DNA from: Armatimonadota bacterium
GTDB lineage: Bacteria; Sysuimicrobiota; Sysuimicrobiia; Sysuimicrobiales; Sysuimicrobiaceae
Reading direction: 5' to 3'
NCBI GenBank assembly: GCA_025060455.1
Contig: JANXBY010000050.1
Span: 1 to 40,410 of the forward strand
Length of the DNA: 40,410 nucleotides
Position 1 is the stretch's first letter. Each line of letters opens with the position of its first letter. Below are positions 1-40,410 of this stretch, piece after piece. A model generated the notes under the pieces. That model was given only the letters and a program-made list of their open reading frames with translations, ran no database searches and was not told where the DNA came from. A program made the position numbers and the translations under genes.

Positions 1-801
1 AAGACGACCACCCTGCGCATGGTCTGCTGCACCGCGCGGCCCACCGCGGGCAGCCTGCGGGTGTTCGGGCTGGACGTGCGGCGCCACGCCCGGGAGATCA
101 AGCGGCAGCTGGGTGTGGTGCACCAGGCCGTTACCCTGGACGACGCCCTCACCGTTCGGGAGAATCTGGTGGTCTACGCCCGGTACTTCGACCTCGGCTG
201 GGCGGAAGCGCGCCAGCGAGCGGACGAGCTGCTGGCCTTTGCGGAGCTGGAGGCCCGGGCGGAGGACCGGGTCTCAAGGCTTTCGGGCGGGATGCAGCGG
301 CGGCTGATGATCGCCCGCGCTCTGGTGGCGAACCCACGACTGCTGGTGCTGGACGAGCCCACCACAGGGTTGGACCCGCAGGCCCGCCACGCGGTGTGGG
401 AGAAGTTGCGGCAGCTGAAGCGCGCGGGGGTGACACAGGTGCTCACCACCCACTACATGGACGAGGCCGAGCAGCTTTGCGACCGGGTGGCTATCATCGA
501 CCACGGGCGGATCGTGGCGGACGGACCTCCCCGGGAGCTTGTGGAGCGCTACGTGGGTTCGGAGGTGGTGGAGCTGCAGGTGGACGGGGAAAGCACCGCA
601 GGAAGGGTGGCCGAGCGGGTGGCGCCCCTGGCGGAAGGGTGTGAGGTGGCGGGCGGACGGGTGTTCCTGCACGCCCGGGATGGGGAGGAGCTGGTGAATC
701 AGGTCCGGGCCCTACAGCTCCCGGTGGAGGCGGTGGTCCTGCGCCGGGCCACCCTGGAGGACGTGTTCCTGCGGCTCACGGGCAGGAGGCTGAGGGAGTG
801 A
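1..801 (+). CDS. ABC-2 type exporter, ATP-binding subunit (5'-truncated by window edge)
   Basis: This is the nucleotide-binding subunit of an ABC exporter of the DrrA/NodI type, which powers efflux of a drug, lipid or polysaccharide through the membrane partner encoded next. The frame is open from base 1 and begins inside the Walker A motif (KTTTLRM), so only the N-terminus is missing. Further in are a Q-loop region (GVVHQAVTLDDALTVREN), the ABC signature LSGGMQRR near base 280, Walker B LLVLDEPTTGLDP near 340-380 and the switch histidine in LTTHYMDEA. About 75 residues after the ATPase core form the C-terminal extension usual in this family. The stop overlaps the next start by 4 bp (GTGA), which indicates translational coupling. 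The substrate cannot be told from sequence. Confidence 0.95.
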   Translation, partial: KTTTLRMVCCTARPTAGSLRVFGLDVRRHAREIKRQLGVVHQAVTLDDALTVRENLVVYARYFDLGWAEARQRADELLAFAELEARAEDRVSRLSGGMQRRLMIARALVANPRLLVLDEPTTGLDPQARHAVWEKLRQLKRAGVTQVLTTHYMDEAEQLCDRVAIIDHGRIVADGPPRELVERYVGSEVVELQVDGESTAGRVAERVAPLAEGCEVAGGRVFLHARDGEELVNQVRALQLPVEAVVLRRATLEDVFLRLTGRRLRE

Positions 802-1562
802 TGGACTTCTCGCCGGTGGGCGCCCTGCGCTTCTGGCACCGGAACCTGATCATCTTCCGGAAGGTGTTCCTGTTCACGGTGCCCGAGAACTTCCTGGAGC
901 CGGTGCTGTACCTCCTGGCCCTGGGGCTCGGGCTGGGGGCGTACCTGCGGGAGATCCAGGGGATGCCCTACGTGGCGTTCGTGGCGACAGGGCTTGCAGC
1001 CTCCGCGGCCATGTTCGGTGCGACCTTCGAGTGCACGTACAACGCGTACGTGCAGTTCTACTACGACCGGTCGTACGACGCCATCCTCACCACCCCCCTT
1101 TCCGCGGAGGACGTGGCGGTGGGGGAGGTGTGGTGGGGCGCCACCCGCAGTGCCTTGTTCGGCAGCGCGTTCCTGCTGGTGGCGGCCCTGTTCGGGGTGG
1201 TCCGGTCGCCGTGGGCGTGCGCCCTGCCGGCGGTGTTCTTCGTGGGCGGTCTGGTGTTCTCCGCCGCCGCCCTGGCGTTCACCGCGATGACGCCGTCCAT
1301 CGACCTGTTCACGTACTACTTCTCCCTTTGGGTTACCCCCATGTTCATGTTCAGCGGGATCTTCTTCCCCCTAGACGCGCTGCCCGGCTGGGTGCAGACT
1401 GCCGCGTGGTTCACACCCCTGTACCACCTGGTGCGGGCCACCCGGGCGTTTGCCCTCGGGACCCCGACGGCGGCGGCGGGAGATCTGCTCTGGCTTGCGG
1501 TGGTCGCGGCGGCCCTGCTGCCGTTGCCTGCGGTGTTGTTGAGGCGCAGGCTCGTGCAGTAG
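798..1562 (+). CDS. ABC-2 type exporter, permease subunit (NodJ/DrrB-like)
   Basis: This is the membrane subunit of the exporter whose ATPase lies upstream. The 254-residue protein is hydrophobic, with about six predicted membrane segments and the ABC-2 family feature of a late hydrophobic stretch with the motif FMFSGIFFPLDALPGW, followed by PLYHLVRATRAF. Both features are typical of NodJ/DrrB-like permeases. Translation probably begins at GTG 798, overlapping the ATPase stop, or at ATG 801 one codon later; the GAGGCTGAGGGAG stretch just upstream could act as the ribosome site. It ends 5 bp before the convergent creatininase gene, leaving no room for a separate terminator. Confidence 0.93.
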   Translation: MMDFSPVGALRFWHRNLIIFRKVFLFTVPENFLEPVLYLLALGLGLGAYLREIQGMPYVAFVATGLAASAAMFGATFECTYNAYVQFYYDRSYDAILTTPLSAEDVAVGEVWWGATRSALFGSAFLLVAALFGVVRSPWACALPAVFFVGGLVFSAAALAFTAMTPSIDLFTYYFSLWVTPMFMFSGIFFPLDALPGWVQTAAWFTPLYHLVRATRAFALGTPTAAAGDLLWLAVVAAALLPLPAVLLRRRLVQ

Positions 1563-1567
1563 CCTCT

Positions 1568-2332
1568 TCAGACCTGCAGCTGGAGCCGGACGTTGTCCAC
1601 CAGGTGGTCCACCAGGCGCTCCAGCACCGCGGCGCCCACTTCCGCACGGGACCCGCGGGGGTCTCCCAGCACGCCGTTGGGCGTGATGGCCCGTAGCCCT
1701 TTCCGGAACAGGGTGTCCAGGTCCAGCCGTCCGGTGAACCCGGGCGCCAGGCGGTCGGCGCGCACCAACTCGGGGCGCAGGTGCAGCACGATGGACGTCT
1801 CGCAGGCGTCCGCGTGGATGGCGTCCACGTCCTGAGGCGCGCCCAGGCGAGCGGCCTCCTCCACCATGGCCCTCATCATGTCCATCAGGGCAGCGTCTCC
1901 GGCCACGGCCGCCACCCGCACCCCGCGGGAGCCGAACTCCGCCTGCAGCCGCTGTGCAGCGGTCTTCAGGGGCCGGAAGTTGCCGCCGTGGGACGAGAGG
2001 AGGACGAAGGTGTGAAAGCCGTGCGGCGCCAGGGACCGTACATAGCTGGCCACCAGCTCCACCAGCAGTTCCTCCGAAATCGAAAGGCTACCGGGGAAGG
2101 CCAGGTGGTGGTCAGAACATCCGGGTCGGATCACCGGGGCCAGCAGCCCTCCCAGACGCCTGGCCACGCGTTCGCCCACGGCCTCGGCGATGAGCTCGTC
2201 GGTGCTCAGGGGCAGGTGGGGGCCGTGCTGCTCGGTGGAGGCCGCCACCACCACCACGGTCCGTACGCCACGGTCCAGGGCCGCCTGCACCTCGGGCCAG
2301 GTCATCTCGTGCAACCGCACGGTGTCCTGCAC
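1568..2332 (-). CDS. Creatininase-family amidohydrolase
   Basis: This is a 254-residue cytoplasmic metal-dependent amidohydrolase of the creatininase / creatinine amidohydrolase family. Family signatures are visible: the N-terminal metal site STEQHGPHLPLSTD (about residues 32-45), the HGGN motif (about 114-117) and the acidic/His site HADACETS (about 168-175). The family includes creatininase, formamide hydrolases of cofactor biosynthesis such as MftE/ArfB, and many uncharacterised members, so the substrate is open. The start is GTG 2332 behind a strong AGGAGGGGG site. It lies 15 bp after dppC and reads as the last gene of the peptide-transporter operon, suggesting it acts on an imported amide or cyclic amide. 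Confidence 0.9.
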   Translation of the reverse strand: MQDTVRLHEMTWPEVQAALDRGVRTVVVVAASTEQHGPHLPLSTDELIAEAVGERVARRLGGLLAPVIRPGCSDHHLAFPGSLSISEELLVELVASYVRSLAPHGFHTFVLLSSHGGNFRPLKTAAQRLQAEFGSRGVRVAAVAGDAALMDMMRAMVEEAARLGAPQDVDAIHADACETSIVLHLRPELVRADRLAPGFTGRLDLDTLFRKGLRAITPNGVLGDPRGSRAEVGAAVLERLVDHLVDNVRLQLQV

Positions 2333-2347
2333 GACCCCCTCCTTCCG

Positions 2348-3241
2348 TCAGGCCAGCTTCATGCGCGGGTCCAGGGCGTCCCGCAGGCCATCGCCCAGCA
2401 GGTTGAATGCCAGTACCGCGAGAAAGATGGCAAGGCCCGGGAACGTGGCCATGTACCAGGAGGAGAAGAGGTAGGTCTGCCCTTCCCCCAGCATGGTTCC
2501 CCACTCCGGCGTGGGCGGCTTGACCCCGAGGCCCAAAAATCCCAACCCCGCGGCGGTGAGGATGGCCGTCCCCAGCTGCAGGGTGGACTGCACGATCACG
2601 GGGGCCGTGCAGTTGGGAAGCACGTGGCGGAACAGGATGCGCCGGTCAGAAGCTCCAAGGGCCCTGGCGGCTTCCACGAACGTCTGGCTACGCACGGAGA
2701 GGACCACCCCGCGCACCAGGCGGACGTACACGGGAGCGGTCGCCAGGCCCACCGCCACCACCACGTTGGTGACCCCGACGCCCAACACCGCCACCAGGGT
2801 CAGCGCCAGCAAAAAGCCCGGGAAGGCCAACAGGAGGTCTACCAACCGCTGGACCAGAAGGTCGAACGTCCCCCCGTAGTACCCGGAGACCAGGCCCACG
2901 GGAACACCCACGATCGCGCTGAAGCTCACGGCCAGCACCCCGATGAAGAACGAAACGCGTCCCCCGTAGGCGATCCGCGTCAGCAGGTCGCGGCCTAGGT
3001 TGTCCGTGCCCAGAGGGTGCTCCGAGGACGGCGGGCGGAGGACGCGTTCGAACCGGGGCTCGGTGGGGTCTTCCGGAAACAACACAGGGGCTGCGGCGGA
3101 GATGAGCAGCAGAACGGCCAGCACCAACAAGCCCGCCACCGCGGTGCGGTGGCGGCGCAGGCGTCGCCACACGGTGGGCGCGGTGCGCGGCAACTCCCGG
3201 CCGCCGACCCAGCTAGCCGTAGTGGATGCGCGGGTCCACAT
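2348..3241 (-). CDS. Peptide/nickel-type ABC importer permease (DppC-like)
   Basis: This is the second membrane permease of a family-5 (dipeptide/oligopeptide/nickel) ABC importer. The 297-residue protein has an N-terminal membrane segment (AVAGLLVLAVLLLISAAAPV), the DppC/OppC linker HPLGTDNLGRDLLTRIAYG, and the cytoplasmic EAA loop ARALGASDRRILFRHVLPN that contacts the ATPase. The ATG at 3241 lies inside the 3' end of the preceding dppB gene, giving a 29-bp overlap and implying coupled translation. No DppD/DppF ATPase gene is found nearby. Substrate class is inferred only from family and from the creatininase-family neighbour. Confidence 0.94.
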   Translation of the reverse strand: MWTRASTTASWVGGRELPRTAPTVWRRLRRHRTAVAGLLVLAVLLLISAAAPVLFPEDPTEPRFERVLRPPSSEHPLGTDNLGRDLLTRIAYGGRVSFFIGVLAVSFSAIVGVPVGLVSGYYGGTFDLLVQRLVDLLLAFPGFLLALTLVAVLGVGVTNVVVAVGLATAPVYVRLVRGVVLSVRSQTFVEAARALGASDRRILFRHVLPNCTAPVIVQSTLQLGTAILTAAGLGFLGLGVKPPTPEWGTMLGEGQTYLFSSWYMATFPGLAIFLAVLAFNLLGDGLRDALDPRMKLA

Positions 3242-4133
3242 ACGCGTACAGAACGTCTACCGCCAGGTTCACCAAGGTGAACAGGGCGGCAAACACCAGC
3301 ACCGCGCCCTGCACCACGGGGTAGTCGCGAGCCACGATGGCCCCCACCAGCAGGCGCCCCATGCCTGGCCAAGCGAACACCGTCTCCGTGAGGATGGCTC
3401 CGCCCAGCAGGCCTCCGAACTGAAGGCCGATCACGGTCACCACGGGGATCAGGGCGTTCTTCAGGGCGTGCCGGAGGACCACCGCACGGCTGCCGAGCCC
3501 CTTCGCCCACGCGGTCCGCACGTAGTCCTGGTGCAGGACCTCCAGCAGGCTGCTCCGGGTCATGCGGGCAATGATGGCCACCGAGAACGCGGCCAGGGTT
3601 ACCGTGGGCAGCACGAGGTGCGCGGGCGTCCCGTACCCGCCCGCAGGCAGCCAGCGCAGGTGGACGCTGAACAGTAGCATGAGCATCAGGCCTAGCCAGA
3701 ACACGGGGAGGGAGATGCCGGCGAGGGCTACCGTCATCACCAGGTAATCCAGCCACGAGTACTGACGGGTGGCGGACACCACTCCAGCGGCAACCCCCGC
3801 CGCGGTGGCCACCAGGGTGCTGGCCACCGCCAGCTGCACGGTGGCGGGAAGGCGCGCGGCGATCTCCCGTGCCACCGGCTCCCCGGTCACCACCGACCGC
3901 CCCAGGTCGCCCTGTAACAGTCGGCCGAGGAATCGCACGTACTGCACCGGCAGCGGCTGGTCCAGGCCCAGCTGGACCCTCAGCCGCTGGACTTCCTCCT
4001 CGGAGGCCTGCAGCCCCAGGACCAGCCGGGCAGGGTCGCCCGGGACCAGCCGGATCAGGGCGAATACCACCACCGTGACCCCGACCAGCGTCGGGACTGC
4101 CAGGGCCAGGCGGCGCAGGATGTACGCGCCCAA
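3213..4133 (-). CDS. Peptide/nickel-type ABC importer permease (DppB-like)
   Basis: This is the first permease of the same importer. It has 306 residues with the characteristic DppB N-terminus (ILRRLALAVPTLVGVTVVVF followed by LIRLVPGDPAR), about six membrane segments and an EAA-type loop near AWAKGLGSRAVVLRHALKN. The start appears to be a rare TTG at 4133: the preceding in-frame codons offer no ATG or GTG, and the protein begins there as homologues do. A GGAGGTGA stretch overlapping the stop of the binding-protein gene lies about 16 bp upstream, farther than usual, which may fit coupling to translation of the upstream gene. Confidence 0.93.
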   Translation of the reverse strand: MGAYILRRLALAVPTLVGVTVVVFALIRLVPGDPARLVLGLQASEEEVQRLRVQLGLDQPLPVQYVRFLGRLLQGDLGRSVVTGEPVAREIAARLPATVQLAVASTLVATAAGVAAGVVSATRQYSWLDYLVMTVALAGISLPVFWLGLMLMLLFSVHLRWLPAGGYGTPAHLVLPTVTLAAFSVAIIARMTRSSLLEVLHQDYVRTAWAKGLGSRAVVLRHALKNALIPVVTVIGLQFGGLLGGAILTETVFAWPGMGRLLVGAIVARDYPVVQGAVLVFAALFTLVNLAVDVLYAYVDPRIHYG

Positions 4134-4146
4134 CGCGGGCGGCCGG

Positions 4147-5745
4147 TCACCTCCAGTTCACACAGTGGTGGCCCACCGCTGGCTCCTGAGGCTCGCACAG
4201 GGCCGTCCACTTTTCAATGGGGTGGATCAGCACGCCCTCCAGGCTGCGGTGGGTCACCACGTACCACTTCTGGCTCCACAGCCAGATCCACGGGGCTTCG
4301 TTCCAGATGATCTCCTGGGCTTCCTTCAGGAGGGCCTTGCGACGCTCCACGTTGGGCTCCTGGCGCTGCTGCTCCAGCAGCTGGTCCACCCGGGGGTTGC
4401 CATAGAAGGCCGGCCCCAGCCCGCGGGGCGGGTGGCTGGAGGTGTGGAACTGTCCGTACAGGACGCCGTCACAGTCCAAAACCGGCCACGCCCAGCCCAG
4501 GACCAGCATCTGGATCCGCGTGCGCTCCGGGGGCGTCTGGATCATGGCCACGTAGCTGGGCCAGTCCATGGTGGTCACGTTGGCGCGGATGCCCACGTTG
4601 CGGAGCTGGCCCGCGATGGCCTGCGCGAACTGGAAGTCCTGGATGTACCGACCCGTGGGGGTGAAGAAGTCCACCTGGAAGCCGTCGCGGTAGCCCGCCT
4701 GGGCCAGCAGCTCCTTGGCCCGGGTGGGGCTGAAGGGCCAGCCGCCCTCCCGCACCCTGTGGTAGCCGAACATCATGGGCGGACACGGCGAATCCGCCAC
4801 CGTCCCCAGGTCGAACAACACGCTGGCCAGGATGGCCTTCTTGTTCACCGCGTAGTTCATGGCCTGGCGCACCCGCACGTCCTTGAAGGGGCCCCACTGG
4901 GTATTCATGGCCACGAAGATCACGCGGTCGCTGGCCGCCTCCACCACCTTCACCTGCGGGTTGCGGCGCAGGCCCTTCACGTCGGGAGCGGGCGGCAGCA
5001 TGGCCTGGTGTACGTCCCCGGCCAGCACCTGGGTCAGCCGTGTGCCCGCGTCGGGGACCACGCGGAACAGGATCTCGTCGAACAGGGGTTTCTTGCCCCA
5101 GTAGTTGGGGTTGCGCTCCAAAAGAATGGAGTCCCCGCGCCGCCACTCCTTGAACATGTACGGCCCGGTGCCTCCCCCCGCGGGGGCCGACCGCCACCGG
5201 TCACCCGCCCGCTGCACCGCGGCCGGGGACACGATGGCGAACTGGGTGGTGGATAGATCCGCCAGGAAGGTGGGCGTGACCCGGTTCAGCCGGATGCGCA
5301 CGGTTTCCTCGCCCACCGCCTCCACGGACTGCACGGGCTGCACCAGGAACCGCAGGGCCATGGCCACCCTCGGGTCCTTCAACCGCTCTAGGCTGAACTT
5401 CACCGCCTCCGCGTTGAGGGGAGTGCCGTCGTGGAACCGCACCCCGCGCCGCAGGGTGAAGGTGTAGGTGAGCCCGTCGCTGGAGATCTGCCACCGGGTG
5501 GCCAGCCGCGGGACGACCTGCAGCTTGGTGGGGTGCAGGTCCACCAAGGTCTCGAACATGTAGTCCACGATGTTGGCCACGGTGGTCGTGGTCTGTTCGG
5601 CCGGGTCCAGCCGGTCCGCGTCGATGCCGATGGCGATGCGCAGCTGTCTTGGTACCGCCTGGGCCCCCACCGGATCCCCGGCGCCTGCCACCAGGGCGCC
5701 CACCAGCGCGGTCAGCACCAACAGGACAACTCCGTAGCGCCTCAT
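4147..5745 (-). CDS. Family-5 extracellular solute-binding protein (DppA/OppA-like)
   Basis: This is the periplasmic or lipoprotein-type substrate receptor of the peptide-type importer, 532 residues from ATG 5745. An AGGAGG site lies about 7 bp before the ATG; a longer in-frame extension to 5832 has no such site and lacks a signal-like start. The N-terminus RRYGVVLLVLTALVGALVAG is a clear signal peptide. Family-5 hallmarks follow: DADRLDPAEQTTTT, ETLVDLHPT, the signature YTFTLRRGVRFHDGTPLNAE, and FLVQPVQSVEAVGEETVRIRL further on. The gene heads a four-gene operon (binding protein, dppB, dppC, creatininase). Ligand specificity cannot be predicted. Confidence 0.95.
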   Translation of the reverse strand: MRRYGVVLLVLTALVGALVAGAGDPVGAQAVPRQLRIAIGIDADRLDPAEQTTTTVANIVDYMFETLVDLHPTKLQVVPRLATRWQISSDGLTYTFTLRRGVRFHDGTPLNAEAVKFSLERLKDPRVAMALRFLVQPVQSVEAVGEETVRIRLNRVTPTFLADLSTTQFAIVSPAAVQRAGDRWRSAPAGGGTGPYMFKEWRRGDSILLERNPNYWGKKPLFDEILFRVVPDAGTRLTQVLAGDVHQAMLPPAPDVKGLRRNPQVKVVEAASDRVIFVAMNTQWGPFKDVRVRQAMNYAVNKKAILASVLFDLGTVADSPCPPMMFGYHRVREGGWPFSPTRAKELLAQAGYRDGFQVDFFTPTGRYIQDFQFAQAIAGQLRNVGIRANVTTMDWPSYVAMIQTPPERTRIQMLVLGWAWPVLDCDGVLYGQFHTSSHPPRGLGPAFYGNPRVDQLLEQQRQEPNVERRKALLKEAQEIIWNEAPWIWLWSQKWYVVTHRSLEGVLIHPIEKWTALCEPQEPAVGHHCVNWR

Positions 5746-5762
5746 GCCTGGCCTCCTCGCCC

Positions 5763-5777
5763 CCGTTTTCCAAACGG
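5763..5777. promoter_or_regulatory. 15-bp perfect palindrome in divergent intergenic region
   Basis: The sequence CCGTTTTCCAAACGG has 6-bp arms around a 3-bp centre. It sits just upstream of the binding-protein gene start (5745) in the roughly 100-bp divergent space shared with the dehydrogenase gene at 5850. Its position fits an operator for a dimeric regulator of the importer operon. No regulator gene is adjacent, so this is inference. Confidence 0.35.
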
Positions 5778-5802
5778 CCCGTGACGGTGATGATGGTACC
5801 AC

Positions 5803-5832
5803 GTGGGCCTGCGGGTTCCCTGCAGGGCCCAC
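5803..5832. repeat. Imperfect inverted repeat upstream of dehydrogenase gene
   Basis: GTGGGCCTGC (5803-5812) pairs with GCAGGGCCCAC (5822-5832), leaving one bulged base and a 9-base loop. It lies immediately before the ribosome-binding region of the gene starting at 5850. It could be an operator or an RNA hairpin in the 5' leader. Confidence 0.35.
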
Positions 5833-5849
5833 GGAGGGAGGCGGGGGAC

Positions 5850-7217
5850 GTGGAAGGCGAAAAGCACCGGGGCTGGAGCGGGCTGTCCGGGGACTTGGTC
5901 CGGCGGGCAGCGGAAGGCCGGCCGGTCCGTGTGGGGCTCGTAGGCGCGGGCAAGTTCGGCGCCATGTTCCTGGCGCAGGCGTTGCGCACTCCTGGCCTGC
6001 ACGTCGTGGGCGTGTGTGACCTCTCCGTGGAGAGGGCCCGGGAAAGCCTCAGGCGTTCAGGGTGGCCCGAGGAGCGCTTCGGCGCCCCAGACGCCCACGC
6101 GGCCCTGCGGCACGGCACCACGTGGGTGACGGACGACCCCTTCGAGCTCGTGCGTGCAGAGGGCCTGGACGTGGTGGTCGAGGCCACGGGGTCTGCCCAC
6201 GCGGCGGCCTCCCACGCCCTGGAGGCGATCCGATGGGGCCGGCACGTGGTGATGGTGACCGTGGAGGCAGACGTGCTGATCGGCCCCCTTCTGGCCCGCA
6301 GGGCTCGGGAACAGGGGGTGGTGTACACCCTGGCGTACGGAGACCAGCCGGCGTTGGTGTGCGAGCTGGTGGACTGGGCCCGAGTCTGCGGGTTTCCGGT
6401 GGTGTGCGCGGGCAAGGGAACCCGGTACCGACCCGGATATCACTTCGTCACCCCAGACGAGGTGTGGGAGCACTACGGCTTCACGCAGGAGATGGTGGCC
6501 AGCGGCGATTACAACGCGCGCATGTTCACCTCTTTTCTGGACGGGACCAAGTCCGCCATCGAGATGGCCGCCGTGGTCAACGCTACCGGCCTGATGCCCC
6601 AGCGGCGCGGTCTCAGCTTCCCACCGGCCGGCGTGGACACCCTGGCCGAGGTGTGTCGGCCGCGCCGCGTGGGTGGGATTCTGGAGCACGCGGGTACCGT
6701 GGAGGTGGTGTCCAGCCTGGACCCGCAGGGGCGTTCTGTGCCGGGGGATCTGCGTTGGGGCGTGTTCGTGGTGGTGGAAGCACCGTCGGAGTACGTGGCG
6801 CGGTGCTTTGGCGAGTACGGCATTCCGACCGACTCCTCCGGCCGGTACGCGGCTCTTTACCGCCCCACCCACTGGGTCGGACTGGAAGTCGGGGTGAGTG
6901 TCGCCAAAGCAGCCCTGCGCGGGGAGGCCACGGGCCAGCCGTTTGCCCGGTTGGCGGAGGTGGCTGCCACGGCCAAACGGGACCTGCAGGCGGGCGAGGT
7001 GTTAGACGGAGAAGGGGGGTATACGGTGTTCGGCACGCTCCTTCCGGCTTCGGAGGCGGACCGTTCCGGGGTCCTGCCCGTGGGGCTGAGTTCCGGGGCA
7101 CGGCTACGGGTACCCGTCCGGAAAGGCTCCCTGGTGCGGCTGGAGGACGTGGAGCTGGACGAAGGACACGAGCTCGTGCGCCTGTGGAAGCAGGTGCGCC
7201 AGCTGCCGAGCGGGTGA
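5850..7217 (+). CDS. NAD(P)-dependent oxidoreductase with C-terminal SAF domain (COG4091 / DRL-like)
   Basis: This 455-residue protein has an N-terminal Rossmann fold with the dinucleotide motif VRVGLVGAGKFGAMF, a homoserine-dehydrogenase-like middle and a C-terminal SAF domain (about the last 75 residues, including PVGLSSGARLRVPVRKGS). That layout matches COG4091, annotated as 'predicted homoserine dehydrogenase with SAF domain'. The family also contains the Brucella DXP reductoisomerase-like enzyme DRL, so a role in isoprenoid precursor synthesis is possible but not shown. The start is GTG 5850 behind GGAGGGAGG; the open frame extends to 5649, but that part overlaps the divergent gene and looks non-coding. 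It is followed 55 bp later by the EF-P-like gene. Confidence 0.8.
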   Translation: MEGEKHRGWSGLSGDLVRRAAEGRPVRVGLVGAGKFGAMFLAQALRTPGLHVVGVCDLSVERARESLRRSGWPEERFGAPDAHAALRHGTTWVTDDPFELVRAEGLDVVVEATGSAHAAASHALEAIRWGRHVVMVTVEADVLIGPLLARRAREQGVVYTLAYGDQPALVCELVDWARVCGFPVVCAGKGTRYRPGYHFVTPDEVWEHYGFTQEMVASGDYNARMFTSFLDGTKSAIEMAAVVNATGLMPQRRGLSFPPAGVDTLAEVCRPRRVGGILEHAGTVEVVSSLDPQGRSVPGDLRWGVFVVVEAPSEYVARCFGEYGIPTDSSGRYAALYRPTHWVGLEVGVSVAKAALRGEATGQPFARLAEVAATAKRDLQAGEVLDGEGGYTVFGTLLPASEADRSGVLPVGLSSGARLRVPVRKGSLVRLEDVELDEGHELVRLWKQVRQLPSG

Positions 7218-7244
7218 CCGGGCGCCAGCATACGTCCGTATACT
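7214..7244 (+). promoter_or_regulatory. Possible sigma-70-type promoter before EF-P-like gene
   Basis: A TATACT hexamer (7239-7244) stands out in GC-rich surroundings, with GTGACC (7214-7219) 19 bp upstream as a weak -35. The downstream gene starts at 7273, giving a very short leader. The spacing is longer than ideal. Confidence 0.3.
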
Positions 7245-7272
7245 AGGGGTAAGAAGTGGTGGAGGAGTGCAC

Positions 7273-7848
7273 ATGGTGGTGGCGTCCGAGCTACGCAGTG
7301 GGATGGCCATCCGGGTGGGCGGGGAACTGTTTAAAGTGGTGTCGGCCTCCTACCACGCGGGCGGCGGGCAGATGGGCGGGGTGACCCACGCGAAGCTGCG
7401 CAACCTCCACACGGGCGCGGTGCGAGAGGTGCGGTTCCGCGCGGACGAGACGGTGGAGGACGTGCAGCTGGAGCGGCGGCCCATGCAGGTTCTGTACCGG
7501 GACGCGGAAGCCACGCACTTCATGGACAGCGAGACCTTCGAACAGGTTTCCATCGAGAACCAGCGGCTGGGCCCTGCGGCCGCCTATCTCACGGAGGGGA
7601 GCACGGTACCCGTGGAGTTCTCCGAGGGGCAGGCGGTGGGGGTGGTGTTCCCCGACGTGGTGGAGCTCCAGGTGGTGGAGACCGCGCCGCCCAGCCGGGC
7701 CACAGGCAACGAGAACGTGTGGAAGGAGGCCCGCCTGGAGAACGGGTTGGTGATCCTGGTGCCTCCCTTTATCGCACCCGGGGAGTGGGTGCGGGTAGAG
7801 GTCGCCACCAGCACCTACGTGGAGCGGGCCAAGCGCAAGAAGGAGTAG
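7273..7848 (+). CDS. EF-P-like translation factor lacking the conserved modifiable lysine
   Basis: The 191-residue protein aligns over its full length with elongation factor P, which binds stalled ribosomes at polyproline stretches. Clear EF-P features are KLRNLHTGAVREVRFRADE, VLYRDAEATHFMDSETFEQ, VELQVVETAP and LVPPFIAPGEWVRVEVATS. In EF-P the loop of domain I reads PGKG, and its Lys (or Arg) tip is modified and reaches the peptidyl-transferase centre. Here the aligned segment is GGGQ, so the tip residue is Gln and the loop is glycine-rich. ATG 7273 has GGAGGA about 7 bp upstream; a GTG two codons earlier is possible. It may be a paralogue with a different role. Its stop is 3 bp from the end of the convergent maeB remnant. 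Confidence 0.88.
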   Translation: MVVASELRSGMAIRVGGELFKVVSASYHAGGGQMGGVTHAKLRNLHTGAVREVRFRADETVEDVQLERRPMQVLYRDAEATHFMDSETFEQVSIENQRLGPAAAYLTEGSTVPVEFSEGQAVGVVFPDVVELQVVETAPPSRATGNENVWKEARLENGLVILVPPFIAPGEWVRVEVATSTYVERAKRKKE

Positions 7849-7851
7849 CCG

Positions 7852-8926
<1,075 letters not shown>

Positions 8927-8954
8927 GGCGTGACCTCCGTAGAAGGGGGTGAAA

Positions 8955-9668
8955 ATGACTTCCGCCTTCATTGTGCGCCGCAGCCGCGGGTGTGGAGAGT
9001 CGGTCGCGAGCGCTCTGGCGGCGGAGGAAGCGGAGCCGGTGGAGTGGAAAAGTCCGGGCGTGGAACGTCGTGGAAAGCCTGGTGCGGCGCCCGGGGTATT
9101 GGAGACCTTGCTCCGCGGGCTGCGGGAGTTCCCCGTGGTGCCCGCCGTCCGAAGCCTGGAAGACGTGGAGGAGGCCCGCCGGCGGGGAGCCGCGGCCATC
9201 TTTTTCTTCAAGGGAGACGTGTTCGCGCTCCGGGAGGCTCTCGCCCGCTGCGCGGACTCCGGAGTGCCGGTGTACGTCCACCTGGACCTGGTGGAGGGGG
9301 TCGGGAAGGACGCCGCGGGAATCCGACTTTTGAGGGAGCTGGGGGCAGCGGGGGTGGTGAGCACGCGGGGGCCGCTGCTGCGAGAGGCAAAGGCCAGCGG
9401 CCTGCTGGCGGTGCACCGTGTTTTCATGGTGGACTCGGAAGCACTCCGGACGGGAATCGCAGCCGTGCGGGCGGCCGACCCGGACCTGGTGGAAGTACTT
9501 CCTGGGGTGGTGGTGCCGTACGCGATCCGCGAGCTGCGCGCCTCCTTGCCGCAACCGGTGATCGGGGCAGGGCTGGTGACCCAGGCGGAACAGGTGGCGG
9601 CGATTCTGCGGGCGGGCGCCGTGGGGGTCTCTGCGAGCGCCAAGCGCCTGTGGGGCCTGCGGGGGTAG
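8955..9668 (+). CDS. glpP: Glycerol-3-phosphate-responsive antiterminator GlpP
   Basis: The core from about base 9120 on matches GlpP, the RNA-binding TIM-barrel-like antiterminator that, with glycerol-3-phosphate, lets transcription pass leader terminators of glp genes in Bacillota. Family signatures are VPAVRSLEDVEE, VYVHLDLVEG, GVVSTRGPLLREAKASGLLA, HRVFMVDSEAL, DLVEVLPGVVVPYAI and GAGLVTQAEQVAAILRAGAV. The start is uncertain: GTG 8949 / ATG 8955 has a GGGGGTG site, but the first 30-40 residues have no counterpart in GlpP; GTG 9039 or 9060 would give a family-like N-terminus and leave room for a promoter after the divergent maeB remnant. It precedes the glycerol operon it presumably controls. 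Confidence 0.88.
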   Translation: MTSAFIVRRSRGCGESVASALAAEEAEPVEWKSPGVERRGKPGAAPGVLETLLRGLREFPVVPAVRSLEDVEEARRRGAAAIFFFKGDVFALREALARCADSGVPVYVHLDLVEGVGKDAAGIRLLRELGAAGVVSTRGPLLREAKASGLLAVHRVFMVDSEALRTGIAAVRAADPDLVEVLPGVVVPYAIRELRASLPQPVIGAGLVTQAEQVAAILRAGAVGVSASAKRLWGLRG

Positions 9669-9688
9669 CCTCGAGAGCCCTGGGAGCC

Positions 9689-9717
9689 TTGACGGGCTTA
9701 GGGCTGCGGGCGATAGT
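9689..9717 (+). promoter_or_regulatory. Predicted sigma-70-type promoter of the glycerol operon
   Basis: TTGACG (9689-9694) and GATAGT (9712-9717) are separated by 17 bp, directly after the glpP stop. Transcription would begin near 9724, so the transcript enters the long hairpin at 9763 after about 40 nt. This layout matches GlpP-controlled leaders. Confidence 0.55.
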
Positions 9718-9762
9718 GGTGCTGGTGGTGTAGACATCCCAACCAACGGCGGGAGAGTGAAG

Positions 9763-9810
9763 AGAGGACCCGCTCGACTCCGGAGGAAGCCGGGGTCGAG
9801 TGGGTCCTCT
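9763..9810 (+). promoter_or_regulatory. 21-bp leader hairpin, candidate GlpP-dependent terminator/antiterminator
   Basis: Arms 9763-9783 and 9790-9810 pair over 21 positions with only two G-U wobbles and a 6-base loop. The left arm starts AGAGGACCC and the right arm ends GGGTCCTCT. It lies between glpP and the ugp/glp genes. In Bacillota GlpP acts on such inverted repeats in glp leaders. The bases after the stem (GGCTTT) are only weakly U-rich, so it may act as an RNA-binding site or as the glpP terminator rather than a classic regulated terminator. Confidence 0.6.
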
Positions 9811-9844
9811 GGCTTTACCGGGTCTTAGCCCGATCCGGGCAGTC

Positions 9845-10079
9845 TTGGACAAGGCGAAGGGAGGTGGACCAGCGCGGCGGTGGTGGTGGGTTGCGGTGCT
9901 GGTGAGCTTTGCGCTGACGGCCACGTTGGTGCCGGTGTGGAGGTCGTCGGCGCAGCCGGCCATCGAGGGCCGGCTGGTGATCATCACCCCTGTGGCCCGG
10001 ACGGTCACGGAACCCACGGTAGCGGCCTTCCGGGAGTTCGCCCGGAGGCGCTACGGCGTGGACGTGCAGGTAACCGGAG
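9845..10079 (+). pseudogene. 5' remnant of a family-1 (iron/phosphonate-type) solute-binding protein gene
   Basis: The frame encodes a basic start and a signal-like stretch (VAVLVSFALTATLVPVW), then IEGRLVIITPVARTVTEPTV and AAFREFARRRYGVDVQV. These resemble the first 60-70 mature residues of AfuA/FbpA-like or 2-aminoethylphosphonate-type binding proteins. Homology stops abruptly near 10075, and a permease gene of the same kind of transporter follows within 15 bp in another frame. The simplest reading is a deletion that removed most of the binding protein and whatever lay between. The exact start is unclear; TTG 9845 is one option. Confidence 0.65.
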
Positions 10080-10089
10080 GGCGGTGGCT

Positions 10090-10950
10090 ATGCGGGAGTA
10101 CGCGGTGGTGTCCTACCGCGCGGTGGAGCGCCGGCCGCTGCGGGGCGCGTGGCGAGCCCTGGCGCCCGCGCTGTTCGCGGCGGTGCTGGCGCTGGCGTTC
10201 CTCCCCCACCTGGGCCTGCTGCTGGCGGCGTTGGGGAAGGCGTGGTCGCTGAGCCCGTTTCCCACCCGGTTCACCCTGGAGCACTTCGACCAGGTCCTGC
10301 ACCTCACGCCCACGTACGTGCTGAACAGCCTCCGGTGGGGTGCCCTGGCGGTAGTGCTGATCCTGGTGCTCGGGGTTTCCATCGGGTGGATGCTGGCCCG
10401 CACCTCCGTGCCGGGACGCGACCTCGTGGACTCCGTGGTGACCCTGGTGCTGGCCCTGCCCGGGACCGCGGTGGGCATCGCATACCTGCGGGCGTTTCAC
10501 ACGCCGCTGTGGGGCGTGACCCTCACCCGGTCGTGGTTCGTGATGCCGCTAGTGCTGGCGGTTCGGCGGATGCCGTACACCGTGCGCGCCACCTTTGCCT
10601 CCCTGCTCACCGTACACCGCGCCATGGAAGAGGCGGCGGCCAGCGTGGGGGCATCCAGCTTGCGCACGTTCTTCGACGTGTCGTTGCCGCTCATCTGGCG
10701 CGGCGTGGTGGCCGGAGCGTTGTTCTCGCTGCTCTTTGCCCTGCAGGAGGCCGCGGCCACCATCCTGCTTGTCCTGCCCGGCTGGGAGACCATCACCGTC
10801 GGGATCTTTACGTTCTACACGTCGGGGACCTTCGGCCAGGCGGCGGCCCTGGGGGTGGTGTTGGTCGCCCTGTCGGCGGCCATCCTGTACGCCATCTACC
10901 GGCTCACCGGTGCACGGCTGGGCGGGTTGTTCGGGAGCGGGGGTGCATGA
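10090..10950 (+). CDS. ABC importer permease of the iron/phosphonate type, probably the second half of a larger permease
   Basis: The 286-residue frame has about six membrane segments and an EAA-type loop (AAASVGASSLRTFFDVSLPL). It matches the C-terminal half of FbpB-like Fe(III) or 2-aminoethylphosphonate permeases, which in most species are about 550-residue fused proteins. The start is ATG 10090 with GGAGGG about 9 bp upstream. It follows directly on a truncated binding-protein fragment, and no ATPase or first permease half is present, so it may be a surviving piece of a deleted operon, though the frame itself is intact. It overlaps the HAD gene by 4 bp (ATGA), which suggests that it belonged to this operon before the deletion. 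Confidence 0.75.
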   Translation: MREYAVVSYRAVERRPLRGAWRALAPALFAAVLALAFLPHLGLLLAALGKAWSLSPFPTRFTLEHFDQVLHLTPTYVLNSLRWGALAVVLILVLGVSIGWMLARTSVPGRDLVDSVVTLVLALPGTAVGIAYLRAFHTPLWGVTLTRSWFVMPLVLAVRRMPYTVRATFASLLTVHRAMEEAAASVGASSLRTFFDVSLPLIWRGVVAGALFSLLFALQEAAATILLVLPGWETITVGIFTFYTSGTFGQAAALGVVLVALSAAILYAIYRLTGARLGGLFGSGGA

Positions 10951-11801
10951 GGGGACTGCGCCGGCCCGGCCGCCTGTACCGCGGGTACGCGGTGGACCTG
11001 GACGGGACGGTGTACCTGGGGGAGCGGCTCCTACCCAGCGCCGACCGGGCCATCCTCGCCCTTCGGGCGGCGGGGGCGCGGGTGGTGTTCCTGTCCAACA
11101 ACCCCCTGTACACGCGGGAGGACTACGCGGCGAAGCTCACCCGCCTGGGCATTCCGACAAATCCCGAGGACGTAATTAACTCCTCCATGGTGCTGGTTCA
11201 ACACCTGGTTGCCAGGGCGCCGGGGGCGCGCCTGTTCGTGATCGGGGAGGACTCCGTGAAGGGAGAGCTGCACGCGGCGGGGTTCCGGCTGGTGGAGGAC
11301 CCGAGGGACGTGGACTACGTGGTGGCCTGCTTCGACCGTACCTTTGACTACCGGAAGCTGAAGGTCGGGTTTGACGCCCTGCGGCGGGGCGCCCGGTTCA
11401 TCGCCACCAACCGCGACCCGTACTGTCCGACCCCGGACGGAGGCCTCCCCGACGCAGGGGCGGTGGTGGCGGCTCTGGAGGCGAGCACAGGACGGCGCCT
11501 GGAGGAGGTGGTGGGGAAGCCGTCTCCGGTCATGGCGCGGGTACTGCTGCAGCGGTTGGGCACGCCGCCGCAGGACACCTTGGTGGTGGGAGACCGGCTG
11601 GAGACTGACCTGGCCCTGGGGAAGGCCATGGGCAGCGCCACCGCGGTGGTGCTCACGGGCGCCACCACGCTGGAGATGCTGGAAGGCCACCCCGATCCTC
11701 CGGACTTCGTGCTGACGAACCTCTCAGAGCTTCTCCCGGAAGGAATGGAGGTGCCACAACAATTCCCCGGAGACGGGAAACCACAGGAGGTGAGACCATG
11801 A
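10947..11801 (+). CDS. HAD-IIA family sugar/glycerol phosphatase (NagD/AraL-like)
   Basis: This is a 284-residue cytoplasmic phosphatase of the HAD superfamily, subclass IIA. It shows the nucleophile motif DLDGTVYLGE (about residues 17-26), motif II FLSNNP, the C2-type cap, the lysine motif VVGKPSP and motif IV VVGDRLETDLALGKAMG. The family includes NagD, AraL, p-nitrophenyl phosphatases and glycerol-phosphate phosphatases. Its place between a permease gene and ugpB, with 4-bp overlaps on both sides, suggests it dephosphorylates glycerol phosphate or a related sugar phosphate. The last 20 residues or so are low in conservation and run into the ugpB ribosome site (GGAGGTGAG). Confidence 0.9.
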   Translation: MRGLRRPGRLYRGYAVDLDGTVYLGERLLPSADRAILALRAAGARVVFLSNNPLYTREDYAAKLTRLGIPTNPEDVINSSMVLVQHLVARAPGARLFVIGEDSVKGELHAAGFRLVEDPRDVDYVVACFDRTFDYRKLKVGFDALRRGARFIATNRDPYCPTPDGGLPDAGAVVAALEASTGRRLEEVVGKPSPVMARVLLQRLGTPPQDTLVVGDRLETDLALGKAMGSATAVVLTGATTLEMLEGHPDPPDFVLTNLSELLPEGMEVPQQFPGDGKPQEVRP

Positions 11802-13144
11802 CGCGTCGGTGGGGAGGTGCAGTGTACGCGGCCGTGTTGGCCGCGGTCCTGGTGTTTGGGGCCGCGGTGGGGCGCGCGCAGGCGCCGCGGGTCCAGGTGG
11901 AGTTCTGGCACGCCCTCCGGGGCCCCCTGGGCGAGGCCCTGGAGAGCATTGTGAACGGGTTCAACGCGAGCCAGACCAGCTACCGGGTGAACGCCACCTT
12001 CAAGGGCTCCTACCCGGAGACCATGGTGGCGGCCATCGCGGCCTTCCGGGCGGGCAATGCACCGCACATCGTCCAGATGTTCGAAGTGGGCACCGCTACC
12101 ATGATGGCCGCGCGGGGGGCCATCAAGCCGGTGTACGAGCTGATGCAGGAGACCCGGACCCCCTTTGACCCCAGTGTGTACCTGCCGGCGGTGCGCGGCT
12201 ACTACAGCACCCCGGACGGGAAGATGGTCTCCATGCCCTTCAACAGCTCCACCCCGGTGCTCTGGTACAACAAGGACGCCTTCCGTAGGGCCGGGCTGAA
12301 CCCCGACCGCCCGCCGCGCACCTGGGCGGAGCTGCGGGAGGCCGCCCAGCGGATCCGGGCGGCCAACGCCGCGCCCTGCGGCTGGTCCACCGCGTGGCCC
12401 ACGTGGATCCACTTCGAAAACTTCGGTGCCATCCACGACGTGCCCTTTGCCACCAAGGCCAACGGGTTCGAGGGCACGGACGCGGAGCTGCAGGTGAACG
12501 CCCCCCTGTACGTCCGGCACCTGGAGAACATCGTGCAGATGCAGCGGGAGGGGCTGTTCAAGTACGGCGGCCGGGACGCGGCGGGCGACGCCCTGGGACC
12601 CTCAGGGGAGTGCGCCATGCTCACCGCCTCTTCGGCTCTGTTCGCCCGCTACCAGCGGGAGGCACGGTTCGACTGGGGCGTGGGCTTCCTGCCGTACTAC
12701 GAAGACGTCCGGGGAGCGCCGAAGAACTCCATCATCGGCGGGGCGTCCCTGTGGGTGATGACGTCCCCGCGGCGGACGCCGGAGGAGTACAAGGCGGTGG
12801 CGGAATTCTTCCGGTACATCAGCAACCCGGAGGTGTCCGCCAAGTGGCACATGGAGACCGGGTACATACCCATCACCTTCACCGCCATCCAGCGGGCGAA
12901 GGCCCTGGGATATTACCAGCGCAACCCGTGGGCGGAGATCCCCATCCAGCAGCTCACCCGCACGCGCCCCACCACCAACTCCAAGGGGATCCGCCTGGGC
13001 AACATGCCCGAGATCCGCACCATCCTGTACGAGGAGATCGAGCGGGCGCTGCAGGGGCAGCAATCCCCGAAGGCGGCCCTGGACGCCGCGGTGCGCCGCG
13101 GGAACGAGGTGCTGAGGCAGTTTCAGAGGACCACGGCACAGTGA
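11798..13144 (+). CDS. ugpB: sn-Glycerol-3-phosphate-binding protein UgpB
   Basis: This is the receptor of the glycerol-3-phosphate / glycerophosphodiester ABC importer. It has 448 residues (E. coli UgpB has 438) with a signal peptide ending near GRAQA (residue 28). It carries long UgpB-specific stretches: EFWHALRGPLGEALESIVNG, NGFNASQTSYRV, GSYPETMVAAIAAFRAGNAP, FEVGTATMMAARGAIKPVYE and, near the C-terminus, KWHMETGYIPIT. The start ATG 11798 overlaps the HAD stop and has a strong AGGAGGTGAGACC site. The stop overlaps the following gene by 4 bp, so the genes are tightly coupled. Confidence 0.96.
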   Translation: MTRRWGGAVYAAVLAAVLVFGAAVGRAQAPRVQVEFWHALRGPLGEALESIVNGFNASQTSYRVNATFKGSYPETMVAAIAAFRAGNAPHIVQMFEVGTATMMAARGAIKPVYELMQETRTPFDPSVYLPAVRGYYSTPDGKMVSMPFNSSTPVLWYNKDAFRRAGLNPDRPPRTWAELREAAQRIRAANAAPCGWSTAWPTWIHFENFGAIHDVPFATKANGFEGTDAELQVNAPLYVRHLENIVQMQREGLFKYGGRDAAGDALGPSGECAMLTASSALFARYQREARFDWGVGFLPYYEDVRGAPKNSIIGGASLWVMTSPRRTPEEYKAVAEFFRYISNPEVSAKWHMETGYIPITFTAIQRAKALGYYQRNPWAEIPIQQLTRTRPTTNSKGIRLGNMPEIRTILYEEIERALQGQQSPKAALDAAVRRGNEVLRQFQRTTAQ

Positions 13145-13920
13145 AGGACCCGGTGGGCCAGCCCCGCGTGTGCGCCCACCGGGGCGGCGCGGGGCTGGCT
13201 CCGGAGAACACCCTGGCCGCGTGCCGCCGTTCCCTCCGTGCAGGGGTTCGGTGGCTGGAGGTGGACGTGCGGCAGACCGCGGACGGGGTCCCGGTGTTGA
13301 TCCACGACGAGGCCGTCGACCGCACCACGGACGGAAGAGGCCTGGTACGCCAGATGACGTTCGGGCAGCTCCGCACGCTGGACGCCGGTGGGTGGTTCGG
13401 GGAGAAGTACCGCGGGGAGCGCGTCCCCTCCCTGGAAGAGCTGCTGGAGCTCCTCCTGCAGGACCCCGGCGCGGGCGCTTACGTGGAGGTCAAGGGAACA
13501 GGGCCAGAAGCTGAGCTGCTGACCGGGCAGGTGCTGGAGATGGTGCGCAGGGCAGGCTTGGTGGAGCGGGTCCGGCTCGCCTCCTTCGACGCAGGGCCCC
13601 TCCGGACGGCGGCGCAGGTGCTCCCGGAGATGGTCCGGGTGGCGTTGGAGGAGCCCTTCGACACGGGCGACCCCCTCGAACTGGTCCGCAGCCGACAGGC
13701 TCACGTGTGGGGTCCCCACCACCGTCGGGCCGGCCAGCAGGCACTGGCCACAGCGCACCGCGCGCAGGTGGGCGTCTACACCTGGACGGTGAACGACCCG
13801 CAGGAGGCGGTGCGGCTGTGGCACCGCGGGCTTGGGCAGCACCCGGAGGACGCCGTGGCCACGGACTTCCCGGAGCGCATCCTTGCGACGCTCCGCGAGG
13901 CCGAAACCGGGAGGGTGTAA
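13141..13920 (+). CDS. ugpQ: Glycerophosphodiester phosphodiesterase (UgpQ/GlpQ family)
   Basis: This 259-residue enzyme hydrolyses glycerophosphodiesters to glycerol-3-phosphate and an alcohol. GDPD motifs are present: HRGGAGLAPENT (about residues 13-24), the acidic metal ligands in WLEVDVRQTADG and the catalytic HD in PVLIHDEAVDRTTDGRG. The late motif reads DAVATDFPERI. No signal peptide is visible, so it works in the cytoplasm on imported diesters. It begins at GTG 13141, overlapping the ugpB stop by 4 bp, and lies between the receptor and permease genes, which ties hydrolysis to uptake. Confidence 0.94.
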   Translation: MKDPVGQPRVCAHRGGAGLAPENTLAACRRSLRAGVRWLEVDVRQTADGVPVLIHDEAVDRTTDGRGLVRQMTFGQLRTLDAGGWFGEKYRGERVPSLEELLELLLQDPGAGAYVEVKGTGPEAELLTGQVLEMVRRAGLVERVRLASFDAGPLRTAAQVLPEMVRVALEEPFDTGDPLELVRSRQAHVWGPHHRRAGQQALATAHRAQVGVYTWTVNDPQEAVRLWHRGLGQHPEDAVATDFPERILATLREAETGRV

Positions 13921-13921
13921 C

Positions 13922-14803
13922 GTGCGGCGGTCGTTCTTCCGTGCCCCAGCGCTGCCTTACCTGCTGGTGGCTCCCCAGCTGGTGTTGACCTTGGTCTTCT
14001 TTTACTGGCCGGCCCTGCAGGGGTTGTACCAGTCCCTGCTGATCCAGGACCCCTTCGGCCTGCGCACCTCCTTCGCGGGGCTGGCGAACTTCGCCGCCGT
14101 GCTGGCAGACCCCCTGTACGGCAACGCAGTACGGGTGACCCTGGTGTTCTCCGCGGCGGTGGTGGCGGGGGCCATGGCGGTGGGCCTTGTGCTGGCCACG
14201 GCGGCGGCGCAGCCCCTCCGGGGCGTTCAGGTATACCGGACCATGCTGGTGTGGCCGTACGCGGTGGCACCGGCGGTGGCCGCGGCCTTGTGGCTGTTCC
14301 TGGCGCACCCCAGTGTGGGGATCGTGGGGCGCGCCCTCGTGCGCTGGAGACTGGGCTGGGACTACACCCTGAACGGGACCCACGCGTTGCTGCTGGTGGT
14401 GGTGGCCTCCGTATGGTCCCGGGTGGCGTACAACTTCGTGTTCTTCCTGGCCGGCCTGCAATCCATCCCCAGGTCCCTGCACGAGGCCGCGCAGGTGGAC
14501 GGCGCCACGTGGTTCCAGAGCTTCCGGTGGGTGACGCTCCCCTTGCTGGCCCCCACCACCTTCTTCCTGCTGGTGGTGAACGCCCTGTACTCTCTGTTCG
14601 ACACCTTCGCGGTCATCCACGCCCTCACCAAGGGAGGGCCGGGCAAGGCCACGGAGACCCTGATCTACAAGGTGTACGTGGACGGGGTGGTCAACCTGAA
14701 TCTGGGCTCTTCCAGCGCGCAGTCGGTGATCCTGCTGATCCTGGCGGTGGTGCTGACGAGCTTCCAGTTCCGGTTCCTGGAGAGGCGGGTGCACTACGCA
14801 TGA
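13922..14803 (+). CDS. ugpA: Glycerol-3-phosphate ABC importer permease UgpA
   Basis: This is the first membrane subunit of the Ugp importer (MalF-like), 293 residues with six predicted membrane segments. The start GTG 13922 lies one base after the ugpQ stop, with GGGAGGG overlapping the end of ugpQ. UgpA-like features are LPYLLVAPQLVLTLVFFYWP, LVWPYAVAPAVAAALW, the EAA loop SLHEAAQVDGATWFQSFRWV and the region HALTKGGPGKATETLIYKVY. The stop overlaps ugpE by 4 bp (ATGA). Confidence 0.95.
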   Translation: MRRSFFRAPALPYLLVAPQLVLTLVFFYWPALQGLYQSLLIQDPFGLRTSFAGLANFAAVLADPLYGNAVRVTLVFSAAVVAGAMAVGLVLATAAAQPLRGVQVYRTMLVWPYAVAPAVAAALWLFLAHPSVGIVGRALVRWRLGWDYTLNGTHALLLVVVASVWSRVAYNFVFFLAGLQSIPRSLHEAAQVDGATWFQSFRWVTLPLLAPTTFFLLVVNALYSLFDTFAVIHALTKGGPGKATETLIYKVYVDGVVNLNLGSSSAQSVILLILAVVLTSFQFRFLERRVHYA

Positions 14804-15726
14804 GTTCCCCCGGACCCCTCCGGAACCCTCACGGCGCGGTGGCGCTGCCCGCGCCCCAGGCCGAGGAGCTGCGGTGGCGGTTGCGGCGGAGCCTTCGGTT
14901 CGTGCCGGCCCACCTGGTGCTACTGGCAGGGGTGGCGCTGTTCGTGTTCCCCGTGTACGTGGCCTTCGTGGCGTCCACCGCGGACCTCCCGGAGGTGACC
15001 TCGGGGACGATGCGGCTGCTGCCCGGCCCGCACGCGGCGGAGAACTACTGGAAGGCTTTTGTGGCGGGCACGGGGGAACGCATCCGCGGCGTGCCCATGG
15101 CGCGGGCGATGCTGAACAGCCTGGCGGTGGCCCTAGGGGTGGCCCTGGGGAAGATCGCCCTGTCGCTCCTGTCCGCGTACGCCATCGTGTTCTTCGACTT
15201 CCGGTGGCGGGCGCCGGCCTTCTGGCTCATCTTCCTCACCCTGATGCTGCCCGTGGAGGTCCGCATCATCCCCACCTACAAGGTGGCCTCGGACCTGGGG
15301 CTGGTGAACACCTACACGGGCCTCATCCTCCCCCTGACGGTGTCCGCCACGGGCACGCTGCTGTTCCGCCAGTTCTTCCTCACGGTGCCCGATGAGCTGG
15401 TGGACGCCGCGAAGATCGACGGGGCGGGGCCGCTGCGGTTCCTGTGGAGTGTGTTGCTGCCGGTGTCCCGTACCACCGTGGCCGCCCTGTTCGTGGTGCT
15501 GTTCATCTACGGCTGGAACCAGTACCTGTGGCCACTGCTGATTACCACCTCGCTGGAGAAGGAAGTGGTGGTGGTGGCCATCACCAAGATGATCGGGACG
15601 GGAGAAGCCTTGGTGGACTGGCCGGTGATCATGGCCAGCGCGCTGCTGGCCCTTCTGCCCCCCACAGTGGTCATCGTGGCCATGCAGCGGTGGTTCGTGC
15701 AGGGCCTCACCGAGACGGAGAAGTAG
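14800..15726 (+). CDS. ugpE: Glycerol-3-phosphate ABC importer permease UgpE
   Basis: This is the second membrane subunit of the Ugp importer (MalG-like), 308 residues. About 40 hydrophilic residues precede the first membrane segment ([20 protein letters not shown]), a longer cytoplasmic tail than in E. coli UgpE. UgpE/MalG features include the EAA loop [40 protein letters not shown] and [14 protein letters not shown]. The start ATG 14800 overlaps the ugpA stop. No ugpC ATPase follows; glpK comes next, 2 bp later, so the importer must borrow an ATPase encoded elsewhere. Confidence 0.95.
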
Positions 15727-15728
15727 CC

Positions 15729-17228
15729 GTGCGGTACATGGGCGCCATCGACCAGGGGACCACCAGCACGCGCTTCCTGGTGTTCGACGAACGGGGGCGG
15801 GTGGTGGCCGCCGCGCAAGAGGAGCACCACCAGATCACCCCCCAGCCCGGCTGGGTGGAGCACGATCCCGTGGAGATCTGGGAGCGCACCCGGGCTGTGG
15901 TGCGGAAAGCCTGCGCACAGGCAGGCCTGCGCCCGCAGGACCTGGCCGCGGTCGGGGTCACCAACCAGCGGGAGACCACGGTGGTTTGGGAGCGGGCCAG
16001 CGGGCGGCCGGTGGCAAACGCGGTGGTGTGGCAGGACACCCGCACCGACGCCCTCTGCCGGGAGCTCAGCCGGCCGGGTGGGGTCGACCGGTTCCGGGAG
16101 CGCACGGGGCTGCCGGTGGCCACGTACTTCTCCGGGCCGAAGCTGCGGTGGATCCTCGACCACGTCCCAGGGGCGCAGCAGGCCGCGGAGCGCGGGGAGT
16201 TGCTGTTTGGAACCGTGGACACGTGGCTTGTGTGGTGGCTCACGGGCGGGCCTGCGGGCGGGCTTCACATCACGGACGTCACCAATGCCAGCCGGACGCT
16301 AATGATGAACTTGCACACCCTGAACTGGGATCCGGAAATCCTGCGCGAGCTGGGGATCCCGCGGGCGGTGCTGCCCCAGATCCGGCCCAGCAGCGAGGTG
16401 TACGGAGAGGCCACGGTGGAAGAACTCCGGGGAGTCCCGGTGGCCGCGGACTTGGGCGACCAGCAGGCCGCGCTGTTCGGGCAGGCGTGTTTCGAGCCCG
16501 GGCAGGCCAAGAACACGTACGGGACCGGCTGCTTCCTTCTGCTCCACACGGGGGACCGGCCTGTGCCCTCACGGCACGGGCTGCTGACCACGGTGGCGTA
16601 CCGGCTGGGCACCAGTCCCCCTGCGTACGCCCTGGAGGGCTCTGTGGCCATCGCGGGGGCCGCGGTGCAGTGGCTGCGGGACAACCTGGGCCTGATCCGG
16701 GCTTCCGCGGAGGTGGAGGAGCTGGCTCGCGCGGTGGAGGATAACGGTGGGGTGTACTTCGTGCCCGCGTTTTCCGGGCTGTTCGCCCCGTACTGGCGCA
16801 GCGACGCCCGCGGCGTCATCGTAGGGTTGACGCGCTACGCCCACCGGGGCCACATCGCCCGCGCCGCCCTGGAAGCCACCGCCTACCAGACCCGCGACGT
16901 GCTGGAGGCCATGGTGCAGGACAGCGGGGTGCGGCCGCCGGCCCTGCGGGTGGACGGGGGGATGGTGCGCAACGAGCTCCTCATGCAGTTCCAGGCGGAC
17001 GTGCTGGGAATTCCCGTGGTCCGGGCGGCGGTGCAGGAGACCACGGCCCTGGGCGCTGCCTATGCCGCCGGGTTGGCCGTGGGAGTCTGGAAGGACCTGC
17101 GGGAGCTCCGGGAGCTCTGGGCGTCGGATCGCACGTGGCAGCCGGCTATGCCCCCGGACAGGCGCGAGGCGCTGTACCGCAGGTGGCTGCAGGCGGTGGA
17201 GCGCAGCTTCGGGTGGCTGGAGGAGTAG
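15729..17228 (+). CDS. glpK: Glycerol kinase
   Basis: This is an FGGY-family kinase making glycerol-3-phosphate from glycerol and ATP, 499 residues (E. coli 502). It shows the glycerol-kinase start [66 protein letters not shown] and [17 protein letters not shown]. The start is GTG 15729, six bases after a GGAGAAG site; ATG 15738 is an alternative. In many Bacillota kinases a histidine in the HFFG-like segment after SSEVY is phosphorylated by PTS HPr; here that segment reads [20 protein letters not shown], with no histidine, so PTS control of this type is unlikely. It is directly followed by glpD. Confidence 0.97.
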
Positions 17229-18920
17229 ATGGTACCGACACCCTCCCGTCAGGAAGCGCTGGATGCGCTGGCCGGGGGTGTGGACGTCCTGGTGGTCGGG
17301 GGCGGGATCACCGGTGCCGGGGTCGCCCTGGACGCCGCGGCCCGGGGCTACCGCGTGGGCCTGGTGGAGCGCAGAGACTTTGCCTCCGGGACCAGCAGCC
17401 GGTCCACGCGGCTGGTGCACGGCGGCATCCGCTACCTGCCGCAGGGGCACGTGGGGCTGGTGCGGGACGCGCTGCGGGAGCGGCAGCTGTTGTTTCGGCT
17501 GGCACCCTACCTGGTCCGCCCGCTGGGTTTTGTGGTGCCGCTGTACCGAGGGGCCCGCAGGCCCTTGGGCATGCCGCTGCCGGCCCTGTTGCGGCCGTTG
17601 GCGCCCTTGGGGGTGCGGCTGGGCCTGGCCGCCTACGACCGGTTCAGCCGGGACCCGCGGCTCCGCCACCGGGTGCTGTCGCCGCAGGAGGTCGCGCAGC
17701 TGGTGCCGGACCTGCGGACCGAAAGCCTGCAGGCCGCGTTCCTGTACTGGGACGGACAGACGGACGACGTGCGGCTGACGCACGCGGTACTCGCCACCGC
17801 GCGCGCCACGGGCGCTTGGACGGTCAACTACGCGGAGGTGGTGGGGTTCGAGCGGAGCGCGGGCCGGATCCGGGCGGTGGGGGTGGTGGACCGGCTCACG
17901 GGTCGCACCCTGGAGGTACCCGTGCGGTGGGTGGTCAACGCCGCCGGGATCTGGGCGGAGCGGGTGGCGAACCTGGCAGGGGAGGCTCCCGTCCGGATCC
18001 GGCACAGCAAGGGGGTACACCTGGTGCTGCGTCCGGAAGCGGTGCGGGCGTCTTCCGCGGTGGTGATCCCGGAGACGGACGACGGCCGGCTGGCGTTCCT
18101 GGTGCCGTGGCGGGGCAGGCTCGTGCTGGGCACCACGGACGAACCCTACGAAGCCGATCTCGACGAGCCGCCGGTCACCCCGGAGGACGCCTGCTACCTG
18201 CTGGACCACGCCAACCGGTACCTCCGGACGGGGCTGCGGGCCGAGCACGTGACCGCGGTGTACGCGGGCATCCGGCCCCTGGTGAGCCGTCCCGGGGTCT
18301 CCACCGCCGTCCTGAGCCGAGACCACGTGGTGGTGGCGTCTGAAAGCGGCTTGGTCACGGTGACGGGAGGCAAGCTCACCACGTACCGGCGCATGGCCCA
18401 GGACACCGTGGACGCCGTGGTGCGGCTGGAGGGCGTGCGGAGGGCCTGCAGGACCGAGACAGCGGTGCTCGCGGGGACGGAGGGGATGGAGGAGGCCGAG
18501 CGGCAGCTCTCCAACAGCCCCCTGGACCCGGACCAGCGCCAGCACCTGCTGGCCACGTACGGGTCTGCGGCCATGCCGGTGCTCGGGTTGGTCCACCAGC
18601 GGCCGGAGCTGGCCGAACGGCTGGCCCCCGGGCTCCCCCACGTCGCCGCAGAGGTGGTGTACGCGTGCCGGTGGGAGTACGCACAGACGGTGGTCGACTG
18701 CCTGTACCTGCGCACGCGGCTGGCGGTGCTGGACGGTGCTGCGGCGGACGCAGCCGCTCCCCAGGTGGCCCAGCTCATGGCGAGGGAGCTCGGGTGGACG
18801 CCTGCGGAGGTAGCCCGGCAGCTGGAGCAGTACCGGGTCCACAGGTCCCGGGATGAGGGCTGGCGGCCGGGTAGGCGGGAGGGCGTGGAGCTGCAGGCCG
18901 CGACCGGATCACGCACCTGA
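17229..18920 (+). CDS. glpD: FAD-dependent glycerol-3-phosphate dehydrogenase
   Basis: This is the membrane-associated enzyme oxidising glycerol-3-phosphate to DHAP and passing electrons to quinone, 563 residues. An N-terminal FAD motif VLVVGGGITGAGVALDAAAR is followed by GTSSRSTRLVHGGIRYLPQG, typical of GlpD. Later come WVVNAAGIWAERVANLAG, PWRGRLVLGTTDEPYEADLD and VYAGIRPLVS. The C-terminal alpha-helical domain holds ACRTETAVLAG and VAAEVVYACRWEYAQTVVDC. ATG 17229 follows the glpK stop without a gap, so translation is coupled. It is the last intact gene of the glycerol operon. Confidence 0.97.
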   Translation: MVPTPSRQEALDALAGGVDVLVVGGGITGAGVALDAAARGYRVGLVERRDFASGTSSRSTRLVHGGIRYLPQGHVGLVRDALRERQLLFRLAPYLVRPLGFVVPLYRGARRPLGMPLPALLRPLAPLGVRLGLAAYDRFSRDPRLRHRVLSPQEVAQLVPDLRTESLQAAFLYWDGQTDDVRLTHAVLATARATGAWTVNYAEVVGFERSAGRIRAVGVVDRLTGRTLEVPVRWVVNAAGIWAERVANLAGEAPVRIRHSKGVHLVLRPEAVRASSAVVIPETDDGRLAFLVPWRGRLVLGTTDEPYEADLDEPPVTPEDACYLLDHANRYLRTGLRAEHVTAVYAGIRPLVSRPGVSTAVLSRDHVVVASESGLVTVTGGKLTTYRRMAQDTVDAVVRLEGVRRACRTETAVLAGTEGMEEAERQLSNSPLDPDQRQHLLATYGSAAMPVLGLVHQRPELAERLAPGLPHVAAEVVYACRWEYAQTVVDCLYLRTRLAVLDGAAADAAAPQVAQLMARELGWTPAEVARQLEQYRVHRSRDEGWRPGRREGVELQAATGSRT

Positions 18921-18980
18921 GAGCGTGGCCGACCAGGGTTCCCAGCCCAGAACGCGAACGAACCGTTGGAGGTGAGGCCG

Positions 18981-19318
18981 GTGTCGGAGTACCTGCCCGA
19001 GGTGTACAGGGGATTTCGCACGCGCTACCCGCAGGTGGCCGAGGCTCTGGACCGGCTCGGCGCTGCCACGGAGGCCGCGGGGCCCCGCTGGACCGCAGGA
19101 CCCAGAGGCTGGTAAAGCTGGGGATCGCCATCGGAGCCCTGGGGGCCGTGCGGTCCAACACCCGCCGCGCGCTGGAAGCCGGGGCCACGCCGGAGGAGAT
19201 CCGGCACGTGGCGCTGCTGGCGGTGACCACCCGTGGGTTCCCGGCGGCGGTCGCGGGGCTGAAGTGGGTGGAGGAGGTGCTCGCTGGTCAAGGCCAGGCT
19301 ACCGAGCCCGGCAGTTGA
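18981..19318 (+). pseudogene. Carboxymuconolactone decarboxylase (AhpD-like) family gene with a frameshift
   Basis: A good start exists (GTG 18981, GGAGGTGAG upstream). The first frame reads SEYLPEVYRGFRTRYPQVAE and stops soon after. A shift near 19083, in GGGGCCCCGC, restores a family-like second half: DRRTQRLVKLGIAIGALGAV, RSNTRRALEAGATPEEIRHV and TTRGFPAAVAGLKWVEEVL, ending at 19318. The family normally carries a CXXC redox pair; here the equivalent segment is RSNTRRA, so this subfamily lacks it. The break may be a sequencing slip in the CCCC run, a real mutation or, less likely, programmed frameshifting. The intact product would be about 112 residues. Confidence 0.75.
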
Positions 19319-19334
19319 CATAACGTACATTATG
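19319..19334. promoter_or_regulatory. AT-rich 16-bp near-palindrome overlapping a TTGACA hexamer
   Basis: CATAACGTACATTATG is symmetric at 14 of 16 positions. It follows a perfect -35-like TTGACA (19315-19320), with which it shares two bases, and lies about 125 bp before the GH130 start. No convincing -10 sits at 16-18 bp. The sequence is strikingly AT-rich for this genome and looks like an operator. The region 19335-19458 shows no further clear signal. Confidence 0.45.
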
Positions 19335-19458
19335 CGAAGTAGGCTGCTGGTGGGCCGCTGGGCTGTACGGACTTCGTCTTGCGGCATGCGGTATGCTCGT
19401 ATCCTGGTGGCCGGAACTGGTGCCGCGACGGAGGTGTTGGCAGACTAGGGAGACGAAG

Positions 19459-20481
19459 ATGCCGGCAACTGCGCAGCACCCCCCCGTGATCCTGGAGGCG
19501 CCGCGGCTTCAGCGGCACCCCGCGAACCCCGTCCTGCGGCCCACCAACAACTGGTGGGAGAACCGCTGGGTGTACAACGCCGCGGCGGCCGTGTACCGGG
19601 GCCGGATCCACCTCCTGTACCGGGCCCAGGGCATGGACTGGATCTCGCGCCTGGGGCTGGCGGTTCTCGCCGAAGACGGGGTCACCGTGGAGGAACGGAG
19701 CCCCCGGCCGGTATTCGAGCCAGCCCTGGACAACCCGTGGGAGCGGCTGGGGGTTGAAGACCCGCGGGTGAGCCGCATCGGCGACCTGTACTACCTGTGC
19801 TACACCGCCGCCTCCTTGTACCCTGCCCTCAAGCCGCGAACCTCCAAGCGACCCACCCCCTTCGGGGAGTCGGGCGTGCCGTGGAGGACCCGCATCGCCA
19901 TCGCGACCACGCGTGACTTCCGCCACTTCCGCCGGCGAGCCATCGCCTTCCGGAACTGGGACAACAAGAACGCCGCCTTGTTCCCCCGCAAGTTCGGCGA
20001 CCGTTACCTGTTGCTGCACCGCATCTTTCCCGACATCCACCTGGGCGTGTCCCGGGACCTGCACCACTGGCACAACTACGGCCCCATCCTGCGGATCCGG
20101 CCGGGGATGTGGGACGGCAACCGCATCGGCATCGCGGGCCCGCCCCTTCCCACCCCGTACGGGTGGCTGCTCATCTACCACGGCGTGGACGAGGCCCGCA
20201 CGTACCGGCTGGGAGTCGCCCTCCTGGACCTGGACGACCCGCGGAGGGTGCTGGGCCGTTCGGACCGGCCCATCCTGGAGCCGGAGGAACCTTACGAACG
20301 GGAGGGCTTGGTCCCCAACGTGGTGTTCTCCTGCGGGGCCGTGGACTACCACGGCCAGATCTTCGTCTACTACGGAGCCGCAGACAGCGTGGTGTGCCTG
20401 GCCACGGTGCCCCGCAACCTCATGTGGGCTTGGGCCCGGCAGGTGGCGCTGCGGGCCCGCCAGGACGGGCAGGGCCGGTAA
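19459..20481 (+). CDS. GH130-family glycoside phosphorylase/hydrolase
   Basis: This 340-residue five-bladed beta-propeller-type enzyme matches family GH130, whose members phosphorolyse or hydrolyse beta-mannosides. Visible features: HPANPVLRPTNNWWENRWVY, NAAAAVYRGRIHLLYRAQG, EDPRVSRIGDLYYLCYTA (the conserved acidic ED), NKNAALFPRKFGDRYLLLHR and YHGVDEARTYRLGVALLDL. No signal peptide is present, so it acts in the cytoplasm. ATG 19459 has a GGGAG site. The convergent neighbours are two glycosyltransferases and an (alpha/alpha)6-type protein, which suggests synthesis and turnover of a mannoside or related oligosaccharide. The exact linkage cannot be predicted. Confidence 0.9.
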   Translation: MPATAQHPPVILEAPRLQRHPANPVLRPTNNWWENRWVYNAAAAVYRGRIHLLYRAQGMDWISRLGLAVLAEDGVTVEERSPRPVFEPALDNPWERLGVEDPRVSRIGDLYYLCYTAASLYPALKPRTSKRPTPFGESGVPWRTRIAIATTRDFRHFRRRAIAFRNWDNKNAALFPRKFGDRYLLLHRIFPDIHLGVSRDLHHWHNYGPILRIRPGMWDGNRIGIAGPPLPTPYGWLLIYHGVDEARTYRLGVALLDLDDPRRVLGRSDRPILEPEEPYEREGLVPNVVFSCGAVDYHGQIFVYYGAADSVVCLATVPRNLMWAWARQVALRARQDGQGR

Positions 20482-20494
20482 GGCTGGCGGCGGA

Positions 20495-21538
20495 CTACAC
20501 CCCCGCCCGAGCCTGTCGCAGGACCTGGTCGTACACCCGGACGTGCCGCTCCGCCATCCGCGTGGCGTGGAAGCGCTCCGTCACCCACTCTCGGCAGGCT
20601 TCCCGGGACAGGTGCCGGACTTTCCTTACCGCCTCCGCCGCCTGCTCCACGTCGGCTACCACAAAGCCCGTCCGGCCGTCCGCCACCACCTCCGGCACCG
20701 ACCCCCGGTGCGTTCCGACTACGGGGAGCCCACAGGCCATGGCCTCGATCATGGTCAAGCCGAAGGACTCCTCGTACTCCACGAGGTGCAGGAACGCCAG
20801 GGCCCCGCAGCACAGCCGGTTCCGGCGATCGGCGTCCACCGGGCCCACAAACCGCACCAGCTCCCCGTCCAGGTGCGGTTCCACCTCTTCCCGGAAGTAC
20901 CTCTCCTCCTCCGGGGGCACGATGCCGCCCAACACCAGCGGAATGCCCGTCCGCCGCGCCACCGCGATGGCGTGGTGGACGCCCTTGACCTGGGCGATCC
21001 GGCCCACGTACAGCAGGTAGTCCCCGTGGCGCGGCTCGAAGGGAAACCGCTCCACCTCCACCCCGTGGGGGATGGTGGCCACGTAGTTCAGCTCCGGGAG
21101 CAGGCGACGCTCCGCCTCGCTGATGGCCACGTACGGCAGGGATCGGAATCGCCGGTACAGCACCTGGCTGTCCGGCTCCGCGCCGGAACCGTGCAGCGTT
21201 ACTACAAGAGGTGTGCGCACGAAGGGCGCGTAGCCCACCACGAAGGAGCCCGCGTGGCTGTGGATCACGTCGAACTCCTCTGCCCTCTCCAGGCAGTGCA
21301 CCGCGTGCAGGATCTCGTAGGCGCGGCTCCGGACCCGCAGCTCCGGGTCCTCCTCCAGGGGCCTGGGCACCACGCTTTCGACCCTCGCCGCGGTCAACGA
21401 GTCCCCGCTGGCAAACAGGGTGACCTCGACCCCCAGCCGGACTAGGGATTCCGTGAGGGTGGATACCGCCTGTTCCCACCCCCCGTAGTGCCTGGGTGGG
21501 ACCCGCCACGCGATGGGCGCGAGCAGGGCGACCCTCAC
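20495..21538 (-). CDS. GT4-family glycosyltransferase
   Basis: This 347-residue retaining glycosyltransferase of the GT-B fold starts RVALLAPIAWRVPPRHYGGW, typical of the subgroup that has YGGxE near the N-terminus. The C-terminal nucleotide-sugar domain has YLLYVGRIAQVKGVHHAIAV and the EX7E motif in ESFGLTMIEAMACGLPVVGT. The start is GTG 21538, overlapping the stop of the upstream gene by 4 bp, with GGAGG about 10 bp before. It is the third gene of a minus-strand operon and ends 13 bp from the convergent GH130 gene. Donor and acceptor are unknown; GDP-mannose would fit the GH130 context. Confidence 0.92.
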   Translation of the reverse strand: MRVALLAPIAWRVPPRHYGGWEQAVSTLTESLVRLGVEVTLFASGDSLTAARVESVVPRPLEEDPELRVRSRAYEILHAVHCLERAEEFDVIHSHAGSFVVGYAPFVRTPLVVTLHGSGAEPDSQVLYRRFRSLPYVAISEAERRLLPELNYVATIPHGVEVERFPFEPRHGDYLLYVGRIAQVKGVHHAIAVARRTGIPLVLGGIVPPEEERYFREEVEPHLDGELVRFVGPVDADRRNRLCCGALAFLHLVEYEESFGLTMIEAMACGLPVVGTHRGSVPEVVADGRTGFVVADVEQAAEAVRKVRHLSREACREWVTERFHATRMAERHVRVYDQVLRQARAGV

Positions 21539-22521
21539 CGTCCCTCGACCTCCGACCAGGCCAGCGCCGCCAGCAGGTAGCTCAGGCACGCCTCCGCCCC
21601 GCGGTTGTCGCTGGGACCGGCTTCCCCCAGGCCGTCCCGGCACGCGCCGTCCCCGTCCACCAGCACAGCCCCCTTCAGGTTGCGTCCCCAGAACCACCCC
21701 CACGCGGCCCGGGCCGCTTCCCGGTAGCGGGGCTGCCCGGTCAGGAGGTAGGCTTCCGCGCACGCCTCCACCAGGGCGCCGGGATCCACCGGTTGCTGAT
21801 CCCACCGGGCCTTGCGACCTCCCCGCGGGTACCAACCCCGGTTGCCCACCGGGACCACCACGCCATCCTCGATCACCCTTGCCAACACGAAGTCCAACGT
21901 CCTCAGCGCGGCCAGTTGCCAGCGGTGCGGCCCCACGCGGGAGGCGCGGAGGAGGCCGTGGGGAACCCGCGCCAACTCGTAGGTGAGCACGTCCTCGGGC
22001 CAGGGCCAGTCCGGGTCGGTGGCCTCCAGCTGCCGGTACAGGGCTTCCGCCACCGCGGCGGCGCGCCTCGGGTCGGGAAGCCGCGCAAGGCCCAGCAGCG
22101 CCCCCGCACGTCCCCTGGGGCTACGCAGTTGCATCGCAGTCCCCACCGCCCGGTCCAACAGGGCGGTGGCCCTGATGCGGAGGCCGTCAGGGAGGCCGGA
22201 GCACGCGGCCTCCGCCAGGGCCCAAAGACAGCGGCCCTGGCAGTCTTCGGACCGTCCGTCGGGCGCGGGAGTGCGGTCCTGCCGCCACACGTTGTGGAAC
22301 CACCCGTCCGGCTGCAGGCTGCCCTCTAGGAAGGACACGTACACCCGGGCCAGGTCCTCAAGCCCCATCCGGGCGGCCACCACGAGGGCGCGGGCGTTGT
22401 CATCCGCGGTGTAACCGCTGGCGGGGTCCGGGTGGGAGCCCCGGGAGAACTGAATCAGGCCGAAGGAGTCGGTCATGCGGCGCAGGTGGCGAACCTGCGC
22501 CGCAAGCGTCTTCGTGGGCAT
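21535..22521 (-). CDS. Predicted (alpha/alpha)6-barrel carbohydrate-active protein, GH130-associated
   Basis: This 328-residue protein has no signal peptide or membrane segment. It begins LAAQVRHLRRMTDSFGLIQF and has repeated helix-rich segments with SGYTADDNARALVVAA, PDGWFHNVWRQD, CQGRCLWALAEAA and SDNRGAEACLSYLLAALAW. Such alternating helices with conserved DDNAR and W/H residues resemble glycosidase or epimerase (alpha/alpha)6 barrels. Similar proteins are often annotated as glycosyltransferases or glycosidases beside GH130 and GT4 genes; I do not know a proven activity. ATG 22521 has GGAGGT five bases upstream. It sits between two GT4 genes in one operon. Confidence 0.75.
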   Translation of the reverse strand: MPTKTLAAQVRHLRRMTDSFGLIQFSRGSHPDPASGYTADDNARALVVAARMGLEDLARVYVSFLEGSLQPDGWFHNVWRQDRTPAPDGRSEDCQGRCLWALAEAACSGLPDGLRIRATALLDRAVGTAMQLRSPRGRAGALLGLARLPDPRRAAAVAEALYRQLEATDPDWPWPEDVLTYELARVPHGLLRASRVGPHRWQLAALRTLDFVLARVIEDGVVVPVGNRGWYPRGGRKARWDQQPVDPGALVEACAEAYLLTGQPRYREAARAAWGWFWGRNLKGAVLVDGDGACRDGLGEAGPSDNRGAEACLSYLLAALAWSEVEGR

Positions 22522-22540
22522 GGTGACCTCCCTACCGGCG

Positions 22541-23752
22541 CTACACCGCGGCTTCGGCCGCCACCCGCTCCACCGCGTGCTCGAACACCACCGTGTAGCG
22601 GGACGCCACCCGGGGCCACCTCATGGACACGCCCGCGGCGTACGCGCGCTCACCCAACCGTGCCCGGCGCTGGGGATCGGCCAGAAGCTCGTCCAGAGCC
22701 CGCCCCAGGGCTGCCGGGTCTCGGAAGGGCACCAGGACCCCGCGGCCGTCGGAGAGCACGTCCACCGCGTACCGGTACGGCGTGGACACCACCGCGCAGC
22801 CGGCCGCGAGGGCCCACGACAGGGTGCCGCTCACGATCTGGTCCGGGTTGTGGTAGGGCGTCACGTACACGTCCGTGGCCTGCAGGTACGCCACGATCTC
22901 CTCGTCCCGCAGGTAGCGGTTCTCAAACCGCACGTGGCGGGAAATCCCGAGCACCCGGACCTTGTCCAGGAGCATGTTCCGGTAGCGCTCACCCTCCCGC
23001 CTGCGCACATTGGGGTGCGTCTCGCCCAGCACCAGGTAAAGGACCTGCGGGTGACGCATAACCACCATTGGCAGGGCCTCCAGGACGTCCTCGATCCCTT
23101 TGCCGGGGCTGACCAACCCGAAGGTGGACACGATCAAGCGGCCTTCCAGCCCCAGGCGCCGCTTCGCCTCCTCCCGGGGCAGCGGCTCCACGGTGGGTAC
23201 GCCGTGCCAGATCACGTGCACCCGGCCGCGCGGCACGCCGTACCGGTCCTCCAGCAGGTCCACCGCGGAGGGGCTCATGACCACCACCGCGGCCGCCCTC
23301 CTGCACAGGGTCCGTACGACGCGACGGGCCTGTGGCGGCGGGTCAGGCAGGACCGTGTGTAGGGTGACCACTAGGGGCCGGTCCAGGGCCTCCACCAGCT
23401 CCAGGACGTGTTCGCCCCACTCGCCGCCGAAGATGCCGAACTCATGCTGCAGGTTGACCACCTGAGCGTCGCTGCGGTTCAGAGCCTCCGCGGCGGCCCG
23501 GTACTCCTCCACCACGTCCTCATGGATCTGCAGGCGGACCTCCGGACGGTAGGCGTAGCCCGCGCCCTCCTCGTCCATGGCCACCACCCACGTCCGGACG
23601 CCACAGTCCCGCAGGGCCCGGGAGAGGTCGCGGGTGAAGGTGGCGATCCCGCACTCCCTGGGCGGGTACGTGGACACCAAAGCTGCCACCGGCGGCTCCC
23701 GCGCGGGGAGCCAACCGTTCCGGTTCAACTCGCCGACACGCGGAGCGTTCAC
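22541..23752 (-). CDS. GT4-family glycosyltransferase, GH130-cluster type
   Basis: This 403-residue GT-B glycosyltransferase has an N-terminal domain with STYPPRECGIATFTRDLSRA and NLQHEFGIFGGEWGEHVLEL, and a C-terminal domain with FGLVSPGKGIEDVLEALP and TDVYVTPYHNPDQIVSGTLS. Where most GT4 enzymes have E-x7-E, this one reads SGTLSWALAAGCAVVSTPY, a variant seen in a distinct subfamily, so the first catalytic-site glutamate is not conserved. The start is GTG 23752 with AGGAGGTGG upstream. It is the first gene of a three-gene operon, with a candidate promoter near 23850. Confidence 0.9.
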   Translation of the reverse strand: MNAPRVGELNRNGWLPAREPPVAALVSTYPPRECGIATFTRDLSRALRDCGVRTWVVAMDEEGAGYAYRPEVRLQIHEDVVEEYRAAAEALNRSDAQVVNLQHEFGIFGGEWGEHVLELVEALDRPLVVTLHTVLPDPPPQARRVVRTLCRRAAAVVVMSPSAVDLLEDRYGVPRGRVHVIWHGVPTVEPLPREEAKRRLGLEGRLIVSTFGLVSPGKGIEDVLEALPMVVMRHPQVLYLVLGETHPNVRRREGERYRNMLLDKVRVLGISRHVRFENRYLRDEEIVAYLQATDVYVTPYHNPDQIVSGTLSWALAAGCAVVSTPYRYAVDVLSDGRGVLVPFRDPAALGRALDELLADPQRRARLGERAYAAGVSMRWPRVASRYTVVFEHAVERVAAEAAV

Positions 23753-23847
23753 CGTACCACCTCCTGTCGGGTAGCCCGTGGTACTGCGGGCTCGCGCGTT
23801 TCAGCGACGAAGTTCGATTGTCCGGTCGCCCCCGGGGATCCGCTACT

Positions 23848-23856
23848 ATTATAGCA
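23848..23856 (-). promoter_or_regulatory. Extended -10 promoter for the glycosyltransferase operon
   Basis: On the minus strand the sequence reads TGCTATAAT, a perfect extended -10 element (TGn plus TATAAT), about 95 bases before the GTG start at 23752. No -35 is evident, which is usual for extended -10 promoters. On the plus strand the same spot offers TATTAT for the divergent DUF420 gene, so the site may serve both directions. Confidence 0.5.
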
Positions 23857-23872
23857 GGCAGGCTATCGGACC

Positions 23873-24301
23873 GTGGGCGGCTCTCCTTCCCTGTCCTGGC
23901 TGGCTCCTCTGAACACGGCCCTCATCCTCGTGAGCGGTCTGGCCGTTCTGGTGGGCTACGGGTGCATCCGGGCCCGGCAGGTGGACTGGCACCGGCGATC
24001 CATGCTGACCGCCTCGTCCTTCGCGGCGGCGTTCCTGGTGGTGTACGTGATCCGTTGGAGCCTGCTGGGTTCCAAACCCTTCCAGGGCACGGGGTGGGTA
24101 CGGACGGTCTACCTGTCCCTGCTGGCCACCCACGTGGCCTTGGCCATCGTGTTGGCGCCCATGGTGCTGGTGACCCTGCGCCACGCGCTGGCGGGTCAGT
24201 TTGCCGCGCACCGCCGCCTGGCCCGGCGCGCCCTGCCCCTGTGGCTGTACGTGGCCGCCAGCGGGTGGGCGGTGTACTGGATGCTGTACGGTCTCCGGTA
24301 G
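23873..24301 (+). CDS. DUF420 (CtaM/YozB-like) membrane protein
   Basis: This 142-residue integral membrane protein has about four membrane segments (near residues 12-28, 45-62, 78-105 and 120-138). DUF420 hallmarks are the histidines in VDWHRRSMLTASSFAAAFLV, the following YVIRWSLLGSKPFQGTG, LLATHVALAIVLAPMVLVTL and HRRLARRALPLWLYVAASGW. The family includes Bacillus/Staphylococcus CtaM, needed to mature haem-A cytochrome oxidases. No oxidase gene lies in this window, so the role here is inference. The start is GTG 23873 with no strong ribosome site. The stop is 4 bp from the convergent ilvD end. Confidence 0.85.
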   Translation: MGGSPSLSWLAPLNTALILVSGLAVLVGYGCIRARQVDWHRRSMLTASSFAAAFLVVYVIRWSLLGSKPFQGTGWVRTVYLSLLATHVALAIVLAPMVLVTLRHALAGQFAAHRRLARRALPLWLYVAASGWAVYWMLYGLR

Positions 24302-24305
24302 GCCC

Positions 24306-25967
24306 CTACCCGGCCCTGAGAACCGCGCCCTCCGAGGCGGAGCTCACCAGGGCCGCGTACCGCCCGAACAGTCCGGCCCGGTACCGGGGCGCGGGCGGCG
24401 TGAACTGCGCCCGCCGCCGCTCCAGCTCGTCTGCGGATACCTCCACGTCCAGTTTCCGGGCCTCCACGTCGATCACCACGAGGTCGCCGTCCCGCATCAG
24501 GGCGATGGGCCCGCCCACCTGGGCCTCCGGGCACACGTGACCCACCATCAGTCCTCGGGTGCCGCCGGAAAACCTGCCGTCTGTGACCAGCGCCACGTCC
24601 GGGCCCAGGCCTCGCCCCACAAGCGCTGCGGTGACGGACAACATCTCGGGCATCCCCGGTGCTCCCTTGGGCCCCTCGTACCGGATGACCACCACGTCTC
24701 CGGGGCGGATGTTTCCCGCCAGGACCGCCTGCAGGGCGGCGGCCTCCCCGTCAAACACCCTGGCAGGGCCGCGGAAGTAGGTGCGCTCCGTGCCCGCCAC
24801 CTTGATCACCGCACCCTCCGGAGCCAAGGAGCCGCGCAGGACGGCCAGCCCACCGTGGGGTTTGAGGGGCTGTGCCGCTGACCACACCACCTGCTGGCCG
24901 GGCGTCTCGGGCGCCTCCCCCACCTCCTCCGCCAGCGTGCGCCCGGTCACCGTCTTCTGGTCTCCGTCCAGCAGCCCCGCCTCCAGCATGCGCCGGAACA
25001 CCAGGCGTGTCCCTCCAGCCTCGTAAAGCTCCCACGCGGTGTACGTGCCCCAAGGTCTCAGGTCTGCGATCACCGGGGTCCGGCGGGACACGCGGTCGAA
25101 GTCGTCCAGCTCCAGGTGCACTCCCACCTCGTGGGCCAGGGCCAGGAGGTGTAGCACCGCGTTGGTGGACCCTCCGGTGGCCGCCACGGTGGCCACCGCG
25201 TTCAGGAAGGACTGGCGGGTCAAAAAGTCCCGGGGCGTGCGGTTGGCCCGGATGGCCTCTGCCAGCACGCGCGCGGCGCTGCGGGTCGCCTGCTTCTTTT
25301 CCGGTACCGTGGCGGGGATGCCGTTGTAGCCCACCGGAGAAAGGCCCAGGGCCTCCAGCACCAGCGCCATAGTGTTGGCGGTGTACTGGCCCCCGCAGGC
25401 TCCGGGTCCCGGCACCGCATGGCGTTCCACCGCCTCGAACTCCTCCCGGGTCATCTGCCCGGCGCTGTACTTGCCCACGGCCTCAAAGGGGTCCACGATG
25501 GTGAGCTTCCGCCCGTCCAAGACCCCCGGGGCCACGGTGCCGCCGTACAGCACGATCCCCGGAACCCCGCTTCGCACCACCCCCATGGCGCCGCCCGGGA
25601 TGGTCTTGTCGCACCCCACCAGGACCGCCATGCCGTCGTACAGGTAGCCCGCGGCCACCACCTCCACCGCGTCCGCCACCACCTCACGGCTGATGAGGCT
25701 GGCCCGCATGGCCTCCGTGCCCATGGCCATGGCGTCGTTCACCGCGGGCGCCCCGAACTCGAACCCCAGCACGCCCGCCTCCCGCAGCCCGGCCCGTAGC
25801 TCCTGGGCCAGCTCCCGCAGGTGGAAGTTGCACGGCATGCCGTCCGTCCACGTGTTCACCACGCCCACGAAGGGGAGCTGGAAGTCCTCGTCCTTCAGAC
25901 CCACCGCCCGCAGCATGGCCCGCGCCGGAGACCGCGGTACGCCGGACTTCAGAACGTCGCTGCGCAT
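24306..25967 (-). CDS. ilvD: Dihydroxy-acid dehydratase
   Basis: This Fe-S enzyme makes the 2-keto acids of valine and isoleucine from their dihydroxy precursors; 553 residues, the usual length. The cluster cysteines are in [16 protein letters not shown] and [11 protein letters not shown] (most homologues have M for Q). Other hallmarks are [42 protein letters not shown] and [19 protein letters not shown] 25967 lies behind GGAGGGAGG. It is 15 bp after a sugar ABC permease gene and separated by three transporter genes from the rest of the ilv/leu set, so it is either the last gene of the extended operon or transcribed with the transporter. Confidence 0.97.
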
Positions 25968-25982
25968 GCGTCCTCCCTCCCT

Positions 25983-26816
25983 TCACTCCTTGAGGGCACC
26001 CGTGAGGGCTGCCACGTAGTGCTCGACGAAGAAAGAGTACGCCAAGGCCACGGGCACGGAGCCCAGCAGGGCGCCGGCCATGAGCGGGCCCCACTGGAAC
26101 ACGTCCCCCGTCACCAGCTCCGTGGCCAACCCCACGGGAACCGTCTTCTGGTCCGTGGAGGACAGGAAGACCAGGGCGTACAGGTACTCGTTCCACGACA
26201 GGGTGAAGGCGAAGATCAGGCACGAGAGGATGCCCGGCAGGGCCAGGGGGAAGGTCACGTACCGCATCACCTGCAGACGGCTGGCACCATCCACCCGGGC
26301 GCAGTCCTCCAGCTCCTGGGGGATCGTCCGGAAGTACCCCAGCAGCAACCATACGCAGAACGGCACCAGGAACGTGGGGTACGTGAGCACCAGGGCGGCG
26401 GGCCGGTCCCACAGGCCCAGGCCCGAAACGATGCGGCTGAGGGGGATGAACAGGATCACGGGAGGCACCAAGTACGTGAGGAAGATGGCGATCCCCAACA
26501 CCCCGGAGCCGCGGAACCGCAGGCGGCCGATGGCGTACGCGGCCAGCAGGCTGGTCGCCAGGGAAAGGGCGGTGGCCCCCACCGAGATCACCAAGGTGTT
26601 CTTCATCCACGGTAGGAAGTGGGTCTCCCACAGGAGGCGGCGCAGGTGATCCAGGGTCGGGGACCACGTCCACAGCGGGTTGAGCGCCAGGTTGTATAGG
26701 TCCCGGTTGGGTTTGAGGGCGGTCACCAGCATCCAGTAGAAGGGGAACAGCAGGAACACCAGGAACGCCGCCAGGGGCAGCTGGAAGGTCAGCAGCCGTG
26801 CCACCCCGCGTGTCAC
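25983..26816 (-). CDS. Sugar ABC importer permease (MalG-like)
   Basis: This is the second membrane subunit of a carbohydrate (CUT1) importer, 277 residues from GTG 26816; the open frame continues upstream but only over the preceding gene. GGGAGG lies six bases before the start. It has six membrane segments, the MalG-type EAA loop ELEDCARVDGASRLQVMRYV and the C-terminal region FTLSWNEYLYALVFLSS. The GTG start lies 1 bp after the stop of the MalF-like gene. Confidence 0.93.
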   Translation of the reverse strand: MTRGVARLLTFQLPLAAFLVFLLFPFYWMLVTALKPNRDLYNLALNPLWTWSPTLDHLRRLLWETHFLPWMKNTLVISVGATALSLATSLLAAYAIGRLRFRGSGVLGIAIFLTYLVPPVILFIPLSRIVSGLGLWDRPAALVLTYPTFLVPFCVWLLLGYFRTIPQELEDCARVDGASRLQVMRYVTFPLALPGILSCLIFAFTLSWNEYLYALVFLSSTDQKTVPVGLATELVTGDVFQWGPLMAGALLGSVPVALAYSFFVEHYVAALTGALKE

Positions 26817-26817
26817 C

Positions 26818-27783
26818 TCAGTCCTCCCGCCGCAGGGTCCGGTAGGCCACCGCCACGCAGGCCACCAACACCGGCAGGACGAACACGGCCACCGCAGCCC
26901 CTTCTCCCAGGAAACCACCCTGCACCGCGCGCTGGTAGGCTAAGGTGCCGAACAGGTGCGTGGCGTTGGCCGGCCCTCCCTTGGTGACGATCCAGATCAG
27001 TTGGAAGTCCCCTACGGTCATGATGGTGCTGAACACGGTCACCACCACCGCCACCGGCATGATGAGCGGCCAGGTGATCCACCGGAACCGGCTCCACGGC
27101 CCTGCCCCGTCCATGGCGGCGGCCTCATAGAGCTCCCGGGGGACAGTCTGCAGGCCCGCCAAAAGGCCGATGGCGAAGAACGGGACGCCCCGCCACACGT
27201 TGGCCGCGATGAGGGCCGCCCGCGCGAGGTTCGGGTCGCCCAGGTAGTTGATGGGCCGGTCCACCAACCCCGCGGCGCGAAGCACCCAGGTCAGCACGCT
27301 GAACTGGCTGTCGTAGATCCAGTAGAACACCAGAGCAGACAGGGACGTGGGCACGATCCACGGCAGGAGCATGGCGGCGCGCACGAACCGCTTGCCCCGG
27401 AACTCCCGGTTCACCAGGAGGGCCAGCGCGAACCCGAGCACGAACTTCAGCACCACCGCCACGCCCGCGTACAGGAGCGTGTTCAGCACCGTGAGGCGAA
27501 ACACTCCGTCGCCGGCCAGGTAGCGGAAGTTCTCCAAGCCCACGAACCGCCCGGGGCTGGCGATCCGGCTGTCCGTGAAGCTGAGCCATACCCCCAGCGC
27601 GAAGGGGTAGGCTAGGAAAACCGCCAGCAACGCCAGGGCGGGGGTCACCATGACCCACCCCAGGGCCTGGTGGCTCTCCACCAAGCGGCCCAGGGCCTCC
27701 TGCCCGCTCCGCACCCCGGGGAGGGGGGCCTGCAGCGGGCCTGCGGTGACCTTAGGGAAACCGGGTCCGTCCTGCCGCCCCAT
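26818..27783 (-). CDS. Sugar ABC importer permease (MalF-like)
   Basis: This is the first membrane subunit of the CUT1 importer, 321 residues with an approximately 40-residue hydrophilic N-terminus. It has features such as VTPALALLAVFLAYPFALGV, RAAMLLPWIVPTSLSALVFY, the EAA loop ELYEAAAMDGAGPWSRFRWI and VTKGGPANATHLFGTLAYQR. The start ATG 27783 has only a weak GGGGTG site; later in-frame starts near the first membrane segment are possible. It lies 33 bp after the binding-protein gene. No ATPase gene accompanies it. Confidence 0.92.
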   Translation of the reverse strand: MGRQDGPGFPKVTAGPLQAPLPGVRSGQEALGRLVESHQALGWVMVTPALALLAVFLAYPFALGVWLSFTDSRIASPGRFVGLENFRYLAGDGVFRLTVLNTLLYAGVAVVLKFVLGFALALLVNREFRGKRFVRAAMLLPWIVPTSLSALVFYWIYDSQFSVLTWVLRAAGLVDRPINYLGDPNLARAALIAANVWRGVPFFAIGLLAGLQTVPRELYEAAAMDGAGPWSRFRWITWPLIMPVAVVVTVFSTIMTVGDFQLIWIVTKGGPANATHLFGTLAYQRAVQGGFLGEGAAVAVFVLPVLVACVAVAYRTLRRED

Positions 27784-27816
27784 GGCACCCCTGCACCGCC
27801 CGGAATGCGGGTCCGG

Positions 27817-29163
27817 CTAGCCCCGGTAGATGCGGCGCAACCGGTCCTCCGCGGCCCGCATGGCGTCCCTCACGCTGCGGCGTCCGGTGCAGGCGTCCGC
27901 GAACATGTCCACGATCACGAACTCCGCCAGCGCCCGCGCGGCCTCCGGACCCGGCCGCCCCGCGTACGAGTGGGGAAGCATGCGGGCCACAGCGTCCCGG
28001 AAGGGGAGGGCCTTCGGGTCCGATCGCCACACCGTGAGGTTGGTGTACGCCTTGAGGGGATGCGAGACGTAGCCCAGCATCCCGTTGATCCACCGTCCGT
28101 ACTGGGTGTCCTCCATCACCCACCGCAGGAACTCCTTGGCGGCGTTGGGGTACCGGGTGTAGCTGAAGATGTACGCCTGGCTGAACAGGTGTAGCTCGGT
28201 GGGCCGGCCCACGGGCCCCACGGGGAAGAAGGCGTGGTTCATGTCCTGGGCGATCTCCGGGAAGTCGTTTTTCGCGGCGAAGTAGATGCTGATCCCGTTG
28301 TTGGTGAGGGAGATCTCGCCCGCCAGGAAGGCCCGGTTGTTGTGGGGGTCCAGCCAGCCCGCGACACCGGGGATCATGGTCTCGTACAGGGCCCGGGCAT
28401 ACTCCAGGGCGTTGGCGGTCTCCGGCGAGTTGATGGTGATGGTCCGGTTGTCGGGGGCCACCGCGCGCCCGCCGAAGGCCCACAGGCACCAGTGGACCCA
28501 CGTGTTCCCGTCGCCCACCGCCTTGCCGAGGGCGAACCCTGTGGGGTGTCCCCGGGCCTTCAGGGCCCGACACAGGCGGAGGAATTCGTCCGTGGTCTTC
28601 GGGAACCGGGCGGGGTCCGGGTCGAAGCCCGCCTCTCGCACCCACGACACCCGGTAGTTCAACGCCACGCCCGGGGCGCCGATGGGGATGGCGATCCACG
28701 CGTTGCGCTGCGGGCTGTAGCCGTACTGGGGGCAGACGTCAAACCACCCGCCGTACTTGCGGCCCAGGTACTCCGCCAGGTCCGTGACGGGAACCAGCTT
28801 GTCCGCCCACAGGTGCGGTTCGTCGAAGAAGCCGATCACGATGTCGGGGCCGCTGCCCACGTTGGCGGCGGCAGCTGCCTTCGGCTGCACGTCGGTCCAC
28901 GTCTCGTACTCCACCCGCACGGGCACCCCCGTCCTCTGGGTGAAGCGCCTCGCGTTCTCCTCGAAGATCGGTCGGTCGGTGGTCACGAACTGGGACCACC
29001 GGAGGACCCGGAGGCTAGCTCCCCGCTCCACGGGGAAGGTGAGCTCCTGCGCGTGGGAGGCCTTCTGTCCAGCCTGCAGCCCCCACGCGGACAGGGCGAG
29101 GGCGGAAGCAGCCCGAGCGCTGTCCCGCAGGAAACGACGCCGTGTGATCCGAGCGGACTCCAT
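27817..29163 (-). CDS. Sugar-binding protein of CUT1 ABC importer, Tat-type signal
   Basis: This 448-residue family-1 solute-binding protein is the receptor of the sugar importer. The N-terminus carries a twin-arginine-like signal (ITRRRFLRDSARAASALALS), suggesting export in folded form. The mature part has SLRVLRWSQFVTTDRPIFEE, GSGPDIVIGFFDEPHLWADK, WIAIPIGAPGVALNYRVSWV and FLAGEISLTNNGISIYFAA, typical of MalE-like proteins. Start ATG 29163 follows GGGGGGAAGG. It lies 68 bp downstream of leuB. The ligand is unknown; the nearby GH130/GT4 genes hint at an oligosaccharide. Confidence 0.92.
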   Translation of the reverse strand: MESARITRRRFLRDSARAASALALSAWGLQAGQKASHAQELTFPVERGASLRVLRWSQFVTTDRPIFEENARRFTQRTGVPVRVEYETWTDVQPKAAAAANVGSGPDIVIGFFDEPHLWADKLVPVTDLAEYLGRKYGGWFDVCPQYGYSPQRNAWIAIPIGAPGVALNYRVSWVREAGFDPDPARFPKTTDEFLRLCRALKARGHPTGFALGKAVGDGNTWVHWCLWAFGGRAVAPDNRTITINSPETANALEYARALYETMIPGVAGWLDPHNNRAFLAGEISLTNNGISIYFAAKNDFPEIAQDMNHAFFPVGPVGRPTELHLFSQAYIFSYTRYPNAAKEFLRWVMEDTQYGRWINGMLGYVSHPLKAYTNLTVWRSDPKALPFRDAVARMLPHSYAGRPGPEAARALAEFVIVDMFADACTGRRSVRDAMRAAEDRLRRIYRG

Positions 29164-29182
29164 ACCCTTCCCCCCTTTGCAA

Positions 29183-29228
29183 CCGCCACGGCCGAGGTCT
29201 GGCTCCGACGGAGGGTTCTTCGTGGCGG
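29183..29228. repeat. Inverted repeat between leuB and the sugar-transporter genes
   Basis: CCGCCACG (29183-29190) and CGTGGCGG (29221-29228) form an 8-bp stem enclosing a smaller hairpin CTCCGACGGAG (29203-29213). No U-run follows on the minus strand, so it is a possible weak terminator, processing site or attenuating structure between leuB and the transporter genes. Confidence 0.3.
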
Positions 29229-29231
29229 GGC

Positions 29232-30287
29232 TCAGGTTTCCCTTCGGAGGACGCGCTCTGCCACCGCGGCGCCCACCTCCTGGGTGCCCGCACGGCCACC
29301 CAGGTCGGGCGTGGTGACGCCCTCCCGGACCACCTCCCGCACCGCCTCCTCCACCGCCTCTGCCTCCACCGCCAGCCCGAAGGAGTAGCGGAGCATGAGG
29401 GCGGCGCTCAGGATGGTCCCGAGGGGGTTGGCCACGCCCCGGCCCGCCAGGTCGGGGGCGGATCCGTGCACCGGCTCGTACAGGAAGGGTGGGCGTTCCC
29501 CCAGGCTCGCGGACGGGAGGAGCCCGATGGAGCCCACCACCGCGGCCGCCTCGTCGCTGAGGATGTCACCGAAGGTGTTCTCCGTGAGGATCACGTCGAA
29601 GGTAGTAGGCTTCTGCACCAGCTGCATGGCGCAGGTGTCCACCAGCAGGTGCTCCAGGGCCACGTCCGGGAACTCTTCGGCCACCTGACTTACCACGTCC
29701 CGCCACAGGCGCGAGGTCTCCAGGACGTTGGCCTTGTCCACGGAGTGCACCTTGCGCCGGCGCCCCCGCGCGGCCCGGAACGCCACCCGGGCCACCCTTT
29801 CCACCTCCGCGGCGGTGTACCGCATGGTGTCCACCGCCTGATGGCCGTCCCGCTCCTTGGGCTTTCCGAAGTACAGCCCGCCGGTGAGCTCGCGCACGAT
29901 AAGGAAGTCCGTCCCCCGCACCACCTCCGGCCGCAGGGGTGAGGCTGCCTCCAGTCCCTCGAACAGGGTGGCGGGCCTCAGATTGGCGTACAACCCGAGC
30001 TCATAGCGCAGCGCCAGTAGCCCCGCTTCCGGACGCACCGCGCCGTGGTCCCACCGTGGCCCCCCTACCGCGCCCAACAGAATGGCGTCGCACTCCCGGA
30101 GCGCATCCCGCGTGGGACCCGGGAGGGGATCCCCATAGCGGTCGATGGCGGCGCCACCCACCAACCCCGTGCGGTAGGTGAAGCGGTGTCCGTACCGGCC
30201 CGCCACCGCGTCCAGGACCCGGACGGCTTCCGCCACCACCTCCGGCCCGATCCCGTCCCCAGGGAGAAGGAGGATGCGCGCGTCCAC
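29232..30287 (-). CDS. leuB: 3-Isopropylmalate dehydrogenase
   Basis: This enzyme oxidises and decarboxylates 3-isopropylmalate in leucine synthesis, and very likely the citramalate-derived intermediate in isoleucine synthesis. It has 351 residues from GTG 30287, where the protein begins VDARILLLPGDGIGPEVVAE as homologues do; a TTG at 30323 is a less likely alternative. Hallmarks include the LeuB-type RELTGGLYFGKP, SVDKANVLETSRLWRDVV, VILTENTFGDILSDEAAAVV, and YEPVHGSAPDLAGRGVANP, the NAD-specific signature. No strong ribosome site precedes the GTG; the 33-codon ORF ending 2 bp before suggests coupled translation. Confidence 0.95.
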   Translation of the reverse strand: MDARILLLPGDGIGPEVVAEAVRVLDAVAGRYGHRFTYRTGLVGGAAIDRYGDPLPGPTRDALRECDAILLGAVGGPRWDHGAVRPEAGLLALRYELGLYANLRPATLFEGLEAASPLRPEVVRGTDFLIVRELTGGLYFGKPKERDGHQAVDTMRYTAAEVERVARVAFRAARGRRRKVHSVDKANVLETSRLWRDVVSQVAEEFPDVALEHLLVDTCAMQLVQKPTTFDVILTENTFGDILSDEAAAVVGSIGLLPSASLGERPPFLYEPVHGSAPDLAGRGVANPLGTILSAALMLRYSFGLAVEAEAVEEAVREVVREGVTTPDLGGRAGTQEVGAAVAERVLRRET

Positions 30288-30289
30288 GG

Positions 30290-30391
30290 TCAGTACATCT
30301 GCTGGATGCAGCGTGCGGTCCAACGTTCCTCGTCCGGCTCCGCTTCCTGAGCCTGCAGCAGCCGGTCCAGCTCCGCCTCCAGTTCCTGCAT
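30290..30391 (-). CDS. 33-residue ORF between cimA and leuB
   Basis: A short frame starts at ATG 30391 with a good GGGAGGGG site six bases upstream and ends in TGA two bases before the leuB GTG. The peptide is acidic at first (QELEAELDRLLQAQEAEPDE) and ends ERWTARCIQQMY; the first half could form an amphipathic or coiled-coil helix. I do not recognise a family. It may be a real small protein, or it may exist only to deliver ribosomes to leuB, whose own start lacks a ribosome site. Codon use is like the neighbours. Confidence 0.55.
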   Translation of the reverse strand: MQELEAELDRLLQAQEAEPDEERWTARCIQQMY

Positions 30392-30431
30392 GGCTGCCCC
30401 TCCCGTGGGGGCGCGGTGTCCCGTGCAGGCT

Positions 30432-32051
30432 TCACCGTTCACGGACGGGTTCCCCGTCGCCTCCGGCTTGAGACACCGCCGCTTGACTCCTCCGGCCGCG
30501 CGACCGCCAAAGGGCGTAGCTGAGGCTGTCCACCAGGGCCAGCCAGCTGGCCTCCACCACGTTCTCCGAGACCCCCACCGTCTCCCACCGCTCCTCCCCG
30601 TCCGTGGTCTGGATGAGGACCCGCACCCGTGCCGCGGTGGCCGCCTCCGCGTTCAGGACGCGCACCTTGTAGTCCACCAGGCGGATGCGGCGGAGCTCGG
30701 GGTAAAACCGCTCCAGGGCCTTGCGGAGGGCCCGGTCCAGGGCGTGCACGGGCCCGTTACCCTCCGCCGCGGTGTGCTCCTCCGTCCCGTCCACCCGAAC
30801 CCGTACCGTGGCCTCCGCCCACGCCCGGTCCTCCGTCCGGTGGACCACCACCAGGAAGGGGCCCGCCTCAAACCCGTCGTTCCACTCCCCCAACAGCCGG
30901 CGGGCCAGCAGCTCAAACGAGGCGTCCGCGCCCTCGAACTGGTAGCCGGTGTACTCCAACCACTTCACGCGCTCCAGGATTTGGGCGGTGGACGGACTGC
31001 GGGGGTCCAGGGGCAGGCCCAGCTCTTCTGCCTTGCTGAGGATGTTGGACCGCCCCGACAGGTCGGAGACCACGAACCGCCTGCGGTTGCCCACCATGGC
31101 AGGGTCCACGTGCTCGTAGGTGCCGGGATCCTGCCGGACTGCGGAGACGTGCACGCCGCCCTTGTGCGCGAAGGCGTTGCGGCCCACGTACGGCTGGTGT
31201 TCGTCCGGGGTCCGGTTTGCCAGCTCGGCCACGAAGTGGCTCAGGTGGCTGAGCCGGCGCAGCGCCCCGGGCAGCAGGCAGTCGTACCGCAGCTTCAGCA
31301 CCAGGTTCGGCACGAGCACGCACAGGTCCGCGTTCCCGCACCGCTCCCCGTACCCGTTCACCGTCCCCTGCACGTGCACGCAGCCGGCGCGGACTGCCTC
31401 CACCGCGTTGGCCACCGCGCAGCCCGCGTCGTTGTGGGTGTGGATGCCCAGCGGGACCGTGATCTCCTCCGCCACCCGGCGGACCACCGGCCCGATCTGG
31501 TGGGGCAGGCTTCCCCCGTTGGTGTCACACAGGACCACCCGGTCCGCTCCCGCCTCCGCGGCCGCCCGCAGGGTCTGCAGGGCGTAGGCCGGGTTGGCTC
31601 GGAAGCCGTCGAAGAAGTGCTCCGCGTCGTATACCACCTTCCGGCCCTGCGCCTTGAGGTACCGCACGGAGTCGCCGATCATTCGGAGGTTCTCGTCCAG
31701 GGAGGTCCGCAGGGCGGCGTGGACGTGCAGGTCCCAGCTCTTCCCGAACACCGCCACCCACTCCGTACCTGCCTCCAGCAGCGCCCGCAGGTTCGCGTCG
31801 TGGTGAGCGGCCACCTCCGCCCGTCGGGTGCTGCCGAAGGCCACCAGGCGGGCGTGGTGCCAAGTCTGGCGCACCGCCTGGCGGAAGAACTCCATGTCCC
31901 GGGGATTGCTGCCCGGCCAGCCGCCTTCCACGAAGTCCACCCCCACCTCGTCCAGGGCGCGGGCACACCGCAGCTTGTCCTCCACGGAGAACTCCACGTC
32001 CGCGCCCTGCGTCCCGTCCCGCAGGGTGGTGTCGTACACCTCCACCCGCAT
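30432..32051 (-). CDS. cimA: (R)-Citramalate synthase
   Basis: This 539-residue LeuA-like enzyme condenses pyruvate with acetyl-CoA to citramalate, the first step of the threonine-independent route to isoleucine. The length and motifs match the long citramalate synthase family: VEVYDTTLRDGTQGADVEFS (LeuA has GEQSPG), FVEGGWPGSNPRDMEFF, DTNGGSLPHQIGPVVRR, the metal-binding GIHTHNDAGCAVANAV, VQGTVNGYGERCGNADLCVL and FAHKGGVHVSAV. A C-terminal regulatory domain follows (about residue 400 on). Start ATG 32051 overlaps the leuD stop. The open frame extends to 32243, but that part is out-of-frame leuD. Confidence 0.95.
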   Translation of the reverse strand: MRVEVYDTTLRDGTQGADVEFSVEDKLRCARALDEVGVDFVEGGWPGSNPRDMEFFRQAVRQTWHHARLVAFGSTRRAEVAAHHDANLRALLEAGTEWVAVFGKSWDLHVHAALRTSLDENLRMIGDSVRYLKAQGRKVVYDAEHFFDGFRANPAYALQTLRAAAEAGADRVVLCDTNGGSLPHQIGPVVRRVAEEITVPLGIHTHNDAGCAVANAVEAVRAGCVHVQGTVNGYGERCGNADLCVLVPNLVLKLRYDCLLPGALRRLSHLSHFVAELANRTPDEHQPYVGRNAFAHKGGVHVSAVRQDPGTYEHVDPAMVGNRRRFVVSDLSGRSNILSKAEELGLPLDPRSPSTAQILERVKWLEYTGYQFEGADASFELLARRLLGEWNDGFEAGPFLVVVHRTEDRAWAEATVRVRVDGTEEHTAAEGNGPVHALDRALRKALERFYPELRRIRLVDYKVRVLNAEAATAARVRVLIQTTDGEERWETVGVSENVVEASWLALVDSLSYALWRSRGRRSQAAVSQAGGDGEPVRER

Positions 32052-32554
32052 CAGGAGGCCTCCAACCCCAGCTTCCGCCGCACGTACGGGATGATCCCGC
32101 CGGCCCGGGTGAGCTCCTGCATGAAGGGAGGGATGGGCTTGGCCTGGTATGCCTCCCCGCGGGTCAGGTTGCGGATCTGGCCGGTCTCGGGATCCACCTC
32201 CAGCTCGTCGCCGTTCTGTACCGCCTGGCTGGCCTCCGGGCACTCCAGGAGCAGCAGGCCGTTGTTGAAGGCGTTGCGGTAGAAGATGCGGGCGTAGGAC
32301 GCGGCCACCACCGCGCTCACGCCCGCGCCCACCAGAGCCAGGGGCGCGTGCTCCCGGGAGCTGCCCTGGCCGAAGTTCTCCCCCGCCACCACGATGTCCC
32401 CGGGCCGGATGCGCTGGCGGAGCCCGGGATCCAGGTCCTCGAAGAGGTGCTCGCCCAGTTTGGCGGGGTCGGTGGTCACCAGGTAACGCCCCGCGATGAT
32501 CAGGTCGGTGTCAATGTGGTCGCCTACCTTGTGGGCCCTGCCCCGGATCGGCAT
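32051..32554 (-). CDS. leuD: Isopropylmalate isomerase small subunit
   Basis: This is the small subunit of the aconitase-like isomerase that converts 2- to 3-isopropylmalate (and citramalate to methylmalate). It has 167 residues, the short LeuD type found with separate LeuC proteins in thermophiles and archaea. Hallmarks are [55 protein letters not shown] and [19 protein letters not shown]. The gene lies 11 bp after leuC and overlaps cimA by 1 bp of the shared ATGA context. Confidence 0.96.
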
Positions 32555-32565
32555 CCCGGACCTCC

Positions 32566-33846
32566 TTACACCCGAACGGCCTCACGCACCACCTCATCGG
32601 GGTGCACCAGCTTGCCCGCCACCGCGGCCGCGGCGGCCACCGCGGCGTTGGACAGGTACACCTTGGCACCCCGGTGGCCCATGCGGCCGATAAAGTTCCG
32701 GCTGCTGGTGGACACGCACACCTCCCCGTCCGCCAGCACGCCCATGTGCCCCCCGATGCACGGCCCGCAGGTGGGCGTGGACACCGCGGCCCCGGCTTCC
32801 AGGAACACCTGGATGAGGCCCTCCTCCAGGGCCTGCCGGTAGATCCGCGGGGTGGCGGGGATCACCACCAGGCGCACGTCCGGGTGCACCTTGCGGCCCG
32901 CCAGCACCCGGGCCGCCTGCCGCAGGTCCTCGATGCGGCCGTTGGTGCACGTGCCGATGAAGCACTGATCCACCCGCACCCCGGCCACCTCCGTCACGGG
33001 CACCACGTTGGCGGGCGAGGGCGGCGCACTCACCACCGGCTGCATGTCGGTGACGTCGTACTCGTACACGGCCGCGTAACGGGCGTCCGGGTCCCCGTAG
33101 ACCGGCTGGAAGGGACGGCGCGCCCGCGGCCGCACCCACTCCAACACCATCTCGTCGGGCTCCATGATCCCGTTTTTGGCCCCTGCCTCCACCGCCATGT
33201 TGGTGATGGAGAACCGCTCGTCCATGGAAAGCTGCTGCAGCACCGGACCTGCGAACTCCATAGCCGCGTACCGCGCCCCGTCCACCCCGATGTCGCCGAT
33301 GATGCGCAGCACCAGGTCCTTGCCCGTCACCCACCGGGGCAGGCTGCCCCGGAACACGAACCGCAAGGTGTGCGGGACCCGGAACCACAGCCGGCCCGTG
33401 GCCATGGCCGCGGCCAGGTCGGAGCTTCCCACCCCGGTGGCGAAGGCGCCCAGGGCCCCGTGGTTGCACGTGTGCGAGTCCGCGCCCACGAACAGCTCCC
33501 CGGGGACCACGAACCCTTCCTCCGCCAGCAGCACGTGGGCGATCCCCGCCCGCCCCACGTCGTAGAAGTGGGGGAGGCCGTGCTTGCGCACGAACTCCCG
33601 GGTGATGCGGCACTGCTCCGCGGAGGCGATGTCCTTGGCCGGGGAGTAGTGGTCCAGCACGAAGGCGACCCGATCGGGGTCGAACACCCGGTCCACCCCG
33701 ATGCGCTCGAACTGCTGGATCGCCAGGGGCGCGGTGATGTCGTTGGCGAACAGCATGTCCACGCGGCACTCCACCAGGTCGCCGGGCTCCACCTTCGGCA
33801 GGTCCGCGTGGGCCGCCAGGATCTTTTCCGTGATGGTCATTCCCAT
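32566..33846 (-). CDS. leuC: Isopropylmalate isomerase large subunit
   Basis: This is the [4Fe-4S] large subunit of isopropylmalate isomerase, 426 residues, the LeuC/HacA-like length that pairs with short LeuD. The cluster cysteines are in FIGTCTNGRIEDLRQAARVL and STPTCGPCIGGHMGVLADGE; other signatures are FVGADSHTCNHGALGAFATG and SSRNFIGRMGH. The start is ATG 33846 (GAGGGAG five bases before); ATG 33840 is two codons later. The open frame runs on upstream to 35196, but that portion is antiphase leuA sequence, not protein. Confidence 0.96.
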   Translation of the reverse strand: MGMTITEKILAAHADLPKVEPGDLVECRVDMLFANDITAPLAIQQFERIGVDRVFDPDRVAFVLDHYSPAKDIASAEQCRITREFVRKHGLPHFYDVGRAGIAHVLLAEEGFVVPGELFVGADSHTCNHGALGAFATGVGSSDLAAAMATGRLWFRVPHTLRFVFRGSLPRWVTGKDLVLRIIGDIGVDGARYAAMEFAGPVLQQLSMDERFSITNMAVEAGAKNGIMEPDEMVLEWVRPRARRPFQPVYGDPDARYAAVYEYDVTDMQPVVSAPPSPANVVPVTEVAGVRVDQCFIGTCTNGRIEDLRQAARVLAGRKVHPDVRLVVIPATPRIYRQALEEGLIQVFLEAGAAVSTPTCGPCIGGHMGVLADGEVCVSTSSRNFIGRMGHRGAKVYLSNAAVAAAAAVAGKLVHPDEVVREAVRV

Positions 33847-33869
33847 GGGTTCTCCCTCGTGCGCGTGGC

Positions 33870-35405
33870 CTACGACCCAGTACGGACGGTCTGCACAGGT
33901 TGGGCTTCCACGAGTTTGTTCAGGGCGGCGACATAGGCCAGGGCGCTGGCCTCCAGGACATCGGTGCTGCTGCCCCGTCCCGTGGCCACGCGGTCCCCCT
34001 CCTGGAGCCGGCACACCGCCTCCCCCAGGGCGTCGCTCCCGCCGGTGGCGGACCGCAGGCTGTAGTCCAGCAGCCGCACCTGACGCCCGGTGGCCGCGTT
34101 GATGGCCGCAAACAGGGCGTCCACAGGTCCGTCCCCGGTACTCTCCGCCACGTGCAGCCGGCCCGACCGCTCCAGCCGCACCGCCGCGTGGGGCGGCTCG
34201 TCGCTGGCGGTGGTGACGCGGAAGGAGACCAGCCGGTACGTCTCCGGGGCCGCGGCGAACCCCTCCTGCACCAGGGCCACCAGGTCCCCCACCTCCACCC
34301 GCTTCTTCCGGTCGCACAGGGCCTTGAAGCGCGTGTAGACCCGCTCCACCTCTTCCTCGGTGAGCTGGAACCCCATCTCCCGGAGCGCGTGCACGAGCCC
34401 ATGCCGGCCGGAGTGCTTGCCCAGGACGAGGCGGTTGGTGGGCACGCCCACGGAGGCCGGGGTCATGATTTCGTAGGTGCGCGGGTCGCTGAGCACCCCG
34501 TGCTGGTGGATCCCCGCCTCGTGGGCGAAGGCGTTGGCGCCCACGATGGCCTTGTTGGGCTGCACCTCCACCCCGGTGAGGGCGGACAGCAGCCGGCTGG
34601 TGGGGTAGATCCGGGTGGTGTCTACGCCCACCCGCAGCCCGAAGACGTCCCGGCGGGTCACCAGGGCCATGATGACCTCCTCCAGGGCTGCGTTCCCTGC
34701 CCGCTCCCCGATCCCGTTGATGGTGCCCTCCACCTGGCGCGCGCCCGCCTGCACCCCCGCCAGGGAGTTGGCCACCGCCATCCCCAGGTCGTCGTGGCAG
34801 TGCACGCTCCAGGTCACCTTGTCGGAGTCCGGCACCCGCTCCCGCACGGTGCGGATCAGGTTGGCGTACTCGTGGGGCACCGCGTAGCCCACGGTGTCGG
34901 GGAGGTTGATCACCGCAGCACCCTCCCGGATGGCGGCCTCCACCACCCGACAGAGGAAGTCCACGTCGGAGCGGGTGGCGTCCTCGCAGCTGAACTCCAC
35001 CTCCGGACACAGGAACCGGGCCAGGCGGACCGCCTGCCGGGCGGCCTCCAACACCTCCTCCGGCGTCATGCGGAGCTTGCGCTCCATGTGGATGGGCGAG
35101 GTGGCGATGAAGGTGTGGATGCGCGGCCGCTCCGCCTCCCGCACGCCCTCCCAGCACACCTCGATGTCCTGCCGCTGGGCCCGCGCGAGCCCGCAAATCA
35201 CCGGCCCCCGGACCTCCCGGGCGATCCGCTTTACCGCCTCCAGGTCGCCCGGCGAGGCCACGGGGAACCCCGCCTCGATCACGTCCACGCCCAGGCGGGC
35301 GAGGGCGTGAGCCATCTCCAGCTTCTCCTGGACGGTCATGGAGAAGCCGGGGGACTGCTCTCCGTCCCGCAGAGTGGTGTCGAAGATGTAGACCCGGTCC
35401 GTCAC
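33870..35405 (-). CDS. leuA: 2-Isopropylmalate synthase
   Basis: This is the first committed enzyme of leucine synthesis, 511 residues. The catalytic barrel has IFDTTLRDGEQSPGFSMTVQ, EAGFPVASPGDLEAVKRIA, the metal-binding WSVHCHDDLGMAVANSLAG, EGTINGIGERAGNAALEEVI and GANAFAHEAGIHQHGVL. The C-terminal leucine-sensing domain is present (from about residue 385 on), so feedback inhibition is expected. GTG 35405 is chosen because GGAGGGG lies six bases upstream; a GTG at 35420 overlaps ilvC. It begins 1 bp after the ilvC stop. Confidence 0.96.
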   Translation of the reverse strand: MTDRVYIFDTTLRDGEQSPGFSMTVQEKLEMAHALARLGVDVIEAGFPVASPGDLEAVKRIAREVRGPVICGLARAQRQDIEVCWEGVREAERPRIHTFIATSPIHMERKLRMTPEEVLEAARQAVRLARFLCPEVEFSCEDATRSDVDFLCRVVEAAIREGAAVINLPDTVGYAVPHEYANLIRTVRERVPDSDKVTWSVHCHDDLGMAVANSLAGVQAGARQVEGTINGIGERAGNAALEEVIMALVTRRDVFGLRVGVDTTRIYPTSRLLSALTGVEVQPNKAIVGANAFAHEAGIHQHGVLSDPRTYEIMTPASVGVPTNRLVLGKHSGRHGLVHALREMGFQLTEEEVERVYTRFKALCDRKKRVEVGDLVALVQEGFAAAPETYRLVSFRVTTASDEPPHAAVRLERSGRLHVAESTGDGPVDALFAAINAATGRQVRLLDYSLRSATGGSDALGEAVCRLQEGDRVATGRGSSTDVLEASALAYVAALNKLVEAQPVQTVRTGS

Positions 35406-35406
35406 C

Positions 35407-36441
35407 CTAATCCCCTCCACCGGCGCCTACCGTCTGGGGTGCTTTGGCCTGCGGCTTTTTCAGCCAGGGCATCATGGCCCGCAGCTGGCGGCCCACCTCC
35501 TCGATGGGGTGCTGCGCCGCCCGCACCCGGAGGTTGCGGAAGGACGGGAAGTTGGCCTGTGCTTCCAGGATCCACTCCCGAGCGAAGGTACCGTCCTGGA
35601 CCTCCTTGAGGATCTCCCGCATGCGCTGGCGCACGTGCTCATCGATGATCCGGGGACCCCGGGTGTAGTCGCCGTACTCCGCGGTGTCCGACACCGAGTA
35701 GCGCATCCACTGCATGCCGCCCTCGTAGATGAGGTCCACGATCAGCTTCAGCTCGTTGAGGCACTCGAAGTACGCGATCTCCGGCTGGTAGCCCGCCTCC
35801 ACCAGCGTCTCAAACCCCGCCTGGATGAGGGCGGTGACCCCGCCACACAGCACCGCCTGCTCCCCGAACAGGTCGCTTTCGGTCTCCTCCCGGAAGGTGG
35901 TTTCCACCACGCCCGCCCGCAGGCAGCCCACGCCCCACGCGTAGGCCAGGGCGATCTGCTTCGCCTGCCCCGTGGCGTCCTGGTGCACGGCCACCAGCCC
36001 GGGCACGCCCTGTCCTTCCACGAACACCTCCCGCATGCGGTGCCCGGGGGATTTGGGCGCCACCATGAACACGTCGACATCCGGCGGGGGCTCCACCTGT
36101 CCGTACAGGACGGTAAAACCGTGGGCGAAGGCCAGGGCCTGTCCCTTGCGCAGGTTCGGGCGGATGGACTCCCGGTACACCTGAGCGTGGACCATGTCCG
36201 GCAGCAGCACGGACACCACGTCCGCCTCCCGCACCGCCTCCGCGACCTCCACCACCCGGAACCCGTCTGCCCGGGCCCGGTCCCAGGAGCTGCCGGGCTT
36301 GAGTCCCACCACCACCGGCACCCCCTGGTCCCGCAGGTTCAGGGCGTGGGCGTGTCCTTGGCTGCCGTAGCCCAGCACCGCCACACGCTTGGACCGGATC
36401 ACCTCCGGGTTGGCGTCGCGCTCGTAGTACACCTTCGCCAT
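35407..36441 (-). CDS. ilvC: Ketol-acid reductoisomerase (class I)
   Basis: This enzyme isomerises and reduces acetolactate in valine/leucine synthesis and acetohydroxybutyrate in isoleucine synthesis. It has 344 residues, class I. The Rossmann motif is [19 protein letters not shown]; the cofactor loop [15 protein letters not shown] keeps serines typical of NADPH-binding forms. The metal site is [20 protein letters not shown], with [20 protein letters not shown] later. ATG 36441 has AGGAGGTGC upstream and lies 12 bp after ilvN. Confidence 0.97.
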
Positions 36442-36453
36442 GATGCACCTCCT

Positions 36454-36975
36454 CTACGTGGTGGCCGACCCCCGCAGCAACACCACGGACCCCGTGCGGG
36501 CCACCTCCCGCACCCCGTGGCGGGCCACGAGGTTCAAAAACGCGTCGATCTTCTCCGGGCTGCCCGTGACCTCCAGGGTGACCGTCTTCTCTGTGAGATC
36601 GATGGGCCGGGCGCGGAACACCTGGGCCGCCTCCAGGATCTCGGAGCGCACCCCCGCGGGCGCGTTCACCTTCACCAGGGCGAGCTCCCGCTCCGTGCGG
36701 GGTGCGTCGGTGACGTCGCGCACCCGCCGCACCTCCACCACCCGGCGGACCTGTTTGACCACGGACTCCGCCAAGGCCGCGGGGCACTCCACGGTCATGG
36801 TGATGCGAGACACCCCGGGGTCCTCGGTCACGGACACCGCCAGGCTGTGGATGTTGATCCCGCGGCGCCGGAACAAGGCCACGATCCGCAGCAGGACCCC
36901 CGGCACGTTGTCCACCAGCACCGAGAGCACCCGGCGCTCGGGCCGAGGTTGCGGTGTGGGCAGGGCGTTAGTCAC
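36454..36975 (-). CDS. ilvN: Acetolactate synthase small (regulatory) subunit
   Basis: This is the regulatory subunit that activates IlvB and confers valine inhibition, 173 residues. An N-terminal ACT domain begins at RRVLSVLVDNVPGVLLRIVA and includes RRRGINIHSLAVSVTEDPGV; the second half (VRSEILEAAQVFRARPIDLT onward) is the usual C-terminal domain. The start GTG 36975 overlaps the ilvB stop by 8 bp, which ensures balanced production of the two subunits. Confidence 0.96.
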   Translation of the reverse strand: MTNALPTPQPRPERRVLSVLVDNVPGVLLRIVALFRRRGINIHSLAVSVTEDPGVSRITMTVECPAALAESVVKQVRRVVEVRRVRDVTDAPRTERELALVKVNAPAGVRSEILEAAQVFRARPIDLTEKTVTLEVTGSPEKIDAFLNLVARHGVREVARTGSVVLLRGSATT

Positions 36976-38668
36976 CGAGGATCATCTCCTTCACGGACTG
37001 GCCGGAGGGGATCATGGGGTAGCAGTTCTCCTCCGGGTCCACGATGAGGTCCACCACCACCGGACGGTCGGTGACCTCCAGGGACCGCTGCAGGGCCGGC
37101 TCCAGGTCCTCGGAACGTTCCACCCGGACTCCCACGGCCCCGAACACCTCCGCGATGCGGGCGAAGTCGGGGTTCTGGAGCTGCACCGCACAGTAGCGCT
37201 GGTGGTAGAACAGCTCCTGCCACTGGCGGACCATCCCCAAGGACCCGTTGTTCACCACGTAGATCTTCAGCGGCAGCCGCCACTCCACCGCGGTGATGAG
37301 GTCCTGCATGGTCATCTGAAAGCCCCCGTCGCCCACGATGGCCACCACCAGGGCGTCTGGTCGGGCGAACTGGGCCCCCATGGCTGCGGGAAAGCCGAAC
37401 CCCATGGCGCCCAGCCCGCCGGAGGAGATGAAAGTCCGCGGCCTGCGGCACTTGTAGTACTGCGCCGCCCACATCTGGTGCTGGCCCACGTCGGTGACCA
37501 CCAGCGCCTCCCCGCGGGTCACCCGGTAGATGGCCTCGATGGCCTCCTGGGGCTTCAGCATGGGCCCCGGCTTCCAGCGGAGGGGGTAGCGGGTCCGCCA
37601 CTCCTCGATCTGCTTCCACCAGGCCTCCACGTCCGGAGGCTGCACCAAGGGCTCCAGGACCTCCAGGACCTCCCGGGCATCCCCCACGATGGGGATGTGC
37701 GCGGGCTTGTTCTTCCCGATCTCCGAGGGGTCGATGTCAATGTGGATGAACCGCGCGTGGGGACAGAAGTCCTTCAGCCGGCCGGTCACCCGGTCGTCGA
37801 ACCGCGCCCCGACCGCGATCACCAGGTCCGCGGCGTTGATGGCGTAGTTGGCGTAGGCGGTCCCGTGCATGCCCAGCATGCCCAGGCACAGAGGGTCGGT
37901 CTCGTCGAACGCCCCCTTGCCCATCAGGGTCACGGTCACGGGGATCCGGCAGCGGCGGGCCAACCTCGCCAAGGGCTCGCTGGCGCCCTGGGCACCACCG
38001 CCCACGTACAGGATCGGCCGGCGGCTCTGGGAGATGGCCTCCGCGGCTTCCGCGATGCGGGCCGGGTGGCCTTTGGTCACGGGGCGCCGGCGCGGCTCGA
38101 ACGGTTCGTCCAGCAACTCCTCGGGGATCTGGGTCTGGAACACGTCCCGGGGCACGTCCACCAACACCGGGCCGGGCCGCCCGGACTGGCACAGGTAGAT
38201 GGCCTCCCGCAAGGTCCGGACCAGGGCGTGGGGATCCATCACCAGGGCGTTGTGTTTGGTAATGGGCGTGGTGATGGAGGTAACGTCCGCCTCCTGGAAG
38301 GCGTCGGTCCCGATGTTGGCCCGGACCACCTGTCCCGTGATGGCCAGGACCGCGGCGGAGTCCATCATGGCGTCCGCCAAACCCGTGACCAGGTTGGTGG
38401 CCCCGGGCCCCGAGGTGGCGGTGCACACTCCGAAGCGGCCGGAGGCCCGGGCGTAGCCGGTGGCCGCGTGGGCGGCCACCTGCTCGTGGCGGCAGAGGAC
38501 GTGCCGGATGCTGGGCGCGTCGTACAGGGCGTCGTACAGCGGCAGGGACGCCCCACCCGGGTGCCCGAACACCCACTCCACCCCGGCCTCCTCCAGGACC
38601 CGTACCACCGCCTGCGCACCCGAGATGGTGCGGGTGGCCTTGCGGGTCTCCGCCGTCGTGATCCGCAT
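36968..38668 (-). CDS. ilvB: Acetolactate synthase large subunit
   Basis: This is the thiamine-diphosphate enzyme at the entry of valine, leucine and isoleucine synthesis, 566 residues. The catalytic glutamate is in CRHEQVAAHAATGYARASG; FAD/ThDP signatures include FGHPGGASLPLYDAL, GLGAMGFGFPAAMGAQ and the ThDP-Mg motif GDGGFQMTMQDLITAVEWRL ending in NNGSLGM-type sequence. ATG 38668 follows GGGAGGC by about 8 bp; the frame is open for nine more codons, but these lie in the leader terminator region. It is the first gene of the T-box-controlled operon. Confidence 0.97.
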   Translation of the reverse strand: MRITTAETRKATRTISGAQAVVRVLEEAGVEWVFGHPGGASLPLYDALYDAPSIRHVLCRHEQVAAHAATGYARASGRFGVCTATSGPGATNLVTGLADAMMDSAAVLAITGQVVRANIGTDAFQEADVTSITTPITKHNALVMDPHALVRTLREAIYLCQSGRPGPVLVDVPRDVFQTQIPEELLDEPFEPRRRPVTKGHPARIAEAAEAISQSRRPILYVGGGAQGASEPLARLARRCRIPVTVTLMGKGAFDETDPLCLGMLGMHGTAYANYAINAADLVIAVGARFDDRVTGRLKDFCPHARFIHIDIDPSEIGKNKPAHIPIVGDAREVLEVLEPLVQPPDVEAWWKQIEEWRTRYPLRWKPGPMLKPQEAIEAIYRVTRGEALVVTDVGQHQMWAAQYYKCRRPRTFISSGGLGAMGFGFPAAMGAQFARPDALVVAIVGDGGFQMTMQDLITAVEWRLPLKIYVVNNGSLGMVRQWQELFYHQRYCAVQLQNPDFARIAEVFGAVGVRVERSEDLEPALQRSLEVTDRPVVVDLIVDPEENCYPMIPSGQSVKEMILGD

Positions 38669-38692
38669 AGTCTGCCTCCCTTCGGTCCGATA

Positions 38693-38734
38693 CAAAACCA
38701 GCGGGAGCCACCCTAAGGACGGGATGGCTCCCGC
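38693..38734 (-). terminator. T-box-regulated terminator before ilvB
   Basis: On the minus strand GCGGGAGCCA ... TGGCTCCCGC form a 10-bp stem (38725-38734 with 38701-38710) with a 14-base loop, followed by TGGTTTTGT. The 5' arm overlaps the sequence used by the alternative antiterminator that includes the T-box motif. Confidence 0.85.
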
Positions 38735-38935
38735 GGTACCACCTTAGTTCCGAGCTCGTGAAGAACTCGGCCCTCGTTTGCCGTTCGCGCCGGCCGCGTG
38801 CCGGACTACTGTGCTTCGCCCGGCGGGCTCAGGGACGAGGTTCAGCGCCGGACTCCACCGGGTCACACCCCTCCCGGCTCTCTGGGAGAGCCCGCAGCGC
38901 CTACTGCTTCCCTTCCTCGCCTGGATGATTCACTT
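38702..38935 (-). promoter_or_regulatory. T-box riboswitch controlling the ilv-leu operon
   Basis: The minus strand carries the T-box signature AAGGTGGTACCGCG (38732-38745) just before the terminator. Upstream lie a stem-III-like hairpin CCGAG..CTCGG (about 38748-38768), a CAGTAG element followed by GTCCGGC..GCCGGC, and a Stem I region with GCAGTAGGCG, a distal AGAGAGCCGG..GGGTGTGACCCGG part and, on its 3' side, GAACCTCGTCC. By comparison with known T-boxes the specifier should lie in that last segment; CUC (Leu) is the best candidate and overlaps GUC (Val). Uncharged tRNA would favour readthrough into ilvB. The exact boundary of Stem I is estimated. Confidence 0.88.
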
Positions 38936-39031
38936 CGAACACGCACACCCCAGGGAGCCCGCCGGGGTTGCCTCGGGTTGCGCCCTGACGGCGCCCCGAA
39001 CACTTAGGTCCGGGCCGGTGACATCAGCGCC

Positions 39032-39053
39032 GCTGGCCTTTGGTGAGGCCAGC
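39032..39053 (-). promoter_or_regulatory. Hairpin in the long 5' part of the ilvB leader
   Basis: GCTGGCCT and AGGCCAGC form a perfect 8-bp stem with a 6-base loop, some 100 bases before Stem I of the T-box. It lies within a roughly 150-base leader portion (about 38936-39088) that has no gene and no leader peptide rich in Leu, Ile or Val codons. Further downstream is a small ACCCC..GGGGT hairpin. Confidence 0.45.
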
Positions 39054-39094
39054 CTCGCCGTGCCGCCAGTCCTCCCGGTGTGCGTTTGCGTCTA

Positions 39095-39123
39095 CTTCTA
39101 CCAGTGGGCCGGGTACCTGTCAA
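39095..39123 (-). promoter_or_regulatory. Sigma-70-type promoter of the ilv-leu operon
   Basis: On the minus strand a perfect TTGACA (39118-39123) is followed after 17 bp by TAGAAG (39095-39100). Transcription would begin near 39088, giving a leader of about 420 nt before ilvB. It lies 25 bp downstream of the aroF stop, so the operon need not depend on aroF readthrough. Confidence 0.65.
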
Positions 39124-39147
39124 CGCGAGCACGATTCACGTTCCTTA

Positions 39148-40194
39148 TCAAACCGGCGCGCCCGCGGCCGTGGCGGCCAGGTCGCGGCCTACCGCCTGGG
39201 CCACGCGGCGCAGCTGGGGGACGAGCTCGGCGAACTCTGCGGGCCGGAGCTGCTGGGGGCCGTCGCTGAGGGCCCGCTCGGGGTCTGGGTGGACTTCGAC
39301 GAGCAGGCCGTCGGCGCCTGCGGCCACCGCGGCCCGGGCCAGGGGTGGGACCCACTGGCGCTTGCCCGCGGCCTGGCTGGGGTCCACCAGCACGGGCAGG
39401 TGGCTGAGGCGCTGGAGGACGGGGACCGCGCTGATGTCCAGGAGGAAGCGGGTGTGGTTGTCGAAGCTGCGCAGGCCGCGCTCGCACAGGGCCACGTGGG
39501 GGTTGCCCTCCGCGAGGAGGTATTCCGCGGCCAGGAGGGTTTCTTCCAGGGTGGCGGCGGGTCCGCGCTTGAGGAGGACGGGGCAGCGGGCGCGGCCGAC
39601 TTCCCGCAGGAGGGTGTAGTTCTGCATGTTGCGGGCGCCGATCTGGACCATGTCCGCGTAGCGGAGGACCAGTTCTAGCTGGCGGGCGTCCATGACCTCG
39701 GTGACCACGGGCAGGCCGGTGGCCTGGCGGGCTTCGGCCAGCAGCCGGAGGCCTTCTTCCTCCAGGCCCTGGAAGGAGTAGGGGGAGGTGCGGGGCTTGA
39801 AGGCTCCTCCGCGGAGCATGACGGCGCCGGCTTGTTTCACCGCCTGGGCGGCCTGGAGGATCTGGTCGCGGCTTTCCACCGAGCAGGGGCCGGCGATGAG
39901 GACCACCTCAGGGCCGCCGATGCGCACGGGGCCTACGGGGACCACGGTGGTGTGGGGCTGGAACTCCCGGCTGACGAGCTTGTAGGGCTGGAGGACCTTG
40001 ACCACGCGTTCTACGCCGTCCATGGCTTCCAGCATGGTGCGCAGCTGCTCTTTGGTGCGGTCGTCGCCGATGACGCCGATGACGGTGCGCAGGACGCCCT
40101 GGGAGAGGTGAGGGACGAGCCCTGCCTCCCGGATGCGCTGCAGCACCGCCTCCTGCTGGTCCGGGGTGCACTGAGGGTGCAGCACCACGATCAC
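39148..40194 (-). CDS. aroF: 3-Deoxy-7-phosphoheptulonate (DAHP) synthase, type I-beta with N-terminal regulatory domain
   Basis: This enzyme joins phosphoenolpyruvate and erythrose-4-phosphate at the entry of aromatic amino acid synthesis, 348 residues. The first 65-70 residues (VVLHPQCTPDQQEAVLQRI to RVVKVLQPYKLVSREF) form the ferredoxin-like regulatory domain seen in Thermotoga DAHP synthase. The catalytic barrel has LIAGPCSVESRDQILQAAQA, VMLRGGAFKPRTSPYSFQG, ADMVQIGARNMQNYTLLREV, PVLLKRGPAATLEETLLAAE, CERGLRSF and LPVLVDPSQAAGKRQWVPP. The start is GTG 40194 with AGGAGGG about 8 bp upstream; the frame is open further but overlaps the T-box leader. Confidence 0.96.
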   Translation of the reverse strand: MIVVLHPQCTPDQQEAVLQRIREAGLVPHLSQGVLRTVIGVIGDDRTKEQLRTMLEAMDGVERVVKVLQPYKLVSREFQPHTTVVPVGPVRIGGPEVVLIAGPCSVESRDQILQAAQAVKQAGAVMLRGGAFKPRTSPYSFQGLEEEGLRLLAEARQATGLPVVTEVMDARQLELVLRYADMVQIGARNMQNYTLLREVGRARCPVLLKRGPAATLEETLLAAEYLLAEGNPHVALCERGLRSFDNHTRFLLDISAVPVLQRLSHLPVLVDPSQAAGKRQWVPPLARAAVAAGADGLLVEVHPDPERALSDGPQQLRPAEFAELVPQLRRVAQAVGRDLAATAAGAPV

Positions 40195-40215
40195 CGACCA
40201 TCCCTCCTTCCGGCT

Positions 40216-40251
40216 GAAAAACAACGCCTCCCGTCCTTCGGGACGGGAGGC
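40216..40251 (-). terminator. T-box-regulated terminator before aroF
   Basis: On the minus strand GCCTCCCGTCC and GGACGGGAGGC form a perfect 11-bp stem (40241-40251 with 40226-40236) with a CGAA tetraloop, followed by GTTGTTTTTC. This is a textbook intrinsic terminator lying about 20 bp before the aroF start. Confidence 0.9.
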
Positions 40252-40410
40252 GGAAGTCCTCACGCGGTACCACCCGACTTCCCCGCCGCTCAGACGGCGG
40301 GGCCCTCTCGGAACGGGACCTACGGTCCGATTCCGCCGGCTGTGCTGCAACGGGAGCCGGAGCCCCGTCGGCGCCTACTGGGCTGCGTTCCGCCGTTCGG
40401 GCCGCCCCTC
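40252..40410 (-). promoter_or_regulatory. T-box riboswitch controlling aroF (5' part outside window)
   Basis: The minus strand shows the T-box signature GGGTGGTACCGCG (40263-40275), preceded by a perfect stem-III hairpin CCCCGCCG..CGGCGGGG (about 40280-40303) and a CAGTAGGCGCCG element typical of the Stem II region. Stem I with the specifier codon must lie beyond base 40410, so the cognate amino acid cannot be read here; an aromatic one is expected from the gene. Confidence 0.85.

Follow-up and report, generated by a model that had tools for sequence, protein, structure and literature searches.

A probable GlpP-controlled transcription attenuator before a combined glycerol operon in a lineage outside Bacillota

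Does the RNA between glpP and the glycerol genes behind it control whether those genes are transcribed? The locus lies in a window of 40,410 nucleotides, the whole stretch of DNA that was analysed; the genome, of 2.26 Mb, is in 80 contigs, and the window is one of them. A preliminary description had read a promoter and a long hairpin behind glpP as a GlpP antitermination site. Our analysis agrees. We put at about 85% the probability that this RNA leads a glycerol/glycerol-3-phosphate operon at its 5′ end and acts as a transcription attenuator controlled by GlpP. Three lines of evidence support this reading: the element is conserved, its stems still pair where their sequence has changed, and it is associated with glpP; GlpP binding and termination are predicted from the sequence.

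GlpP is a TIM-barrel protein. The window encodes this glycerol-3-phosphate responsive antiterminator at 8949-9668 on the plus strand (PF04309, 172 bits; start codon uncertain), and its PDB relatives by sequence are 3kts and 1vkf. The host is outside Bacillota, because its named relatives are Armatimonadota bacterium isolate QQ_201912_bins_187, an uncultured bacterium MAG, and Bacterium HR32; the earlier placing in Bacillota was wrong. On sequence grounds, the locus looks like that of a GlpP leader. The GlpP gene lies directly upstream, and a promoter and then a hairpin come before glp genes.

The genes 3′ of the hairpin are co-oriented on the plus strand. They are the remnant of a substrate-binding protein gene (9878-10075), which matches residues 5-70 of a protein intact in relatives; an ABC permease (10090-10950; PF00528); a HAD-family phosphatase (10929-11801; PF13344 and PF13242); a UgpB-like substrate-binding protein (11798-13144; PF01547); a glycerophosphodiester phosphodiesterase, GDPD (13114-13920; PF03009); two UgpA/UgpE-like permeases (13901-15726; PF00528 in two open reading frames); glpK for glycerol kinase (15714-17228; PF00370 and PF02782); and glpD for glycerol-3-phosphate dehydrogenase (17229-18920; PF01266 and PF16901). 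The starts of the HAD, GDPD, UgpA/UgpE-like, and glpK genes are uncertain. The targets had been called broader than the glpFK and glpD targets of Bacillus. This did not stand. Compared with the available text of PMC9604022, the genes are predicted counterparts of the usual GlpP regulon (uptake, GDPD, glpK, and glpD) joined in one operon.

The first gene of the operon (9878-10090) is itself a remnant. It contains residues 5-70 of a 381-amino-acid substrate-binding protein and then runs directly into permease sequence. The gene is intact in the related loci L019 and L020. About 2.9 kb of L019 is absent from the window: the rest of this gene, an ATPase-like frame, and upstream permease sequence. 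The frame of the permease at 10090-10950 is open upstream in L019, and the window permease may correspond to the second half of a longer protein. The window's genome contains no other close copy of the substrate-binding protein (best other match, 34% identity), so the remnant reflects a deletion or an assembly join.

The sigma70-like promoter lies at 9689-9717 on the plus strand. It contains TTGACG (9689-9694), a 17-nt spacer, and GATAGT (9712-9717), as first described. A sigma70 scan of 6000-18000 retrieved this site alone. Shuffled sequence yielded 0.5 ± 0.8 sites, so the scan by itself leaves chance possible. TTGACG or TTGACC, 17 to 18 nt, and CATAGT lie 5′ of the leader in L019, at the first site of L020, in L021, and at the HAD-glpD site of genome G007. 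L009, L010, L014, and the second site of L020 showed no comparable promoter; their best sites had 7 to 8 of 12 matches. The transcript would start near 9724.

The terminator-type hairpin lies at 9763-9810 (plus strand). Its arms (9763-9783 and 9790-9810) are 21 nt each, are 90% complementary, and enclose a loop of 6 nt; RNAfold pairs all 21 positions. It begins about 39 nt past the inferred start and 95 nt past the glpP stop codon. The hairpin by itself has an energy of −44.5 kcal/mol. Folding of the 157-nt leader gave a z score of −4.1, with 0/200 shuffles as stable. A 21-bp hairpin about 40 nt into the transcript, as previously proposed, is thus confirmed by RNAfold and the shuffles, with the start inferred. 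The lack of a U-run noted at the time is also real: the stem is followed only by the degenerate U-tract GGCUUUACC (9811-9819, plus strand), and the terminator scan did not list the hairpin. Efficient intrinsic termination here is not assured, because the U-tract is poor. Five of the six relatives have a U-run of 3 to 5 at the hairpin end, the exception being L020 with UCUUGACUUU.

The regulatory part of the leader, unremarked in the preliminary description, appears to lie just upstream. It comprises a predicted antiterminator stem and two repeats, all on the plus strand. The 5′ strand GGCGGG (9748-9753) is predicted to pair with CCCGCT (9769-9774), and the latter strand belongs to the 5′ arm of the terminator as well. 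The tandem repeat (9752-9766) consists of GGAGA (9752-9756) and AGAGA (9761-9765), held by the 15-nt loop and the end of the stem. The second repeat overlaps the terminator hairpin at its base. We take the two repeats as the candidate contact site of GlpP. The upstream stem-loop has an energy of −8.2 kcal/mol, versus −44.5 kcal/mol for the hairpin. Forced into the upstream stem, the leader at 9724-9830 folds at −41.3 kcal/mol, versus −61.6 kcal/mol when free. The forced fold is thus less stable than the free one by about 20 kcal/mol. On these predictions the hairpin is the default and the other fold needs help. An alternative fold that excludes the terminator is thus predicted in the window, and its pairing is kept across loci.

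These features suggest the following mechanism. Transcription would start near 9724. Without glycerol-3-phosphate, the stable hairpin at 9763-9810 would form, and most polymerases would stop. With glycerol-3-phosphate, GlpP would bind the two GAGA-type repeats in the loop of the 9748-9753/9769-9774 stem. Bound GlpP would stabilize the antiterminator, and the 5′ arm of the terminator would then be occupied at its base. RNA polymerase would then continue into the transporter, HAD, GDPD, glpK, and glpD genes. Glycerol-3-phosphate is presumably the signal in this host, and the hairpin presumably terminates despite its poor U-run.

The preliminary description had proposed searching relatives for the hairpin before glp genes. 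It was found in the window's order, before glpF or glpD in Bacillota, and next to glpP in Streptomyces, with stem pairing kept despite changes in sequence. In the order, six genomes have a similar leader 3′ of glpP, three of them from the same genus and three from other families. The stems include GGGCGGG/CCCGCTC (L020), GAGCGGG/CCCGCTC (L021), GCGGG/CCCGC (L014), GGTAGGAC/GTCCTGCC (L009), and TGGTGGGAC/GTCCTGCCG (L010). The inner pairs are invariant within the genus. In alignment A3, the stems of the genus and those of L009/L010 are in different registers. Across 32 hand-picked leaders, the repeats align and the stems do not; the model was therefore limited to eight order-level leaders, and pairing was assessed by permutation free of any alignment.

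This covariance model, R1, was built from the eight leaders of seven genomes and run over 43 genomes of the order. At E < 1e-6, R1 matched 8/8 genomes with a GlpP over the cut-off versus 0/35 others (Fisher, 7e-9); this cut was set post hoc, and 7 of the 8 glpP genomes supplied training sequences. G007 is the independent test, because the other seven were training sources. It has a match of 4.6e-13 before HAD-glpD, on a contig other than that of its glpP. At E ≤ 1, weak matches appeared in 18/35 genomes without glpP, the best at 5.6e-4. That match, G024:C33, was rejected as a leader because the repeats were absent on reading. In the window's own genome, a search for further copies gave only short or weak matches, and the exact pattern retrieved the window site alone.

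Some genomes carry more than one leader. G014 has a second site (R1, 3.1e-8) before a second transporter operon, and the second site of L020 likewise precedes such an operon. The glpD-side leader of G014 (L010, minus strand) is divergent from glpP, with a stem read by eye as GCAGGA/TCCTGC and an R1 score of 18.8 bits. The leader on G007:C23 is also divergent from glpP and lies before a GH31 gene; its stem, read by eye, is GGCAGGAC/GTCCTGCC, and R1 gave 17 bits. This 8-bp-stem leader (L130, minus strand, near 3791-3866) leads into a GH31 glycosidase gene and a hydroxyisobutyrate-dehydrogenase-like gene. The pair recalls sulfoquinovose use, which presumably could release glycerol.

We looked for the element more widely in glpP loci. 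A first terminator scan gave many false stems, and a repeat-anchored detector was used instead. Of 75 loci entered, one (L066) had no GlpP match and was dropped. The remaining 74 came from the window's order, plasmid-collection records, a low-GC order, other genomes, and Bacilli. L011-L013, L015, and L016 were left out as duplicates or because a contig end truncated them, and L017, L018, and L030-L043 because they fell under the PF04309 cut-off. Two RGAG repeats with a flanking stem and a hairpin were present in 38/74 loci and absent as defined in 36/74; the repeat spacing is imposed by the detector pattern, and the positives include weak cases such as L047 and L065. The leader was downstream of glpP in 35 of the positives and upstream in 3. 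Positives were found in the window's order (6/7), L022-L029 (2/8), L044-L047 (3/4), the G064 order (8/19), L068-L073 (3/6), and Bacilli (16/30). The sole locus of the window's order missed by the detector was L014, a variant with CGAG.

The genes behind these leaders differ. Cytobacillus spongiae has leaders before glpF and before glpD. The glpP locus of Acetoanaerobium noterae is positive, and the next gene is glpF-like by eye. Paenibacillus cellulosilyticus has a leader before a glpD-like gene. Enterococcus gilvus is positive, and its next gene encodes an SDR oxidoreductase and is not a glp gene. A Streptomyces clavuligerus plasmid (L071, near 4300-4360) carries a leader 3′ of glpP. It has a 7-bp stem, AGTTACT/AGTAACT, flanking AGAGACCAGAGAAC, and is followed by SDR, FAD-oxidoreductase, and FGGY-kinase genes. 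This locus is possibly a GlpP regulon in an actinomycete. The repeat-anchored detector did not find the pattern in several named glpP records, among them those of Listeria, Vescimonas, Planococcus, and Klebsiella. The gene row in Planococcus lenghuensis is glpP, substrate-binding protein, HAD, and ABC ATPase. TTAATA recurs about 7 to 14 nt 5′ of the first repeat in leaders of Bacilli and the G064 order (e.g., L092, L198, and L055). It was not seen in five listed leaders of the window's order.

The antiterminator stem is not accidental; its pairing is specific to each locus. Among 30 nonredundant leaders, preselected for a stem of at least 3 bp, own-locus stem pairing was 13.1 versus 9.2 across loci (0/10,000 permutations). 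The comparison was rerun with 39 leaders selected solely for their repeats and hairpin, because the smaller set had required a stem beforehand. Own-locus pairing was then 12.3 versus 9.5 across loci (0/20,000 permutations). The repeats also follow glpP. They were present at 35/113 U-tailed hairpins at most 400 nt downstream of glpP versus 19/926 elsewhere in the same loci; 11 of these 19 entries (9 sites) were judged GlpP-type leaders by eye, and the count was kept at 19.

The glpD leaders of Bacilli link the element to the presence of glpP. For this comparison, 77 genomes were hand-picked. In 45 of them, roughly one for each family, a GlpP scored over the cut-off; the other 32 had none. The latter comprised 20 of 56 genomes without a match and 12 with weak matches only. 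PF16901 gave 64 glpD matches, and 63 upstream regions were used, the partial match of G430 being left out. The element was present in 24/45 glpD leaders of glpP genomes versus 1/18 in genomes without glpP (Fisher, 4e-4; all Fisher values given here ignore kinship among the genomes). At three thresholds, the positives were 24, 23, and 19 of 45 with GlpP and 1, 1, and 1 of 18 without. The element was thus missing in 21/45 glpD leaders of glpP genomes, and in 26 at the strictest threshold. Three positives were shared with earlier loci (L191 = L092, L205 = L101, and L220 overlapping L084), and without them the count was 21/42. By strand, the element was found in 25/63 sense versus 0/63 antisense regions.

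The one exception is G416, which has the element before glpD and no GlpP by a second search either; that search is a weak control, as it also missed the partial GlpP of G007. In the relative G448 (L216), the order is leader, glpP, glpD. In G416 (L166), the stretch behind the leader, where G448 carries glpP, is about 320 nt long and contains no long frame. This frame-poor stretch suggests that G416 lost its glpP.

Could the hairpin have another role? It might be only a constitutive terminator of glpP, with the operon promoter elsewhere. Its place 95 nt past the glpP stop codon would suit this, and hairpins often end genes. We consider it improbable, since the hairpin is separated from glpP by a promoter-like site that has a counterpart in the leaders of four relatives, and since the element also precedes operons located elsewhere than behind glpP: HAD-glpD of G007, the second sites of L020 and G014, and glpD in Bacilli. 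The preliminary description had itself named an unconserved hairpin, or one acting merely as the glpP terminator, as grounds against its proposal; the hairpin is conserved and is found beyond glpP. An attenuator would end glpP transcripts too, and the two roles may coexist. A DNA operator for a repressor is a far poorer candidate still. A long, near-perfect palindrome can serve as a protein site, but the signal at glpD leaders is strand specific and the stem sequence varies among loci while its pairing is kept.

Control of mRNA stability is about as improbable as the glpP terminator. Here GlpP and a 5′ stem-loop would protect the message, with little termination, and the weak U-tract of the window is in keeping with this. 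GlpP reportedly has a dual role, in antitermination and mRNA stability, at B. subtilis glpD, going by the title of a 1996 paper by Glatz. The review PMC7430163, in its available part, also states that GlpP stabilizes glpD mRNA. Stability by itself, however, needs no alternative stem that excludes a terminator-type hairpin, and the short U-run in five of the six relatives likewise argues for termination. GlpP-controlled attenuation remains the preferred reading.

GlpP antitermination is known; what is new is this site, in a lineage outside Bacillota. At the gathering cut-off, Rfam 15 has no family at 9660-9880, in 12 glpP loci, or in another 20 loci, which include 17 regions upstream of glpD. 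At lax thresholds, the window leader gave only sub-cut-off matches, mostly to microRNA hairpin families. The T-box family, RF00230, has no match at the leader; the only match over the cut-off in the window is a T-box leader at 38712-38926 on the minus strand (95.6 bits; cut-off, 93). Among titles and abstract openings, a scope outside which the primary B. subtilis papers fell, no description of a tandem-repeat antiterminator was found. PMC9604022 refers to a "GlpP binding site" in its supplement. The repeats may well have been noted already in the primary papers or in that supplement.

We rate the chances as slightly better than even that these leaders form a non-Rfam RNA family whose members occur in three or more lineages of phylum rank, among them that of the window, Bacillota, and Actinomycetota. 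It would have a short antiterminator stem, a loop mostly of 11 to 17 nt, and two RGAGA-type repeats starting about 7 to 10 nt apart. GlpP would read the repeats single-stranded. The second repeat would be the terminator base, so that binding itself blocks termination. If true, the GlpP regulon could be searched for by this definition, with targets such as transporter operons, HAD-glpD, and the GH31 operon. The stem-and-repeat pattern, rare without glpP, is a concrete RNA target. It can find GlpP-controlled genes in uncultured lineages and opens RNA recognition by GlpP to direct test.

How does this leader compare with known systems? A conditional terminator is said to lie before B. subtilis glpD (title of Holmberg and Rutberg, 1992). 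The available text of PMC9604022 and PMC7430163 describes GlpP with glycerol-3-phosphate as the antiterminator of the B. subtilis glp genes, which binds the antiterminator. As far as the text of PMC9604022 goes, the glpD 5′ untranslated region makes other promoters glycerol inducible, and induction of PglpD requires glpP. Like the glpD, glpFK, and glpT leaders given there, the window has GlpP, a promoter and then a terminator-type hairpin in the predicted 5′ untranslated region, and glp targets. Set against these published descriptions, it differs in its host outside Bacillota, its GC-rich 21-bp hairpin, and its poor U-run. It also differs in that a single operon combines the genes for uptake, GDPD, the kinase, and the dehydrogenase.

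The predicted mechanism resembles that of ANTAR proteins such as EutV, in which a protein-stabilized antiterminator with two repeated recognition sequences overlaps the terminator (PMC3369931, available part). ANTAR sites are two small hairpins with hexanucleotide loops, whereas in the window a single stem presents both repeats within its 15-nt loop or at the loop's margin, and the protein is not of the ANTAR kind. TRAP and HutP recognize short NAG-type repeats of leader RNAs, as outlined in the available part of PMC7430163, and GlpP would do so here. TRAP reads 11 triplets and HutP reads two clusters of three; both proteins are unrelated to GlpP, and the likeness of the repeats is an analogy only. 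T-box leaders (RF00230) share the mutually exclusive terminator and antiterminator. The T-box is a tRNA-sensing RNA of about 215 nt, unlike the window leader.
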